Of a stretch of 56,362 nucleotides of DNA, positions 1 through 56,362 are shown in pieces. The stretch covers positions 1-56,362 of the forward strand of contig JAJDND010000059.1 in the NCBI GenBank assembly GCA_022340885.1, in the 5' to 3' direction. Positions within the stretch are counted from its first letter, which is position 1. Every line of letters starts with the position of its first letter. The stretch comes from Desulfobacterales bacterium. GTDB taxonomy: Bacteria > Desulfobacterota > Desulfobacteria > Desulfobacterales > UBA11574. A model generated the notes under the pieces. The model did not search any database. It was not told where the DNA came from and worked only from the letters and a program-made list of their open reading frames with translations. A program made the translations under genes and the position numbers.

Positions 1-2259
1 AAAATGGTGTTGCCTCTTGTTGTGATGCAGCCTGAATCGATTCAACTGGTCGATCAAGCCATGTCCGGAAATCGACTCATTGGCCTTGTAATTGCTAAAA
101 AGCCGGTGGAAGGAAATGTGGATATGCGCGAGCATCTGAACGTGATAGGGACCGTCGCATTGATCCTTAAAATGGCGAAAACAGAAGACAGTAAGCTGCA
201 ATTGCTGGCACAAGGGCTGGGAAGATTCCGAATTAAAGAATACACGCAGGTCAAACCGTATCTTAAGGCCCGCGTCGAACACATCCAGGAGATTGAAATA
301 AAGGACAAAGAGGTTGAAGCGCTGATGTCCAATATGATCGGACAGTTCTCGAGAGTTGCCGAGCTTTCTCCGGGTCTACCCCAGGAAATCGTGGCGATGG
401 CCAAATCGATTCAGGATCCCGGAATACTGGCCGATATGATTTCTTCGACCATCAACTCCAGCATTGAAGAGAAGCAGCAAATTCTGGAGACCGTTGATGT
501 CAAAAAGCGCCTCAAGGTAGTGACGCGACTGTTGAACTATCAATTGGAAATCCTGGAACTCGGCAATAAAATTCAATCCCAGGTAAAAGGGGATATGGAT
601 AAAAGGCAGCGGGAATACTATCTTCGCGAGCAGCTCAAAGCGATTAAAGAAGAGCTGGGTGAAAAAGATGAGGCGGCTGTAGAGATCGAGGATTACAAGG
701 CTAAAATCGAGAAGATGGATCTCCCCGAGGAGGCGCGAAAGGAAGCTGACCGGGAACTCAGTCGGCTGTCCCGGATGCATCCGTCTTCCGCCGAGTATAC
801 GGTGGCATCCACATACCTGGATTGGCTGACCGCACTTCCCTGGCATGAAAGCACCCAAGATACCTTGGACATTGCAAAGGCCAGAAAAATACTGGACCAG
901 GATCATTTTGGTCTGGACAAGGCCAAACAGCGGATTCTGGAGTATCTTGCGGTACGCAAGTTAAAGCCGGAGTCAAAGGGCCCCATTTTGTGCTTTGTCG
1001 GTCCCCCCGGTACCGGAAAAACATCCCTCGGGCGTTCCATCGCCAATGCACTGGACCGAAAATTTTTTCGGATTTCATTGGGCGGCGTGAGGGATGAAGC
1101 TGAAATAAGGGGACACCGGCGCACCTATGTCGGAGCGCTTCCCGGCCGGATTATTCAAGGAATTCGACGAGCGGGATCTAACAATCCGGTGTTTATGCTG
1201 GATGAGATCGATAAAGTGGGCAGTGATTTTCGTGGCGATCCATCGTCAGCGCTGTTGGAAGTACTCGATCCGGAACAAAACTATTCCTTTTCCGATCATT
1301 ATCTGGACGTCCCTTTTGACCTGTCAAAGGTGATGTTTATCACCACCGGCAATATACTGGATACCATTCCTCCAGCGCTATTGGACCGGATGGAGGTGCT
1401 GAAGCTTCTCGGGTACACACTTGAAGAAAAACTAAAGATTGCAAATCGTTACCTTATTCCACGCCAACGAGACGCCCACGGGCTCAAAGCCGGCCAGATC
1501 AAATTTACCAACGGCGCGATCAAACATATTATTGCCGGCTATACGCGCGAGGCCGGTTTGAGAAATCTTGAACGGGAGATTGCAAATATTTGCCGTGGTG
1601 TTGCCGCAGGTATCGCGGAAAAGAAAGTGAAATCCGTGACCATTAAAGTTGAAAACGTCTCCAATTATCTGGGAACTGAAAGGGTAACCCATGAAGTTAA
1701 AGCCAGAACCTCAATTCCCGGAGTCGCTACCGGCCTTGCCTGGACGCAAACAGGGGGCGAACTTCTTTTTGTGGAAGCCACTTCCATGAGAGGCGGCAAA
1801 GGGTTGACCTTGACCGGACAGCTTGGAGATGTTATGAAAGAATCCGCGACCGCGGCACTGAGTTTCGTTCGGTCCAATGCCGTTTCCATCGGTATTCCCG
1901 ACGATTATTTTGAAAAACACGATATACATATACACGTTCCGGCAGGCGCTATCCCAAAGGACGGACCATCGGCCGGTGTGACCATGCTGACCGCCCTGGC
2001 ATCGCTGCTGACCAATAAAACCATTAAAAATGATCTTGCCATGACCGGTGAAATTACGTTAAGAGGACAGGTTTTACCGGTCGGCGGCATAAAGGAGAAG
2101 GTGTTGGCCGCACACCGCGCGGGTATAAAAACCATCATCCTTCCAAAGTTAAACGAAAAAGACTTGGATGATATTCCCAAGGAGATTCAAAAAAAGATAG
2201 AGTTTAAACCTGTGGAAAAGATGCAGGATGTTTTAAATATCGCATTTGATAAAAGGTAA
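1..2259 (+). CDS. lon: ATP-dependent protease Lon, 5' end cut by the window
   Basis: Lon (La) degrades misfolded and regulatory proteins in the cytoplasm using ATP. The frame is already open at base 1, and the first residues (KMVLPLVV) match the interior of the substrate-binding LAN domain, so the true start lies upstream. Counting from the ATG at 4, the LAN domain is followed by a helical region, then the AAA+ module with Walker A GPPGTGKT at 333-340 and Walker B LDEID near 400. The C-terminal S16 protease domain has Ser656 in DGPSAG and Lys699 in KEK, the expected 43-residue spacing of the Ser-Lys dyad. It stops in TAATG, overlapping the rlpA start by one base, so the two are probably translationally coupled. 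Confidence 0.97.
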   Translation, partial: KMVLPLVVMQPESIQLVDQAMSGNRLIGLVIAKKPVEGNVDMREHLNVIGTVALILKMAKTEDSKLQLLAQGLGRFRIKEYTQVKPYLKARVEHIQEIEIKDKEVEALMSNMIGQFSRVAELSPGLPQEIVAMAKSIQDPGILADMISSTINSSIEEKQQILETVDVKKRLKVVTRLLNYQLEILELGNKIQSQVKGDMDKRQREYYLREQLKAIKEELGEKDEAAVEIEDYKAKIEKMDLPEEARKEADRELSRLSRMHPSSAEYTVASTYLDWLTALPWHESTQDTLDIAKARKILDQDHFGLDKAKQRILEYLAVRKLKPESKGPILCFVGPPGTGKTSLGRSIANALDRKFFRISLGGVRDEAEIRGHRRTYVGALPGRIIQGIRRAGSNNPVFMLDEIDKVGSDFRGDPSSALLEVLDPEQNYSFSDHYLDVPFDLSKVMFITTGNILDTIPPALLDRMEVLKLLGYTLEEKLKIANRYLIPRQRDAHGLKAGQIKFTNGAIKHIIAGYTREAGLRNLEREIANICRGVAAGIAEKKVKSVTIKVENVSNYLGTERVTHEVKARTSIPGVATGLAWTQTGGELLFVEATSMRGGKGLTLTGQLGDVMKESATAALSFVRSNAVSIGIPDDYFEKHDIHIHVPAGAIPKDGPSAGVTMLTALASLLTNKTIKNDLAMTGEITLRGQVLPVGGIKEKVLAAHRAGIKTIILPKLNEKDLDDIPKEIQKKIEFKPVEKMQDVLNIAFDKR

Positions 2260-3032
2260 TGATCATTTATTTTTTCAAAAGACACTACCGGGCTGTTTAT
2301 CGATTCATTGTTTTTTGCAGTATTTCAGGATTTTTCCTTTATGGATGTTCAACCGTAGCGCCGCCTGCTGTACCACCGGGTTATCCCAAACCCTACAAAA
2401 TGGGAAGGAACTGGTACACGCCTCTGCCCCATGCCGGGGGATTCACCCAGTTTGGCAAGGCATCATGGTACGGTAGGGAATTTCACGGGAAAAAAACGGC
2501 CAACGGTGAAATTTACAACATGTACGACATGACGGCCGCCCACAAAACCCTTCCTTTTGACACATATGTCAGCGTGTGGAATTTAAAAAACAACAGAACC
2601 GCTGTCGTCAGGATCAACGACCGCGGGCCGTTTGCCAGAGGAAGGATCATTGACCTCTCTTATTCGGCGGCCAAAAAACTCGGTATCGTCGGACCCGGCA
2701 CAACGGATGTAAAAATTGTTGCGCTGGCCGGACCCGGTGAGACAACCGCGAGCGCCGGAAAGACGCCGTCTTATCCGGTTACCGATCTATACCAGGGAAA
2801 CTTTACGGTCCAAATCGGTGCATTCGGGGATCGGGAAAATGCCGAGAAACTTCGCAATCAGCTTGCCCGAACCTATCAAAATGTCTACATTACGTCCTAT
2901 TCCGATGGCAGAGATACCTTTTACAGGGTTAAAGTCGGCAGGTATTCAAACCTTGCCCAAGCCAACAGGTTTGAAAGCATGATGATCCGAAAGGGGTATA
3001 AGGATGCGTTTGCGGTGGCGGAAGATAATTAG
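2259..3032 (+). CDS. rlpA: RlpA-family septal-ring lipoprotein with SPOR domain
   Basis: This is a 257-residue lipoprotein. Its N-terminal hydrophobic segment ends in a lipobox (L-Y-G-C, Cys near 29). A double-psi beta-barrel domain follows (ASWYG, KTANGE, INDRGPF), and a C-terminal SPOR domain begins near residue 182 (FTVQIGAF). RlpA proteins bind denuded glycan at the division septum, and some are lytic transglycosylases; that activity is family knowledge and not shown here. The ATG overlaps the lon stop by one base. A stretch of about 200 bases without a convincing gene follows before gmhB. Confidence 0.9.
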   Translation: MIIYFFKRHYRAVYRFIVFCSISGFFLYGCSTVAPPAVPPGYPKPYKMGRNWYTPLPHAGGFTQFGKASWYGREFHGKKTANGEIYNMYDMTAAHKTLPFDTYVSVWNLKNNRTAVVRINDRGPFARGRIIDLSYSAAKKLGIVGPGTTDVKIVALAGPGETTASAGKTPSYPVTDLYQGNFTVQIGAFGDRENAEKLRNQLARTYQNVYITSYSDGRDTFYRVKVGRYSNLAQANRFESMMIRKGYKDAFAVAEDN

Positions 3033-3238
3033 TTAGTGTCCATCATATTAAATACTTTTAGAAACACAATTTCGGAATGGGCCTGTTCTTTCCAACGATC
3101 CCTAAGCCGCTCAAACAGCATCCGATTTAAAAAAAAGATTATCCATTCCGCTCTTTTTAAAGATTTAGAAGAAAAACTCCCCGAGGGCTCGATGTTACAA
3201 ACTTACCAGTGGCCGATATTTTTTCGTGTATAGTCTTG

Positions 3239-3847
3239 ATGATTGGAGAAAAGAAAAAGCAAAAAGTTGTCTTTTTGGACCGGGACGGCGTTATCAATCG
3301 CGATTCTCCGAATTACATCAAAAGCTGGTCCGAATTCGAATTTTTACCCGGCAGCCTCGAGGCAATTAAAAAGCTTACGATGAACGGATTTGTCGTGATG
3401 GTCATCACAAACCAGTCGGTCATTCATCGGAAAATGATATCGTTAAAAGCGCTGGAGCATATTCATGAAATGATGAAAAAAACCGTTCTTTCGAGGGGCG
3501 GTGACATCAGAGATATTTTTTTTTGCCCCCATATACCCGAAGACCAATGCGACTGCCGCAAGCCGAATACCGGCCTGATTCTGAAAGCTCAGGAAAAACA
3601 CCGGATCGACCTTAAATCGTCGATCATGGTGGGAGACAGCGCAAAAGATATCGAGTGCGCGCGAAATGCCGGTTGCGGCACCGTCATTTTAGTCAAAACC
3701 GGCAACGGTGCTTTGGCTGAGAAACAATTAAAAGAAAAAATGATCCGTCCGGATGCTATCGTTCAAGACCTGTTGGAGGCCGCCCATTGGATCATCTCCC
3801 GCAATCCGCCGGCGACTTCCCCCGGCCCCTCGCAATCCCATGAATAG
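3239..3847 (+). CDS. gmhB: D-glycero-beta-D-manno-heptose 1,7-bisphosphate 7-phosphatase (HAD-IIIA)
   Basis: This HAD-superfamily phosphatase acts in ADP-heptose synthesis for lipopolysaccharide. The catalytic motif FLDRDGVINRD sits near the N terminus. Motif II ITNQS and the zinc-binding loop CPHIPEDQCDCRKPNTG are characteristic of GmhB, and motif IV (MVGDSAKDIECA) follows. I chose the ATG at 3239 (202 residues) because it starts just before the conserved core; an in-frame start at 3209 would add ten unconserved residues. Neither has a clear Shine-Dalgarno sequence. The 3' end overlaps recD2 by 8 bases. The last ~25 residues are proline-rich and unconserved. Histidinol-phosphatase activity is the main alternative in this family, but no his genes are nearby. 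Confidence 0.88.
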   Translation: MIGEKKKQKVVFLDRDGVINRDSPNYIKSWSEFEFLPGSLEAIKKLTMNGFVVMVITNQSVIHRKMISLKALEHIHEMMKKTVLSRGGDIRDIFFCPHIPEDQCDCRKPNTGLILKAQEKHRIDLKSSIMVGDSAKDIECARNAGCGTVILVKTGNGALAEKQLKEKMIRPDAIVQDLLEAAHWIISRNPPATSPGPSQSHE

Positions 3848-6032
3848 CTCCATCCCCACAACCACCCTTGAAGGAGAGCTGGAAAGAATCACTTTCTTCA
3901 ACGCCGAAAATCATTATACCATCGCAAAATTAAAAGCCAGCAAAACCAACAGCCTGGTTACGATCGTCGGTACCATGACGGCGGTGAAAGCCGGGCAATT
4001 TCTCAAAGTCGAGGGGACTTGGGAAACCCATCCCAAGTATGGACAACAGTTTAAGATTCAGTCCTACAAAGAAACGCTGCCTGAAACCATCGAGGGCATC
4101 AAAAAATATCTCAAATCCGGGATTGTCAAAGGTATCGGTCCGTCAACGGCCGACAGGATGATCCGCCACTTTAAAACCGATGTTTTTAATATCATAGAGA
4201 AATATCCGGATCGGCTCGTAGAAGTCGACGGCATCGGAAGCGCTAAAGCCGCAACGATATGCAGTGCCTGGAAGTATAATCATGCAGCGCGGAATCTGAT
4301 GGATTTATTGCAGGAAGCGGGCGTTAAAACATCCTATTGCGCAAAAATGCTCAAACATTACGGCATAAATGCGGTGGATATTGTCAAAAACGATCCTTTT
4401 CGCCTGGCTTCCGATATCCCGGGAATGGGCTTTTATCTGGCGGACAGGATTGCTTTGAAGCTGGGCGTTTCGCTAGATGACCCCAAGCGCATAAAGGCTT
4501 GTTTGGTTCATGTCTTGCAGCAATCGTCCAATGAAGGACATGTGTTTGTCTATGAGGCGCAATTGTTTGCGCATTGCAGCCGTTTTTTCGGGTTGGACGC
4601 CGATATCGTTAACCATGCCATTGAAACCCTGGTCGACGAAAAGAAACTGGTGGTTGAAGATCAAGGGGAATTTTCCGACAAAAGAGCCGTTTACCTGAAA
4701 GAATTCTATGACGCGGAAACCGGGATATCCGACCACGTGAAAGCGCTGCTGTCCGTTCCGGTCGTACCGCCTCCAATCGATTCAGAGCGTATTTCAACGG
4801 AGGTGCAAAAAAAATTGGCCATCGCCTTATCCGAAGAGCAAATCGACGCCCTTGAAAAAATACTCTCCCATCGGTTCACCATCATCACCGGCGGTCCCGG
4901 AACCGGCAAAACAACGTTGATCCGATCCATCAGCGCCATATTCGAGGCCCTGGGGAAACGGGTGCTCCTTGCGGCGCCGACCGGACGGGCCGCCAGACGG
5001 TTGTCCGAGGTGACCCGGAGGAATGCAAAAACCATCCATCGATTGTTGGGGATTAACTTTCAGGACGGTGCGTTTTTAAGAAACAGGGATAACCCCCTTG
5101 ATGGGGATGTGGTGATTATCGATGAAGCATCAATGGTCGATACCCTTTTGATGTTTCATCTGATGAACGCCCTGCCCGTTACCGCCGTATTGGTGTTGGT
5201 GGGAGATGTTTTTCAGCTTCCATCCATAGGACCCGGCAACGTGCTTAAAGACTTTATAAAATCCGCCCGGATTCCGGTTTTTTATCTGAAAAAAATATTC
5301 AGGCAGGCCTGTCAGAGTCCAATTATATTGAATGCCCACAGGATACGCAATGGTGAGGCCCCGGTTTTTGTGCCGATGGACGAATCAGACCGGCTTTCAG
5401 AATTTTATTTTCTGGAAGAAAAGGATCCGGCCAAGGTTGTTTCCACCATCGTTGAATTATGTACCCAAACAATGCCGCGAGATTTTTCTTTGGATCCATT
5501 GCACGATATTCAAGTTTTAACGCCGATGCACAAAGGTGTTGTGGGCACCACACATCTCAATCAGGTGCTGCAAAAGGTCGTGAACCCGAATCCGGTTGTG
5601 CTTGAGACCACAGGCAGTGCGTTTAAAATCGGGGATAAGGTCATGCACCTTAAAAACAACTATCAAAAAGAAGTGTTTAACGGAGATATCGGAACCATCC
5701 GGGCAGTCGATCCCAAAGGAGAAAATTTTTCGGTGGATTATTACGGGAAAACGGTCAATTATGATTTTACGGAAGCGGACGAAGTGTCTTTGGCATATGC
5801 CATATCGGTTCATAAATCCCAGGGTTCGGAATACCCGGCCGTTATATTGCCGCTGATGACCCAGCATTATATCCTCCTTCAGAGAAACCTCTTATACACG
5901 GGGATTACGCGGGGAAAGCGTCTGGTCATTCTCATCGGCACAAAAAAAGCCATGACAATCGCTTTGAAAAACGATACACCCAAAAAGCGGTTGTCCGGCC
6001 TTGCGTTCAGATTGACACAGAGCAAATTGTAA
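3840..6032 (+). CDS. recD2: RecD2-type SF1 DNA helicase
   Basis: This is a 730-residue 5'-3' helicase of the RecD2/TraA type, which works without RecBC. The N-terminal part has an OB-like segment and helix-hairpin-helix motifs (GIVKGIGPSTA, VEVDGIGSAKA). The helicase core has Walker A GGPGTGKT at residues 351-358, then motif II IDEASMVD, TPMHKG, and the C-terminal YAISVHKSQGSEY and YTGITRGKR motifs. I start it at the ATG at 3840, which overlaps gmhB by 8 bases. A longer in-frame reading from 3753 would add about 29 residues that run inside the gmhB gene and do not look conserved. Confidence 0.95.
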   Translation: MNSSIPTTTLEGELERITFFNAENHYTIAKLKASKTNSLVTIVGTMTAVKAGQFLKVEGTWETHPKYGQQFKIQSYKETLPETIEGIKKYLKSGIVKGIGPSTADRMIRHFKTDVFNIIEKYPDRLVEVDGIGSAKAATICSAWKYNHAARNLMDLLQEAGVKTSYCAKMLKHYGINAVDIVKNDPFRLASDIPGMGFYLADRIALKLGVSLDDPKRIKACLVHVLQQSSNEGHVFVYEAQLFAHCSRFFGLDADIVNHAIETLVDEKKLVVEDQGEFSDKRAVYLKEFYDAETGISDHVKALLSVPVVPPPIDSERISTEVQKKLAIALSEEQIDALEKILSHRFTIITGGPGTGKTTLIRSISAIFEALGKRVLLAAPTGRAARRLSEVTRRNAKTIHRLLGINFQDGAFLRNRDNPLDGDVVIIDEASMVDTLLMFHLMNALPVTAVLVLVGDVFQLPSIGPGNVLKDFIKSARIPVFYLKKIFRQACQSPIILNAHRIRNGEAPVFVPMDESDRLSEFYFLEEKDPAKVVSTIVELCTQTMPRDFSLDPLHDIQVLTPMHKGVVGTTHLNQVLQKVVNPNPVVLETTGSAFKIGDKVMHLKNNYQKEVFNGDIGTIRAVDPKGENFSVDYYGKTVNYDFTEADEVSLAYAISVHKSQGSEYPAVILPLMTQHYILLQRNLLYTGITRGKRLVILIGTKKAMTIALKNDTPKKRLSGLAFRLTQSKL

Positions 6033-6048
6033 ATGTAAATGAAAGATC

Positions 6049-6077
6049 TTGACAATGTGTATTATTTCAATTAGTTA
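6049..6077 (+). promoter_or_regulatory. Candidate sigma-70-type promoter before rpmF
   Basis: TTGACA at 6049-6054 is followed after 17 bases by TAGTTA at 6072-6077. The -35 is perfect and the -10 is mediocre. It would give a leader of about 60-70 bases before rpmF. Confidence 0.4.
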
Positions 6078-6146
6078 AAATTCAACTTTTATTAAGGTGG
6101 AAGTGGGATAAATATTTAAATAAAAACAGTTAATTAGGTGATTATT

Positions 6147-6323
6147 ATGGCAGTTCCAAAACGAAAAAAATCAAAATCAAAGCGGGATAAGCGGCGGACC
6201 CATCAAAAAATTTCAGCACCGAAACTGACGAGTTGTCCCCAATGCGGTGATGCCAGGCTCCCGCACCATGTATGCTCCAGCTGCGGTACATATAAGGGGC
6301 GCACAATCATCGAAGTCGAATAA
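6147..6323 (+). CDS. rpmF: 50S ribosomal protein L32
   Basis: This is a 58-residue basic protein starting MAVPKRKKSKSKRDKRR, the standard L32 N terminus. A zinc-ribbon pair follows (C-P-Q-C and C-S-S-C), so it is the zinc-binding (C+) form. I start it at ATG 6147 because L32 always begins MAVP; an in-frame ATG at 6138 gives three extra residues. In many bacteria rpmF is followed by plsX-fabH, but here it is followed by rpiB. Confidence 0.96.
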   Translation: MAVPKRKKSKSKRDKRRTHQKISAPKLTSCPQCGDARLPHHVCSSCGTYKGRTIIEVE

Positions 6324-6426
6324 TTTTGATCGTTTCGAGCAAAAATGATTTTTGACCCGCTTTGTCGGCATTTTTTAGAACTTGTAAAAATATTTTTGCT
6401 GTAAGAAGGGCACACAAGGGGATGGC

Positions 6427-6876
6427 ATGACAGAGCAACAACTATCCATTGTTATCGGCAGCGATCATGCCGCGTATGCTTTGAAAGCAAAGATCAAAGA
6501 CTATCTTGTAAAAAGATCCATCGATGTCCGGGATGCCGGTTGTCACAGTGAAGCTTCGGTGGATTACCCGGATTTCGGGATCAAGGTCGCGACCATGGTT
6601 TCAACGGGCAAATTCGAAAAGGGCATACTCATGTGCGGCACCGGAATCGGCATGTCCATGGTGGCCAACAAATTTCCTCAAGTCAGGGCGGCGCTGTGTA
6701 ACGGTTTGTTTGCCGCCATGATGAGCAGAAGACACAACAATTCCAATATCCTGGTTATGGGGGCGCGTGTTATCGGGGACATCCTTGCCATGGAAATAGT
6801 GAAAGTATGGTTGGAGACTCCTTTTGACGGCGGGCGGCATCAACGGCGATTGGAAAAGTTTGATCGAATAGACTAG
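6427..6876 (+). CDS. rpiB: Ribose-5-phosphate isomerase B
   Basis: This is a 149-residue RpiB/LacAB-family isomerase that interconverts ribose-5-phosphate and ribulose-5-phosphate. Visible family motifs are [11 protein letters not shown] at the N terminus, the active-site CGTGIG with the catalytic Cys, and [10 protein letters not shown] with the phosphate-binding residues. It lies 13 bases before glyA in the same direction, an arrangement common in this phylum. Confidence 0.95.
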
Positions 6877-6889
6877 GACTGTTCCGATA

Positions 6890-8185
6890 ATGAAAAACAC
6901 ATTGGACTTTATCAGCGTTATCGAAAAAACAGACCCTGAAATTGCCCGCGCAATTTCCATGGAAATCGACCGCCAGGCAAACACGCTGGAGCTTATCGCA
7001 TCGGAAAATATTGCCAGTCCGGCCGTCATGGCTGCTCAGGCAAGTGTTTTTACCAATAAGTATGCCGAAGGGTATCCTGATAAGCGCTACTACGGCGGAT
7101 GTGAAAATGTCGATGTTGCGGAAAAACTGGCGATCCATCGGGTAAAAAAACTATTCCATGCCGCATATGCCAATGTTCAGCCGCATTCGGGCTCCCAGGC
7201 CAACATGGCGGTGTACTTTTCACTGCTGGATCCGGGAGATACGGTCCTTGGCATGGATTTGTCCCACGGCGGTCACCTTACCCATGGAAGTCCGGCCAGC
7301 TTTTCAGGCAGGCTGTACCATTTTGTTCATTATGGCGTAAATGCGGATACCGGAACCATCGATTATGAAGCGTTGGCGCGATTGGCCAAACAACATCGAC
7401 CGAAGCTGATCGTTGCCGGCGCCAGTGCGTACCCCCGTATTATCGATTTTGACGTCTTTGCAGACATCGCAGCATCGGTAAACGCTTACCTGATGGTGGA
7501 TATGGCTCATATCGCCGGCCTGGTGGCTGCCGGGCTTCATCCGTCCCCTGTGCCCTTTTCGGATGTCATCACATCCACAACGCACAAAACGCTCAGGGGT
7601 CCCCGAGGCGGTTTAATTCTGGCGAGGACCGACTACAGCACCAAATTGAACAAGCAAATATTTCCAGGGATCCAGGGCGGGCCGCTGATGCATGTCATTG
7701 CCGCGAAAGCGGTTGCCTTCAAGGAAGCCCTGAGCGACTCCTTTAGGACCTACCAGAAAGATATCGTAACCAATGCGAGGGTCCTTGCCAATCATTTGAT
7801 GGACAGTGGCATCCGGCTCGTTTCCGACGGAACGGACAACCACATGATGATTGTCGATTTGCGGAACCTGGATATCACCGGCAAAGATGCCGAAGATGCC
7901 CTGAGCCGCGCCGGGATTACCGTCAATAAAAATGCCATCCCGTTCGAGACGCGGGGACCGATGCTGACCAGCGGCATCCGGATCGGAACCCCTGCCGTGA
8001 CTACCAGAGGCATGAAAGAATCCGAGATGGAGACCATTGCAAGGCTTATCGCCCACGTGCTCAAAAACCATTTGGATGAAAACATCATAGCGGCAACGAA
8101 GAAAAAAGTTTTCGAGATTTGCGAAGCATTTCCGCTGTATCGCAGTTTGAACAAAGAGGGGGTGTTAAATGTTGCCGGAGAGTGA
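6890..8185 (+). CDS. glyA: Serine hydroxymethyltransferase
   Basis: This is a 431-residue PLP enzyme that converts serine and tetrahydrofolate to glycine and methylene-THF. The PLP-binding lysine is Lys233 in [22 protein letters not shown] near residue 35, YPDKRYYGG and [10 protein letters not shown] are all SHMT signatures. The length is normal. Its 3' end overlaps the dCMP deaminase gene by 17 bases, which couples folate one-carbon supply to pyrimidine deoxynucleotide synthesis. Confidence 0.97.
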
Positions 8186-8675
8186 CAGACCGTCGTGGGA
8201 AGCCTATTTTATGGATATTGCATTTCTTGTTGCCAGGAGGGCGACATGTCTTCGTCGTGCCGTCGGCGCCATCATCGTCAAGGATAAAAGAATCTTGTCA
8301 ACAGGTTATAATGGTGCGCCGGCCAATATCAAACACTGCCTCGAGACCGGATGCCTTCGGGAGAAATTGAATATCGCATCGGGAAAAAATCACGAGCTTT
8401 GCCGCGGCATACATGCCGAGCAGAATGCAATAATCCAGGCCGCATATCACGGCGTTACCATAAAGGGCGCAACGCTTTTTTGCACCAATCTGCCTTGCTC
8501 CATCTGCGCCAAAATGATTATCAATGCGGGCATAGCCAAAATCTGCTACGCGTCGGGATATGCAGATGCCATGTCCAAGGAAATGCTGGCGGAAGCCGGG
8601 GTCGATGTCGTAAAGATCGATCCGGGTTCGTCCGGGTCGAGGAAAAAAGATCCTGCATCGGATATAGCGAATTAG
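8169..8675 (+). CDS. dCMP deaminase family protein (ComEB-like)
   Basis: This is a 168-residue zinc-dependent cytidine/deoxycytidylate deaminase. The zinc ligands are seen in HAEQNAI (His, with the catalytic Glu) and PCSICAK (two Cys). The N-terminal [22 protein letters not shown] is typical of dCMP deaminase. The product dUMP feeds thymidylate synthesis. It overlaps glyA and is followed after 16 bases by nrdR, so it sits in a nucleotide-metabolism group. ComEB is the Bacillus name for the same family; no competence function is implied. Confidence 0.93.
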
Positions 8676-8691
8676 ATTATAGGGGGAATTC

Positions 8692-9147
8692 ATGAAGTGC
8701 CCATTTTGCGGAGAAATTGACAACAAGGTGATTGATTCCAGATTGAGCAAAGACGGAAATGTCATTCGGAGACGCAGGGAATGCATTATCTGCAGCCGCC
8801 GGTTTACCACCTATGAACATATTGAAGAAATTCCTGTTATGATTATTAAAAAAGATGGGCGCCGTGAAGTCTTTTCCCGTGAAAAAGTGCGTTCGGGTCT
8901 TCAGAAAGCATGTCAAAAACGAAAGATCAGCATGAATGTAATCGAAGATTTCCTGGATGAGCTGGAAAGGGATCTTAGAGAGACCGGGGAGAAGGAGATA
9001 CCGTCTCACACCATTGGTGAAAAAGTCATGGCAAAACTCCATGAAATCGATGATGTCGCTTACGTGAGATTTGCGTCGGTATACAGGGAATTCAAAGATG
9101 TGAATGATTTTGTTTCCGAACTTAAAAACCTTTTAAGCAATCATTAA
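8692..9147 (+). CDS. nrdR: Transcriptional repressor NrdR
   Basis: This is a 151-residue regulator of ribonucleotide reductase genes. It has an N-terminal zinc ribbon (CPFCG, then CIICSRRF) followed by an ATP-cone domain ([17 protein letters not shown]). The ATG follows a GGGGG Shine-Dalgarno sequence. It is placed directly before ribD, as in many proteobacteria. Confidence 0.97.
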
Positions 9148-9203
9148 TTGCGGCAAATTAATAACCCATCGAATTCATAAGAGATCGGGTTAGTCGTAAC
9201 ATT

Positions 9204-10376
9204 TTGACAATTACAGAAGACAAACGTTTTATGAAGATGGCGCTCGATCTTGCCAAAATAGGGGAGGGCTTTACATCGCCCAACCCGATGGTGGGTGCCA
9301 TCATCGCTAAAGACGGAACGGTCGTCGGGAAGGGGTATCATCAGGCGGCAGGGAAAGCGCACGCTGAAGTCAATGCCTTGGAGGATGCCGGCAGTTTGGC
9401 CCAAAACGCAACCCTTTATGTGACGCTTGAGCCCTGTAATCATGCAGGACGCACGCCTCCCTGCACCGAAAAGATTGTCAGCGCCGGTATTCGGCGAGTG
9501 GTTGCCGCCATGACGGATCCCAACCCGGGAGTTAAGGGCGGCGGATTGGAGTATTTAAAGAGCCGCGGCATACTTGTCACGTCAGGGGTTTGTGAATCGC
9601 AGGCAAAAAGACTGAACGAGGCGTTTATAAAATACGTTGGATCAAAACGCCCCTTTACGATTGTTAAATGTGCTGCGACCCTGGACGGACGAATCGCAAC
9701 AAAAACAGGTGATTCCAAATGGGTTACCGGAGAAGAATCCAGGCAGTTTGTTCACCGGCTCCGCCATGCCGTTGATGCCATTATGGTCGGCATCAACACC
9801 GTCGAAAAAGATGATCCTAGTTTAACGACACGGATCGCATCGCCTTCCAAGAGCTTCACGCCCAAGGACCCGATACGGATTGTTCTCGACACCCGCCTTC
9901 GTATTTCTGAAAAAGCAAAACTCTTGCGGCTTCATTCCCGTTCTGATACGATACTCGTCATCGGCGACTCGGTTGAAAAAGATAAAAAAGGCAGATTGGA
10001 AAAAAGTGGCGCCAGAATCATTGAAATGCCGGTAAAGAACGATCTCATTGACCTTGACCGGCTGATGGATCGCCTGGGGTCATTGGGGATTACCAGTCTC
10101 CTTATCGAAGGTGGCGGACGGGTCATTGCATCCGCTTTATCTGCCGGGATTGTCGATAAAATATACTTTTTCTATGCGCCGAAGATTTTGGGAGGAGATG
10201 ACGGCATCCCAATCTGCAAGGGACCGGGTGCGGACGTCATGAACCATTGCATTGCCGTTAAGGATATCCGGGTTCGGCGCTTCGGCGACGATGTCATGAT
10301 CGAAGGATATATCCAAAATAAAATCGTGGAACGATTTTATGAAACTCCTGCAGGTGAACCTGCGGAACATAGTTGA
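9204..10376 (+). CDS. ribD: Bifunctional riboflavin biosynthesis deaminase/reductase RibD
   Basis: This 390-residue protein performs two early steps of riboflavin synthesis. The N-terminal deaminase has zinc motifs HAEVNAL and PCNHAGRTPPC. The C-terminal NADPH-dependent reductase has TLDGRIAT and IEGGGRV. The start is uncertain: TTG at 9204 gives MTITEDKRFMKMAL, and ATG at 9231 gives a form nine residues shorter. Neither has a strong Shine-Dalgarno sequence; I keep the longer one because RibD usually has a few residues before this Met. The 56-base gap after nrdR is too short for an FMN riboswitch. Confidence 0.95.
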   Translation: MTITEDKRFMKMALDLAKIGEGFTSPNPMVGAIIAKDGTVVGKGYHQAAGKAHAEVNALEDAGSLAQNATLYVTLEPCNHAGRTPPCTEKIVSAGIRRVVAAMTDPNPGVKGGGLEYLKSRGILVTSGVCESQAKRLNEAFIKYVGSKRPFTIVKCAATLDGRIATKTGDSKWVTGEESRQFVHRLRHAVDAIMVGINTVEKDDPSLTTRIASPSKSFTPKDPIRIVLDTRLRISEKAKLLRLHSRSDTILVIGDSVEKDKKGRLEKSGARIIEMPVKNDLIDLDRLMDRLGSLGITSLLIEGGGRVIASALSAGIVDKIYFFYAPKILGGDDGIPICKGPGADVMNHCIAVKDIRVRRFGDDVMIEGYIQNKIVERFYETPAGEPAEHS

Positions 10377-10382
10377 TGAATC

Positions 10383-11045
10383 ATGTTTACAGGCATCATA
10401 GAAGGGCTCGGGACGATTCGTGAAATACGGCCACAAGGGCAGGGAAGCCGCATGACCCTTGATGGGGATTTTGCCCTTGAAGGGACAAGAATCGGGGACA
10501 GCATCTCAGTCAGCGGTGCCTGTTTGACGGTGGTGATGATAGACGGCAGACGCGTTCAGGTCGACGTGTCGCCGGAAACGCTTTCAAAAACCACCTTTGG
10601 AAAAGCCAGAATCGGCGATCGGGTGAACCTTGAACGAGCCCTTCGTCTTTCAGACCGCATTGACGGCCATCTCGTTTCAGGCCATATCGATGGAACGGGG
10701 ACCGTCGCGCGCAAACAACGAAAGGGGAATGCGACGCTTATCGCTTTTAACGTACCGGAAGCGATTTCCCATTACATCATTCAGAAAGGATCTGTCGCTG
10801 TGGACGGCATCAGTCTGACCGTCAACAATTGCGGGATCGGTCGTTTTGAGGTCGGCATTATTCCCCATACGGCCAAATTGACGACCATCAGCTTTAAAAA
10901 AGTCGGCGATCTTGTCAACATCGAGACAGATATGATAGGAAAGTATGTTGAACGTTTTATCACGGGAAAACCCCGTGATAAGGGAGAAAAAGGACCCGGC
11001 GGCGCCTTAGACATGGCGTTTCTTGTCAAAACCGGGTTTGTGTAA
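10383..11045 (+). CDS. ribE: Riboflavin synthase, alpha chain
   Basis: This is a 220-residue protein with the expected internal duplication. Each lumazine-binding repeat has its own signature: MFTGIIEGLG and ISVSGACLTV in the first, GHIDGTG and VAVDGISLTVN in the second. The enzyme dismutates 6,7-dimethyl-8-ribityllumazine to riboflavin. It starts 6 bases after ribD and is the second gene of the rib operon. Confidence 0.96.
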   Translation: MFTGIIEGLGTIREIRPQGQGSRMTLDGDFALEGTRIGDSISVSGACLTVVMIDGRRVQVDVSPETLSKTTFGKARIGDRVNLERALRLSDRIDGHLVSGHIDGTGTVARKQRKGNATLIAFNVPEAISHYIIQKGSVAVDGISLTVNNCGIGRFEVGIIPHTAKLTTISFKKVGDLVNIETDMIGKYVERFITGKPRDKGEKGPGGALDMAFLVKTGFV

Positions 11046-11127
11046 CCGGTCAATTCGGTGTGATGCCCATGTTTATAATATGTAAAAACATTTCCGGTTT
11101 ATCCGGATGAGGAGATCAGCGAAAGAA

Positions 11128-12342
11128 ATGCCGTTAATAACTATCGAAGAAGCAATCAAAGAAATAAAGCAGGGACGGATGGTGGTCCTCGTGGATGATG
11201 AAGATCGTGAAAACGAGGGCGATCTGACCATGGCTGCGGAAGCGGTTACCCCTGAAGCCATTAATTTTATGAGCAAATACGGAAGAGGACTGATTTGCCT
11301 GTCCATGACCGGAGAAAAGTGCGATTCTCTCAATCTTCCGCTGATGGTCGAACACAATACGTCAAGGTTTCAAACCGGTTTTACGGTTTCCATCGAAGCC
11401 CGATGCGGCGTAACCACCGGCATTTCCGCGGCGGACAGGGCCACAACCATTCTCACAGCCGTCGAAGACGATGCCAATCCAACGGATCTTGTGAGACCCG
11501 GTCATGTTTTTCCGCTGCGCGGTAGAAAGGGCGGTGTGATCGTGCGTGCCGGCCAAACGGAAGGCTCGATAGATTTGGCGCGGCTTGCCGGTTTAAAGCC
11601 TGCCGGCGTGATTTGTGAAATCATGGATGAAGACGGATCCATGGCCAGGATGCCGGCACTCGAAAAATTCAGCGAGAAACATGGCATCGGCATCTGTACC
11701 ATCGCGGACCTTATTGAATATCGTATGCGCACGGAATCCTTTGTAAAAAGAGCGGCTGAAACCATCATCCCAACGTCGATTGCAGGAGAATTCAAGGCCA
11801 TTGTGTATGAAAATGAGGTGGACACCTTGTTGCATTTTGCAATGGTTAAAGGAACCATTGACCCTGAAAAGCCGGTACTTGTCAGGGTTCACTCGGAGTG
11901 TCTGACGGGAGACATCTTCGGTTCAATGCGCTGCGATTGCGGAGAGCAGCTACAGACAGCCATGGAAATGATCGACCAGGAGGGCGCCGGCGTGATCCTG
12001 TATATCCGGCAGGAAGGTCGCGGTATCGGGCTTGTGAATAAAATAAAGGCCTATGCGCTTCAGGATCAGGGCCTCGACACCGTCGAAGCAAATGAGCGCC
12101 TTGGATTCCAACCGGACCTGAGAAATTACGGCATCGGCGCTCAAATTCTGGTGGATCTCGGCGTGAGGAAGATGCGGCTCCTTACCAACAATCCCAAAAA
12201 AATGGTCGGTCTGGACGGTTATGGCTTGAGCATTGTGGAGCAGATAGAAATCGAAACAGAACCCAATGAATACAATCGCCGGTATTTAAAGTGCAAACAA
12301 CTCAAGATGGGCCACATGTTAAATGTGGATACCGTGTCTTAG
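11128..12342 (+). CDS. ribBA: 3,4-dihydroxy-2-butanone-4-phosphate synthase / GTP cyclohydrolase II
   Basis: This is a bifunctional RibBA of 404 residues. The N-terminal RibB domain carries [11 protein letters not shown], and the RibA domain carries zinc ligands [15 protein letters not shown] plus [10 protein letters not shown] start at ATG 11128 (MPLITIEEA), which fits the family N terminus and lies 13 bases after AGGAG at 11110-11114; an in-frame ATG at 11107 would add seven residues. It supplies both precursors for lumazine synthase. Confidence 0.95.
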
Positions 12343-12423
12343 TCGTTACGAAAAACAGGAAAGAGAAACGAGGAAACAGGATAGCGCAAGCAGAAGAGAA
12401 ATCACGGGAGGAGGAAAAGTTCA

Positions 12424-12897
12424 ATGCCGAAAATTATCGAGGCCAAGCTTCTTGCCGAGGGTAAAAAATTTTCACTTATTGTCAGCCGTTTCAATGATTT
12501 TATTTCCGACAGGCTTCTTGAAGGGGCCTTGGATGCATTATTAAGATCCGGTGCCAAAGATGAGGATATTGACGTCGTCAAGGTCCCCGGCGCCTTTGAA
12601 ATCCCGTTGATGGCCAAAAAAATGGCCGAAACAAAACGGTACCACGCCGTTATTTGCCTGGGAGCCGTCATCAGAGGGGCTACGCCGCACTTTGAATATG
12701 TCAGTGCCGAGGTGTCCAAGGGCGTTGCGGCCGTCGGCCTCGAGACCGAAATTCCGGTAATATTCGGCATTGTGACCACGGACACCATCGAGCAGGCCAT
12801 CGAACGTGCCGGGACAAAAGCCGGCAATAAAGGATGGAGTGCGGCAATGGCGGCCATTGAAATGGCAAACTTGATGGAGGTTGTCGACCAGGCATAA
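12424..12897 (+). CDS. ribH: 6,7-dimethyl-8-ribityllumazine synthase
   Basis: This is a 157-residue lumazine synthase. Typical signatures are [32 protein letters not shown] and [18 protein letters not shown] strong Shine-Dalgarno sequence (GGGAGGAGG) lies before the ATG. It completes the ribD-ribE-ribBA-ribH operon and is followed 2 bases later by nusB, the usual ribH-nusB pairing. Confidence 0.97.
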
Positions 12898-12899
12898 CC

Positions 12900-13346
12900 A
12901 TGGGAAATCGTCGCAAGTCACGAGTACTTGCCATGCAGGCGCTCTTTTATATGGACATGAACTCGAATGGCTCGAAAGAGATGCAGCTGGAATGTTTTTG
13001 CGCGAATTTCAGCCTTTCAAAAAAGGCCCGCCCCTTTTTTCTCAAGCTGGTAAACGGCGTTCTTCAAACAAAATCAGAACTTGATTCAATCATTGAGAAT
13101 TTTTCCGATCACTGGAAAATTGGTCGCATGGCATGCGTAGACAGGAACATTATCAGAATTGCCGTGTATGAACTGATGTATTGCCGGGATATCCCATCCA
13201 AAGTATCCATCAACGAAGCCGTCGACATCGGAAAAAGATTCGGTACCGAGGAATCCGGCGCATTTATCAACGGAATCCTCGACAGCATTCGCTTGGCCCT
13301 TGAGAAAAACAACATTAAAGTAAGTCTCGACATAAAAGATGAGTGA
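12900..13346 (+). CDS. nusB: Transcription antitermination factor NusB
   Basis: This is a 148-residue all-helical NusB protein. It starts MGNRRKSRVLAMQALFYMD, the RNA-binding arginine-rich N terminus of the family, and has VSINEAVDIGKRFG and FINGILD near the C terminus. With S10 (NusE) it takes part in rRNA antitermination. It overlaps the next small gene by 8 bases. Confidence 0.95.
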   Translation: MGNRRKSRVLAMQALFYMDMNSNGSKEMQLECFCANFSLSKKARPFFLKLVNGVLQTKSELDSIIENFSDHWKIGRMACVDRNIIRIAVYELMYCRDIPSKVSINEAVDIGKRFGTEESGAFINGILDSIRLALEKNNIKVSLDIKDE

Positions 13347-13617
13347 AGATACAAGGCAGAACAGCTGGGATCATATAGAACGAAGATGCCCCAGACTCGG
13401 CGGGCCGGTTTCCTTCGGCTATTGCCGGACCAGTAGCGATGCTCATTCGGTCTGCTGGAAAATACTTGATTGCTGGTGGGAATCTTTTGATGTTGTGACG
13501 TATTTGAAACGATCGCTTCCCGAAGAGCAGTTTAATCAACTCGTTCATGCAAAGCCGAGACCGAAAATCGTCAGTCTCTTCGAACTTATGGAACAGGCAA
13601 AGAAGCGAATTTTGTGA
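13339..13617 (+). CDS. Conserved hypothetical protein, 92 residues, nusB-linked
   Basis: I recognise no named domain. The protein has four Cys (RRCPRLGG, GYCRT, VCWKI, LDCWW) and a Trp-rich stretch (CWWESFDV), spaced in a way that could bind a metal, followed by a helical tail. From memory, similar small proteins follow nusB in other Desulfobacterota. Translation is coupled to nusB by an 8-base overlap. Function unknown. Confidence 0.75.
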   Translation: MSEDTRQNSWDHIERRCPRLGGPVSFGYCRTSSDAHSVCWKILDCWWESFDVVTYLKRSLPEEQFNQLVHAKPRPKIVSLFELMEQAKKRIL

Positions 13618-13646
13618 AGCGATGACCACCTTAAAAGGAGGATATT

Positions 13647-14273
13647 TTGATTATTAAAGAATTGGCGGTCGGTCCGTTGATGGCGAACTGTTTTATTTGT
13701 GGATGTCCGGAAACCAAAGAAGCTGTCGTCATCGATCCGGGAGGAGATGCGAACAGTATCTTGCGTTCCCTGGCCGATGATACATTGAAAGTAAAATATA
13801 TTATCAACACCCATGGGCATTTCGATCATGTCAGTGCCAACGGGAAAATCAAAGATGCCACCGGCGCCGACATCCTCATTCATCCCCTGGATGCGCCCAT
13901 GCTTACAAACCTTTCGTCAAATGCAGCGATTTTCGGCATTTCAGTGGAAAATTCGCCGCCATGTGATCAAACCATCGAAGAAGGCGATACCGTCTCTTTC
14001 GGCAATGTCACCTTAAACGTGATCCATACACCGGGGCACACCCCGGGCGGGATCTCTCTATTTACAAACGGTTTTGTGTTCGTGGGAGATACGCTTTTTG
14101 CCGGTTCCATCGGCCGTACCGATTTTCCCGGCGGAGACTTTAACACCTTGATATCGAGCATTCAGACAAAGCTTTTTAAGATGGATGACACGGTAAAGGT
14201 CCTTTCAGGGCACGGTCCGGAAACAAGCATTGGAAGGGAAAAGCGGTACAATCCTTTTGTGGGGGGCGGTTAG
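13647..14273 (+). CDS. MBL-fold metallo-hydrolase, glyoxalase II-like
   Basis: This is a 208-residue metallo-beta-lactamase-fold protein of the YcbL/glyoxalase II-like group. The metal-binding motif THGHFDH (HxHxDH) is near residue 55, and a second metal-ligand His appears in HTPGHTPGG, with GDTLFAGSIGRTDFPGGD and SGHGPET following. The start is TTG at 13647, five bases after AAGGAGG. The substrate is probably a thioester or similar; this is family inference. It ends convergently with the next gene, 10 bases away. Confidence 0.9.
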   Translation: MIIKELAVGPLMANCFICGCPETKEAVVIDPGGDANSILRSLADDTLKVKYIINTHGHFDHVSANGKIKDATGADILIHPLDAPMLTNLSSNAAIFGISVENSPPCDQTIEEGDTVSFGNVTLNVIHTPGHTPGGISLFTNGFVFVGDTLFAGSIGRTDFPGGDFNTLISSIQTKLFKMDDTVKVLSGHGPETSIGREKRYNPFVGGG

Positions 14274-14283
14274 ACCGGCGGCT

Positions 14284-15279
14284 TCAGTCCAAAAAGAAGG
14301 TTTCACCATGGCGGATATCGATAAACCGGTGGCTTAACCCTTCCTTTTTCAGTTCTCTTTTAACGTCGTTCGGAGGGAAATGGACGGGTTCGTCACCCAG
14401 GCGAAACGTTCCCCAATGCACGACCATCATCTTTTTGGCATCCAGCTCTTTAAAGGCGCGAACCGCTTCGGGGGGATTCATATGGCTGGATGCCATGAAC
14501 CAGCGCGGTTCATAAGCCCCAAGGCAGATGACCACAAGATCGATATCATAATCCTGCCCAATTTCCGAAAATCCGTCAAAATATCCGGAGTCGCCTGTGA
14601 CATAAATTGTGTGCCCGGTGGATGTTTCGATGATATACCCTCCCCATAGCGACCGGTTGGGCCCCCGAATAGGGTTTCGCATGGTCCAGTGGTTACTGGG
14701 CAGAAAGGTGATCGAGCGATCATTCTCCCGATACACATCATACCAGTCCATTTGTGTCCGATTTTTCATATTCAAATCTTGAAACACCCGATGATGTCCC
14801 AAGGGCGTGATCAGGTGGGTGGTTTTATCCAAAGCGGCCAGCGTCGATTTATCGAGGTGATCGTAATGGCCGTGGGTGATCAGAACATGGCCGGGGGCCG
14901 GGATTTGGTTCGTGTTGAATGCAAAAGGCGAAAAATCCTCGATAAACCATGACAGTCCGGAAAACATCGGATCCACCAGCAGGTAGGTGCCGACGTCTTT
15001 GATCAGAATGCCAGCATGCTTGAGAAAAGTAATGCTGAGGCCATGATGCGCCTGTATAGGCTGCCAGTTTACGGCAACGGGATGAACAACCTGGTCTTTT
15101 AGATACAGGTTATATCGGCTTGAGCTGAGCTTCCATTTCAACAATTGCAGAAATCTTCGTTTCCGTAACGGGCCGATGGGACTGATGAAGATACCGTTGC
15201 CGTGATGCACCTTATTCAATGCAATCTCTCTCAAGCTGCGTCCGTTCAAGGGCGTATAATGCAAGTGGTCGGTTTCCAT
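14284..15279 (-). CDS. MBL-fold metal-dependent hydrolase, NAPE-PLD/UlaG-like
   Basis: This is a 331-residue MBL-fold protein with THGHYDHLD as the metal-binding motif and GDSGYFDGF, HWGTF and HMNPPEA as later conserved elements. This layout is seen in the group related to N-acyl-phosphatidylethanolamine phospholipase D. The N-terminal ~60 residues (RSLREIALNKVHHGNG) resemble the extension in that group. Its ATG directly abuts the TAG of the upstream gene, so the two form an operon. The substrate cannot be assigned from the sequence. Confidence 0.85.
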   Translation of the reverse strand: METDHLHYTPLNGRSLREIALNKVHHGNGIFISPIGPLRKRRFLQLLKWKLSSSRYNLYLKDQVVHPVAVNWQPIQAHHGLSITFLKHAGILIKDVGTYLLVDPMFSGLSWFIEDFSPFAFNTNQIPAPGHVLITHGHYDHLDKSTLAALDKTTHLITPLGHHRVFQDLNMKNRTQMDWYDVYRENDRSITFLPSNHWTMRNPIRGPNRSLWGGYIIETSTGHTIYVTGDSGYFDGFSEIGQDYDIDLVVICLGAYEPRWFMASSHMNPPEAVRAFKELDAKKMMVVHWGTFRLGDEPVHFPPNDVKRELKKEGLSHRFIDIRHGETFFLD

Positions 15280-15714
15280 CTAAAACGCACCAAGCTGGCA
15301 GTTCTTTATTTTGATCCCCATGGTTTCGCAAGCGCCGCTGACGGCCATTTTCCCGATGTTAAACCGGGATGCAATCTCCCAAGCATCCTTGCAAGAGAGT
15401 CTTCCCTGGGAAAGCGATCGGGAAACTGTATCTTTCAGATTTTCCTCGATACTGTCCCGGGGCTTGACAATCTTTTTTTGGGGCTGATATCCGAACAACC
15501 CCAGCTGGCATTTCGTTAACTTGAAATTCATCAGATCAGCCGTCTTGCCCACCTCCTTTGGCGAAACCTGCAATGCTTCTGCAATTTCAAATGCCACGGC
15601 ACAGGGGATATTTTTGTCTTTGGTGTGTTTTAATATTTCATTTTTAATCGAGAGATCGGGCAATGCATCGGGCCCGTGCTTTTTGAAATAACTTTCACCC
15701 TTTTTAAGTTTCAT
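15280..15714 (-). CDS. Conserved protein with two KCQLG-type repeats
   Basis: This 144-residue protein contains an internal duplication. Repeat 1 (residues ~34-75) runs from CAVAFEIAEAL to KCQLGLFGY, and repeat 2 (~105-144) runs from CKDAWEIASRF to NCQLGAF at the C terminus. Each repeat looks like a small helix-turn-helix unit ending in the motif (K/N)CQLG. I chose the start at 15714 (MKLKKGESYF) because it follows a good Shine-Dalgarno (AAGGAAGGAG); a longer reading from 15816 has no support. I do not know a function. The adjacent MBL gene begins immediately after its stop. Confidence 0.75.
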   Translation of the reverse strand: MKLKKGESYFKKHGPDALPDLSIKNEILKHTKDKNIPCAVAFEIAEALQVSPKEVGKTADLMNFKLTKCQLGLFGYQPQKKIVKPRDSIEENLKDTVSRSLSQGRLSCKDAWEIASRFNIGKMAVSGACETMGIKIKNCQLGAF

Positions 15715-15860
15715 CACATACTCCTTCCTTGAACTTGAACCCCGGTTAAGTAGTAAATTCGGATTTAACTGGGCAGGCAAAAATGAGCATTTTTCAAACC
15801 TTTCAGAAATCGCCATTTTTCTTGAATTTCAGTGTGCCGTCTGTTATTTATATAGTTAGG

Positions 15861-15963
15861 TATTAAAGAGTATCCTGCAGCTTATGGAAGCGAAGCGGAC
15901 GTGAGCGCCGAAACCGTGTGACGGCGATTCCGTCTCGATGGGCGGCAGGGTACTCTTTAATAT
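15861..15963. repeat. Structured intergenic element, copy A
   Basis: An 18-base arm at 15861-15878 (TATTAAAGAGTATCCTGC) pairs with 15946-15963 with one G-T wobble, enclosing about 67 bases. The interior includes GAAGCGAAGCGGA and GGCGATTCC. The core 15874-15950 closely resembles 22365-22434 (copy B): both run CCTGC-(A/G)-GCTT, GAGCGAAGCGGA-like, CGAAA-CGT, G-GATTCC, CGGCAGGG. It lies in the 297-base gap between the minus-strand gene at 15280-15714 and ispG. Confidence 0.65.
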
Positions 15964-16011
15964 TCGGCCTTATACAATTGCAACAGTCGAATTAATTATT
16001 ATCAGGTCATC

Positions 16012-17097
16012 ATGCCTTTTTCAATAGAACGAAAAAAAACACGCAAAATTAGAGTTGGAAATGTCTGCGTCGGCGGTACTGCGCCGGTTAGCGTCCAATC
16101 CATGACCAACACATTTACCCAGGACGTTCCGTCCACCGTGGCTCAGATCCACCGCCTGGAAAAAGCAGGATGTGCAATCGTCAGGGTGGCGGTTCCCGAC
16201 CATGAAGCGGCCCTGGCGATTTCTTCAATTAAACGGCAAATTTCCATACCGATAATTGCCGATATCCATTTCGACCATCGTCTGGCAATCGCTTCGGCAA
16301 AATCCGGCGCCGACGGTTTGCGAATAAACCCGGGGAACATCGGCGGCAAAGACAAAGTCAAAGCGGTCATCGATTGTGCAAAAGCGGTCGACATCCCTAT
16401 CAGAATCGGGGTAAATTCCGGTTCTCTTGAAAAAGATCTTTTAAAAAAATACCATGGCGCAAGTCCGGAAGCAATGGTAGAAAGCGCCATGCGCCATATT
16501 GATCTGTTCGCCTCATTTAATTTTGTCAATGTTAAGCTTTCCATAAAGGCTTCCGATGTTCATCGAACCGTCAATGCATACAGACTTCTTTCTTCCAAAA
16601 CCGATCTGCCGCTGCATGTGGGCGTCACCGAAGCAGGAGGACTCTATTCCGGGATCGTCAAATCTTCTCTGGGGATCGGGATGCTTCTCGCAGAAGGCAT
16701 CGGAGATACGATTCGTGTTTCTTTGACCCGGGACCCGGTGGAAGAGATCCGGGTCGGATACGAAATTCTCAAGGCACTTGACATTCGCCGATACGGACCG
16801 GATATTATATCCTGTCCGACTTGCGGCCGTTGTAAAATCGATTTGTTTCGTATCCTCGAAAAGGTCGAAAACGCTTTAATGCTGAAGCCTTTGCCTGTCA
16901 AACTGGCCATTATGGGTTGTGTGGTAAACGGGCCGGGAGAGGCAAGAGAAGCGGATATCGGTGTTGCCGGCGGCGACGGCATCGGAATTCTTTTCAAGAA
17001 AGGCAACGTAATTAAAAAATTTCCCGAGGACAAAATTGTCGAGGTGTTACTGGCTGAAATTGATAAACTTGAACGAACAAAATCCTTTGAAAAATAA
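16012..17097 (+). CDS. ispG: 4-hydroxy-3-methylbut-2-enyl diphosphate synthase (flavodoxin/ferredoxin)
   Basis: This 361-residue IspG (GcpE) acts in the MEP isoprenoid pathway, reductively opening the cyclic diphosphate with a [4Fe-4S] cluster. The N-terminal TIM barrel starts VGGTAPVSVQSMTNT. The cluster-binding cysteines are in CPTCGRCK and MGCVVNGPGEA. The length is that of the short bacterial form without the plant-type insertion. The structured repeat copy A ends about 50 bases upstream. Confidence 0.97.
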   Translation: MPFSIERKKTRKIRVGNVCVGGTAPVSVQSMTNTFTQDVPSTVAQIHRLEKAGCAIVRVAVPDHEAALAISSIKRQISIPIIADIHFDHRLAIASAKSGADGLRINPGNIGGKDKVKAVIDCAKAVDIPIRIGVNSGSLEKDLLKKYHGASPEAMVESAMRHIDLFASFNFVNVKLSIKASDVHRTVNAYRLLSSKTDLPLHVGVTEAGGLYSGIVKSSLGIGMLLAEGIGDTIRVSLTRDPVEEIRVGYEILKALDIRRYGPDIISCPTCGRCKIDLFRILEKVENALMLKPLPVKLAIMGCVVNGPGEAREADIGVAGGDGIGILFKKGNVIKKFPEDKIVEVLLAEIDKLERTKSFEK

Positions 17098-17150
17098 AGT
17101 TTCTATAAAATTCTAATTTTGGTTCAAGCAGTCAATCAAGGAAATCATAA

Positions 17151-18671
17151 ATGGGAAAACAAATCAAGACCGCAATAACGCCGACCCGGGCCGAAGATTA
17201 TCCTCAATGGTATCAAGAGGTGGTCAAAGCATCGGATTTGGCGGAACGATCACCGGTGAGAGGATGCATGGTTATCAAACCCTGGGGATATTCTCTTTGG
17301 GAAAATATTGTGAATGTAATGGATGGCATGTTTAAAGAAACAGGGGTTAAGAATGCCTATTTTCCGCTGTTTATCCCCCTTTCTTTTCTCGAGAAAGAAG
17401 CGGAACACGTGGAAGGTTTTGCAAAAGAATGCGCTGTCGTAACCCACCATCGGCTGGAAAAAGGAAGCCGGGGCGCTCTTGAACCCGCCGGCAAATTGGC
17501 TGAGCCGCTGGTTGTCCGGCCGACTTCCGAAACCATCATCGGAGATTCTTTTTCAAAGTGGGTGGCCAGCTATCGGGACCTTCCCATACTGATCAATCAG
17601 TGGGCCAATGTCGTGAGATGGGAAATGCGAACACGCCTGTTCCTGCGAACCAGTGAATTCTTGTGGCAGGAAGGCCATACCGCCCATGCCACCCAAAAAG
17701 AAGCCGTCGAGCGGACACAGCTGATGCTCGATGTTTATGCAAGGGTGGCTGAAGAATACCTGGCCATGCCGGTGATTAAAGGGAAAAAATCAGCCTCCGA
17801 AAGATTTCCGGGAGCCGTCGACACCTTGTGTATCGAAGCAATGATGCAGGATAGAAAAGGACTCCAGGCGGGCACATCGCATTTTTTGGGACAAAATTTT
17901 GCGAAGGCTTCGGGGATCAAATTTCAGACCGATCAGGAAACGGAAGAATACGCTTGGACCACATCCTGGGGATCATCGACCCGCCTTGTGGGGGGACTCA
18001 TCATGACCCACAGCGATGATGACGGCATTGTCCTTCCGCCGAAGGTGGCTTCTTCGCACATCGTCCTGATGCCCATTGTCAGAAGGCCGGATGACCGAGC
18101 GAGCGTGATGGAATTTATCGAATCGCTGGCAAGAGAACTGAAGGATAAAACCTATCATCATCGCCGACTTGAAGTGGAAATTGACGACCGGGAGATCGGC
18201 GGCGCCAGGGGATGGGAATGGATAAAAAAAGGGATACCGGTTCGAGTGGAAATCGGGCCCAGGGATATGGCCGAAAATTCCGTCTACGTCGGACGCAGGG
18301 ATAAGCCGTACAAAGATAAGGCGTCTATAAATAAAGACCGTTTTGTTGCCGAGATCACCGGTTTCCTGGATGAAATTCAGGACGGACTTTTTGACCGGGC
18401 CTTGTCGTTTAGAAAGAAATACACGGTTTCAATTGATGACAGGAATGAATTTTATGATTTTTTCACGCCAAAAAACCAGGAAAAACCCGAAATCCATGGC
18501 GGATTTTCATACAGTCACTGGTGTGGAGAAGAAGATTGCGAGGCCAGGATTAAGGACGACCTGAGCGTGACCATTCGATGTATACCTTCAGACGGCGTAC
18601 CCGAAAAAGGAAAGTGCATATGTTGCGGCCGTCCCGGCATCGGCCGCGTGGTCTTTGCCAAAGCATACTGA
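17151..18671 (+). CDS. proS: Prolyl-tRNA synthetase, archaeal/eukaryotic-like type
   Basis: This 506-residue class II aminoacyl-tRNA synthetase charges tRNA-Pro. It is the shorter archaeal/eukaryotic-like form, lacking the ~180-residue INS editing domain inserted between motifs 2 and 3 of the long bacterial enzyme. Motif 2 (RWEMRTRLFLRTSEFLWQEGHTAH) is followed closely by the anticodon region, and the C-terminal domain has Cys-rich zinc-like elements (HWCGEEDCEAR, GKCICCGRPG). It lies between ispG and the RelA/SpoT gene with short spacers. Confidence 0.95.
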   Translation: MGKQIKTAITPTRAEDYPQWYQEVVKASDLAERSPVRGCMVIKPWGYSLWENIVNVMDGMFKETGVKNAYFPLFIPLSFLEKEAEHVEGFAKECAVVTHHRLEKGSRGALEPAGKLAEPLVVRPTSETIIGDSFSKWVASYRDLPILINQWANVVRWEMRTRLFLRTSEFLWQEGHTAHATQKEAVERTQLMLDVYARVAEEYLAMPVIKGKKSASERFPGAVDTLCIEAMMQDRKGLQAGTSHFLGQNFAKASGIKFQTDQETEEYAWTTSWGSSTRLVGGLIMTHSDDDGIVLPPKVASSHIVLMPIVRRPDDRASVMEFIESLARELKDKTYHHRRLEVEIDDREIGGARGWEWIKKGIPVRVEIGPRDMAENSVYVGRRDKPYKDKASINKDRFVAEITGFLDEIQDGLFDRALSFRKKYTVSIDDRNEFYDFFTPKNQEKPEIHGGFSYSHWCGEEDCEARIKDDLSVTIRCIPSDGVPEKGKCICCGRPGIGRVVFAKAY

Positions 18672-18680
18672 TTTCAAAAC

Positions 18681-20825
18681 ATGATCCGTATTAACGATAT
18701 TATCGATAAAATAACCGAATATTACCCGGATGTGAACCTGGACATCATTGACCGCGCCTATATTTATTCGGCCAGGGTTCATGACGGGCAGGTTCGCCTT
18801 TCCGGTGAACCCTATTTGTCCCATCCCCTTGAAGTGGCCGGTATCCTGGCGGATATGAAACTCGATGTCGTCAGTGTCGCAGCGGGTTTGCTCCATGATG
18901 TCGTCGAGGATACACATGCTTCCACAGAAGAATTATATGAAATGTTCGGCAAGGAAATTACCCATATCGTATCGGGTGTGACCAAGTTGAGCGTTCTTCC
19001 TTTCAGCAGCAGCTCTCAGGCGCGTCAAGCCGAAAGTATCCGGAAAATGATCCTTGCCATGGCGGATGATATTCGTGTCATATTGATTAAGCTGGCGGAC
19101 CGGCTTCACAATATGAGGACGCTGAAATATCACTCACCGAAAAAAAGGGAAATGATCGCCAGGGAAACGCTGGACATATATGCGCCCATTGCAGGCCGGC
19201 TCGGTATTTACTGGATAAAAAAAGAGCTTGAAGATACTTCGTTTATGTACCTCCAACCCGAGGAATACGCTCAAATCGAACAACTGGTCAATCGCGACAA
19301 GGAAGAAGGTGAAAAGTATATTGAAACCGTCAAAGCGCTGATCAAAGCGAAAATGGATGGACACAACCTTGAATGCGAGGTCCTCGGAAGGTACAAATAT
19401 TTTTACAGTATCTATAAAAAAATGATCTCCCAGCATCTTGAATTCGAAGATGTTTACGATATCATCGCATTTAGAATCGTTCTAGACACGATACCTCACT
19501 GTTATGAAGCGCTTGGGGTGATTCATTCGCTATGGAAACCGGTTGCCAATAAATTCAAAGACTATATCGGTGTCCCCAAACCGAATATGTATCAGTCCCT
19601 TCACACTACCGTTATCGGCCCCTTCGGGGAACGAATAGAGATTCAGATTCGGACATGGGAAATGGACAAGGTCGCCAAATCAGGTATCGCCGCGCACTGG
19701 AGCTATAAAGAAGGGCTTCGCCTCGATGAAGAGACGACCAAAGCTTTTTCATGGATACAGAATCTGGTTGAAAACCAGGAAAATTTTAAAAATCCCGATG
19801 AATTTCTGGAAAATGTTCGCATCGATCTTTTTCCGGATGAAGTTTATGTTTTTACCCCTCGAGGAGAAATCAAGACGGTGCCCAGCGGCGCTACCCCTGT
19901 GGATTTTGCTTATTTAATTCATACGGAAGTCGGAAATCAATGCATCGGCGCCAAAGTGAACGGCCGTATCGTCTCCTTGCAATATGAATTGAAAACCGGT
20001 GATACGGTTGAAATTTCCACATCGAACAAAAGTCATCCCAGTAAAGACTGGCTCAATTTTGTCAAAACCGTGAAAGCGCGGTCCAGGATCAGGCAATGGA
20101 TCAAGACCCAAGAAAAAGAGCGGAGTATCACCCTCGGCCGGGAAATGTGCGAAAAGGAATTCCGTAAACACCGGCTTAATTTCAATACGCTTTTGAAATC
20201 GGAAGACATGGAGAAAGTGGTAGAGCATTTCGGATTTAAACATGTGGATGATTTAATCGCAGGCGTTGGTTACGGAAAAATTACGCCGCTGCAGATTATT
20301 CGAAGGATCGAGCCGAAACCGGATGAAGAACCGTCAGAATCTTTCTTGAATAAAATCATCAGCCGCGTCAGAAAGAGAAAGCCGAAAATAGGTGTTACGG
20401 TAAAGGGCGTCGACGATATTTTAATTAAATTCGGCAAATGCTGCCAGCCCGTGCCGGGAGATCCGATTACCGGCTACATCACCCGGGGTTTCGGTGTAAC
20501 CGTTCATCGGATGAGTTGCGTCAATGCCTTAAAAATGAGTCCTGAACGGCAAATAGACGTGGATTGGGATATGGCAACGGCGGATACCTATCCCGTGAAG
20601 ATCATGGTTCGTTCTTATGACAGGGTGGGCTTGTTAGCAGATATTACTGCAAATATCAGCAAAAACGGTGCCAACATATTGAGCGCAAACACGCAAACAC
20701 GTGAGAGCAAAATCGTCGATAGCTTCTTCACCATTACCGTTGAAGATACCGATCATTTAAACAGGATTCTTGCGTCCATAAGAAAAGTGAAACATATTCA
20801 AGCTGCCAGAAGGGTGGACAGATAG
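18681..20825 (+). CDS. Bifunctional (p)ppGpp synthetase/hydrolase (RelA/SpoT)
   Basis: This 714-residue stringent-response enzyme has an intact HD hydrolase domain (SHPLEVAG, LLHDVVEDT) at residues ~25-180. A synthetase domain follows (YDIIAFRIV, GVPKPNMYQSLHTTV), then a TGS domain (FTPRGEIKTVPSGATPVDFAY) and a C-terminal ACT domain starting near residue 640 (VGLLADITANISKNGANI). Both active sites look intact, so it probably makes and degrades (p)ppGpp. It converges with rpmB, 7 bases away. Confidence 0.96.
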   Translation: MIRINDIIDKITEYYPDVNLDIIDRAYIYSARVHDGQVRLSGEPYLSHPLEVAGILADMKLDVVSVAAGLLHDVVEDTHASTEELYEMFGKEITHIVSGVTKLSVLPFSSSSQARQAESIRKMILAMADDIRVILIKLADRLHNMRTLKYHSPKKREMIARETLDIYAPIAGRLGIYWIKKELEDTSFMYLQPEEYAQIEQLVNRDKEEGEKYIETVKALIKAKMDGHNLECEVLGRYKYFYSIYKKMISQHLEFEDVYDIIAFRIVLDTIPHCYEALGVIHSLWKPVANKFKDYIGVPKPNMYQSLHTTVIGPFGERIEIQIRTWEMDKVAKSGIAAHWSYKEGLRLDEETTKAFSWIQNLVENQENFKNPDEFLENVRIDLFPDEVYVFTPRGEIKTVPSGATPVDFAYLIHTEVGNQCIGAKVNGRIVSLQYELKTGDTVEISTSNKSHPSKDWLNFVKTVKARSRIRQWIKTQEKERSITLGREMCEKEFRKHRLNFNTLLKSEDMEKVVEHFGFKHVDDLIAGVGYGKITPLQIIRRIEPKPDEEPSESFLNKIISRVRKRKPKIGVTVKGVDDILIKFGKCCQPVPGDPITGYITRGFGVTVHRMSCVNALKMSPERQIDVDWDMATADTYPVKIMVRSYDRVGLLADITANISKNGANILSANTQTRESKIVDSFFTITVEDTDHLNRILASIRKVKHIQAARRVDR

Positions 20826-20832
20826 TCGCTAT

Positions 20833-21024
20833 TTATGATGCTTTAATGATGTTCCCCGATTTAATGCAGCTGGTGCAAACCATTATCTTTTTGACGCTGC
20901 CTTTATACAACGCCTTTACCCGTTGGATATTTGGATTGAAACGCCGTTTCGTTATATTATGTGCGTGACTGACGTTATGACCCACAAGCGGTTTTTTACC
21001 ACATATTTCACATATTTTAGCCAT
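20833..21024 (-). CDS. rpmB: 50S ribosomal protein L28
   Basis: This is a 63-residue L28. The N terminus [23 protein letters not shown] is diagnostic. The C-x2-C at the N terminus plus CTSC later make it the zinc-binding form. The Shine-Dalgarno AGGGAGA precedes the ATG. It stands alone on the minus strand, apart from rpmG. Confidence 0.96.
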
Positions 21025-21095
21025 GATGATTTCTCCCTGTCAATAGTAGAACTGGTACCGATATATCATCAGAGTATGAATGTAAAGTTTTTTTT

Positions 21096-21755
21096 CTAAT
21101 TTTGAGACTTTTTTGTTAAATTATCTTCGCAAAGGGCAATATAACGGAGCGCTTTTTCATGGACGCCGACATCCGGATAATTGGTTAAAACCGATTTGAA
21201 ACGTATCAGAGCGGCCTTATAATGTTTGGCTTTATAATAAAACAAGCCGACGTAAAAGTCGTGTCCAGCAAGGCTTTTTATGCAGACTTTCATTCGTTCC
21301 CTGGCCCTGTATGCATATGGATCGTTGGGGAACTGCCGAATAAGGCGTTTGAACGTATCGAGCGCGTTTTTCGCAGCAGTCTGATCCCTGTCTACGGTGT
21401 CGATTTGATCATAATAACAGCGCCCGATTTGATAAATAACATAGGGAACGGCTTCATTTCGGGGATGAAGGTTTTCAAATGACTCATAAGCCGTTACGGC
21501 CTCTGAATACTCTTCAAGATGGTAATACGCATCCGCGATCTTCAGTTCAGCCAGAATAACATACTTGCTGAAAGGATACCAGTCCTTAAGTTTTTCAAAG
21601 GAATCAACGGCTTTTTTGTAATCCTCGTTGTTAAACTGATCCATTCCGTCACTGATCAGCTCCTGCGCATTCTTTTCTTCCTTGGGTTTACTAAACCATG
21701 CACAGCCCGAAAATACAAACAGCGGGATAAGGATCAAAGGGATGACTCTTTTCAT
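21096..21755 (-). CDS. bamD: Outer membrane protein assembly lipoprotein BamD (YfiO/ComL)
   Basis: This is a 219-residue lipoprotein with signal peptide and lipobox (FSGC, Cys18). Tandem TPR repeats follow: ELISDGMDQFNNEDYKKAVDSFEKL, AYYHLEEYSEAVTAYESF, AKNALDTFKRLIRQFPNDPYA and YYKAKHYKAALIRFKSVLTNYPD. BamD is the essential partner of BamA in inserting outer-membrane barrels. Length and repeat layout match the family. Confidence 0.92.
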   Translation of the reverse strand: MKRVIPLILIPLFVFSGCAWFSKPKEEKNAQELISDGMDQFNNEDYKKAVDSFEKLKDWYPFSKYVILAELKIADAYYHLEEYSEAVTAYESFENLHPRNEAVPYVIYQIGRCYYDQIDTVDRDQTAAKNALDTFKRLIRQFPNDPYAYRARERMKVCIKSLAGHDFYVGLFYYKAKHYKAALIRFKSVLTNYPDVGVHEKALRYIALCEDNLTKKSQN

Positions 21756-21815
21756 ATTCTGTGATCGCCGAGCTATTTATTGCTGTCAATTTGTTATGCA
21801 ACCACTTCCAAAGGA

Positions 21816-21837
21816 TTTCCGGCACCGGCGCCGGAAA
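21816..21837. terminator. GC-rich hairpin downstream of trxA
   Basis: TTTCCGGC at 21816-21823 pairs with GCCGGAAA at 21830-21837. It lies 40-60 bases downstream of the trxA stop on the minus strand. There is no U-tract, so intrinsic termination is uncertain. Confidence 0.3.
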
Positions 21838-21875
21838 CCGTCGGAATCGACATGTATCACTATCAAGGATTACCG

Positions 21876-22199
21876 TTAACCTTTTAAAATCATTTCTTCG
21901 AGTCTCGATTTGGCAACGATACCGATGATCTTGTCCAGAACTTCACCGTCTTTAAAGAAAATAAGCGTCGGAATGGACTTAATGCCGTACTTGGTGGGCG
22001 TTGCCGGATTGTCATCGACATTACATTTTGTGAACTTAACTTTGTCGCCGAATTGTACAGCAAGTTCTTCGACGACCGGTGCAATTGCCCGGCACGGTCC
22101 GCACCACGGCGCCCAGAAATCGACCAAAACCGGTTTGTCGGACTGTAAAACCTCAGATTCAAAACTGCTATCGCCTATTTCAAGAATATCTGTTGCCAT
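21876..22199 (-). CDS. trxA: Thioredoxin
   Basis: This is a 107-residue thioredoxin with active site WCGPC (Cys33 and Cys36) in DFWAPWCGPCRAIAPV. The cis-proline region (SIPTLIFFKDGE) is normal. It is a general cytoplasmic disulfide reductase. It is transcribed away from a 584-base region holding several structured elements, with an independent leader. Confidence 0.96.
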   Translation of the reverse strand: MATDILEIGDSSFESEVLQSDKPVLVDFWAPWCGPCRAIAPVVEELAVQFGDKVKFTKCNVDDNPATPTKYGIKSIPTLIFFKDGEVLDKIIGIVAKSRLEEMILKG

Positions 22200-22364
22200 T
22201 AATTATTTTCCTTTCCTTGTTATTATAAAAATTGTGGATTGATGGTGTCTTAAAGATTAGGGGAAATATAGTAGCCTGTGGCTGTCTTGTCAACCTTTCA
22301 GAAGAAATCCGACCATTGCGGTTTTTCTTTGAGCGGAATTAAATCGGCATAAGGTGGGTGCATT

Positions 22365-22434
22365 CCCTGCGGCTTCTCGGAGCGAAGCGGATGTGTTGTC
22401 GAAAACGTAAAATGGAGATTCCTTTTCGGCAGGG
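22365..22434. repeat. Structured intergenic element, copy B
   Basis: CCCTGC at 22365-22370 and GCAGGG at 22429-22434 form the outer stem. Inside are GGAGCGAAGCGGA, GTCGAAAACGT and GGAGATTCC, matching copy A (15874-15950) in the same order, with a shorter spacer before the right arm. The conserved blocks and paired ends suggest a folded RNA or small mobile repeat. Confidence 0.65.
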
Positions 22435-22543
22435 TTTCAGGATAATCTAAATTTGGAGCGGCGCTTCGTCGAAGATTCCCAACAATGGCTAGCTTAGGCC
22501 GTTATTTTTTATCGCCAGCTTAAACTCCCGAAAAATAGATTAG

Positions 22544-22685
22544 AAGTGGTTTCAAAACCCCCTCTCGGGCTCAATCTCTGTATTGGACTGAAACGGCCAA
22601 TCCTCGAAATATTCCCGATATTCCTGCGGTTGGCCGTTTCAGTCCGCCTTGACCTTAAGCCCGATTGAAGGTTTTGAAACCACTT
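22544..22685. repeat. 142-nt nested inverted repeat
   Basis: The outer arm AAGTGGTTTCAAAACC (22544-22559) is perfectly complementary to 22670-22685. An inner arm GGACTGAAACGGCCAA (22585-22600) is perfectly complementary to 22630-22645. Between them CGGGCT near 22566-22571 can pair with AGCCCG near 22658-22663, so all pairings fit one long stem-loop. No reading frame across it looks coding. Confidence 0.8.
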
Positions 22686-22700
22686 ATAGGCATTCATCAA

Positions 22701-22737
22701 TGTTTGCGGGCATGGAGACGCTCCATGTCCGCAAACA
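22701..22737. terminator. 17-bp hairpin downstream of the sulfur-relay genes
   Basis: Arms 22701-22717 and 22721-22737 (TGTTTGCGGGCATGGAG and its complement) pair over 17 bp with one G-T wobble and a 3-base loop. It lies about 45 bases beyond the stop of the DsrE-like gene. No U-tract follows on either strand, so it may be an mRNA 3'-end stabiliser or a repeat instead of a terminator. Confidence 0.4.
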
Positions 22738-22783
22738 ATCCTCTCTCACCATTCAATAAAATTCCGTTCGGGTGGGCCCCCGT

Positions 22784-23089
22784 CTATAAGACGACATACC
22801 GGTCACACCATTCAATCATTTCTGCATTTCTCGCCTGCGTGGCAAAATCCTTGAATCCAACGCCCGGTACATCACCGGAAAGATTGTTTGCCCGAAAGCT
22901 GACATCGCAAACCGATAGCTTGGCTTTACCAACCAGTTGTTCGAATTCCGGCTTCTGGGTCAAAAGCACCCCTTTGCCGGTAAAAAATATCCGAACATTT
23001 TTTCCTTTATCATGAGCGGCGCTGGTTAAGGCAATGACATAATCAAGGTGGTTCGCTGAACAGACAAGAATCCCTAAATTGTCGGCCAT
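22784..23089 (-). CDS. DsrE-family sulfur-relay protein
   Basis: This is a 101-residue protein with the DsrE/F-like Rossmann-type fold pattern: a first beta strand (NLGILVCSANHLDYVIALTSAAHDKG), then VRIFFTGKGVLL, and Cys residues at CSAN and VCDVSF. Members carry sulfur or interact with TusA-type carriers. It is the last gene of a minus-strand cluster with TusA and YeeE/YedE. The Shine-Dalgarno GAGG lies about 11 bases before the ATG. The exact biochemical role is not determinable here. Confidence 0.8.
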   Translation of the reverse strand: MADNLGILVCSANHLDYVIALTSAAHDKGKNVRIFFTGKGVLLTQKPEFEQLVGKAKLSVCDVSFRANNLSGDVPGVGFKDFATQARNAEMIEWCDRYVVL

Positions 23090-23220
23090 AATGTTTGTTC
23101 CTCTTTATCGTAAAGTTGAAATCTGATCATTCGATGTCACGTTACCGATTGTTCATTTCAAAATCCGCATGTGGTTGATTTTTTATACTTTCCTCTCCAA
23201 TTGAAGCGAATGGAAAACGG

Positions 23221-23397
23221 CTACCACCAGCATATGACGCTGTCATGGGAAAAAATATCGTCCACCAGTGCAGGCCAATCGGTGTTCCCTTCATATAGGA
23301 CGACTTTTTTTGCCCCTTCGTCCTTTGAAAGACCTTCCACGAACGTTTTTGTCGTATCGTCAGGTTCTGTCCGAATAATGTGCAATACTCTCATCAT
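23221..23397 (-). CDS. Small DsrE-cluster protein, 58 residues, ending CWW
   Basis: This short gene reads MMRVLHIIRTEPDD... and ends DSVICWW. Its pattern is a beta strand, a helix (TKTFVEGLSKDEG), a second strand (KKVVLYEG), a helix (WPALVDDIF) and a strand with Cys56. The arrangement resembles a trimmed DsrE/DsrH-like (TusB-like) fold, and a single C-terminal Cys next to Trp also recalls TusB/DsrH. The reading frame starts 8 bases after the DsrE-like gene at 23406-23693 on the same strand. Assignment is by context and pattern only. Confidence 0.7.
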   Translation of the reverse strand: MMRVLHIIRTEPDDTTKTFVEGLSKDEGAKKVVLYEGNTDWPALVDDIFSHDSVICWW

Positions 23398-23405
23398 TTT
23401 GCCCT

Positions 23406-23693
23406 CTAAAAAGGAATAATTAAGTCCGCCTCTTTAAGCTTGACCATCATATCCTCGATGCTTATCGGTTTAAAGCCGTATTTTTCGACGTTGGCCGGAT
23501 TATTCGAATACCGTTCTCCTTCCATCTCGTCGATAAATTCCATGTTTTCTCTGTAAGCTTCGTCCATATTTCCAATCTCATGATTCAGTACATACATCTG
23601 GACGGAAGCGGCTTCAAGGAGCAAACCGAGGCTGGTTCTGAGCCCCTCATATTGCTGGTCCACTTCTTTGATGAGCACAGCGATATTTTCCAT
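23406..23693 (-). CDS. DsrE-like family protein
   Basis: This is a 95-residue protein (MENIAVLIKEVDQQYEGLRTSLGLLLEAASVQ...). The central helix, LRTSLGLL, and the strand MYVLNHEI fit DsrE-type sulfur-transfer proteins, but no catalytic Cys is present, so it may be a structural partner. I start at ATG 23693, about 11 bases after AAGGGGGG; a GTG at 23705 overlapping the tusA stop (GTGA) is the alternative. It lies between tusA and the 58-residue gene. Confidence 0.7.
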   Translation of the reverse strand: MENIAVLIKEVDQQYEGLRTSLGLLLEAASVQMYVLNHEIGNMDEAYRENMEFIDEMEGERYSNNPANVEKYGFKPISIEDMMVKLKEADLIIPF

Positions 23694-23701
23694 TTGAAAA
23701 A

Positions 23702-23944
23702 TCACCCCCCTTTTTTGATCAAATATCTTGTATAGCCGGATTCATCCTCCATGCCGAGAAAGTCGTCGCCCTGCTTTTTGGCATAATCGGGAATATCATT
23801 TTTTGAGCCCGGATCTGTTCCCAAAACCTCCAGTACTTGTCCGGCCTTTAATTTTTTTAATGCCTTTTTGACCTTGAGCAGCGGCATCGGGCAGCTCAGT
23901 CCACGGCAGTCTAATGTTTCATCCGGCGTAATTCCTTCTACCAT
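23702..23944 (-). CDS. tusA: TusA/SirA-family sulfur carrier protein
   Basis: This is an 80-residue TusA-type protein. The N-terminal motif LDCRGLSCPMP has the sulfur-carrying Cys18 in CPxP plus an additional Cys13. It binds sulfur as persulfide and passes it on in the cytoplasm. A strong Shine-Dalgarno (AAAGGAGG) precedes the ATG. It follows the YeeE/YedE transporter gene, a pairing widely seen in thiosulfate/sulfur uptake and in selenium metabolism; no selenium gene is visible here. Confidence 0.9.
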   Translation of the reverse strand: MVEGITPDETLDCRGLSCPMPLLKVKKALKKLKAGQVLEVLGTDPGSKNDIPDYAKKQGDDFLGMEDESGYTRYLIKKGG

Positions 23945-23981
23945 AGCAAAAATCCTCCTTTAAAATTATGTATCGAAAATT

Positions 23982-25178
23982 TTATATCTCCACAACAAAC
24001 TTTTCCGTCTCTTCATTCCAGGTGGTAATGAGATAGTATGCCAGCATAGTTACAATTACCAAAATCACGCTCCATTTATAGCTGATAAAGTTCGGCATAA
24101 AGACTCTATAGCCCATGAACGAGGTGAGACCTGCCGAGCTCCTGATCCATGCTTTGAATAGCGAAGTGGACAATGCAAAAAAGACCACGGCCAGCATCAG
24201 CTTGATTTGACCTTCACCGGCCCGCCATACGGAACCGCTACCACAGCCGCCCGCTATCACCATACCGACTCCAAAGATAGCGCCTCCCACCAGGCCTCCG
24301 AACCAAAATGCCTGGGGAACATAAACATTTTCTCCGCGCACGCCCGAATATTTAAGAGCTGCAAATCCGAGAGCACTGATAATGACGGCGATGGCGATGG
24401 CTCTTGGCACCTGGCTTTCACCGGTCATAAAAGGTTCTCGAAATCCCCTGACAAAACAAAACCGGGTTCTTTGAATAATGATGCCAAACGCAATGCCGCA
24501 CAGCAACAGGCCGCCGACACTTGTATAAGCATTTTTACTGTAAATCCATGTACAAACGACGGCGGAAATGAGTACGAGCGCTCCTAAAAAGGGCTCGATT
24601 TTCAACCAATCAAAGTCTTTTTTTGCTTTGTCTTCCGCGACTTTGATGGACCCCGAGGGAAGATGCTCGATCTCCCAGTAGAGATACCTCAGCCCCAAAT
24701 ATGCGCCGATGATCAATCCGATCATCATGGCAATCCCGCTGGCGGACATGGCGCTGACGGCTGAGAAGAAACCGCCCACATTGCAGCCGCCGGCCATTGC
24801 CGAACCGATACCCATCAATGTTCCGCCGGCAATCCCTTTCCCGAGTTCTAAAGGAGGCGCTTTGCGAATGGCAAATTGCCTGGATAAAAGGGCGGATCCA
24901 AAGGCGCCCCACAGTAAGCCCAGGGTAAGAATGGAGTTTGTTGAAATCAGCGGCGACACTGGTTTTTGTGCATAAATTCCCACGGAACTGAAAAACCAGT
25001 CACCCCAGTTTCTCAGTCCGCCGGCAACCCCCCATGGCCTGGCCCAGGCAAACGTAATGACACTCATGATGCCGATCAAAATGCCGCCGAGCCACATGGG
25101 CCAGTTTTCGTCAAAGACTTTTTGGTACCCGCTGATCAGAATTTCGTTTAAAACACTTGGTTGATTATCATCGTTCAT
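23982..25178 (-). CDS. YeeE/YedE-family sulfur transporter
   Basis: This is a 398-residue polytopic membrane protein with two homologous halves. Each half has a conserved GGCN/GGCG Cys motif: AGGCNVGGFFSAVSAMS near residue 132 and IAGGCGSGSVWRAGEGQ near residue 312. Family members of the TsuA type import thiosulfate or related sulfur compounds through Cys relays in the channel. It is the first gene of the cluster with TusA and DsrE-like proteins, suggesting sulfur import coupled to cytoplasmic relay. Confidence 0.88.
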   Translation of the reverse strand: MNDDNQPSVLNEILISGYQKVFDENWPMWLGGILIGIMSVITFAWARPWGVAGGLRNWGDWFFSSVGIYAQKPVSPLISTNSILTLGLLWGAFGSALLSRQFAIRKAPPLELGKGIAGGTLMGIGSAMAGGCNVGGFFSAVSAMSASGIAMMIGLIIGAYLGLRYLYWEIEHLPSGSIKVAEDKAKKDFDWLKIEPFLGALVLISAVVCTWIYSKNAYTSVGGLLLCGIAFGIIIQRTRFCFVRGFREPFMTGESQVPRAIAIAVIISALGFAALKYSGVRGENVYVPQAFWFGGLVGGAIFGVGMVIAGGCGSGSVWRAGEGQIKLMLAVVFFALSTSLFKAWIRSSAGLTSFMGYRVFMPNFISYKWSVILVIVTMLAYYLITTWNEETEKFVVEI

Positions 25179-25203
25179 AGTAATTGAAACCTCACAAAAT
25201 TAA

Positions 25204-25632
25204 CTAACATCCCTCGTCATCTATAATCTTAAATCCACTGTTCTTCTGTTGGCTTGCAGCTGGTTTCGGTGGCTTCGGAGGCGGTGCCGGAGACAACCCG
25301 GTTTGTGTTTCTTGTCTGGTTGAGACATCCGGCAAAACCAGATTGGCATTCTTTTCCACCTTTTCAGCCAAACCGAAAATGACAGCCTGATCATAAAACC
25401 GCCAGGCTTTTAGGGATGTGGGATCGGCTTTAACCGCTTTTCTGAAATATTCTTTTGCATCCAGGTATTTTCCTCTGGCGTATGCTTCCTGACCGAATCG
25501 GATCATCCGGGCGGAAAGCGCCTTGTCCGGCTGGCAAACGGACGCGTCCTGAGCCGCAACATGGGTCAGGGGTGGAAAAATTATGGTAAGCAAAAAAACG
25601 ATTGCCGCTAACATAGACCATTTTGACTTCAC
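25204..25632 (-). CDS. Secreted protein with TPR motif
   Basis: This is a 142-residue protein with a Sec signal peptide ending near AAQ (residue 28). A TPR-like motif (FGQEAYARGKYLDAKEYFRKAVKADPTSLKAWRFYD) follows, and the C terminus is proline-rich (SPAPPPKPPKP) and ends in Cys. The start is GTG at 25632, six bases after AGGAG. It lies 25 bases upstream of the YeeE/YedE gene, so it is probably co-transcribed. Function unknown; it may be a periplasmic adaptor. Confidence 0.7.
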   Translation of the reverse strand: MKSKWSMLAAIVFLLTIIFPPLTHVAAQDASVCQPDKALSARMIRFGQEAYARGKYLDAKEYFRKAVKADPTSLKAWRFYDQAVIFGLAEKVEKNANLVLPDVSTRQETQTGLSPAPPPKPPKPAASQQKNSGFKIIDDEGC

Positions 25633-25829
25633 GACACACTCCTTTAAAAAAGCTACGTTTTTCGTAACGCGTTAGCCTTTTAAGGTCGGTTTGTTTCAAA
25701 GGACTAACGGGTTACCCTCATTTAGACTTCCAGGCAAATTTATTTTTAGACGAATTCCCATGAATGTGCAACCGCTAATTAAGTATCAAAGCACAACAAT
25801 ATGGTCAAGCACGATTCCGTTTTCATATC

Positions 25830-25965
25830 CGTGTTCAGAGTTCGGAGTTCAAAAGCTACCCAAGGGTAAAGGTTGAATGCTTGAACCCGGAAAACGGAAT
25901 CAGCTGAATCCTGAACACCGACTCCTGAACACTGAATCGTGCAACCATACTCAGTGTTCAGGGGT
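25830..25965. repeat. CTGAACAC/GTTCAG-type short intergenic repeats
   Basis: Units such as GTGTTCAG, AGTTCGGAGTTC, CCTGAACACC and CCTGAACACTGAA occur in both orientations over ~135 bases. Related GAACC-type units occur at 45065-45090 and 54206-54232. This looks like a dispersed low-complexity repeat typical of large Desulfobacterota genomes. Confidence 0.5.
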
Positions 25966-26070
25966 TGATAATCCAGAAATTCGACGTTGTGGCGATACGT
26001 TAAGTAAAACACTTCTATACACTAAATACGCAATGCTTGGTAAAATATCGTTTTTACGAATTCATCGATA

Positions 26071-26099
26071 TTGACAATGAAAAGGTTTTCTTATACAGT
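26071..26099 (+). promoter_or_regulatory. Candidate promoter before the mgtE leader
   Basis: TTGACA at 26071-26076 is followed by TACAGT at 26094-26099 (17-base spacer) or TATACA at 26092-26097 (15). The -35 is perfect and the -10 weaker. It would produce a ~255-base leader that contains the 45-residue ORF and ends at mgtE. Confidence 0.4.
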
Positions 26100-26157
26100 G
26101 CGCCTGGTTTTAGAAAATCCTTATGAGAAAATGAGTAATATTAAGGAGTAATCATTA

Positions 26158-26295
26158 TGAACGACTCGGACGGCAGTTGTAGTTGCCGCAAAAAGACACA
26201 AAAGACAGCACAAAAAGATCTTGATGATCCTGGACCGTGGCGGTGTTACCCTGCGGCTCTTGATGTGATCGGTCGGTTTGCCAGCAGCGCATAGC
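26158..26295 (+). CDS. Small ORF (45 residues) in the mgtE leader, possible Mg2+-sensing leader peptide
   Basis: An ATG follows a good AAGGAG with an 8-base spacer. The peptide starts MNDSDGSCSCRKKT and contains KDLDDPGPWRCYP, then ends GRFASSA. It lies 59 bases before mgtE. Its acidic-proline stretch D-D-P-G-P recalls the E-P-D-P stretch of the E. coli MgtL leader, where ribosomes drop off at low Mg2+. That mechanism is established for MgtL; its extension here is inference. It could also be a genuine small protein with three Cys. Confidence 0.5.
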
Positions 26296-26354
26296 CCACC
26301 GGTTCGCCTCTGGCCGCGAATGGTCTCCAAATGCGGTTGAAACAGAGGTGAGCT

Positions 26355-27734
26355 ATGAAGACCCCACTCGATGTTTCCGACATCCGTAATTTGATTACGT
26401 CCGGAAACGCCAAATCCCTTAAAACTTACTGCGAATCGAGCCACCCCGTGGTGGTGGCCGAGATGATCTCTTCACTGAACACCGGTGAAGCATGGGACGT
26501 GCTCCGGCATGCCGGCTTTCAGACCCGTTCCGATATCTTCAGTCACCTCAGTGATGAACTTCAAGTGGATATCATCGGTGCATTAGGCCGGGGAGACATC
26601 GCCCGGCTGCTTGCCGATATGCCTCCGGATGATCGTGCGGATGTGTTCAAACTCCTGCCTGAAGACCGGCGTGAAGAGGTTTTGCCCGCCATAGCTCAAG
26701 CCGAGCGGGAAGACATACGCCGTTTGTCCGCCTACAAGGAAGGCACCGCCGGTGCGGTAATGACCTCGGATTATGCGACCCTGCCCCCGGAATTGACGGC
26801 ATCGCAAGCCATCGATCGACTCAGGGAGATCGCGCCGGACCGGGAAACCATCTATTATGCCTATGTGGTGGATGGGCACCGTAAATTGATCGGTTTTATA
26901 TCCTTAAAAGACCTGATTATTGCCCGGAAAGAGGCCCGGATCGGGGAGATCATGCACCGGGACGTGATTTACGCCCGCGTTGAAGATGACCAGGAAGATG
27001 CAGCCCGTAAAATTCAGAAATACGATCTTATCGCCCTGCCGATTATTAACGGAAATGAAGCGCTGGTCGGCATTGTCACACACGATGATGCCCTTGACAT
27101 TATCACCCAGGAACAAACAGAAGATATGGAAAAATTGATGGCGATCTCCGGTCGTCACGAAGCGGCCGCCTACATGAAGACGCCGGTCATTAAGCATTTC
27201 AAAAACAGGGTCTTATGGATCGTAGTACTTGCCTTGTTCGGATTTATATCCGGTGCTATCGTCCAGAAATTCGAAGGGCTGCTGCTGCAATTTGCCATAT
27301 TGGTCACATTTATGCCCATGCTGGCGGATACCGGAGGAAACACCGGGAGTCAATCAGCGACCCTGGTCGTTCGGGCACTGGCTCTTGAAGAAATTACCCA
27401 TAAAGACATCGTGCGAATTCTTTTGAAAGAGGCCCGAATCGGACTGCTTCTCGGCGTATTGCTCGGGGCCATTGCTTATGGACGCGTTCTTTTTTTCGGT
27501 GCGGGGTCTTCCGGACCAGCTGGTTTTTCAATCGGCATGATCGGCGTTGCTGTTTCGGTTGCCCTGACATTGCAAGTGGTCACCGCAACCATCATCGGTG
27601 CGTTACTTCCTCTGTTTGCGGCCAGATTAAAGCTCGATCCTGCCGTAATCGCGAGCCCGGCGTTGACGACCGTTGTCGACATCACCGGTCTGCTTATTTT
27701 TTTTATGACGGCCAGGATCATATTAAATATTTGA
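26355..27734 (+). CDS. mgtE: Magnesium transporter MgtE
   Basis: This 459-residue Mg2+ channel has the full MgtE layout. The cytosolic N domain comes first (residues ~1-130, with repeated LLADMPPDDRADVFKLLP-type helices). Two CBS domains follow (~140-255, including MTSDYATLPPELTASQA and MHRDVIYARVEDDQ), then a plug helix and five transmembrane segments from ~285. The ATG follows AGAGGTGAG. It stands immediately before the first fluoride riboswitch promoter. Mg2+ and fluoride form complexes in cells, so the neighbourhood may be functional. Confidence 0.94.
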   Translation: MKTPLDVSDIRNLITSGNAKSLKTYCESSHPVVVAEMISSLNTGEAWDVLRHAGFQTRSDIFSHLSDELQVDIIGALGRGDIARLLADMPPDDRADVFKLLPEDRREEVLPAIAQAEREDIRRLSAYKEGTAGAVMTSDYATLPPELTASQAIDRLREIAPDRETIYYAYVVDGHRKLIGFISLKDLIIARKEARIGEIMHRDVIYARVEDDQEDAARKIQKYDLIALPIINGNEALVGIVTHDDALDIITQEQTEDMEKLMAISGRHEAAAYMKTPVIKHFKNRVLWIVVLALFGFISGAIVQKFEGLLLQFAILVTFMPMLADTGGNTGSQSATLVVRALALEEITHKDIVRILLKEARIGLLLGVLLGAIAYGRVLFFGAGSSGPAGFSIGMIGVAVSVALTLQVVTATIIGALLPLFAARLKLDPAVIASPALTTVVDITGLLIFFMTARIILNI

Positions 27735-27736
27735 GA

Positions 27737-27766
27737 TTGACAAAAATACGGTATAGATTGTATTAT
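27737..27766 (+). promoter_or_regulatory. Promoter of fluoride riboswitch 1
   Basis: TTGACA at 27737-27742 and TATTAT at 27761-27766 are separated by 18 bases. This is a good sigma-70-type promoter that starts 3 bases after the mgtE stop. Transcription would begin near 27773, about 15 bases before the aptamer. Confidence 0.65.
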
Positions 27767-27785
27767 AAATTATTTATATATTGCG

Positions 27786-27870
27786 GAAGGCAATGAAGTC
27801 TGCCTGAATTTTTCATATCTTGCATAGAGGGGATAGAAATGATGACTTCTACTTATAACGGGTAGGAGTT
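27786..27870 (+). ncRNA. Fluoride (crcB-motif) riboswitch 1
   Basis: GGCAATGAAGTCTGCC at 27789-27804 matches the 5' core of the crcB aptamer. The 3' core is ATGATGACTTCTACTT (27839-27854). As in characterised fluoride aptamers, AAGTC in the 5' core can pair with GACTT in the 3' core, and an internal stem forms between (UUUC-A-UAUC with GAUA-GAAA). Immediately after, GACTTCTAC (27844-27852) can instead pair with GTAGGAGTT (27862-27870), the competing fold. The family is known to turn genes on when fluoride is bound. Confidence 0.9.
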
Positions 27871-27879
27871 AATCACCAA

Positions 27880-27960
27880 TATCTGCTTTGCCCTTCGCTG
27901 CAGATACAAACGAGTATAACCCTGCCCGGATTCAAACTGAGCAGGGTTTTTTTGTATCTG
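27880..27960 (+). terminator. Nested terminator of fluoride riboswitch 1
   Basis: AACCCTGC (27918-27925) pairs with GCAGGGTT (27941-27948) and is followed by T7. An outer stem CAGATACAAA (27901-27910) pairs with 27951-27960, perfectly over 10 bp. A rival hairpin TATCTGC (27880-27886) with GCAGATA (27900-27906) overlaps the left outer arm, so two folds are mutually exclusive. It sits between the aptamer and the GTPase start. Confidence 0.75.
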
Positions 27961-28008
27961 TTAGGCCAGCATGTCCAATATATTCTCTACACAGGAGGTG
28001 GCGTCGTC

Positions 28009-29766
28009 ATGGAAACTCGATTTGCTGTGATGAAGGATCGGCTTGTTGGTGTTGTCGACGATCTTTCCAAGATAAACAGCAATAGGGATAAGCGACTTGG
28101 AGAGATAACCGAAAAACTGGCGCTGGAGCAGTTCAACCTGGTGGTAATGGGGCAATTTAAACGCGGAAAGTCCACATTTATCAATGCATTGATCGGCGCT
28201 GAGATCCTTCCGACATCCATTATTCCGCTGACGTCCATCGTCACCATCTTGCGTTACGGTCAAAAAGCCAAGGCTATGGTGCGTTATTTGGATGAGAAAG
28301 AAGAGGAGATCGACCTTCCGGATATTCCGAAATTTGTGACTGAAAAACGAAACCCCAAGAACAAACTGCGCGTCAAAGAAGTGGAAATCCTCTTTCCTTC
28401 GGATTATTTGAAGGACGGGGTGCGGATCATCGACACCCCCGGAGTGGGTTCGGTGTTCAAACATAATACGGATGTGGCCTATGCGTATCTGCCCTACGTC
28501 GATGCCGGTGTCTTTATCGTTACGCCGGACCCGCCGCTGGGAGAGGCCGAGCATCGATTTTTAACGGAAGTCCGGGAGCATGCCGACAAATTTATTTTTG
28601 TATTAAACAAAACCGACCTTGTGGAAGCGTCGGATTTAAGCGAATCCATGGATTTCACCACCAATCTTATACAAGAAGATCTCGGGCAATCCGTCAATCT
28701 CTATCCGGTTTCGGCCAAATTCGCGCTGTTAGGAAAGCTAAAGGGTGATACGGATAAATTAAGCCAGTCTAATATGTTGGCTTTTGAAAAAGATCTCAAA
28801 GATTTTTTACACCATGAAAAGGGAAAAACCTTTCTTCGTTCGGTCATCGGATCCCTTTTAAAATATACCGCCGATGAAACCATGGCGTATAAGATAGAGC
28901 AGGAAGCCGCCCGACTATCGGTGGAGGAGTTAAAAGCGAAAATCGCCACCTTTGAAAAATATGCCGAGACTGCTCAAAAGGATCGGGATCGCCAGAATTT
29001 TATTTTAGAAGGACATATGAGAAAGCTCCAACAGAAGCTGGATGATAATTTGGCCGGGCTTGCCCAAAAAGATCTGCCGGTTCTTTTGAAAAATATGGAA
29101 GAAAAATTTGCCGAAACAACCGCCCGACACATCAGCAGTCATGAACTTGAAAAGGAAATGGAAGAATTCGTTTTTAACGAAATCATGGTCACATTTAACA
29201 GGGTCAGGCAAAAAGAAGCGGAAAAGATCGCCGGAATTCTTGAGCAAATTTACCTGGATATCGCAAAACGCACCAATGATATCATTGAAAACATCGTAAA
29301 GATGACATCCGACCTGTTCCAGGTGGAGCTCAAACCCTTTACCACTGTTGAAAAACTATCAAAAAAAGGTGAATTTTATTTTTTGTTAAAAGACGATCCG
29401 GGCGCCATCGAACTCATCGGGCTGTCGATCCGTTTTGCCCTGCCGAAATTCATGGCCAAGGGGATTATTTTAAAGCGGATGAAAGATACGGTTTCCGGCC
29501 GATTTGAAAGGCACTGCGGCCGGGTAAGATATGATCTGCTCCGGCGGGTTGAAGACACCAGCAGAAACTTTAAAAAAGCACTGAATGAAAAAATCGACCT
29601 GACCGTTTCCACCATCCGGGAAGCTTTGAACCGAGCGATGGCGCTCAAAGATCAGAGTGAAAAAGAGGTTTCTCAGACGTTGTCCACGCTTTCAGACCGG
29701 TTATCGAATGTCGAAGAAATTCGCAATCAGCTTTATTCTTATCAAAAAGATGTTTCAGCAATGTAA
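28009..29766 (+). CDS. Dynamin-family GTPase under fluoride riboswitch control
   Basis: This is a 585-residue dynamin-like GTPase. G1 is GQFKRGKS (48-55), G2 lies in the TSIIPLTS segment, G3 is DTPG (142-145) and G4 is NKTD (200-203). The C-terminal ~300 residues are long, charged helices with coiled-coil character, and two short hydrophobic patches (LIGLSIRFALPKF) could touch membrane. I start at ATG 28009 because AGGAGG precedes it by about 10 bases; an in-frame start at 27952 lies inside the terminator. Bacterial dynamins remodel or repair membranes; a fluoride-linked role would be new as far as I know. Confidence 0.88.
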   Translation: METRFAVMKDRLVGVVDDLSKINSNRDKRLGEITEKLALEQFNLVVMGQFKRGKSTFINALIGAEILPTSIIPLTSIVTILRYGQKAKAMVRYLDEKEEEIDLPDIPKFVTEKRNPKNKLRVKEVEILFPSDYLKDGVRIIDTPGVGSVFKHNTDVAYAYLPYVDAGVFIVTPDPPLGEAEHRFLTEVREHADKFIFVLNKTDLVEASDLSESMDFTTNLIQEDLGQSVNLYPVSAKFALLGKLKGDTDKLSQSNMLAFEKDLKDFLHHEKGKTFLRSVIGSLLKYTADETMAYKIEQEAARLSVEELKAKIATFEKYAETAQKDRDRQNFILEGHMRKLQQKLDDNLAGLAQKDLPVLLKNMEEKFAETTARHISSHELEKEMEEFVFNEIMVTFNRVRQKEAEKIAGILEQIYLDIAKRTNDIIENIVKMTSDLFQVELKPFTTVEKLSKKGEFYFLLKDDPGAIELIGLSIRFALPKFMAKGIILKRMKDTVSGRFERHCGRVRYDLLRRVEDTSRNFKKALNEKIDLTVSTIREALNRAMALKDQSEKEVSQTLSTLSDRLSNVEEIRNQLYSYQKDVSAM

Positions 29767-29828
29767 TTTTTGGATCCATTAAAAAAAATATTTAAAACCC
29801 ATGGGCATGCGATGAACATGAAATTTGC

Positions 29829-29858
29829 TTGACATTCAATAATAGAACGTAGTTAGAG
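29829..29858 (+). promoter_or_regulatory. Candidate promoter of fluoride riboswitch 2
   Basis: TTGACA at 29829-29834 is followed after 18 bases by TTAGAG (29853-29858). The -35 is perfect but the -10 is weak. The spacing equals that of riboswitch 1's promoter and leads to the second aptamer about 15 bases downstream. Confidence 0.4.
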
Positions 29859-29869
29859 GCTAAAAAAAT

Positions 29870-29947
29870 ATAAGGCAATGAAGTCTGCCTGAATCGTCAC
29901 CAAGCATTGAGAGACTAATGACTTCTACTTAAAATCGGGTAGAAGTC
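29870..29947 (+). ncRNA. Fluoride (crcB-motif) riboswitch 2
   Basis: GGCAATGAAGTCTGCC (29874-29889) is identical to copy 1. CTAATGACTTCTACTT (29915-29930) is the 3' core. The five-base pairing AAGTC with GACTT is conserved. GACTTCTAC (29920-29928) can fold with the perfectly complementary GTAGAAGTC (29939-29947), giving the off state. The linker between the two cores differs completely from riboswitch 1, so the shared blocks are functional conservation and not recent duplication of the whole leader. Confidence 0.92.
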
Positions 29948-29967
29948 GCAGCATCATAAGATTTCTG

Positions 29968-30044
29968 CCCCATCCGGATAAACCGGGCGGGGTTTTTTTA
30001 TACTGTTTTAAGATCCTGCCCGAAACATCCGAGCGGGTTTTTTA
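29968..30044 (+). terminator. Tandem intrinsic terminators of fluoride riboswitch 2
   Basis: CCCCATCCGG (29968-29977) pairs with CCGGGCGGGG (29983-29992) and is followed by T7. A second hairpin at about 30018-30037 (GCCCG with CGGGT) is followed by T6. They lie between the aptamer and the AGGAGG of the antiporter gene. Two terminators in series suggest tight repression without fluoride. Confidence 0.75.
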
Positions 30045-30089
30045 TGCAGCGTAAAGGGCATTCAAAATAATTTTTATCAGGAGGTATAA

Positions 30090-31550
30090 ATGGCGGCAAG
30101 TCTTTCTTTGATTATCGTTTTGGGATTACTGGCGGATTATATATTTCAAAAGGTAAAATTACCCGGTTTGGTGGGTATGCTCATCGTGGGAATTTTCGCA
30201 GGACCTTATGTCTTTAATCTCATGGCACCGGATATGATGAGGGTTTCCGCTGATTTTCGAAAAATTGCCTTGATTGTCATTTTGCTCCGCGCCGGATTTG
30301 AGCTGCATAAAGACACCCTGCACCGCGTTGGACGAGCCGCCCTCTTAATGAGCTGTATTCCCGCAATTTTTGAAATCGCGGGTGTCATTCTGGTTGCCCC
30401 GAGATGGCTGCATATCAGCTATGTGGAAGCCGCCATACTTGGTGCGATTTTAGGTGCTGTTTCGCCGGCGGTGGTGGTGCCGTTGATGATTGATTTCATC
30501 GATCGGGGCCGGGGCGCCAAAAAGGGCATTCCCACGCTGCTGCTGGCGGCGTCATCCATTGACGATGTTTTTGTCATTGTTTTGTTTTCGATTTTTTTGG
30601 GCATGTACGGCGGCGGTACGGTCAATATTTGGGCCAAATTGGGAGAAATACCGGTTTCCATTACGCTGGGAATTCTGGTGGGCGTCGTCCCCGGGTATTT
30701 TTTATACCGTCTGTTCACCAAATACGACTGGCGGCCCCCAAAACGGACCCTGATCGTTTTAGGTGTGGCCATCATCTTGACCTGGCTGGAGAAGGAGTGT
30801 GAAAAATGGGTGCCCATTGCCAGTCTTTTAGGGGTCATGGCCATTGGATTTATTATCCTGGAAAAATCCGAACCCATCGCACACTTAATTTCCCAAAAAC
30901 TTAAAAAAGTCTGGGTGTTTGCCGAGCTGCTTCTCTTCGTTCTGGTCGGCGCCCAGGTCAACGTCAAGGTGGCCTGGCATGCCGGGCTTGCCGGTACCCT
31001 CGTCATTTTGGTGGGGCTTTTATTCCGCAGCGTCGGTACCTACCTTTGTCTGATCGGGACACCCTACAGTCTGAAAGAAAGGGTTTTCTGTGTGATATCC
31101 TATATCCCCAAGGCCACTGTCCAGGCGGCCATCGGTGCGGTTCCTTTGGCCGCCGGTGTGGCTGCAGGAGATCTGATTCTTGCCGTTGCCGTCCTCTCCA
31201 TTCTGTTGACCGCACCCCTCGGGGCCATCGGAATTATCATTTCAGGAGAGAAAATTTTGGATTACGGCGAAAGGTCCCCTTACAAATTCAAAGATCTCCG
31301 GACAAAACACGGGCTGCCGCGTGTGGGAGAACGGGTCCGGAGCAAGCAATTCGGTACGGTCTGGAAGATTATCGAAGAAAAGGAAGTATGGATGGACGGG
31401 TCGAACGCACATCGTATTCCCGGCATTTTTGTCAAATATTGGCGCGAAGACAGCACTTCGGGTCCCGGTACCGGGAAAACCATGTCATACCGGTACAGTC
31501 AGAATGATCCGCCTTTTGATAATTATTGGGAAATCCTTTATGACTGGTAA
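30090..31550 (+). CDS. Cation:proton antiporter (CPA-type) under fluoride riboswitch 2
   Basis: This 486-residue membrane protein has about 12 transmembrane segments over residues ~1-395 and a cytosolic tail with a HGLPRVGERVRSKQFGTVWKI region. The motif SSIDD near residue 155 corresponds to the ion-binding Asp-rich helix of CPA-type Na+/H+ or K+/H+ antiporters. The ATG follows AGGAGG by 5 bases. Na+/H+ antiporters are a known class of fluoride-riboswitch target. The transported ion cannot be settled from the sequence; fluoride itself is possible but unproven. Confidence 0.88.
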   Translation: MAASLSLIIVLGLLADYIFQKVKLPGLVGMLIVGIFAGPYVFNLMAPDMMRVSADFRKIALIVILLRAGFELHKDTLHRVGRAALLMSCIPAIFEIAGVILVAPRWLHISYVEAAILGAILGAVSPAVVVPLMIDFIDRGRGAKKGIPTLLLAASSIDDVFVIVLFSIFLGMYGGGTVNIWAKLGEIPVSITLGILVGVVPGYFLYRLFTKYDWRPPKRTLIVLGVAIILTWLEKECEKWVPIASLLGVMAIGFIILEKSEPIAHLISQKLKKVWVFAELLLFVLVGAQVNVKVAWHAGLAGTLVILVGLLFRSVGTYLCLIGTPYSLKERVFCVISYIPKATVQAAIGAVPLAAGVAAGDLILAVAVLSILLTAPLGAIGIIISGEKILDYGERSPYKFKDLRTKHGLPRVGERVRSKQFGTVWKIIEEKEVWMDGSNAHRIPGIFVKYWREDSTSGPGTGKTMSYRYSQNDPPFDNYWEILYDW

Positions 31551-31611
31551 ATTTTTTCCTAATTTTGAGATAGCTTCTCTAAACATCGAAACTTTTTTTA
31601 GATTTTTTTAA

Positions 31612-32250
31612 ATGATGTATTTTTTCGGGCGAATAAAGGAAATATCGGAAATCATCAATGCCTTAGAGAAAAGAAAACATATCGTCATTACCGGAAATTA
31701 TGGCATCGGCAAAACCGGACTGGCCAAACATCTATCTGACATAACCAAACAAAAATGTCAGTTTGTCTTTGCGGATTTCTCAAAAACGCCGTCAACGGTA
31801 TGTAATGAAATCTTAAGGAAAGTATCCCCAAAAACGCCGCCCGAACATCGTCGCAAATATATGAAATATAAAACGGCAAGATCTCTGATTGCCGAGCTTA
31901 CATTAAAGGACAACCGACAACCTGTCATTGTCCTGGACAATATTTCGGAACTCACTCATCAGAAACTGGCATTTATTCAACGGGTCGTTTTTTCTAAAAA
32001 ACTCCTTATCATTGCAATCACCGAGGGTTTCTTACCGGAACGTGATTTGTTTCAACTTCGGGCGTGCCTGATGCCCTCTCACTTAATCAAACTCGGGAAT
32101 CTCGGCACAAAAGACGCCGTTGATTTCCTTCGACATGCTTCCCGAAAAAACAGCCTGAACTGGTCTGAAACACACATCCGCATGCTGGCCGAGGTAACCG
32201 GAGGTTATCCTCTGGGAATGAAGGAGTTTGTGAAGCGGGAAATTAAATAA
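31612..32250 (+). CDS. Small P-loop ATPase (AAA/STAND type)
   Basis: This 212-residue protein starts FFGRIKEISEI, the typical N-terminal box of AAA-like and STAND ATPases. Walker A is GNYGIGKTG (residues ~29-37) and Walker B is PVIVLDNIS (~103-111). A sensor-type segment (LLIIAITEGFLP) follows. No further domain is attached, so it is probably an isolated ATPase module that works with a partner. ATG 31612 or 31615 both lack a clear Shine-Dalgarno sequence. It lies between the antiporter and the MutS-like pair in one transcription direction. Confidence 0.75.
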   Translation: MMYFFGRIKEISEIINALEKRKHIVITGNYGIGKTGLAKHLSDITKQKCQFVFADFSKTPSTVCNEILRKVSPKTPPEHRRKYMKYKTARSLIAELTLKDNRQPVIVLDNISELTHQKLAFIQRVVFSKKLLIIAITEGFLPERDLFQLRACLMPSHLIKLGNLGTKDAVDFLRHASRKNSLNWSETHIRMLAEVTGGYPLGMKEFVKREIK

Positions 32251-32347
32251 TAAACCGGCGCAGCAGTAAGGCTGATACCGGGCTGATGCGCCATAATCCG
32301 TGATGGGTCTTGGCATTTTGTTTCGTCCCGACAAGGATATCAATCCC

Positions 32348-33883
32348 ATGGATTTTTACAGCATCCTATTTGAAAAAGCCGAAGGAGACATAAAAAAAGA
32401 AATACCTGAAGCGCCCGTCTTTTTTGCTGATTTAAATCTCGATCAAATCATAGACGCCATTACCTCCGGCAAGGAGGAATATCATTTAAAACCTTTCTTT
32501 TATACTTCCCTAAAGGATGCCGGCGCGATCCGATATCGCCAAGAAATAATGCGGGATCTTGAAAACGAGGTTCTCTTCGAGCACATAAAATCATTCGCGG
32601 AAAAAATGCACAACGTTCGCAGGTATCTCGCCTTTGCAGATACGCTGTACTACAAATACCATCAAGAAGGATGGTTTTTAGAGGCCATAGAGATTTATTG
32701 CGAAGCAGTGACTTGCCTACAGCACGATTTAGATCTTGCAGACTTGAAATCGCGCGGCCTTTTGGCTTTTCGTAAATATTTGACGAACTACGCCGTTTCC
32801 CGCCGCTTTACATCCCTTGCGACGGAAACAGAAAAGCTCAAAACTGATCTGGCCGCTGTAAAATATTGTTTGATCATAAAAGGCAACCGCATCAAGGTCC
32901 GCAAATATGAATCTGAAATCGATTACAGCGCAGACGTTGAAAAAACCTTCGAAAGATTCAAACAGGGAGCGGTGAAAGATTACAGGGCCAAACTTCCAAT
33001 GAACTCCGGTATGAACCATGTCGAAGCGAAAATACTCGATTTAGTCGCAAAGTTATATCCCGAGATCTTTTTAAACCTTGATAGTTATTGCGCGAACAAC
33101 CGCAGTTATTTGGACCGAACCATAGACATTTTTGACCGGGAAATACAATTTTACATTGCTTATCTGGAGTATATCGCAAAAATCAAACAAGCAGGATTGA
33201 AATTTTGTTACCCTCAAATCACCGCCGCAAGCAAAGATATACATAATTATGAAGGCTTTGATCTGGCACTGGCCCATAAGCTCATTTCAGAAGAATTGCC
33301 CGTTGTCAGCAATGATTTTTTTCTGAAAGACAAAGAACGCATCATTGTAATCTCCGGACCGAACCAAGGCGGTAAAACCACCTTCGCCCGCACCTTCGGA
33401 CAGTTGCATTATATGGCCGGCCTGGGCTGTCCGGTCCCTGGCAAACAGGCGCGACTCTTTATGTTCGACCAGTTGCTGACGCATTTTGAAAAAGAAGAAA
33501 GCATCAACAACCTCAGAGGCAAGCTCCAGGATGACCTGGTCAGAATTTACGATATTCTGAACCGGGCCACATCGAACAGCATTATCGTCATGAATGAAAT
33601 TTTCACTTCCACAACTTTAAATGACGCGGTTTTTTTAGGGAAAAAGGTTATGGAGGAAATCGTGCAGTTGGATTTGCTGTGCGTCTTTGTAACCTTTATC
33701 GATGAATTGGCATCCCTAAGTGAAAAAACCGTGAGCATGGTCAGCACCATTGTTCCTGAAAACCCGGCATTGAGAACCTATAAAATCGTGAGAAGACCGG
33801 CAGACGGGCTTGCATATGCCATCGCTATTGCCGAAAAACATGGCGTCACTTACGGCCGGTTAAAGGAGCGGCTGACATCATGA
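32348..33883 (+). CDS. MutS-like ATPase, first of a pair
   Basis: This 511-residue protein has the MutS core helices and a C-terminal ABC-type ATPase with Walker A GPNQGGKT (337-344). The signature-like region NLRGKLQDDL and the Walker B region SIIVMNEIFTSTT are also present. It lacks the N-terminal mismatch-recognition domain with the Phe-x-Glu motif of MutS, so it is not classical mismatch repair. I start at ATG 32348, preceded by AAGGA; GTG 32300 or ATG 32303 would add 15-16 residues and have no Shine-Dalgarno. It overlaps the next gene by 4 bases (ATGA). Confidence 0.85.
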   Translation: MDFYSILFEKAEGDIKKEIPEAPVFFADLNLDQIIDAITSGKEEYHLKPFFYTSLKDAGAIRYRQEIMRDLENEVLFEHIKSFAEKMHNVRRYLAFADTLYYKYHQEGWFLEAIEIYCEAVTCLQHDLDLADLKSRGLLAFRKYLTNYAVSRRFTSLATETEKLKTDLAAVKYCLIIKGNRIKVRKYESEIDYSADVEKTFERFKQGAVKDYRAKLPMNSGMNHVEAKILDLVAKLYPEIFLNLDSYCANNRSYLDRTIDIFDREIQFYIAYLEYIAKIKQAGLKFCYPQITAASKDIHNYEGFDLALAHKLISEELPVVSNDFFLKDKERIIVISGPNQGGKTTFARTFGQLHYMAGLGCPVPGKQARLFMFDQLLTHFEKEESINNLRGKLQDDLVRIYDILNRATSNSIIVMNEIFTSTTLNDAVFLGKKVMEEIVQLDLLCVFVTFIDELASLSEKTVSMVSTIVPENPALRTYKIVRRPADGLAYAIAIAEKHGVTYGRLKERLTS

Positions 33884-35388
33884 AAACGTTTCTGATGTAT
33901 AAAGACCGTGATTTTAACCTTCAGCAGAATTTGCCGGCCAATGAAGAAGCACTGATGCAAGACCTGGAACTGGAAACCCTTTTCAATGCCATGGCCCTCG
34001 GTGATGAATTTATATTTGAGGTGGCAAAAAAAGCGGTTATCGGCGCAATGAACACCGATCTTGAAACCATACGGTATCGCCAAGGTATTCTCAAAGACTG
34101 CCTGAAAAATTCAGCCATAGTCAGGGACATCTACCAGATTCCCATAGAATCGATGAAAAATAAAAAAAAACATTGGTATAGTATTTTCAGTTCTTCCCCC
34201 AGTGCGTTACTGGCCAATGCGACAGAGCTGATGCAGATGTTTGTGGGCCTGCTTATAAAACTTAAGAATATCGCCGATGAAAACGCAGATAAATTTGAGT
34301 CGGAAGGATTTGCGAGGTTTTTTGCAATGATTCGCAAAGAACTTGAAGATGAGTACATCGAAGACATTCAAGATCATTTGAGAGAGCTGAAATTTCGCGA
34401 AGGCGTCTTGATCAGCGCTGAACTGGGGGAAGGCAATGAAGGCAACGGTTATATGCTCCGCAAAGCCATTGAGAAAAAACAGCGTTGGATAAAACGGGTT
34501 CTGGTCAAAAAACCGCCGGTCTATTCTTTTTCCATCCATCCTCGAGATGAAGCCGGCGCCAGGGCGCTGTCGGAATTAAAGACGAGAGGGATCAATCTGG
34601 CAGCCAACGCACTGGGCCAGTCCGCTGATCACATCGACAACTTTTTTAAAATGCTGCAGGTCGAGCTGGCTTTTTATATCGGCTGTTTGAATTTATATGA
34701 ACAGCTTGAACAAATAGATGAGCCCATATCCTTTCCCCGGCCGGCAACTCTCGATGAACGCAGACATTTTTCCCATGGCTTATACGATGTCTGTCTGGCC
34801 TTGACCATGAAACAAAAAATCATCGGCAATGATGTGAACGCCGACGATAAAGACCTCGTCATCATCACCGGCGCCAACCAGGGTGGCAAATCGACTTTTT
34901 TACGAAGCATGGGCTTGGCGCAATTGATGATGCAGTGCGGGATGTTTGTGCCGGCAGAGTTCTTTTGTTCCAATATTTGTGATGGCCTTTTCACACATTA
35001 TCAACGGGAAGAAGACGCTGCCATGGAAAGCGGCAAACTCGATGAAGAACTTGTCAGAATGAGTGTTATCGCAGACAATATAAGGGATAATTCTCTGTTG
35101 TTGTTTAATGAATCATTTGCCGCGACAAACGAGAGAGAAGGCTCGGAAATTGCGCGGCAGATAACCCGCGCATTGGTAGAAAAGCGCATCAAAGTCTTCT
35201 TTGTCACACACCTTTATGAATTCGCCCATGCGCTTTACAAGAAAGATATGGAAAACACCATTTTTCTTAGGGCCGAAAGGCAAGCCGACGGCACCCGCAC
35301 CTTTAAAGTCGTGGAAGGCGCACCATTGGAAACCAGCTACGGAGAAGATCTGTATCGGGCGATTTGGTTTGACAGGGACTCATCATGA
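33880..35388 (+). CDS. MutS-like ATPase, second of a pair
   Basis: This 502-residue paralogue of the preceding gene starts MKTFLMYKDRDFNLQQNLP. Walker A is GANQGGKS (331-338) and the Walker B region is SLLLFNESFAATNEREGSEIA. The helical lever region (~50-310) is MutS-like, but there is no mismatch-binding domain. The four-base overlap with the first copy predicts a heterodimer, in the same way that MutS dimers share ATP sites. A MutS-related class is among the fluoride-riboswitch-linked genes as I remember the literature. Confidence 0.85.
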   Translation: MKTFLMYKDRDFNLQQNLPANEEALMQDLELETLFNAMALGDEFIFEVAKKAVIGAMNTDLETIRYRQGILKDCLKNSAIVRDIYQIPIESMKNKKKHWYSIFSSSPSALLANATELMQMFVGLLIKLKNIADENADKFESEGFARFFAMIRKELEDEYIEDIQDHLRELKFREGVLISAELGEGNEGNGYMLRKAIEKKQRWIKRVLVKKPPVYSFSIHPRDEAGARALSELKTRGINLAANALGQSADHIDNFFKMLQVELAFYIGCLNLYEQLEQIDEPISFPRPATLDERRHFSHGLYDVCLALTMKQKIIGNDVNADDKDLVIITGANQGGKSTFLRSMGLAQLMMQCGMFVPAEFFCSNICDGLFTHYQREEDAAMESGKLDEELVRMSVIADNIRDNSLLLFNESFAATNEREGSEIARQITRALVEKRIKVFFVTHLYEFAHALYKKDMENTIFLRAERQADGTRTFKVVEGAPLETSYGEDLYRAIWFDRDSS

Positions 35389-35409
35389 AATCGGGAATGT
35401 CTTTGTTTT

Positions 35410-36696
35410 TCAACCTTCCTTGATAATTTGAATTCTGGCCGCCGGAGGTGTTTTGGCCATTAATAACGTGCCGGCCAACCCCACGATAACGGCGTACCCA
35501 AAGCCCCATTTCGGGCTTACGGCCGTCCATAATGCACCGACGATAATACTGGACGCAAAATCTCCTATGCCGTTGATGGTGCCCAAAAGCCCAAAGGCTG
35601 TTCCGGCAATGGAATCATCCACATAATCTCGGACCGCCACCGCTTCCATGGTATCCTCCCAGGCAATAAATACGCCGGCCAGGGCAAAACAAAGTGCGAA
35701 CCACGGCACTGAAGAAAAGGCAAAAAAGAATCCGATGAATGTTATAACCGCAACGGCATACCCGGCCGCCAAATAACGGGTTCTTGAAAATCGATGGCTC
35801 AATGCCCCTATGGGATAAGATGCCGCTGCATACACAATGTTTCTTAAGGTATATAGCAGCGCGGCGAGTTTCATGGCCTTCAAAAGGCCGATATTAGGAG
35901 CCAGGACCGTCGTCGTCCGAAGAATCATCAAGGTCGGAGCAAAATCGGCCATTCCGAAAACGCCTACAGCAAGAAGAAATATGCGATACTGCTTTGGCAT
36001 CGCTCTGATTACACCGGTAAACCGGAGCCCGTGATTGGGTGATCGGCGCTTTTCTTTCACCAGAAATGCCATGGAGGCCACGGACAGTATTCCGGGCACC
36101 AGTGTCAGAAGAAAGATGGCTCTGAAATTTTGACCTGCCGCGCCTGATAGAGAAGGGAAAAGATGCTCCGGAAGTTGAGCGATTTCGGGATGAGAAGTGA
36201 TTAAACTCAAAAGCAAGAAGGCGGCAAGCGGTCCTGCAACAGCGCCGGCCGTATCCCCGGCCCTGTGAAAACCAAATGCTTTGGCGCGGTTTTCCTCTGT
36301 TACCGAGTCTGCAAGCATGGCATCTCTGAGGGGGCTCCTTATGCCGCGCCCGAGCCACCCGACAATCCTGCCGGCCAACAGAAGCGGCCATGAAAAGGCA
36401 AAGGCAAAAACCGCTTTGGAAAATCCGGTCAACGCATATCCGATAACCGTCAAATTCTTGCGACTCCCGGTTTTATCTCCCCAATAACCCACGCCGAGCT
36501 TGGAAAAGCTGGAAATGGCATCCGCAGCCCCTTCGATAAATCCCAGGGCCGCAGCCGAAACGCCGATGGTCTGTATGAATTGAGGCAGTACCGCTGTGGC
36601 CATTTCATGACAAAAATCGCTTAAAAAGCTGGTCAGGGCAAAGCCAAAAATATTGCGATTCAGCCATTTCCCTGTAGCCGTCGTCTGCTTTTCCAA
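35410..36696 (-). CDS. Major facilitator superfamily transporter
   Basis: This is a 428-residue MFS protein with about 12 transmembrane segments. The N-terminal half has GFIEGAADAISSFSKLGVGYWGDKTGSRK, the loop 2-3 motif, and the C-terminal half is homologous. It starts with TTG at 36696 after GGAG. It converges on the second MutS-like gene with a 21-base gap and lies 12 bases after the stop of the CPxC-module protein on the same strand, so those two form an operon. The substrate is unknown. Confidence 0.85.
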   Translation of the reverse strand: MEKQTTATGKWLNRNIFGFALTSFLSDFCHEMATAVLPQFIQTIGVSAAALGFIEGAADAISSFSKLGVGYWGDKTGSRKNLTVIGYALTGFSKAVFAFAFSWPLLLAGRIVGWLGRGIRSPLRDAMLADSVTEENRAKAFGFHRAGDTAGAVAGPLAAFLLLSLITSHPEIAQLPEHLFPSLSGAAGQNFRAIFLLTLVPGILSVASMAFLVKEKRRSPNHGLRFTGVIRAMPKQYRIFLLAVGVFGMADFAPTLMILRTTTVLAPNIGLLKAMKLAALLYTLRNIVYAAASYPIGALSHRFSRTRYLAAGYAVAVITFIGFFFAFSSVPWFALCFALAGVFIAWEDTMEAVAVRDYVDDSIAGTAFGLLGTINGIGDFASSIIVGALWTAVSPKWGFGYAVIVGLAGTLLMAKTPPAARIQIIKEG

Positions 36697-36708
36697 TTTG
36701 TTGTGCTC

Positions 36709-38160
36709 CTAGTCAAAAATCGGAAAGCCGGAAAATCTTGCAAGGGCCCGGTGCCAGGCCGATTGTTCGCTTCCTTTGATTTCCGGGCGAGCCGTCCAAG
36801 CCGTTTTCCTCATGGTCTCTTCGAGCTCCCACTCCAGGAGCGCCAGCTTGGCCGATTCAACCCTGATTAAAAATCCGGCAAGTTCATTTGAAGGCCGCAT
36901 GTCAAGCGCATCGACGAAATGTTTGATGCACAATCCATAGCCGTTTTCAAAATCAATACGGTATCGACGCTCTTGAAGCAATGCAAAAAGTAGATTCAGC
37001 CCCCGGGTTTTTGACGAATCCGCCCGGCTGCACAGGGGGCAATAAATGGAAGATGTGATGGTTTTTTTCGGGTCGACTTTTATAATGCCTTGATTATATT
37101 TCTTTTCATTTTTCTTTTGTTTCCGGTTTTTCCTCATTTGTTTCAAATGACGTGCGGCATGATTGACTTTTTCTTGAACGGTTCTAAACGCAGCAAATGC
37201 GGCAGCAAATTGGAGTGCTGGATTTCCCAGACGAATGCATGACCAGACATGTGCATTGCAGGTCGGCAGCACATCGTTTATGGCTTCGAAGTTGCCAATA
37301 GACATAGTATTTTTGTCGAGCCAGGAGATCCATTGGCCCAATGAACGGTAACTGTACAGACAAATCGGGCAGCCTGTATTTTTATTTAACGATGAGATAA
37401 AATCTGCAACAGGGTCCCGGCTTTCAGATATTTTGTAATTCCTGGACAAAGAAAAGTGATTGCCCGGATTCTGTTCGCGGCCTATGCTCAGGTTTAATGC
37501 GTGCCGGACCAGCTCTGATTCAGCCTCGAGTTTAATTCCCTGAATTCTAATGGATTCCAGTTTTTTGATTACCGGCAACATCGCTGCTTCATGACTTGAG
37601 AGCAGCCCGGCAAACACTTTTGGCGAGACGCTGTCGGTTAGACTTTTAAAATGAGGAAAACAGAGTAAGCCCGGGCTGCCGTATCTATTCAGGCTATTTT
37701 TATCTTCTATCATTTTTTTAAAAAACCAAAGCGTTCTTTCCGACATTTCTTGATAGGACGAGCAAACCGGACAGGTTGAACGATCTTCAAAGATTAGCCG
37801 AGAATCATTTTTTCTGTCAGACAGATCCGCAGCCATTCGGTTGAGTACTCGTGAAGCGGTATGTCTGTGAACGGCGGTGATTTGTGACGCCCAGTGATTC
37901 TGTCGATCCAGGTATGCACCATGGTTTGCACAGAATCCCAACGCATGCGTCAAAGATTCAAGAAACACCGGTTCATGGTATTTTTCAATGGAAAACCAGG
38001 AAAAATATTTCCGGTCATGGCGTTCGAGAACACTGCACACCGGGCAGCCTTTTTCCCCCAGACGCCTGAATAGTTCCAGCTCGGAGACGTCAAGGTCGTC
38101 TTTTTTGTCTTTCTTTTTACTATCTTGGCTTTTTAGGCGTTTTAAGAATACCATTGTCAT
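36709..38160 (-). CDS. Protein with four CPxC...CxxH modules (DUF6062-like)
   Basis: This 483-residue cytoplasmic protein repeats one module four times. Each has a CP(V/I/L)C followed 45-80 residues later by C-x2-H: CPVC with CANH, CPVC with CFPH, CPIC with CNAH, and CPLC with CIKH. Such units could each bind one metal ion. The modules are separated by helical linkers and a basic segment (RKNRKQKKNEKK). I start at ATG 38160, preceded by AAGG; the longer reading from 38289 has no support. From memory it resembles DUF6062; no function is assigned. Confidence 0.7.
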   Translation of the reverse strand: MTMVFLKRLKSQDSKKKDKKDDLDVSELELFRRLGEKGCPVCSVLERHDRKYFSWFSIEKYHEPVFLESLTHALGFCANHGAYLDRQNHWASQITAVHRHTASRVLNRMAADLSDRKNDSRLIFEDRSTCPVCSSYQEMSERTLWFFKKMIEDKNSLNRYGSPGLLCFPHFKSLTDSVSPKVFAGLLSSHEAAMLPVIKKLESIRIQGIKLEAESELVRHALNLSIGREQNPGNHFSLSRNYKISESRDPVADFISSLNKNTGCPICLYSYRSLGQWISWLDKNTMSIGNFEAINDVLPTCNAHVWSCIRLGNPALQFAAAFAAFRTVQEKVNHAARHLKQMRKNRKQKKNEKKYNQGIIKVDPKKTITSSIYCPLCSRADSSKTRGLNLLFALLQERRYRIDFENGYGLCIKHFVDALDMRPSNELAGFLIRVESAKLALLEWELEETMRKTAWTARPEIKGSEQSAWHRALARFSGFPIFD

Positions 38161-38292
38161 TGAAACCTTAATACCCGTAACCCGCGAGGTGAAACTAAAA
38201 GAAAAAGCATCGTGAATGAAAGTTTTAGGTTTGATCCAAGGGATGCTCGAAGTGAACCGGAACGGCAGATTGCCGGTGCGTTGGATCATTAA

Positions 38293-38377
38293 AAAACTCC
38301 CGCTTTGATGTGTGGCGGGAGTTTTGTGCGGTAGTTTTAATCAAGACTCCCGCCGGGGGATTGAGCATGGCAGGAGT
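38293..38377 (-). terminator. Two tandem related hairpins; terminator of the moaA operon
   Basis: AAAACTCCCGC (38293-38303) pairs perfectly with 38315-38325, and on the minus strand the stem is followed by T6 (38296-38291). A second hairpin, ACTCCCGCC (38346-38354) with GGCAGGAGT (38369-38377), has almost the same arms. The first is a good intrinsic terminator for minus-strand transcripts coming from moaA. The duplicated arm sequence is unusual for plain terminators. Confidence 0.7.
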
Positions 38378-38478
38378 TATCAGCACGTGCGTGCGGTTAA
38401 TCGGTGAACTCCATCACCGTATTTAAATACTTATACGATTTACTTTATTTTATCAAGGGTAATTTAAATTTGATTTTG

Positions 38479-38546
38479 CCTGGCGCAACGCACCACGTGC
38501 GCAGTCTGAAAAATCGATGGCCACCAGTAAGGTTTGTTTTTCGGAT
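38479..38546 (+). pseudogene. Possible remnant of a REP-associated (Y1) transposase
   Basis: A frame at 38479-38499 encodes PGATHHV, and another frame at 38529-38546 encodes KVCFSD. In Y1/RAYT transposases, PGxxHHV is followed some eight residues later by (K/Q)VFFSD. Order and spacing fit if one small insertion is assumed. Nothing else of the gene survives, so the match could be chance. Confidence 0.3.
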
Positions 38547-38627
38547 TCGCTGTCATCGTCGGAAGTCATCGATCCATCACATCCTTTCCACCAATTTTGT
38601 TCACATCGCTTCCCGGGTATTTCGTGC

Positions 38628-39623
38628 TTACCCGCCTATGGCCCGCATGGTCCGGTTAGATGGGATCTTGGGAGCAATATCGTTTAAATGGTGCTGTTGC
38701 GGTTTGCTTCGCGCTGCATGTTTGATCAAATCCGACAACGCTTGCATGGAAGCGCCTTTTCTCAAAAATCCTTTGATATCAATTTCTTTTTCTGAAAAAA
38801 GGCAGGCCCTGAGTTTTCCGTCGGCGGTGAGCCTTAAGCGGTTGCAGGTTTCGCAGAAATGCCGGCTCAGCGGCGCGATGAAACCGACTTTGCCCGGCGC
38901 TCCGGGAAAAGAATAGAGCGTTGCCGGTCCAAAAGATGGGTCTTTGTCAATTAATTGTAAATTCTCTATCATGTTAATACGGTGAATCATTTCACTGATG
39001 GGCACGAAAAGCGCGCGATGTTTTTCCTTGGTGTAGCCCTGAGTCGGCATGAGTTCAATAAACCGGACATGATAAGGCTTTTCCAGGGTGAGCCCGGCCA
39101 AATCTTCAATTTCATCATCGTTAATGCCGCGCATGACCACCGTATTGATTTTGATGGGATTCATTCCGACCTTTTCCGCGGCTTCAATCCCTTCAAATAC
39201 CTGAGATAGCAAATCTTTCCCGGTTATATTTCTGAACCGTTCGGGTTTCAGCGTGTCGAGGCTGATATTCACCCGCCTGACACCGGCTTCGAAAAGAGGG
39301 GCTGCAAACTCTTTTAAAAGAATACCGTTGGAGGTCATGGCAAGACTTTCAATGCCGTCTATATCCGCCAGCATCCGACAGAGCCGAACCATTCCTTTTC
39401 TTTGGAGGGGTTCTCCGCCGGTGATGCGTATCTTTGAAATTCCGGAATGTACTGCAGCGTTTGTTATCCGGAGAATCTCTTCATAAGAGAGTATTTCGGC
39501 ATGAGAGCGTCTTTTTCGTCCGCCTAAAGGGGCGCAATACAGACAATCGAGGTTGCAGCGGTCGGTAATGGATATCCGCAGATAATCGATGGTTCTGCCG
39601 TATGGATCAACGAGTTTCATCAT
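38628..39623 (-). CDS. moaA: GTP 3',8-cyclase MoaA
   Basis: This 331-residue radical SAM enzyme performs the first step of molybdenum-cofactor synthesis. The N-terminal SAM cluster motif is CNLDCLYC, and the second [4Fe-4S] site is in CETCNRLRL with CLFSE downstream. The protein ends in Gly-Gly, needed for activity in MoaA. The start is ATG 39623 (MMKLVDPYGR) after AAGGGGA; the longer reading from 39764 overlaps the upstream MOSC gene. It overlaps the MOSC gene's end by 17 bases. Confidence 0.94.
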   Translation of the reverse strand: MMKLVDPYGRTIDYLRISITDRCNLDCLYCAPLGGRKRRSHAEILSYEEILRITNAAVHSGISKIRITGGEPLQRKGMVRLCRMLADIDGIESLAMTSNGILLKEFAAPLFEAGVRRVNISLDTLKPERFRNITGKDLLSQVFEGIEAAEKVGMNPIKINTVVMRGINDDEIEDLAGLTLEKPYHVRFIELMPTQGYTKEKHRALFVPISEMIHRINMIENLQLIDKDPSFGPATLYSFPGAPGKVGFIAPLSRHFCETCNRLRLTADGKLRACLFSEKEIDIKGFLRKGASMQALSDLIKHAARSKPQQHHLNDIAPKIPSNRTMRAIGG

Positions 39624-40101
39624 ATTGAGTATTTTCCCCTTGATGATTAAGTATTTGGATGCGATCTTCGGGGCTGATGGCGCCGCCTTTAAGGACTTTG
39701 ACAAAGATGCCCTCCCGGGGCATGACACAATCTCCCACCTGTTTGAATATGGCACAGCGATCATGACATTCCTTGCCGATCTGGGTAACCTCGACCACTG
39801 CGTTTTCTCCGAGTTTCAACCGGGTGCCCACGGGCAGTTCCCAGATCCTGATACCCTCTGTGGTAATGTTTTCGGCAAAATCGCCCGGATTGACGTCAAG
39901 ACCTTTCTTCCTGATTTTGGAAATACTCTCTATGGCCAAAAGACTGAGCTGGCGATGCCAGTCACCGGCATGTGCGTCGTTTTCAAGGCCGTAGTTTTCG
40001 ATCAGACTGCCTTGGAGAATGTTCGTTTTTTTGACACCTTTTTTTAAACTAACGGATACGGCAACGACCTGACCGTTATGATTTTGTACAACATCTTCCA
40101 T
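39607..40101 (-). CDS. MOSC-domain protein
   Basis: This is a 164-residue stand-alone MOSC domain. The conserved elements are GDFAENITTEGI and the Cys region QIGKECHDRCAIF near the presumed cofactor site. MOSC domains deliver or modify the sulfur ligand of molybdenum cofactor. The ATG follows GAAGGAAGG. It lies between the MoeA-like gene and moaA, in the same operon. Confidence 0.88.
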   Translation of the reverse strand: MEDVVQNHNGQVVAVSVSLKKGVKKTNILQGSLIENYGLENDAHAGDWHRQLSLLAIESISKIRKKGLDVNPGDFAENITTEGIRIWELPVGTRLKLGENAVVEVTQIGKECHDRCAIFKQVGDCVMPREGIFVKVLKGGAISPEDRIQILNHQGENTQYDETR

Positions 40102-40135
40102 TCTATGCCTTCCTTCTACCGACGATCATTATCCA

Positions 40136-41167
40136 TCAGCTTCCCTTGCCGAAGGCACAATGCGGATAGGTGCATTCCGGACAATCCTGGCAAAGTCCGC
40201 CATGGCCTAAAAATGCCAGTTCTTTTTTACCTATTTTTTCTCCGGCCAGAATACGGGGAAGGACCAGATCGAGAACGGTGGTGCGGTGATGAAGACCGCA
40301 GGCCGGTACGCCAATCAGCGGCACCTGTCCGATATACGCCACCAGAAACATGGCGCCGGGAAGCGCTGCCGCCCCATAATGAACCTCATCGGCGCCTGCC
40401 AGACGAATTCCTTTTCGGGTCACGTCATCAGGGTCCACACTCATACCGCCGCTTAAAAGAACCAGGTCGCAACCGCGTTCAATATGTGAGCAGATCGCCC
40501 GGCGAATGATTTCAGCATCATCCGGCGCAAAGCTGACGCGATCCACTTCGCAGCCCAGATCGATGAGTTTTCGATTCAAAATGGGTGCAAAACGGTCTTG
40601 GATAAGACCGTGACACACCTCGTCTCCCGTGATGATCAGGCCGGCTTTTCCCTGGCGAAGCGGGTGTACGGAAATCACACCGCCATTTTGAGCGGCAATT
40701 GCGGCGGCCCGTTCAATAGGCGCCCGTTTCATGACCAAAGGGATGGCCCGCGTGGCGGCCACCAGTTCGCCGGCTTTTACCCGCGTGTGATTGTGCATGG
40801 TGGCACACATGACCTCATCGATCATATTAAACGCCGCCAATGCCGCAACATTGACAGCCAGCAACCCGTCGGTATCCGCCTTTAATCCGATTTTTCCTTC
40901 ACGAGGTTCATTTTTCCAAACCACCCCTCTACCGGCCAGGGCTTTGGCCATGATGGCGGCCGCCTCATTTTCATGAATTTCGTCCGCCTCTAAATCAATA
41001 AGATAAAGATGATTCTTCCCGAGTTTCTGCAAATGGCACAAATCTTCATTGCACACTGTGTGCCCTTTATGAAATGCAGCGCCTTTAAATTCCCCGGGCC
41101 GGATTTCGGTGATGTCATGGGCCAGTTTGGTTCCTACCGCATCTTTTAAGTCGATGGTTTTTATCAA
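40136..41167 (-). CDS. Molybdopterin-binding protein with Cys-rich tail (MoeA-like C-terminal fold)
   Basis: This is a 343-residue protein. Its second half has the MogA/MoeA-type molybdopterin-binding fold: GLIITGDEVCHG, LDLGCEVDRVSFAPDD, VLLSGGMSVDPDDVTR, GAAALPGAMFLVAYI and VPLIGVPACGLHH. The N-terminal half is related to the domain seen in CinA/MoeA-like proteins of anaerobes. The C terminus ends in a Cys cluster (CQDCPECTYPHC). The start is TTG 41167, nine bases after GGAGG. It probably handles molybdate or tungstate insertion for formate dehydrogenase-like enzymes. Confidence 0.82.
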   Translation of the reverse strand: MIKTIDLKDAVGTKLAHDITEIRPGEFKGAAFHKGHTVCNEDLCHLQKLGKNHLYLIDLEADEIHENEAAAIMAKALAGRGVVWKNEPREGKIGLKADTDGLLAVNVAALAAFNMIDEVMCATMHNHTRVKAGELVAATRAIPLVMKRAPIERAAAIAAQNGGVISVHPLRQGKAGLIITGDEVCHGLIQDRFAPILNRKLIDLGCEVDRVSFAPDDAEIIRRAICSHIERGCDLVLLSGGMSVDPDDVTRKGIRLAGADEVHYGAAALPGAMFLVAYIGQVPLIGVPACGLHHRTTVLDLVLPRILAGEKIGKKELAFLGHGGLCQDCPECTYPHCAFGKGS

Positions 41168-41233
41168 TTTTTAGCTCCTCCTTCGAACCCGTAATCCCAA
41201 TACGCCAATATTCCGGTTGTGAGCAAATCGAAC

Positions 41234-41911
41234 TTACTTGCCGCTTTCGTGTCGAAGCGCCTTGCCGACAAACATCTGATCCTCTTCTTGAGCGGGCGTC
41301 CAGTTCATATCCGGCCAGATAATTTCTTTTGCTTCCCTAAAGTAAGCCCCTTGCGCGCAGGGCTTGCAAAGAATAAAATCGTTTTGAACCACTTCCCGGT
41401 TGTCTCTGACCACCTGCCCGCATCGACTGCAGGATACTTTTTTGCGTGTCGGACCCGGCAAATCGTATTCGCTCATATCCACCCGAACCTTTTGAACCCT
41501 GAAGAGTACACTGTCCGGCATCCGTTTATACGCCTCAATCTGTCGGGGATACTTTTCGGGTATTTCAGGTGCATAAACCGGTGCCAAATCTCTGGCTTCC
41601 TCCGTGGAAATCACGCGAAACGCCGTTTGTGTTTCCAAATTTATAAACGTCGCAGCCATGATGCCGTAGTCTATAAACTTCAACGACCGGCGGCCCAGTT
41701 TGACGCCGGTGACAAAAGCCACGGCATCGCCGGTGCACCGGTCCATTTCGATAATGACGATAAGTTTTTTAATCTGGTCGATACGGGTCGGTTCATCCAG
41801 GCCGATGAGCCGGCATCCCAGCATCGCCATGCGCACCCCTACCACCTGACCTGGACATAAATGCCCGTGGGCATCGGCTGATTTTTTCAGTAACGTGTCG
41901 AAATCCTGCAT
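41234..41911 (-). CDS. FmdE-family protein (formylmethanofuran dehydrogenase subunit E-like)
   Basis: This is a 225-residue FmdE-type protein with the N-terminal AHGHLCPGQVVGVRMAMLG motif and a C-terminal zinc ribbon (CSRCGQ, then CKPC). FmdE proteins in bacteria accompany molybdenum/tungsten enzymes. I start at ATG 41911 after GGCGG; an in-frame ATG at 41917 is equally possible. A 22-bp palindrome lies 20 bases upstream of the start codon. Confidence 0.82.
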   Translation of the reverse strand: MQDFDTLLKKSADAHGHLCPGQVVGVRMAMLGCRLIGLDEPTRIDQIKKLIVIIEMDRCTGDAVAFVTGVKLGRRSLKFIDYGIMAATFINLETQTAFRVISTEEARDLAPVYAPEIPEKYPRQIEAYKRMPDSVLFRVQKVRVDMSEYDLPGPTRKKVSCSRCGQVVRDNREVVQNDFILCKPCAQGAYFREAKEIIWPDMNWTPAQEEDQMFVGKALRHESGK

Positions 41912-41930
41912 ATGCATATCCGCCGTGGAA

Positions 41931-41952
41931 GTTATGTTAATGTTAACATAAC
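41931..41952. promoter_or_regulatory. Perfect 22-bp palindrome, candidate ModE-type operator
   Basis: GTTATGTTAA (41931-41940) is separated by TG from its exact reverse complement TTAACATAAC (41943-41952). The pattern GTTAT-N12-ATAAC has the same spacing as the E. coli ModE operator as I remember it. The site lies between the FeS-protein gene (ends 41978) and the FmdE start (41911), so a bound repressor would control the FmdE-to-moaA genes. Confidence 0.6.
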
Positions 41953-41977
41953 ATATCACAAAAAAAATTGAAATCAA

Positions 41978-42502
41978 CTAATAATCAAAGCGAAATTGTC
42001 CCAGATACGTCGTTAGCCGTTCCCTGTTTGCATCGCCCAAGGGCGGGCAGTTTTCAGGCCCTTTTACGCCTTCGGCCGCCTGGGCGGCAAAAACCATGCA
42101 GGTGGGCAGACCGCATTCTTTACAATTGGTTTTCGGCAGCAGTTTAAGGATTTCAATGACCTTGGGCCGGGGAGCCGCTTCGAACAGGGGTTCGATGTTA
42201 TCCCGATTTTCCCAGGCCGCATTGATCTCTCGTTTCAGCCATTCGATGATTTTAGCGGCTTCGATTTCATCTTTAAGCGCATTGACGGCGATCTTTTTGC
42301 CATGAACCGTGATGAGTTTGCCATGGGCTTTGAAGGTGACGCTGGGCGGGTCTTTTTGATACGTAAACCCGCCGAGAACGGCATTGAGGTAAGGGATCGC
42401 TGCTCCCACATCTTGACCCAGATGGGCGAAACAATGCAGCGCTTCAAAACCCGGATTGCACTCGGCCCTGAAAATTTCAATTTTATAGGATTCAAGCAAC
42501 AT
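41978..42502 (-). CDS. Fe-S domain protein of the CxECGxPTC type
   Basis: This is a 174-residue protein. An uncharacterised N-terminal domain (~1-110; HCFAHLGQDV, NAVLGGFTY) is followed by a short domain with CKECGLPTCMVFA and a final CP. This is the [4Fe-4S]-binding motif seen in corrinoid Fe-S proteins and related factors. The gene is the upstream neighbour of the FmdE gene, with the ModE-like palindrome between them. The Shine-Dalgarno AAGGAA lies 8 bases before the ATG. Confidence 0.8.
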   Translation of the reverse strand: MLLESYKIEIFRAECNPGFEALHCFAHLGQDVGAAIPYLNAVLGGFTYQKDPPSVTFKAHGKLITVHGKKIAVNALKDEIEAAKIIEWLKREINAAWENRDNIEPLFEAAPRPKVIEILKLLPKTNCKECGLPTCMVFAAQAAEGVKGPENCPPLGDANRERLTTYLGQFRFDY

Positions 42503-42829
42503 TTCGGACTTCCTTGTACGTGGAACTGAATTTTGCTTTTCTCTTTAAATTAAAAACCCATCACGAAGAAACGAAAGGTCGAAAGCACGAAATAAAATAT
42601 GCGTATGAAATACAATCCGTCATTTCGCCATATGTCGAAATATAACGGAGGCCGATTTTCCAGTCAATGCCATTTTCGGATTTTATGAGAGACAGTTTTA
42701 TCTGCTTGAATTCCAATTTGTTTCTGCTATATTAATTTTTAAGGCTTGCATAGGTTTGAGGATGCCGCTTTTATAACATATTCAGTTAATCTCATTCCTT
42801 CCTATTAGGTATTCATATGGGGGGCCAAT
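42503..42829. other. 327-base divergent intergenic region
   Basis: No gene. It lies between the divergent Fe-S protein gene and acyl-CoA ligase gene. It contains a candidate promoter at 42706-42733 and a stretch (42562-42590) with repeats of the type ACGAAR, resembling low-complexity intergenic repeats. Confidence 0.5.
42706..42733 (+). promoter_or_regulatory. Candidate promoter of the acyl-CoA ligase gene
   Basis: TTGAAT at 42706-42711 and TATATT at 42728-42733 are separated by 16 bases. The -10 is good. It would give a leader of about 90 bases. Confidence 0.5.
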
Positions 42830-44476
42830 ATGACAGCAAAAATAATTAAACCCACACCGTCGGCTTACAGCTATCAACTCCTGATTAAGCATTTCCTCCG
42901 GACCCCGCTCATTTATTCACCTGACCAGGAAATTATCTATCGGGACAGAATGCGGTATTCCTACGCTACCTTCGGCAAAAGAATACACCGGTTGGCCAAT
43001 GCATTGAAAGATCTCGGGGTCGCTCCCGGAGATACCGTGGCGGTCATGGACTGGGACAGCCACCGCTATCTGGAATGTTTCTTTGCCGTTCCCATGATGG
43101 GCGCGGTGCTCCATACCGTCAATATCCGGCTGTCGCCTGATCAGCTCATTTATACGATCAACCATGCGCAAGACGACGTGATTTTGGTTAACTCGGATTT
43201 TCTCCCATTGCTGGAATCCGTAAAAGATCAGTTTGAGACGCCGAAAAAAATTATTCTGATTTCAGATGAACCGGAAAGCATCGAAATGTCTTTGGCCGCG
43301 GACGGAGAATATGAAGGCCTGCTCTCCCGTGCCGACGAAGAATATGAATTCCCGGATTTGGATGAAAATACCGTCGCAACGACCTTTTATACGACCGGAA
43401 CCACCGGTTTCCCAAAGGGCGTATTCTTCTCCCACCGTCAACTCGTGCTTCATACCTACGGCATTATGTCCGGTCTTTGTGCATACCATTCACAGGCCGT
43501 TGTCAATTCCGGAGATGTCTATATGCCCATGACCCCGATGTTTCATGTCCATGCCTGGGGAATGCCCTATCTGATGACGTTTCTCGGCGCAAAACAGGTC
43601 TATCCCGGAAAATACGAGCCCGAGATGCTGATGAAGCTGGTCGCATCGGAAAAGGTGACATTTTCACATTGTGTGCCGACCATTATGCACATGCTGGTCG
43701 GCAGTCCGGCCATTGAAAATTTTGATTTGTCCGGATGGAAAGTGATCATCGGCGGTTCTGCTTTATCCCGCGGGCTTTGCAAATCAGCTCTCGATCTGGG
43801 CATCAATGTTTTTACCGGTTACGGGATGTCTGAAACCTGCCCGGTGCTGACGCTGGCCAATCTAAAGCCGAAGATGCTCGAACGGGGAACAGACGAACAG
43901 ATCGGCATACGGTGCAGAACAGGGCTGCCCATTCCCAATGTGTATCTCGAAATCATCGATCCGGATGGGAAACAGCTACCCCATGATGAAAAAAGCACCG
44001 GCGAAGTGGTGGTCAGAACACCCTGGCTCACCCAGAGCTATCTGAAAGATCCGGAAAAGAGTGAAGATTTATGGTCAGGGGGATGGCTTCACACCGGGGA
44101 TATCGGTTTTATTGACAAGGAGGGATATCTCCAGATCACCGATCGGCTCAAAGATGTCATCAAAACCGGCGGAGAATGGATTTCATCCCTGGCGCTGGAA
44201 GACATCATCAGCCGGCATGAGGCGGTTAGCGAAGCCGCCGTGATCGGTATTGCCGATGATAAGTGGGGGGAAAGACCACTTGCACTAGTGGTGTTAAAAG
44301 ATGAATTTCAGAACAAGGTTACCGGAGAAGATCTGAAAAACTTTTACGACCAGTTTGTCGAAAAGGGAATAATCCCGAAATTCGGGATTCCGGACAAGGT
44401 AGAGCTGGTTGATTCGATTGCCAAGACCAGCGTGGGCAAAATCAATAAAAAAGCGCTCCGAAAGCAATACGGCTAA
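42830..44476 (+). CDS. AMP-dependent long-chain fatty acyl-CoA ligase
   Basis: This 548-residue adenylate-forming ligase activates fatty or related acids to CoA thioesters. Motifs are TTGTTGFPKGVFFSH (phosphate-binding), YGMSETCPVLTLA, TGDIGFIDKEGYLQITDRLKD and the C-terminal KTSVGKINKKALR with the catalytic Lys. The length is typical. It could equally take medium-chain or aromatic acids; the long-chain label is by overall similarity only. Confidence 0.9.
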   Translation: MTAKIIKPTPSAYSYQLLIKHFLRTPLIYSPDQEIIYRDRMRYSYATFGKRIHRLANALKDLGVAPGDTVAVMDWDSHRYLECFFAVPMMGAVLHTVNIRLSPDQLIYTINHAQDDVILVNSDFLPLLESVKDQFETPKKIILISDEPESIEMSLAADGEYEGLLSRADEEYEFPDLDENTVATTFYTTGTTGFPKGVFFSHRQLVLHTYGIMSGLCAYHSQAVVNSGDVYMPMTPMFHVHAWGMPYLMTFLGAKQVYPGKYEPEMLMKLVASEKVTFSHCVPTIMHMLVGSPAIENFDLSGWKVIIGGSALSRGLCKSALDLGINVFTGYGMSETCPVLTLANLKPKMLERGTDEQIGIRCRTGLPIPNVYLEIIDPDGKQLPHDEKSTGEVVVRTPWLTQSYLKDPEKSEDLWSGGWLHTGDIGFIDKEGYLQITDRLKDVIKTGGEWISSLALEDIISRHEAVSEAAVIGIADDKWGERPLALVVLKDEFQNKVTGEDLKNFYDQFVEKGIIPKFGIPDKVELVDSIAKTSVGKINKKALRKQYG

Positions 44477-44505
44477 CCGGAGCCCGGATCGTGGCACTAA
44501 CATTG

Positions 44506-44534
44506 AAATCCTGGTTTTTTGGGCCAGGATTTTT
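44506..44534 (+). terminator. Intrinsic terminator after the acyl-CoA ligase gene
   Basis: AAATCCTGG (44506-44514) pairs with CCAGGATTT (44524-44532) and is followed by TT, about 30 bases beyond the stop. The first arm is preceded by A-rich sequence. Confidence 0.7.
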
Positions 44535-44584
44535 ACGCTGTGAGATGAATTTAAAGTGAGTGGGTTTTTCTGAAAAAGGACCCG

Positions 44585-44977
44585 TCAGGTGAAAAGCGCT
44601 CCCACACTTTCTCCGCTGTGGATGCGTTTTATCGCCTCTGCCCGCAGCGTCCCCAGGGACAGAAATTTCAAGTGCGCCAACTTCTTTTTATTCGGGACTT
44701 GAACCGTATTGGTCGCAACGACTTCTTCGACGCGCAAACGCTTGAGGTCTTTTACCGCGGGTTCCGAGAGCGCAGGGTGCGTGGTTGCCACATAGATCTT
44801 TCGGGCCCCGGCTTTTTCAAGGGTTTCCACGGAGGTCATAATCGTCGTGCCCGTTGAAATCTCATCGTCGAAAATGATCGCGTCTTTTCCTTTCACATCA
44901 CCCACCACCAATCCCTGTTCCACATCGGTATCACTGATTCGTCTTGTGTCGATGATCGCCATGGACAAAGCGGTCAT
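44585..44977 (-). pseudogene. prs: Truncated ribose-phosphate pyrophosphokinase (C-terminal half only)
   Basis: The frame encodes about 130 residues that match the C-terminal half of PRPP synthetase, including the PRPP-binding loop FDDEISTGTTI and LFTTHPALSE-type region (VATTHPALSE). A normal enzyme has about 310 residues with an N-terminal ATP/ribose-5-phosphate half. Upstream of the Met at 44977 the frame stays open for ~20 codons but is unrelated to Prs and then meets a stop. The half-gene probably cannot make PRPP; a complete prs is presumably elsewhere in the genome. GAACC-type repeats lie about 90 bases upstream. Confidence 0.75.
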
Positions 44978-45064
44978 TGACAGACTGGGCCGACTTCGCC
45001 ATAGCAGCTTTGGCTGCGACGGCTGAAAGGGACCGCGGCCTCACGGTCTTCTGAATGTCTTTTC

Positions 45065-45090
45065 AACCGTGAACCGTGAACCGTTGAACC
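45065..45090. repeat. Short GAACCGT direct repeats next to the prs remnant
   Basis: Units AACCGTG, AACCGTG and AACCGTTG-AACC follow one another. The same type of unit occurs at 54206-54232 and in the opposite orientation at 25830-25965. It lies upstream of the truncated prs gene. Confidence 0.5.
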
Positions 45091-45097
45091 TGGAAGT

Positions 45098-45126
45098 CGC
45101 CGCAGCCGACAAGTACGGCTGCGGCG
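45098..45126. repeat. 11-bp perfect inverted repeat
   Basis: CGCCGCAGCCG (45098-45108) is perfectly complementary to 45116-45126 with a 7-base loop. It lies downstream of the NIL-ferredoxin stop on the minus strand and could end that transcript, although no U-tract follows. Confidence 0.45.
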
Positions 45127-45144
45127 CGAAGGGAACACGAATTC

Positions 45145-45561
45145 CTATGCAAACTGTTCCTCCACCGACATGGCGTGATATATGCAGGTCTCCAGACAGG
45201 AAAAACAAACAATACACTTTTCAGAATCAAAGGATACTTTCCAGGAATCACGATCTACGTCCAGCGCCCGGGTCGGACAATGGGGCACACAGGCCGTACA
45301 GCCGGTGCAGCGGTCTTCGAGGTGCCGGATCTTCTGCGCCAGGGGCGCAACCAATACACCGAGGCTTTCAAGATAGTTCAGTGCTTGAGAAATCTGAATT
45401 TCCTCTCCGCCCAATTCCACCACCATACGGCCCTGTTTCCCCGGATCGATGCTGGCGCGCAAAATATTCACCTGGACGCCGTAATTGGTGATCAGGTTGT
45501 AGGTTATCGGCTCTTCAACGGTATTTTCAGGAAAAATAAAAACCAGTTTTGTCTGTTTCAT
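45145..45561 (-). CDS. NIL-domain ferredoxin, partner in anaerobic homocysteine synthesis
   Basis: This 138-residue protein has an N-terminal NIL domain (~1-75) and two [4Fe-4S] motifs, CTGCTACVPHCP and CIVCFSCLETC. With the DUF39 protein encoded directly upstream, such a pair has been linked in methanogens to making homocysteine from aspartate semialdehyde and sulfide. The start overlaps the DUF39 stop in TAATG. Assignment rests on this pairing and on both domains being intact. Confidence 0.88.
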   Translation of the reverse strand: MKQTKLVFIFPENTVEEPITYNLITNYGVQVNILRASIDPGKQGRMVVELGGEEIQISQALNYLESLGVLVAPLAQKIRHLEDRCTGCTACVPHCPTRALDVDRDSWKVSFDSEKCIVCFSCLETCIYHAMSVEEQFA

Positions 45562-46748
45562 TAAGCGGCCTCCTTTCCTGTTACGGCACCCGGAAGCGGT
45601 GCCTGAAATTGCGTCAGCAAAAAATCTCCGTCTTCAATGAGTTGTTTGAGATGATGGGCCACCTTTCGGGCCAAGGCGTAGCTCGAAAAAGATCCGGTCG
45701 GCACCTCTTGGTCTTTGACACGGATGCTTCCGGATTTCAGCTCCTGATAGGTGACTTCGCCCAGTTTTGCTTCCCCTTGGCCGAAGGGGTAATATTCACT
45801 GTAATCGACGACCGGCGCCTTGAGCTGATCGTCGGTAACGGAAACCGAACGCAAGATATCTTCGTCTATAATGGGAATAGGAACTCCCACGGCCACGCTC
45901 AGTGTTACGCCGTATCCGGTAAAGGAAACCGCTCGAAGCCATTGGGCGCTCATCTGCCTCATATCTCCGATCAGGGCAATGGTCCCAGCCGGGGTTTTCG
46001 GCGTGCCGTTTTCCAGCCTCGGCGCTGATGGATTGTGCTGGGTGCCGGGCCAGGCAACATACCCCTCTGCGCCGCAGAAAAATACCCGGGTGCCGATGCC
46101 GATGGTGCGAAAATGCGGATCGTTCAGCAGGGGGGACAACTGACCGGCGCTGCAATAGTAAGCGTTTCCCAGCTTGGGTTTGAGTTTTCCCATGTAAGTG
46201 TATATGGGTTTATCGGAAAGGTTGACGGCGACATTATAGTTCTGATAGCAGTTTCTCGGGTTGAACAGGAATGCATCGTTCATGTCTTTCAGTCCGATTG
46301 TCTGTTCGCGGGTTTTTGCCGGATAACAATCGGTACCATAAGCACCGCCTTTGAGCAGGACTCTATTGCCGGCAACCAGTTCTTCGATGACGTGGGCGCC
46401 GCCATACCGGAATTTTCCCGGGCGGCCGTTGCCGTTGCGGGGGTCGCCGTCTGGGATCGCTGTGGCCCCTATGTAAATGTCGGCCGCCGCCAGACCGGCA
46501 TATGCCGGTACGCCGTTCAATGTGGCGAATCCGCCGCCGAGTTTCATTTTTTGTTTTTGCTGTTTTATGTTTAAAAAAGCGCCCGAAGAACACATGGGGC
46601 TGAAGGTTCCGGTGGTCACCACGTCCACCTCCCGGACAGCCTGTTTAATCCCTTGTTCCCGGACTACTTCTACGATTTCTTCGGCGGTGAACACCACCAC
46701 TTTTCCGGATCGAATTTTGGCATTGATTTCTTCTATGGTTTTGGCCAT
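45561..46748 (-). CDS. DUF39-family homocysteine biosynthesis protein
   Basis: This 395-residue cytoplasmic protein is of the DUF39 (COG1900) family. Characteristic regions are CSSGAFLN near residue 58, KTREQTIGLKDMNDAFLFNPRNCYQNYNVAVN, and GTRVFFCGAEGYVAWPGTQH. In anaerobes it replaces the O-acyl-homoserine route by using sulfide directly. The C-terminal region has no CBS pair. The ATG follows GAGGAG. A possible attenuator leader lies ~320 bases upstream. Confidence 0.88.
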   Translation of the reverse strand: MAKTIEEINAKIRSGKVVVFTAEEIVEVVREQGIKQAVREVDVVTTGTFSPMCSSGAFLNIKQQKQKMKLGGGFATLNGVPAYAGLAAADIYIGATAIPDGDPRNGNGRPGKFRYGGAHVIEELVAGNRVLLKGGAYGTDCYPAKTREQTIGLKDMNDAFLFNPRNCYQNYNVAVNLSDKPIYTYMGKLKPKLGNAYYCSAGQLSPLLNDPHFRTIGIGTRVFFCGAEGYVAWPGTQHNPSAPRLENGTPKTPAGTIALIGDMRQMSAQWLRAVSFTGYGVTLSVAVGVPIPIIDEDILRSVSVTDDQLKAPVVDYSEYYPFGQGEAKLGEVTYQELKSGSIRVKDQEVPTGSFSSYALARKVAHHLKQLIEDGDFLLTQFQAPLPGAVTGKEAA

Positions 46749-47068
46749 GGATTATCTCCTCATTGTATTGAGTTAAATGGGACACCCCGGTACGATCTTC
46801 CGGACCTGCGGGGCAGGCAGATATTTACAGATTTTCACAGATAATAAGATTATTTTGAAATCAAAAATCATGTTAATCCGTGTCTATCTGTGTCCAAAAA
46901 AAGAAAATTTTTATGCGATTAAAATTAACGAACGCAGGATAATCTTCGACGACTCGGCTCCCGGAGGAGCCCAGTCATTATCCATAGGCAGAACCGGACA
47001 CGTGGGGTGATGAAAAAGATATTCGATGTCAAGCGGGTTAAAAACATTCGATGACTGTTCCTTAAAAA

Positions 47069-47107
47069 AACAAAAAAAGCCGCGGGTTTTTTATCACCCA
47101 CGGCTTT
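47069..47107 (-). terminator. Intrinsic terminator, possibly an attenuator
   Basis: AAAGCCGCGGG (47076-47086) and CCCACGGCTTT (47097-47107) form a 10-pair stem with one mismatch. On the minus strand it is followed by T7. An alternative pairing of 47135-47143 with 47095-47103 (9 pairs including G-U) would disrupt it. Confidence 0.75.
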
Positions 47108-47129
47108 AATGATCAAAGATTTCAAATGA

Positions 47130-47210
47130 TCAATCCATGGGCGCACCTCGGGCAGGCATCATGGGCATTAAGCTGTAACTGTATAATATGATGAAACTAT
47201 TCGTTATCAT
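47130..47210 (-). CDS. 26-residue ORF, possible Met-rich leader peptide
   Basis: The peptide starts MITNSFIILYSYS and ends LMPMMPARGAPMD. Met is used five times, with four in the last 12 residues. The ORF stop lies directly beside a segment that can pair with the 5' arm of the downstream terminator. It precedes the homocysteine biosynthesis genes in the same direction. No strong Shine-Dalgarno or promoter can be set (TTGACT and TACAAT lie 20 bases apart). Confidence 0.45.
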   Translation of the reverse strand: MITNSFIILYSYSLMPMMPARGAPMD

Positions 47211-47342
47211 GGTAACGGTCTCTTTTTTATGATACATTGTAGTACACAAAGGGCAAAGCAAAGTCAACAAAAAAATTTTCAGGGGGCTAGAGCACCGGCG
47301 AGGTTGGTTTTGAAGGAATATGACGGGGCAAAACAGAGAGTC

Positions 47343-47376
47343 ATCAAGGGAAAAGAATGGCTTCTTTTCCCTTGAT
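47343..47376. repeat. 15-bp perfect hairpin downstream of the rhodanese gene
   Basis: ATCAAGGGAAAAGAA (47343-47357) is perfectly complementary to 47362-47376 with a TGGC loop. It lies 36-69 bases after the rhodanese stop on the minus strand. The flanks are not U-rich, so it is a terminator or an mRNA 3' end. Confidence 0.5.
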
Positions 47377-47411
47377 AATGTCGGTTACCCAAGAATTTGT
47401 TTATCTATTTA

Positions 47412-47990
47412 TCAATAAGGATGCCACATTCTTACACGGTAATCCATTTCCGCTTTAGATGGAGAGGGTCGATATTCCAATATCTTGAAGCTGCCTGCAA
47501 GCTGGTTGACAAAGGGAAAGCCTGCTTGGGCCCAGCCGACCACGCCGCCTTTATTATCGCCTTTGGAGCTCACAACATATACATTTTTGAATCCATATTT
47601 ATAAAGGAAGCCGCCGACATATTTGGCTCGATGATTGGTTCGGCACCAAACATAGATCGGCGTATTGGGATCGCTGATCTTCTTGGGGATGACATACATA
47701 TGTCCGGCTTGAATATGATCGGTGCCTTCAATATGAAACAGATTGAACTCGGTATCGGTGCGCACATCGATCATATAGATCTTCGCACGATAGGCGGGGT
47801 CTTTCATGGCCTTTTGCCAAACTTCATGAAGCTTGTATACATCGATCAAATGATCCTTGGGAATCATTTTGACAAATCCGGCGTGGATCTCTTTTTCTTT
47901 GGCTTGCATCATATTGCCTGCGGCCATTGCATAACCCACCGACCCCAATACAAATGCCAGAACAACTGCAAAAACTACTGATTTTCTCAT
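47412..47990 (-). CDS. Secreted rhodanese-like protein
   Basis: This 192-residue protein has a Sec signal peptide (residues 1-24, cut after AMA). A rhodanese domain follows with YMIDVRTDTEF and the active-site loop C116-R-T-N-H-R. It would transfer sulfane sulfur in the periplasm. The ATG follows AGGAGG. TTGACA on the minus strand (48126-48121) is followed after 17 bases by TTATTT (48103-48098), a usable promoter. It stands alone between the homocysteine genes and the cytochrome cluster. Confidence 0.85.
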   Translation of the reverse strand: MRKSVVFAVVLAFVLGSVGYAMAAGNMMQAKEKEIHAGFVKMIPKDHLIDVYKLHEVWQKAMKDPAYRAKIYMIDVRTDTEFNLFHIEGTDHIQAGHMYVIPKKISDPNTPIYVWCRTNHRAKYVGGFLYKYGFKNVYVVSSKGDNKGGVVGWAQAGFPFVNQLAGSFKILEYRPSPSKAEMDYRVRMWHPY

Positions 47991-48097
47991 GTTAAAACCT
48001 CCTGATCTTAAAAAGAGTTGGGTAACAGATTAAGATAATCAAATGACGGGCAACCATCACCTCCTTTCCGCCTTATGTTGAAGCGTTATGAATTAAA

Positions 48098-48126
48098 AAA
48101 TAATTCCAATCACCTATGCTTGTCAA
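48098..48126 (-). promoter_or_regulatory. Candidate promoter of the rhodanese gene
   Basis: On the minus strand TTGACA (48126-48121) and TTATTT (48103-48098) are 17 bases apart, about 105 bases upstream of the ATG. Confidence 0.45.
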
Positions 48127-48218
48127 GGACTTATTTGAAAGCCATCAACAGTATTCCAACTCGGCGTTTTTCTTCCGTATTCAAAAATCGTCCAAATTAT
48201 ATGGGCCATATTAACGCC

Positions 48219-49013
48219 TTATGAGCCAAGGATCTGTATTAGATGTCTCAATTCACCTTCTGTCAGTTCAACAGGCAGCATCTGCGCGTTGTACCTGATA
48301 TTACGGGGATTTTTCAGCCACTGCTTCAACCTGTCCGCATCCCAGGATTTGCCGTCGTTAAAATTTTTAAAATAGAACCGGCTGAAAATTCCTGAAAGGT
48401 TGGGACCGATGTCGCCTTGCCCTAAGCCGCCGAATTGATGTGTTAACACCCGATGGCATGAACCGCAGTGTTTATTGAACGTATTATGGTTGTTTTCTTT
48501 GTTCTTTTCAAAGTAAGCGATTGTGGGGGTTTCACCGGATCCCGGTTTCCAGACGGCGCTTGATCCCAGGATGGCGTTCACCAGTCGGGCAATTTCCGGT
48601 TCGTTGAAATAAAAGTCGGGCATATATATCGTCGGCGATATAATGGCTTGGGCCAGATCTTCAGGCAGGGTTTTATCCAAAGAGGCGTCCAGATCTGCCG
48701 CCAGGCGATTTCCCTGATTGCCGGTCTTGTGGCATCTACGGCACCCGGATGCGTCGATCATGCGACGACCTTGCTTTGTATCAGAATTTTCCGGCAGCGT
48801 AAAGCAGGCATATTTCCCCTGAATCAATCGATAATGGGCGATGTTTATTCGCCGGCTCCGGGGGTCTCCCCGGTGACAATCGACGCAAGTGCCGTCTCTT
48901 TCGAAATGCGGTGGGTGACATTGAGCGCAGCCTGCATGGCCTTTATAAAAATGTGGACCTGCCAGCCACAAAAGGCCGATAAAAGTGATTATAACAAAGA
49001 TACGAAGGCCCAA
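48219..49013 (-). CDS. Tetraheme c-type cytochrome
   Basis: This is a 264-residue protein with one N-terminal membrane segment (LRIFVIITFIGLLWLAG) and four CxxCH heme sites: CAQCH, CVDCH, CRRCH and CGSCH. I place the start at TTG 49013, five bases after GGGGG, because it begins just before the membrane segment; a longer reading from 49115 runs inside the neighbouring cytochrome b gene. It overlaps that gene by 25 bases. It is the last gene of the respiratory cluster. Confidence 0.85.
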   Translation of the reverse strand: MGLRIFVIITFIGLLWLAGPHFYKGHAGCAQCHPPHFERDGTCVDCHRGDPRSRRINIAHYRLIQGKYACFTLPENSDTKQGRRMIDASGCRRCHKTGNQGNRLAADLDASLDKTLPEDLAQAIISPTIYMPDFYFNEPEIARLVNAILGSSAVWKPGSGETPTIAYFEKNKENNHNTFNKHCGSCHRVLTHQFGGLGQGDIGPNLSGIFSRFYFKNFNDGKSWDADRLKQWLKNPRNIRYNAQMLPVELTEGELRHLIQILGS

Positions 49014-49402
49014 TTTGCCCCCCGAAAAAACATGGCGATGACGGTGAGTGCCAATATGCCCAGAAAAGTGAGTATGGCAACGATATTGACCCACTGCTGA
49101 TCTTTGGGCAGCCATTTGGCGTGTTCAGCTTCGGAAATTCCCGGCAGATACGGCAGGAGAAAAAAACAAGCTCCCACCAGTATGACGATATAAATCATCT
49201 TTGTCGAATAGCTCACCAACTCCTGTATCCAGAGAAAAAACCAGGCCGCCTTGACAGGGTTGGGTGATTTTTCAAGATTTCCCGGGTTCTGAAGGGGCGC
49301 CGGAACGACGGCTGCCAATAAAAGCAATACGCCTACAAGCAGTACCATGGCTCTTTTGATGATTCGAAACAAAAACGGCGAAGTGGGGACTGAATCTTTC
49401 AC
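48989..49402 (-). CDS. Cytochrome b, C-terminal part (subunit IV-like)
   Basis: This is a 137-residue protein with three membrane helices and the element PAPLQNPGNLEKSPNPVKAAWFFLWIQELVSYS, a version of the quinone-site segment (PxxWFFLW) of b6f subunit IV. With the preceding protein it forms a split cytochrome b as in b6f-type complexes. It overlaps the 3' end of the cytochrome b N-terminal gene by 4 bases. Confidence 0.82.
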   Translation of the reverse strand: MKDSVPTSPFLFRIIKRAMVLLVGVLLLLAAVVPAPLQNPGNLEKSPNPVKAAWFFLWIQELVSYSTKMIYIVILVGACFFLLPYLPGISEAEHAKWLPKDQQWVNIVAILTFLGILALTVIAMFFRGANWAFVSLL

Positions 49403-50040
49403 AAATAAGGTAATACCTCCTTGTCCTGGCGAATACGGTAAAAATGTAAAAACGAAACGCTCAAAATCGTGACAGGGACAATAACGATGTGCAGGATGTA
49501 AAAACGCAGCAAAGATATCGGCTGCCCCACGCCGTCCGGTGCCAGAATTTGAACGATTATCTTTCCAAAGGGGACCGCCTTAATGAGTTCCATACCGGTG
49601 TGAGTGGCCCAGACCGCGAGCTGATCCATGGGCAGAAGATATCCGGAATAGGCTTCGAAAAGCACCAGACAGAGCAGAAAAAAACCGATGATCCAGTTCA
49701 ATTCCCTGGGTTTTCGAAAAGCGCCGGTGAGAATCACCCGCAGGGTGTGAAGGAAAATAAGCACCAGAAATGCTTGTGATGCCAGGCGATGAAGGCTGCG
49801 AATGTATAACCCGGCCGGGACCGAAGATTCTAAAAAGAGAATCGAGCCGAATGCGCCTTCAGAAGAAGGCTGGTAATAAAACACCAGCAGCAGGCCGGTG
49901 ACCATAAGAACGATAAAGGCCGTAAAAGCCAGCCCTCCCAGGCAGAACGTATACGTGATTTTGAGGTTCTGCCGGCGAACCATCCGGGGAAACAGATGCC
50001 GCAGAAATTCGTTAAATAGTCCTCCGTTTTCGTTTTTCAT
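49399..50040 (-). CDS. Cytochrome b, N-terminal part (b6-type)
   Basis: This is a 213-residue protein with four membrane helices. His84 and His98 lie 14 apart in one helix, and His184 and His199 lie 15 apart in another. This is the spacing of cytochrome b6 (14 and 15), distinct from typical mitochondrial-type cytochrome b (14 and 14). It therefore binds two b hemes. A 134-base gap separates it from the Rieske gene upstream. Confidence 0.86.
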   Translation of the reverse strand: MKNENGGLFNEFLRHLFPRMVRRQNLKITYTFCLGGLAFTAFIVLMVTGLLLVFYYQPSSEGAFGSILFLESSVPAGLYIRSLHRLASQAFLVLIFLHTLRVILTGAFRKPRELNWIIGFFLLCLVLFEAYSGYLLPMDQLAVWATHTGMELIKAVPFGKIIVQILAPDGVGQPISLLRFYILHIVIVPVTILSVSFLHFYRIRQDKEVLPYL

Positions 50041-50174
50041 TTTTTAATTTGTTTCTCTCTAATTATTGCGCTTTCAGCGTCAGGATGAACTTCGAAATAA
50101 ACCAAAATCTTTATATTGTATTTTTTAGTTTCTTTTATCTATTGACGGCAAAAAAGAATGTCAACAGGCCAAGG

Positions 50175-50567
50175 TCAGCTCAGAATCAAAAGGTTGCCGC
50201 CCTTTTCCCGGACTGCGAGTCTTTTCAAAGGACGATTGGCCGGTCCTTTGACGACATCACCGCCGGTAGTAAACATACTGCCGTGACAGGGACAGATAAA
50301 TCCATTGGCCGTTGTATTTACCGTACAGCCGAGATGGGTGCAGGTAAGGTCGAGAGCATAAATTTTTTGATTCATTCTTATCACGGCAATCTTTTTTTGT
50401 CCAAAAATCAACGCGCCGTTATCCGGAACACGCGGCTTTTTTATTTGTAAAAGTACTTTTCGATGTTTGATGCCGGGTATCAGAAATCTTCCGATCAGCG
50501 GCAGAGAAATCACCGACAAAATCAGGGTTTTGATCAGTTTCCGACGGCTTTTATGAATCTTTTCCAT
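50175..50567 (-). CDS. Rieske [2Fe-2S] protein
   Basis: This 130-residue protein has a signal anchor preceded by SRRKLIKTL, which resembles a Tat motif. The Rieske boxes are C76-T-H78-L-G-C81 and C92-P-C94-H95-G. With the split b6-type cytochrome b and the adjacent cytochromes it makes a quinol-oxidising complex. Its start overlaps the 3' end of the 19-heme cytochrome gene by 34 bases. Confidence 0.92.
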
Positions 50568-53482
50568 TTATTGACGTATGCTTGTTTAAATTCAGGAGAT
50601 TTAGTTGTCATTTTTTTAACGCGTGCCGGCGTCATAAACGATCCGTTGGCGATGGACTGCCCCTTTTGAGACCAGAACGATTCCAGTGTCATCCCGTTTC
50701 TTTGAAGCTCATACATACGATCTTCCGTATTCCCCAAAAGAAACCTTTCAGGTTTGTTATGGCATTTGTCGCACATGACCGTTCCCCGCCGGATGGTATG
50801 CGGAAAAAAGGCCTTCCATCGGGCGGCAAGAAGGCGGTTCTCCTTACCCACCGGCTTGTTGTTTACGATATCGGTAAAATAGACGATGAATTCCGGCCGG
50901 ATGGGGCTGATCTTTCCGCGTCGATCAACACCCAGGGGTGGTGAATCCTGTTTTTTTAAAAAACCGCTTTTGACATAATTCTTGGCGCCCCACGGACGCA
51001 GCCGAAAATACTGCTGGTTGGAACTTTCCTTGAAACGGATAAAAAAAGTTCCGTACTCCTGGGCGGCCCATGCACTGTGACAGGCATAGCACTCGAGATT
51101 TTTTTTATGGGCGCCGATCCGGTGTTCAATAACCGCCGGATCTGCTTTATGACAATCGACGCACGTTTTGGAGGATTTTTTTCCGGCCATCAGACTCTTC
51201 ATGGAATGACAGTCACCGCAGTCCATGCCGGCTTCGGCATGGACATCCGGCAGCATTTTAAGAAACATTTCTCCCTGGACTGTACTACCCCGCTGATACC
51301 GCAGGTTGTCTTCACGGGGCGCTCTTCCGTAAAATTCCCACCCTGTGAAGTATCCTTTGTGACAATCCAGGCATTTTTTCGATGTCGGGCGCATGAGAAC
51401 GTCCTGATTTCTCTCGTGGCAGTCCTCACAACTTTTAACATGGCATGATTCACAATTTTTTTGAAAAAATTCAGGGTCCACCTTCCCGAGAGCTTTTCGA
51501 ACAAAGACCTTTTCAATGGTTCGCGTGCTCATCATCTGGTCGAAGATGATGTTATATCCCGAATCGGGTATGTCCTTGATTGGGAATCCGACTTTTTTCC
51601 GTTGGGGAACCCGTGCACCGTCATCTTTCTTTTTCGGTGAATTCGTCATCTTAAGTTTTAACCGGCCGAGGCATACGTTCAGCATCAAGGGATCGAGTGT
51701 TTTTTGATAAATCGGATCCTTGGGATCATCATGGCACGCAAGACACTGGTTCACCGCCAGGATCTTTTTGATTTCCGAAGCGTTCAGAGGCCGCGAATTT
51801 TCTCGGGTAATGGCGGAAAAAGCGCTGACGTTGCCGTTTTTCATTTCCAGAAACCCGTCCAAAGGTTCCTCTTTTGATTTTTCGCTCAGCAAGGTGGCCC
51901 GGATGCTGTTCCCGTTGATTACATGTTGTCCAAAGCCCAAAAACCTCGGATCTGCATGGCACTGGGAACAACCTATAGCGGTTGTGCCGGTATTGTGAGA
52001 ATAAAGCGGTGCAAAGCGCAACTGATGTTTACCTTTAAACTTTGCCACATATTCGGATTTGGTTGTTTTGCCGTATGGGTCGATCACCGTCACAAAGGTC
52101 TGGCTTCCCGGCACTACCGGAGAAATTTTGCCCCGCTGATCAAGGGCCAGGGAAAACGAATAAATCTTGCGCCAGTCCTCGGTTTCGCTGAATTTCCCTC
52201 TTGTTTTACGGTTCTTGATATAATCCATTCCAAACCGGGTTTGATCATACCGGGTGTGGCAGCCAAAGCATTGGGGAACAGCCCGGGAATGACATGTATA
52301 ACATTCCAGCCGCTCATGACCGGCGATGGTATGTTCCGGCGTTCCGGTGATCACGGGACTTTCATGCAATTTCCCGCTGCGTTTGCCGAGCACGTAAACT
52401 TTTTCTGACTGATAAAACACGTTGGAATATTTTCGGCCCTTTCCGGTGACGATCATTTTCATGCCCGGCCGCATTTTTATCGAATAGCTTTTGGATTCCC
52501 GCACCGCCTCGTCGTTTTCGCGAACGATCGTTTGGAAAACCGGCTGTTTTGAGCCGCTGCCGTGGCAATCGACACAACGCGTTTCCGTCTGACGATACGC
52601 GTTTTCATAGGCATACCCATCCCCCATGGTATCTCTGGACGTATGGCAGTCGATACAGTCCATCCCCTTTGTAAAATGAACGTCTCCGGGAATATAGGTG
52701 ATATTGCGGCCGCCGCTGAATACTTTTGGACCCGGCAACCCGTCTCGGGTCGGCACCATACTCGTATTGTCCTCGGAAAGCCCCTGATACGTGAACGCCA
52801 TACGACTGCTTCGGCTGTGACAGCGCAGGCAGACATCATTTCCGGGCAAAGATGCCAATCGATGGGTTTTTGAATAGGGCCACTTGCCCTTGATGTTCGG
52901 GTCATTTCCCCGGTAAACAGCGGTATCGTCATATGGGAAATGACAGGCCGCGCAACCCGAGGCGTGGCTCGTAGCGTACTTATCATTGGCCGCGGTTCCC
53001 ACATGACACAGAGAACAGAATTTTCGATACAGCTCGCCGGAAAGGTTGTTCAACCCGGAAACACCATGAAGTACAAGGGGCTCTCCTTTTGCGGAAAAAA
53101 CATTTTCCGGCCGCGTAGCGTAAAGCTTGCCGTCCTCTCCTTCCCAGGTTTTCTGGATATTTTTGATCATACCGGTATTGGTGAACATAATATTGGCCCG
53201 GACCCGGTTTAACTGATAAGGATGACACCGGCCGCAGGTTTGTGCCCAGAATTTCGGGTCCGACGGATTTATGGGGCCGAACATGCTTTGGTGGGAGACC
53301 TTTTTATCCTGGGATTTAGAATTGCCGCCATGGCAGTCGATGCAAATGGGGTGCGTTACGGAAGCGGGTTCCAGCCCCCTGTGACAGGAAACACAGGTTG
53401 ATTCGTTTTTTATTTCGGGGCTGCAGGCGATCAGCGCAAAGCTAATACCGCAAAAAATCAATATAATAAATGATCGAGACAT
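50534..53482 (-). CDS. 19-heme c-type cytochrome lipoprotein
   Basis: This 982-residue protein has a lipoprotein signal peptide with lipobox LIAC. I count 19 CxxCH motifs along the whole length: CVSCH and CIDCH first, and CYACH and CDKCH last. I start at ATG 53482 ([12 protein letters not shown]), which begins directly at the signal peptide; a TTG start at 53521 would add 13 residues. It is followed by Rieske and cytochrome b genes in one transcript, suggesting quinol-derived electrons pass to this large heme wire in the periplasm or outer membrane. Confidence 0.93.
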
Positions 53483-53535
53483 CAATGGGCCCAATTTCGC
53501 AGCACGGACTATTTCGGGCAAGCATTTTTTGATGG

Positions 53536-54114
53536 TTATTTTTTCTTTTTATATTTATCCGCCCATTTACCGATAACAAACCATGCCAGATAAACCATCA
53601 ACATGGACAGCACAAACCAAAAAACGGCACCGATTTTAACCACGTTTCCGTTGTGGTTAACGAATTTCAGTATATAGTCCCGTCCGAAATTTTCAAGTAG
53701 GTTCTTTGGTTTATAGGTCTCGTTGACATAGGCGAGCATAATGAGAATGGGCAGGTATTTAGTGGGGATGCTGTTTAAAAGACCTTCAAAAAAATAGTCA
53801 TAATACACCTGATTGAGCCGGGCCTGATCGATATTTTTGGCAAGGGCTTTGCCTTTTTCAGGATCCTCGCTGGTGAGGGCTTCTTTCCGGAGATTGTAAA
53901 GGGTTTGAAACTCTTCTTGCAGCTTAAGATATCGTTTTGTTTTGTAGACTTTGCTTAAAAACTTAGATAAGGCAACCGTCAGCACGACGATCACAAAAAT
54001 CGCCGCCGCCGGTCCCAATGTGTTCAACGGGGAGAATAATAAATCAAGACCTTTGACGACGGCATGGACAAGAACCAATATTTTCAGCCATACGATGTCA
54101 AAAACGTCATCCAT
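53536..54114 (-). CDS. Membrane protein, DUF106/YidC-like topology
   Basis: This 192-residue protein has three hydrophobic segments separated by a charged coiled-coil region (KTKRYLKLQEEFQTLYNLRKEALTSEDPEKG). That layout is like DUF106/EMC3-type insertases; I infer only the topology. I start at ATG 54114 because the reading from 54150 begins in a GAACCC-type repeat. It lies between the 19-heme cytochrome and the TauE/SafE gene on the same strand. Confidence 0.65.
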   Translation of the reverse strand: MDDVFDIVWLKILVLVHAVVKGLDLLFSPLNTLGPAAAIFVIVVLTVALSKFLSKVYKTKRYLKLQEEFQTLYNLRKEALTSEDPEKGKALAKNIDQARLNQVYYDYFFEGLLNSIPTKYLPILIMLAYVNETYKPKNLLENFGRDYILKFVNHNGNVVKIGAVFWFVLSMLMVYLAWFVIGKWADKYKKKK

Positions 54115-54205
54115 AAAAAAGTAAAAAGCGGTCCAGGGTTCCCTGTTCAAGGCTACGAGGGCATAGCGTCACATATAAACTGTGTTTCACACTCCCAGAG
54201 AAGCC

Positions 54206-54232
54206 GAACCCTTGAACCTTGAACCCTGAACC
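54206..54232. repeat. GAACCCTT-type direct repeats
   Basis: Units GAACCCTT, GAACCTT, GAACCCT and GAACC follow in tandem. They occupy the 133-base gap between the DUF106-like gene and the TauE/SafE gene, with a mirrored fragment at 54125-54150. Confidence 0.5.
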
Positions 54233-54247
54233 GCCTAACCTATGTTA

Positions 54248-55954
54248 TTAAATCCATATCTCGATCTTGAAAAACCTGAAAAACAAAAAGAACAATGTCA
54301 GTGCGAGAACGATCTTCAGTGTTTTTTCACTGAATAGTTTCTGTGCGCGGCTGCCCAGCATACCGCCCACAAATCCGCCGATGATGATGGAAATCATCAA
54401 CCATAAATCTGGATAATAGTTGTTTAACAGATACCCGATGAACGATCCGATGCTGCTGAAACAGGTCCCGATCAGGGAAATCGGCACCGCAACATACATG
54501 GGAAGTGCGCCCAGGGTGGTCATGGCCGGCACCAGCAAAAAGCCGCCGCCGATGCCGAAGCTTCTGGAAACCACGCCGATGCCCAAACCCAAAAGGCCGA
54601 ACAGCAAAGGATTGATGGTAAACTCTTCGCCCCAGAATTTGAAACGATAATCGGTCAGTCCGGTCTTGACCGGCTCTATCCTTCCCATTTCCACGGAAGT
54701 CCCTTCGGCTTTGGCTTTGGCCACCGCCTCGTTGAATTTTTTCACCATGGCCTTGATGTTTTTCCGCTTTTCCATAACCTTTGGCGTGAGTTCGTAGAGG
54801 GTTCTGATGCCCATGAGTACCACCAAAATGGCCAGCCACTCTTTATAGGTTTGCATGGGCAGGTACTTGGTGGCATATTTCCCCAGCCAGATGGAGCCGA
54901 TAAAAATCCCCACGCCGAACGAGATTCCCACCGGCCAGGCCACTCGCCGTTCTTTCACCGCATACCGGTAAAAGGACCCCAAAGGAGAAAAGAGGGTCAG
55001 CGCCATATTGGAAGGTCGAAGGACATTGGCGGCATTGATTCCGACAGGACCGGCAGTTTGCACCACCATGACCTGGAAGGCTGCCATGAGCATGCCCCCG
55101 GCCGCACCGATCATGGAAAAATAGGTTCCCACAAGAATGGCACCGATGACGATCCAGATGGGATTCATATAACGGCCGCCCAGGTTTAACCAAAAGCCGT
55201 TGGCTTTTACGGTATAACCTCCGGACTTTTCGCCGTTGACATAGACATCAAACTTTGTATTCGGCGGCGTATGGCGAAAGGTTTTAAAAGAAGCCTTGAA
55301 TTTTCCGGTGGTTTTATCCAGGGAAATGGATGTGCCTTTATCCCAGTAATTATTTCGGTTGCTATAATTTCCGAGGATGCTTCGGGCAAATATGGTCACC
55401 TTTCCCACATTGGTGCCTTCCTTGACGATCGTGTTGATGCCGTAACTGCTTTCATGGGCGTATTTGAAAAAATTCCACTGCTGCTCGGTCTTGATGGTTG
55501 CCAGGGATGCTTTTGCTACTTGGTCAAGTGCATCGAAGTTGGCCAGCTTAAACCAAGTGGTTTCATAAAGCCCTCTTTTTCCTTTCTGGGTAAAAAATGA
55601 CGGCCCGCCGTATTTCTTTTTGGCAATTTTCCCGAATTCTTCCGGATTCGACGTCAGCATGTAATAAAGATCGGGAATAGTTGTGTTCTTGGTGAACCCA
55701 TTTTTCTTTGCATCTTTTTCCAGATGTTTGATTTCATGAACACCTTTGGTGTCTTCGGGCGCAAAAGTATTTTGAGACGAAACCGCAATGTAGAGGTCTT
55801 TTCCGGGATCGATGTTTCCCTCTATGGTCACCGTGTCGCCGGCTTTGTACTGAGGCGCGGAAATGGCTGCGGTGGTACTGCAAACACCCGCGCTGGCAAA
55901 GAGAAAAACAAATCCAAAGGAAACTAGTACTACTGGAATCAGGCATTTTTTCAT
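54248..55954 (-). CDS. TauE/SafE-family exporter with a large exported N-terminal domain
   Basis: This is a 568-residue protein with a signal peptide (cut near residue 25), an exported domain of ~235 residues containing no CxxCH or Cys clusters, and then about eight membrane segments. The membrane part has the TauE/SafE repeats IGAAGGMLMAAFQVM near residue 278 and FGIGGGFLLVPAMTTLG near 465. The family exports sulfite, sulfoacetate or similar anions. Its exported domain is not typical of short TauE proteins and may bind substrate. It precedes the DUF106-like gene and cytochrome cluster. Confidence 0.85.
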   Translation of the reverse strand: MKKCLIPVVLVSFGFVFLFASAGVCSTTAAISAPQYKAGDTVTIEGNIDPGKDLYIAVSSQNTFAPEDTKGVHEIKHLEKDAKKNGFTKNTTIPDLYYMLTSNPEEFGKIAKKKYGGPSFFTQKGKRGLYETTWFKLANFDALDQVAKASLATIKTEQQWNFFKYAHESSYGINTIVKEGTNVGKVTIFARSILGNYSNRNNYWDKGTSISLDKTTGKFKASFKTFRHTPPNTKFDVYVNGEKSGGYTVKANGFWLNLGGRYMNPIWIVIGAILVGTYFSMIGAAGGMLMAAFQVMVVQTAGPVGINAANVLRPSNMALTLFSPLGSFYRYAVKERRVAWPVGISFGVGIFIGSIWLGKYATKYLPMQTYKEWLAILVVLMGIRTLYELTPKVMEKRKNIKAMVKKFNEAVAKAKAEGTSVEMGRIEPVKTGLTDYRFKFWGEEFTINPLLFGLLGLGIGVVSRSFGIGGGFLLVPAMTTLGALPMYVAVPISLIGTCFSSIGSFIGYLLNNYYPDLWLMISIIIGGFVGGMLGSRAQKLFSEKTLKIVLALTLFFLFFRFFKIEIWI

Positions 55955-56020
55955 ATCCTACCTCCCTATGCCTTTTAAGTGGTTAAAGAACAATTTACAA
56001 CTCAACAAATAAGCGCAAGA

Positions 56021-56362
56021 TCAAAGCTTAAAATATCGTATGGCCAAGATCGCGCCCAGAAAACTGAAAACACCGCCAATAGGAACTAAAATCAAAAGAC
56101 CGGCGATGTATACAATATCGCCGCCAGTATAATAGCGGGAGACGATGTTTAAAATCAAAACCGCGCCGATTGCCATCATAATTCCGGCTGCAACGCTCCA
56201 CATTCGTCTATATTTTAAACGGCCGTCTGCGCGGCGGACCAGGTTATATCCGGTTAAGGCGGCATTAAACCCGATGATAAAGGGTAAAAGTTTATTGATC
56301 GTTCCGATGCGTATTAGTCCGGCACAGAATATCACAAGCAATACAACGCCAACAATACCTAT
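56021..56362 (-). CDS. Partial four-helix membrane protein, 5' end beyond the window
   Basis: The minus-strand frame stays open to the window edge, and the N-terminal end is missing (the TTG at 56341 is probably internal). About 113 residues with four hydrophobic segments are visible. Charged residues (RRADGRLKYRRMW) mark a cytosolic loop. I cannot name the family. It stops 67 bases upstream of the TauE/SafE gene. Confidence 0.55.
   Translation of the reverse strand: MGIVGVVLLVIFCAGLIRIGTINKLLPFIIGFNAALTGYNLVRRADGRLKYRRMWSVAAGIMMAIGAVLILNIVSRYYTGGDIVYIAGLLILVPIGGVFSFLGAILAIRYFKL

Follow-up and report, generated by a model that had tools for sequence, protein, structure and literature searches.

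Fluoride toxicity is usually attributed to inhibited enzymes and to acidification, which cells counter by exporting the ion. As HF the ion gets into the cell and lowers cytoplasmic pH, and effects on the structure and integrity of membranes have also been reported (PMC11139923). In the published fluoride-riboswitch lists that we consulted, which include PMC2864571 and PMC11139923, the listed targets are exporters, Na+/H+ antiporters, pyrophosphatase, haloacid dehalogenases, mutS and formate hydrogen lyase, and no dynamin is named. Among bacterial dynamins, IniA is drug-induced, cuts membranes and is proposed to preserve their integrity (PMC6715688), and DynA gathers in clusters on the stressed membrane (PMC8844932). 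Both the riboswitch class and the dynamin superfamily are already known, and it is the pairing of the two that appears to be unreported: a full-text search of 5.39 million open papers found fluoride, riboswitch and dynamin nowhere together, and crcB, dynamin and fluoride together in just one unrelated cancer paper, with the gene table of Baker 2012, which may list a dynamin, lying outside its scope.

The dynamin-like GTPase and its leader

The window analyzed here is the whole 56,362-nucleotide stretch of DNA. On its forward strand, an open reading frame of 585 amino acids at 28009-29766 starts with ATG at 28009, preceded by the ribosome-binding site AGGAGGT at 27993-27999, and Pfam, AlphaFold2, fold searching and conservation all identify its product as a dynamin-like GTPase. 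The Pfam match is to Dynamin_N (PF00350; 97.2 bits, E 1.4e-27), and the G1 (GQFKRGKST, residues 48-56), G3 (DTPG, residues 142-145) and G4 (NKTD, residues 200-203) motifs are all present. The sequence-only reading had described these three motifs as complete and the C-terminal region as long and helical, and both descriptions held: the key motif residues are invariant or nearly so among 96 relatives, and the C-terminal half consists of long helices in the AlphaFold2 prediction. By its G1-G4 motifs, the product belongs with the dynamin-type GTPase domains.

The AlphaFold2 model (mean pLDDT 81.8) comprises a GTPase domain, a neck and a long stalk, and this predicted shape, taken with structural matches that cover IniA and BDLP1 over nearly their whole length, is that of the helical neck and stalk of bacterial dynamin-like proteins. 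In the alignment of the 96 relatives, the loop joining the stalk helices carries conserved residues L436-F437, V439, L441, F456-Y457-F458 and P479. This stretch, at about residues 436-479, is a good candidate for a membrane-touching tip, although pLDDT falls below 50 at residues 445-464, the least confident part of the model.

The same reading had assigned the gene a separate promoter, aptamer and terminator, and each of these elements was recovered. A promoter-like site, TTGACA-18-TATTAT (27737-27766, forward strand), matches the consensus at 11 of 12 positions and lies just 5′ of the aptamer; because sites of this kind occur at least as often in shuffled sequence, this consensus-based call draws its only support from the high match and the position ahead of the aptamer. 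The fluoride riboswitch aptamer (RF01734; 27780-27858, forward strand) scores 34.4 bits in Rfam (E 7.9e-6) against a gathering score of 34, so that by itself it would count as marginal. P1 pairs 27789-27792 with 27801-27804, and the pseudoknot pairs 27795-27800 with 27844-27849. A model built in this work, R1, gives the aptamer 54.3 bits, with the aptamer itself belonging to the R1 training set.

From the 3′ part of the aptamer onward, three helices compete. A hairpin at 27845-27869 pairs 27845-27852 with 27862-27869 and in doing so ties up five of the six bases in the 3′ strand of the pseudoknot. An antiterminator spanning 27860-27927 pairs 27860-27866 with 27921-27927, and an intrinsic terminator at 27918-27953 (AACCCTGC/GCAGGGTT plus a T-run) pairs 27918-27925 with 27941-27948 directly ahead of its T's, so that the antiterminator strand 27921-27927 overlaps the terminator 5′ arm. 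In partition-function folding, where the docked state was represented by holding the aptamer bases as docked, the hairpin forms with probability 0.999 in the free leader, the terminator with 0.999 free and 0.022 docked, and the antiterminator with 0.978 docked and 0 free. In silico, then, the expression platform and the docked aptamer are mutually exclusive, and since the terminator of the free state gives way to the antiterminator of the docked state, fluoride should switch the dynamin gene on. The leader also folds 4.7 SD more stably than shuffled versions of itself. Before the terminator is completed, the free leader is mixed (antiterminator 0.61), and switching would thus depend on kinetics.

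We therefore arrive at a predicted switch drawn from sequence, folding and conservation. In the absence of fluoride, the hairpin would capture the pseudoknot 3′ strand, and the terminator would halt transcription before the dynamin gene. With fluoride, held as a Mg2+-fluoride complex, the pseudoknot would be locked, and the downstream strand so freed would pair with the terminator 5′ arm and allow the gene to be transcribed. Across 25 aptamers, P1 and the pseudoknot are paired in 100% and 98.7% of cells, respectively, with double changes at three pairs each; this is strong compensatory change, and the pseudoknot column pair 17-74 shows complete A-U/G-C covariation. In 42 of the 54 database relatives analyzed, the pseudoknot strand doubles as the 5′ arm of the terminator; 8 more have a separate terminator, as the dynamin leader does here, and the reverse-strand control gave 9 of 54. 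The score barely above the gathering threshold might be read to mean that the window aptamer is decayed or a chance match, leaving this dynamin outside fluoride control, and we regard this as extremely improbable: the pseudoknot is kept, the terminator and antiterminator pair is intact, and many relatives carry an aptamer at the equivalent position. Fluoride regulation of the dynamin gene is thus well supported as a prediction from these features.

Riboswitch and dynamin in related genomes

Relatives of the dynamin were found by protein alone, and riboswitch positions were asked for afterwards. Relatives at E 1e-20 or better occur in 33 of 340 genomes of the class. We took 24 of these genomes as carriers of the dynamin family, the remainder holding other dynamin-like proteins or, in G117, a dynamin relative without an aptamer nearby. 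Of the 24, 22 carry RF01734, compared with 48 of the other 316 (p 8e-15, which is only a guide because the 24 were chosen by hand with the riboswitch results in view). In 18 of the 24, the riboswitch lies directly upstream of the dynamin gene on the same strand (G000, G003, G026, G032, G043, G048, G078, G108, G128, G132, G176, G218, G234, G252, G256, G288, G291 and G309), and in three it heads the apparent operon (G014, G045 and G111). In G242 and G191, Rfam misses the aptamer and our own model detects a diverged one (36 and 24 bits, respectively), and the dynamin gene of G174 sits at a contig edge. Of the 84 riboswitch sites listed for the class, about 21 fall in dynamin loci. None of 31 loci of other dynamin-like proteins or more distant matches in the same class has a fluoride aptamer in the flanks searched, which reached at most about 1.5 kb either way.

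Two of these loci have features of their own. In the G242 aptamer (loci L051/L091, at about 50-247), which is the one missed by the Rfam model there, the second hairpin is enlarged by an insert longer than 100 bases. The dynamin relative of G191 (loci L056/L092, G191:C170:3840-5540) contains six in-frame TAG codons, which may reflect decay or a recoded TAG.

Beyond the class, relatives in public genomes were retrieved with alignment A2, a single-sequence search with the window protein having matched nothing. Among the best 80 public relatives, 5 of which are genomes already in the class survey, 60 carry an aptamer at 17-302 nt upstream, another 6 carry one at a greater upstream distance on the same strand, and a minority have no riboswitch nearby. 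A relative in the cultured Desulfacinum hydrothermale DSM 13146 (locus L202) has its aptamer 135 nt upstream. Our aptamer model was trained on aptamers at dynamin loci and elsewhere, and Rfam's own model recovers the upstream aptamer in most of 18 distant loci. The 80 records are labeled as Deltaproteobacteria/Desulfobacterota, Desulfurellaceae, Nitrospirae, Actinomycetes, KSB1, Bacteroidetes and several Firmicutes; these are mostly metagenome-assembled genomes, so single taxon labels may be wrong. Mapped onto a tree of 108 proteins, the label for riboswitch presence requires 11 changes compared with 25.5 after shuffling, and because this was a quick tree with weak deep branches, we make no claim of a single origin.

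Chance placement of the riboswitch beside the dynamin was rejected on three counts: the frequency of RF01734 in family genomes (22 of 24) compared with the others (48 of 316), the upstream aptamer in 60 of the 80 relatives from public genomes, and its absence from all 31 other loci. We conclude that the linkage between riboswitch and dynamin is almost certainly real. The sequence-only reading had claimed that this dynamin has its own fluoride riboswitch, had proposed looking for conserved neighborhoods of the two, and had named a lack of riboswitch association in related genomes as grounds for dropping the claim. The aptamer upstream of the window gene and the linkage in related genomes both uphold it: conserved neighborhoods extend across several phyla, and with the pairing conserved in related genomes, those grounds fall away.

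Elsewhere in the survey, locus L142 packs four fluoride riboswitches into 4 kb of one strand (aptamers at 161, 644, 3417 and 3846). A dynamin sub-group (L178, L183 and L191) has no riboswitch within the DNA searched and has a membrane H+-pyrophosphatase gene nearby.

Neighboring genes and the proposed role

The window contains three fluoride riboswitches, at 27780-27858 and 29865-29934 on the forward strand and at 38364-38427 on the reverse strand, and as these are also all that the assembly contains, we consider the region from about 27.7 to 38.4 kb to be a fluoride-response island. Directly 5′ of the dynamin unit, Pfam identifies an MgtE-type Mg2+ transporter (26355-27734, forward strand), and our neighbor survey finds MgtE near the dynamin in other loci as well. 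The second riboswitch (42.3 bits) precedes an operon on the forward strand that begins with a Na+/H+ exchanger-family antiporter (30090-31550; Pfam 162.6 bits) and continues, by Pfam, in the same gene run with an AAA/STAND-like ATPase (31612-32250), followed by two MutS domain V proteins (32300-33883 and 33880-35388). The third riboswitch (54.5 bits) stands ahead of a DUF6062 protein (36709-38289) and an MFS carrier (35410-36696), both reverse strand and identified by Pfam. The antiporter leader has the same three mutually exclusive helices as the dynamin leader: before terminator completion, its antiterminator forms with probability 0.995 docked compared with 0.009 free, and in the finished docked leader the terminator still stands at 0.643.

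The MFS group at 35410-36696 recurs beside fluoride dynamins in 21 loci and does not appear in the published target lists that we consulted, and its members are candidate fluoride or proton transporters. MutS pairs also occur near some dynamins that have no riboswitch, and a full-text literature search found no report of a fluoride riboswitch with MutS and antiporter together.

The genes found repeatedly near the dynamin encode Na+/H+ antiporters, MFS carriers, Usp, MgtE, enolase, CrcB, DUF190, histidine phosphatase, H+-pyrophosphatase and MutS. Genes for antiporters and pyrophosphatase (PMC11139923), as well as mutS (PMC2864571), are already established as targets of fluoride riboswitches. 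The exporter Fluc/CrcB is rarer where the dynamin is present, both in the class as a whole (4 of 24 genomes compared with 186 of the remaining 316; p 6e-5) and among genomes that have a riboswitch (4 of 22 with the dynamin compared with 27 of 48 without; p 0.004), both p values being too small in view of relatedness among the genomes and the incompleteness of some. The tendency also shows in genomes with good assemblies, G026 and G043 among them. No Fluc/CrcB was found in the 89% complete assembly of the window genome (G000), which has three CLC proteins, and in the wider public set CrcB does adjoin the dynamin at some loci. The dynamin may be part of a program that matters most to cells without Fluc.

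Our favored reading, which we hold to be more probable than not in its full form, is that this fluoride-inducible dynamin-like protein, a member of a widespread family usually under fluoride-riboswitch control, guards the membrane. The protein would likely attach by its stalk tip to the inner side of the cell membrane, assemble with itself, and spend GTP on reshaping, sealing or cutting membrane that has been damaged. The membrane would thereby stay tight against protons and HF, with the co-regulated antiporters restoring pH. For this membrane step we draw on the fold, on conservation in the active site and the tip, on the neighbors, and on the precedents IniA and DynA. Acidification by HF, the reported membrane changes, the fluoride-response neighbors and those precedents together favor membrane maintenance under fluoride and acid stress, and a link of the dynamin to membrane remodeling is plausible from the predicted fold and the conserved aromatic stalk tip.

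In combination with MgF3- or AlF4-, GDP imitates the transition state and is able to lock dynamins, which raises a different possibility, that fluoride poisons the GTPase itself and the cell makes more of it in replacement, as perhaps for enolase or pyrophosphatase. Enolase, histidine phosphatase and pyrophosphatase genes do lie in the same loci, the titles of dynamin-family structures include some solved with GDP.AlF4, and overexpression that offsets inhibition has been discussed for phosphoryl-transfer enzymes (PMC11139923). However, other dynamin-like proteins in related genomes lack such a riboswitch, many GTPases would be poisoned equally, and this dynamin has no apparent housekeeping need because most genomes of the class are without it. 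We consider replacement of a poisoned target improbable.

The transporter genes allow another role, in which the dynamin would cluster, insert or regulate the co-regulated antiporter, MFS or Mg2+ carriers instead of repairing membrane. An antiporter, MFS or MgtE gene adjoins the dynamin in many loci, sometimes as the very next gene, but the partner family varies from locus to locus, many loci show none within the DNA searched, and we know of no dynamin that acts as a helper of transporters, so this role, too, seems unlikely.

If membrane guarding is what the dynamin does, the fact that its riboswitch link is largely kept across phyla would mean that membrane damage or shape is part of the fluoride problem, and that the fluoride response has an unreported membrane arm. 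For most bacterial dynamins no physiological trigger is established, and the group would gain a defined small-ion inducer, which makes function directly testable. More tentatively, a dynamin family dedicated to fluoride over several phyla might form the core of a tolerance program that operates without Fluc or replaces it, combining membrane remodeling with cation/proton antiport and the MFS carrier to protect cells unable to vent the ion through Fluc. This offers a hint of how bacteria without Fluc might cope and bears on engineering microbes for the degradation of organofluorine compounds.

Comparison with known dynamins and fluoride riboswitches

In the fold search, IniA is among the best near full-length partners of the window protein (Z 22.3 over 511 residues), and BDLP1 also matches near full length (Z 19.3 over 554 residues). 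Fragments of mitofusin/Fzo1 score above both, but over shorter stretches; a closer kinship to mitofusin or EHD was rejected, and these matches were taken to reflect the common dynamin fold. No NCBIfam equivalog was found for the window dynamin: the DynA equivalog NF052648 (1187 positions) gives 73.3 bits against a cut-off of 1600, and the CrfC equivalog NF007368 gives 28 bits against 1146.

PADLOC reports LeoA at 57 bits and LeoBC at 45 bits over residues 16-583, neither having a curated cut-off, and the window holds no second dynamin gene adjoining 28009-29766. From the PADLOC matches one could argue for a Leo-like defense dynamin whose fluoride regulation is merely incidental. The scores are modest, as expected between distant dynamin-like proteins, and the neighbors are fluoride-response genes. 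We regard a defense function as very unlikely, and an anti-phage role was set aside on the PADLOC scores and the neighbor genes.

DynA and LeoA/LeoBC are related to the window protein as bacterial dynamin-like proteins, with the LeoBC profile covering nearly its full length, but they score weakly against it and occur in another genetic setting. BDLP1 gives the best Foldseek E-value, near full length, and is also the best sequence match in the PDB, although identity is only about 17% and, to our knowledge, BDLP1 has no link to fluoride. The mycobacterial IniA shares the fold over most of its length and is a single dynamin induced by chemical stress, as is predicted of the window protein; it differs in its 18% identity to the window dynamin, in its inducers, which are isoniazid and other tuberculosis drugs, and in having no fluoride riboswitch. 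The leader, for its part, agrees with the fluoride riboswitch class (crcB motif, RF01734) in its above-gathering aptamer, its P1 and pseudoknot, and its terminator overlap as described (PMC2864571), and differs from that class in its target, which here is a dynamin gene.
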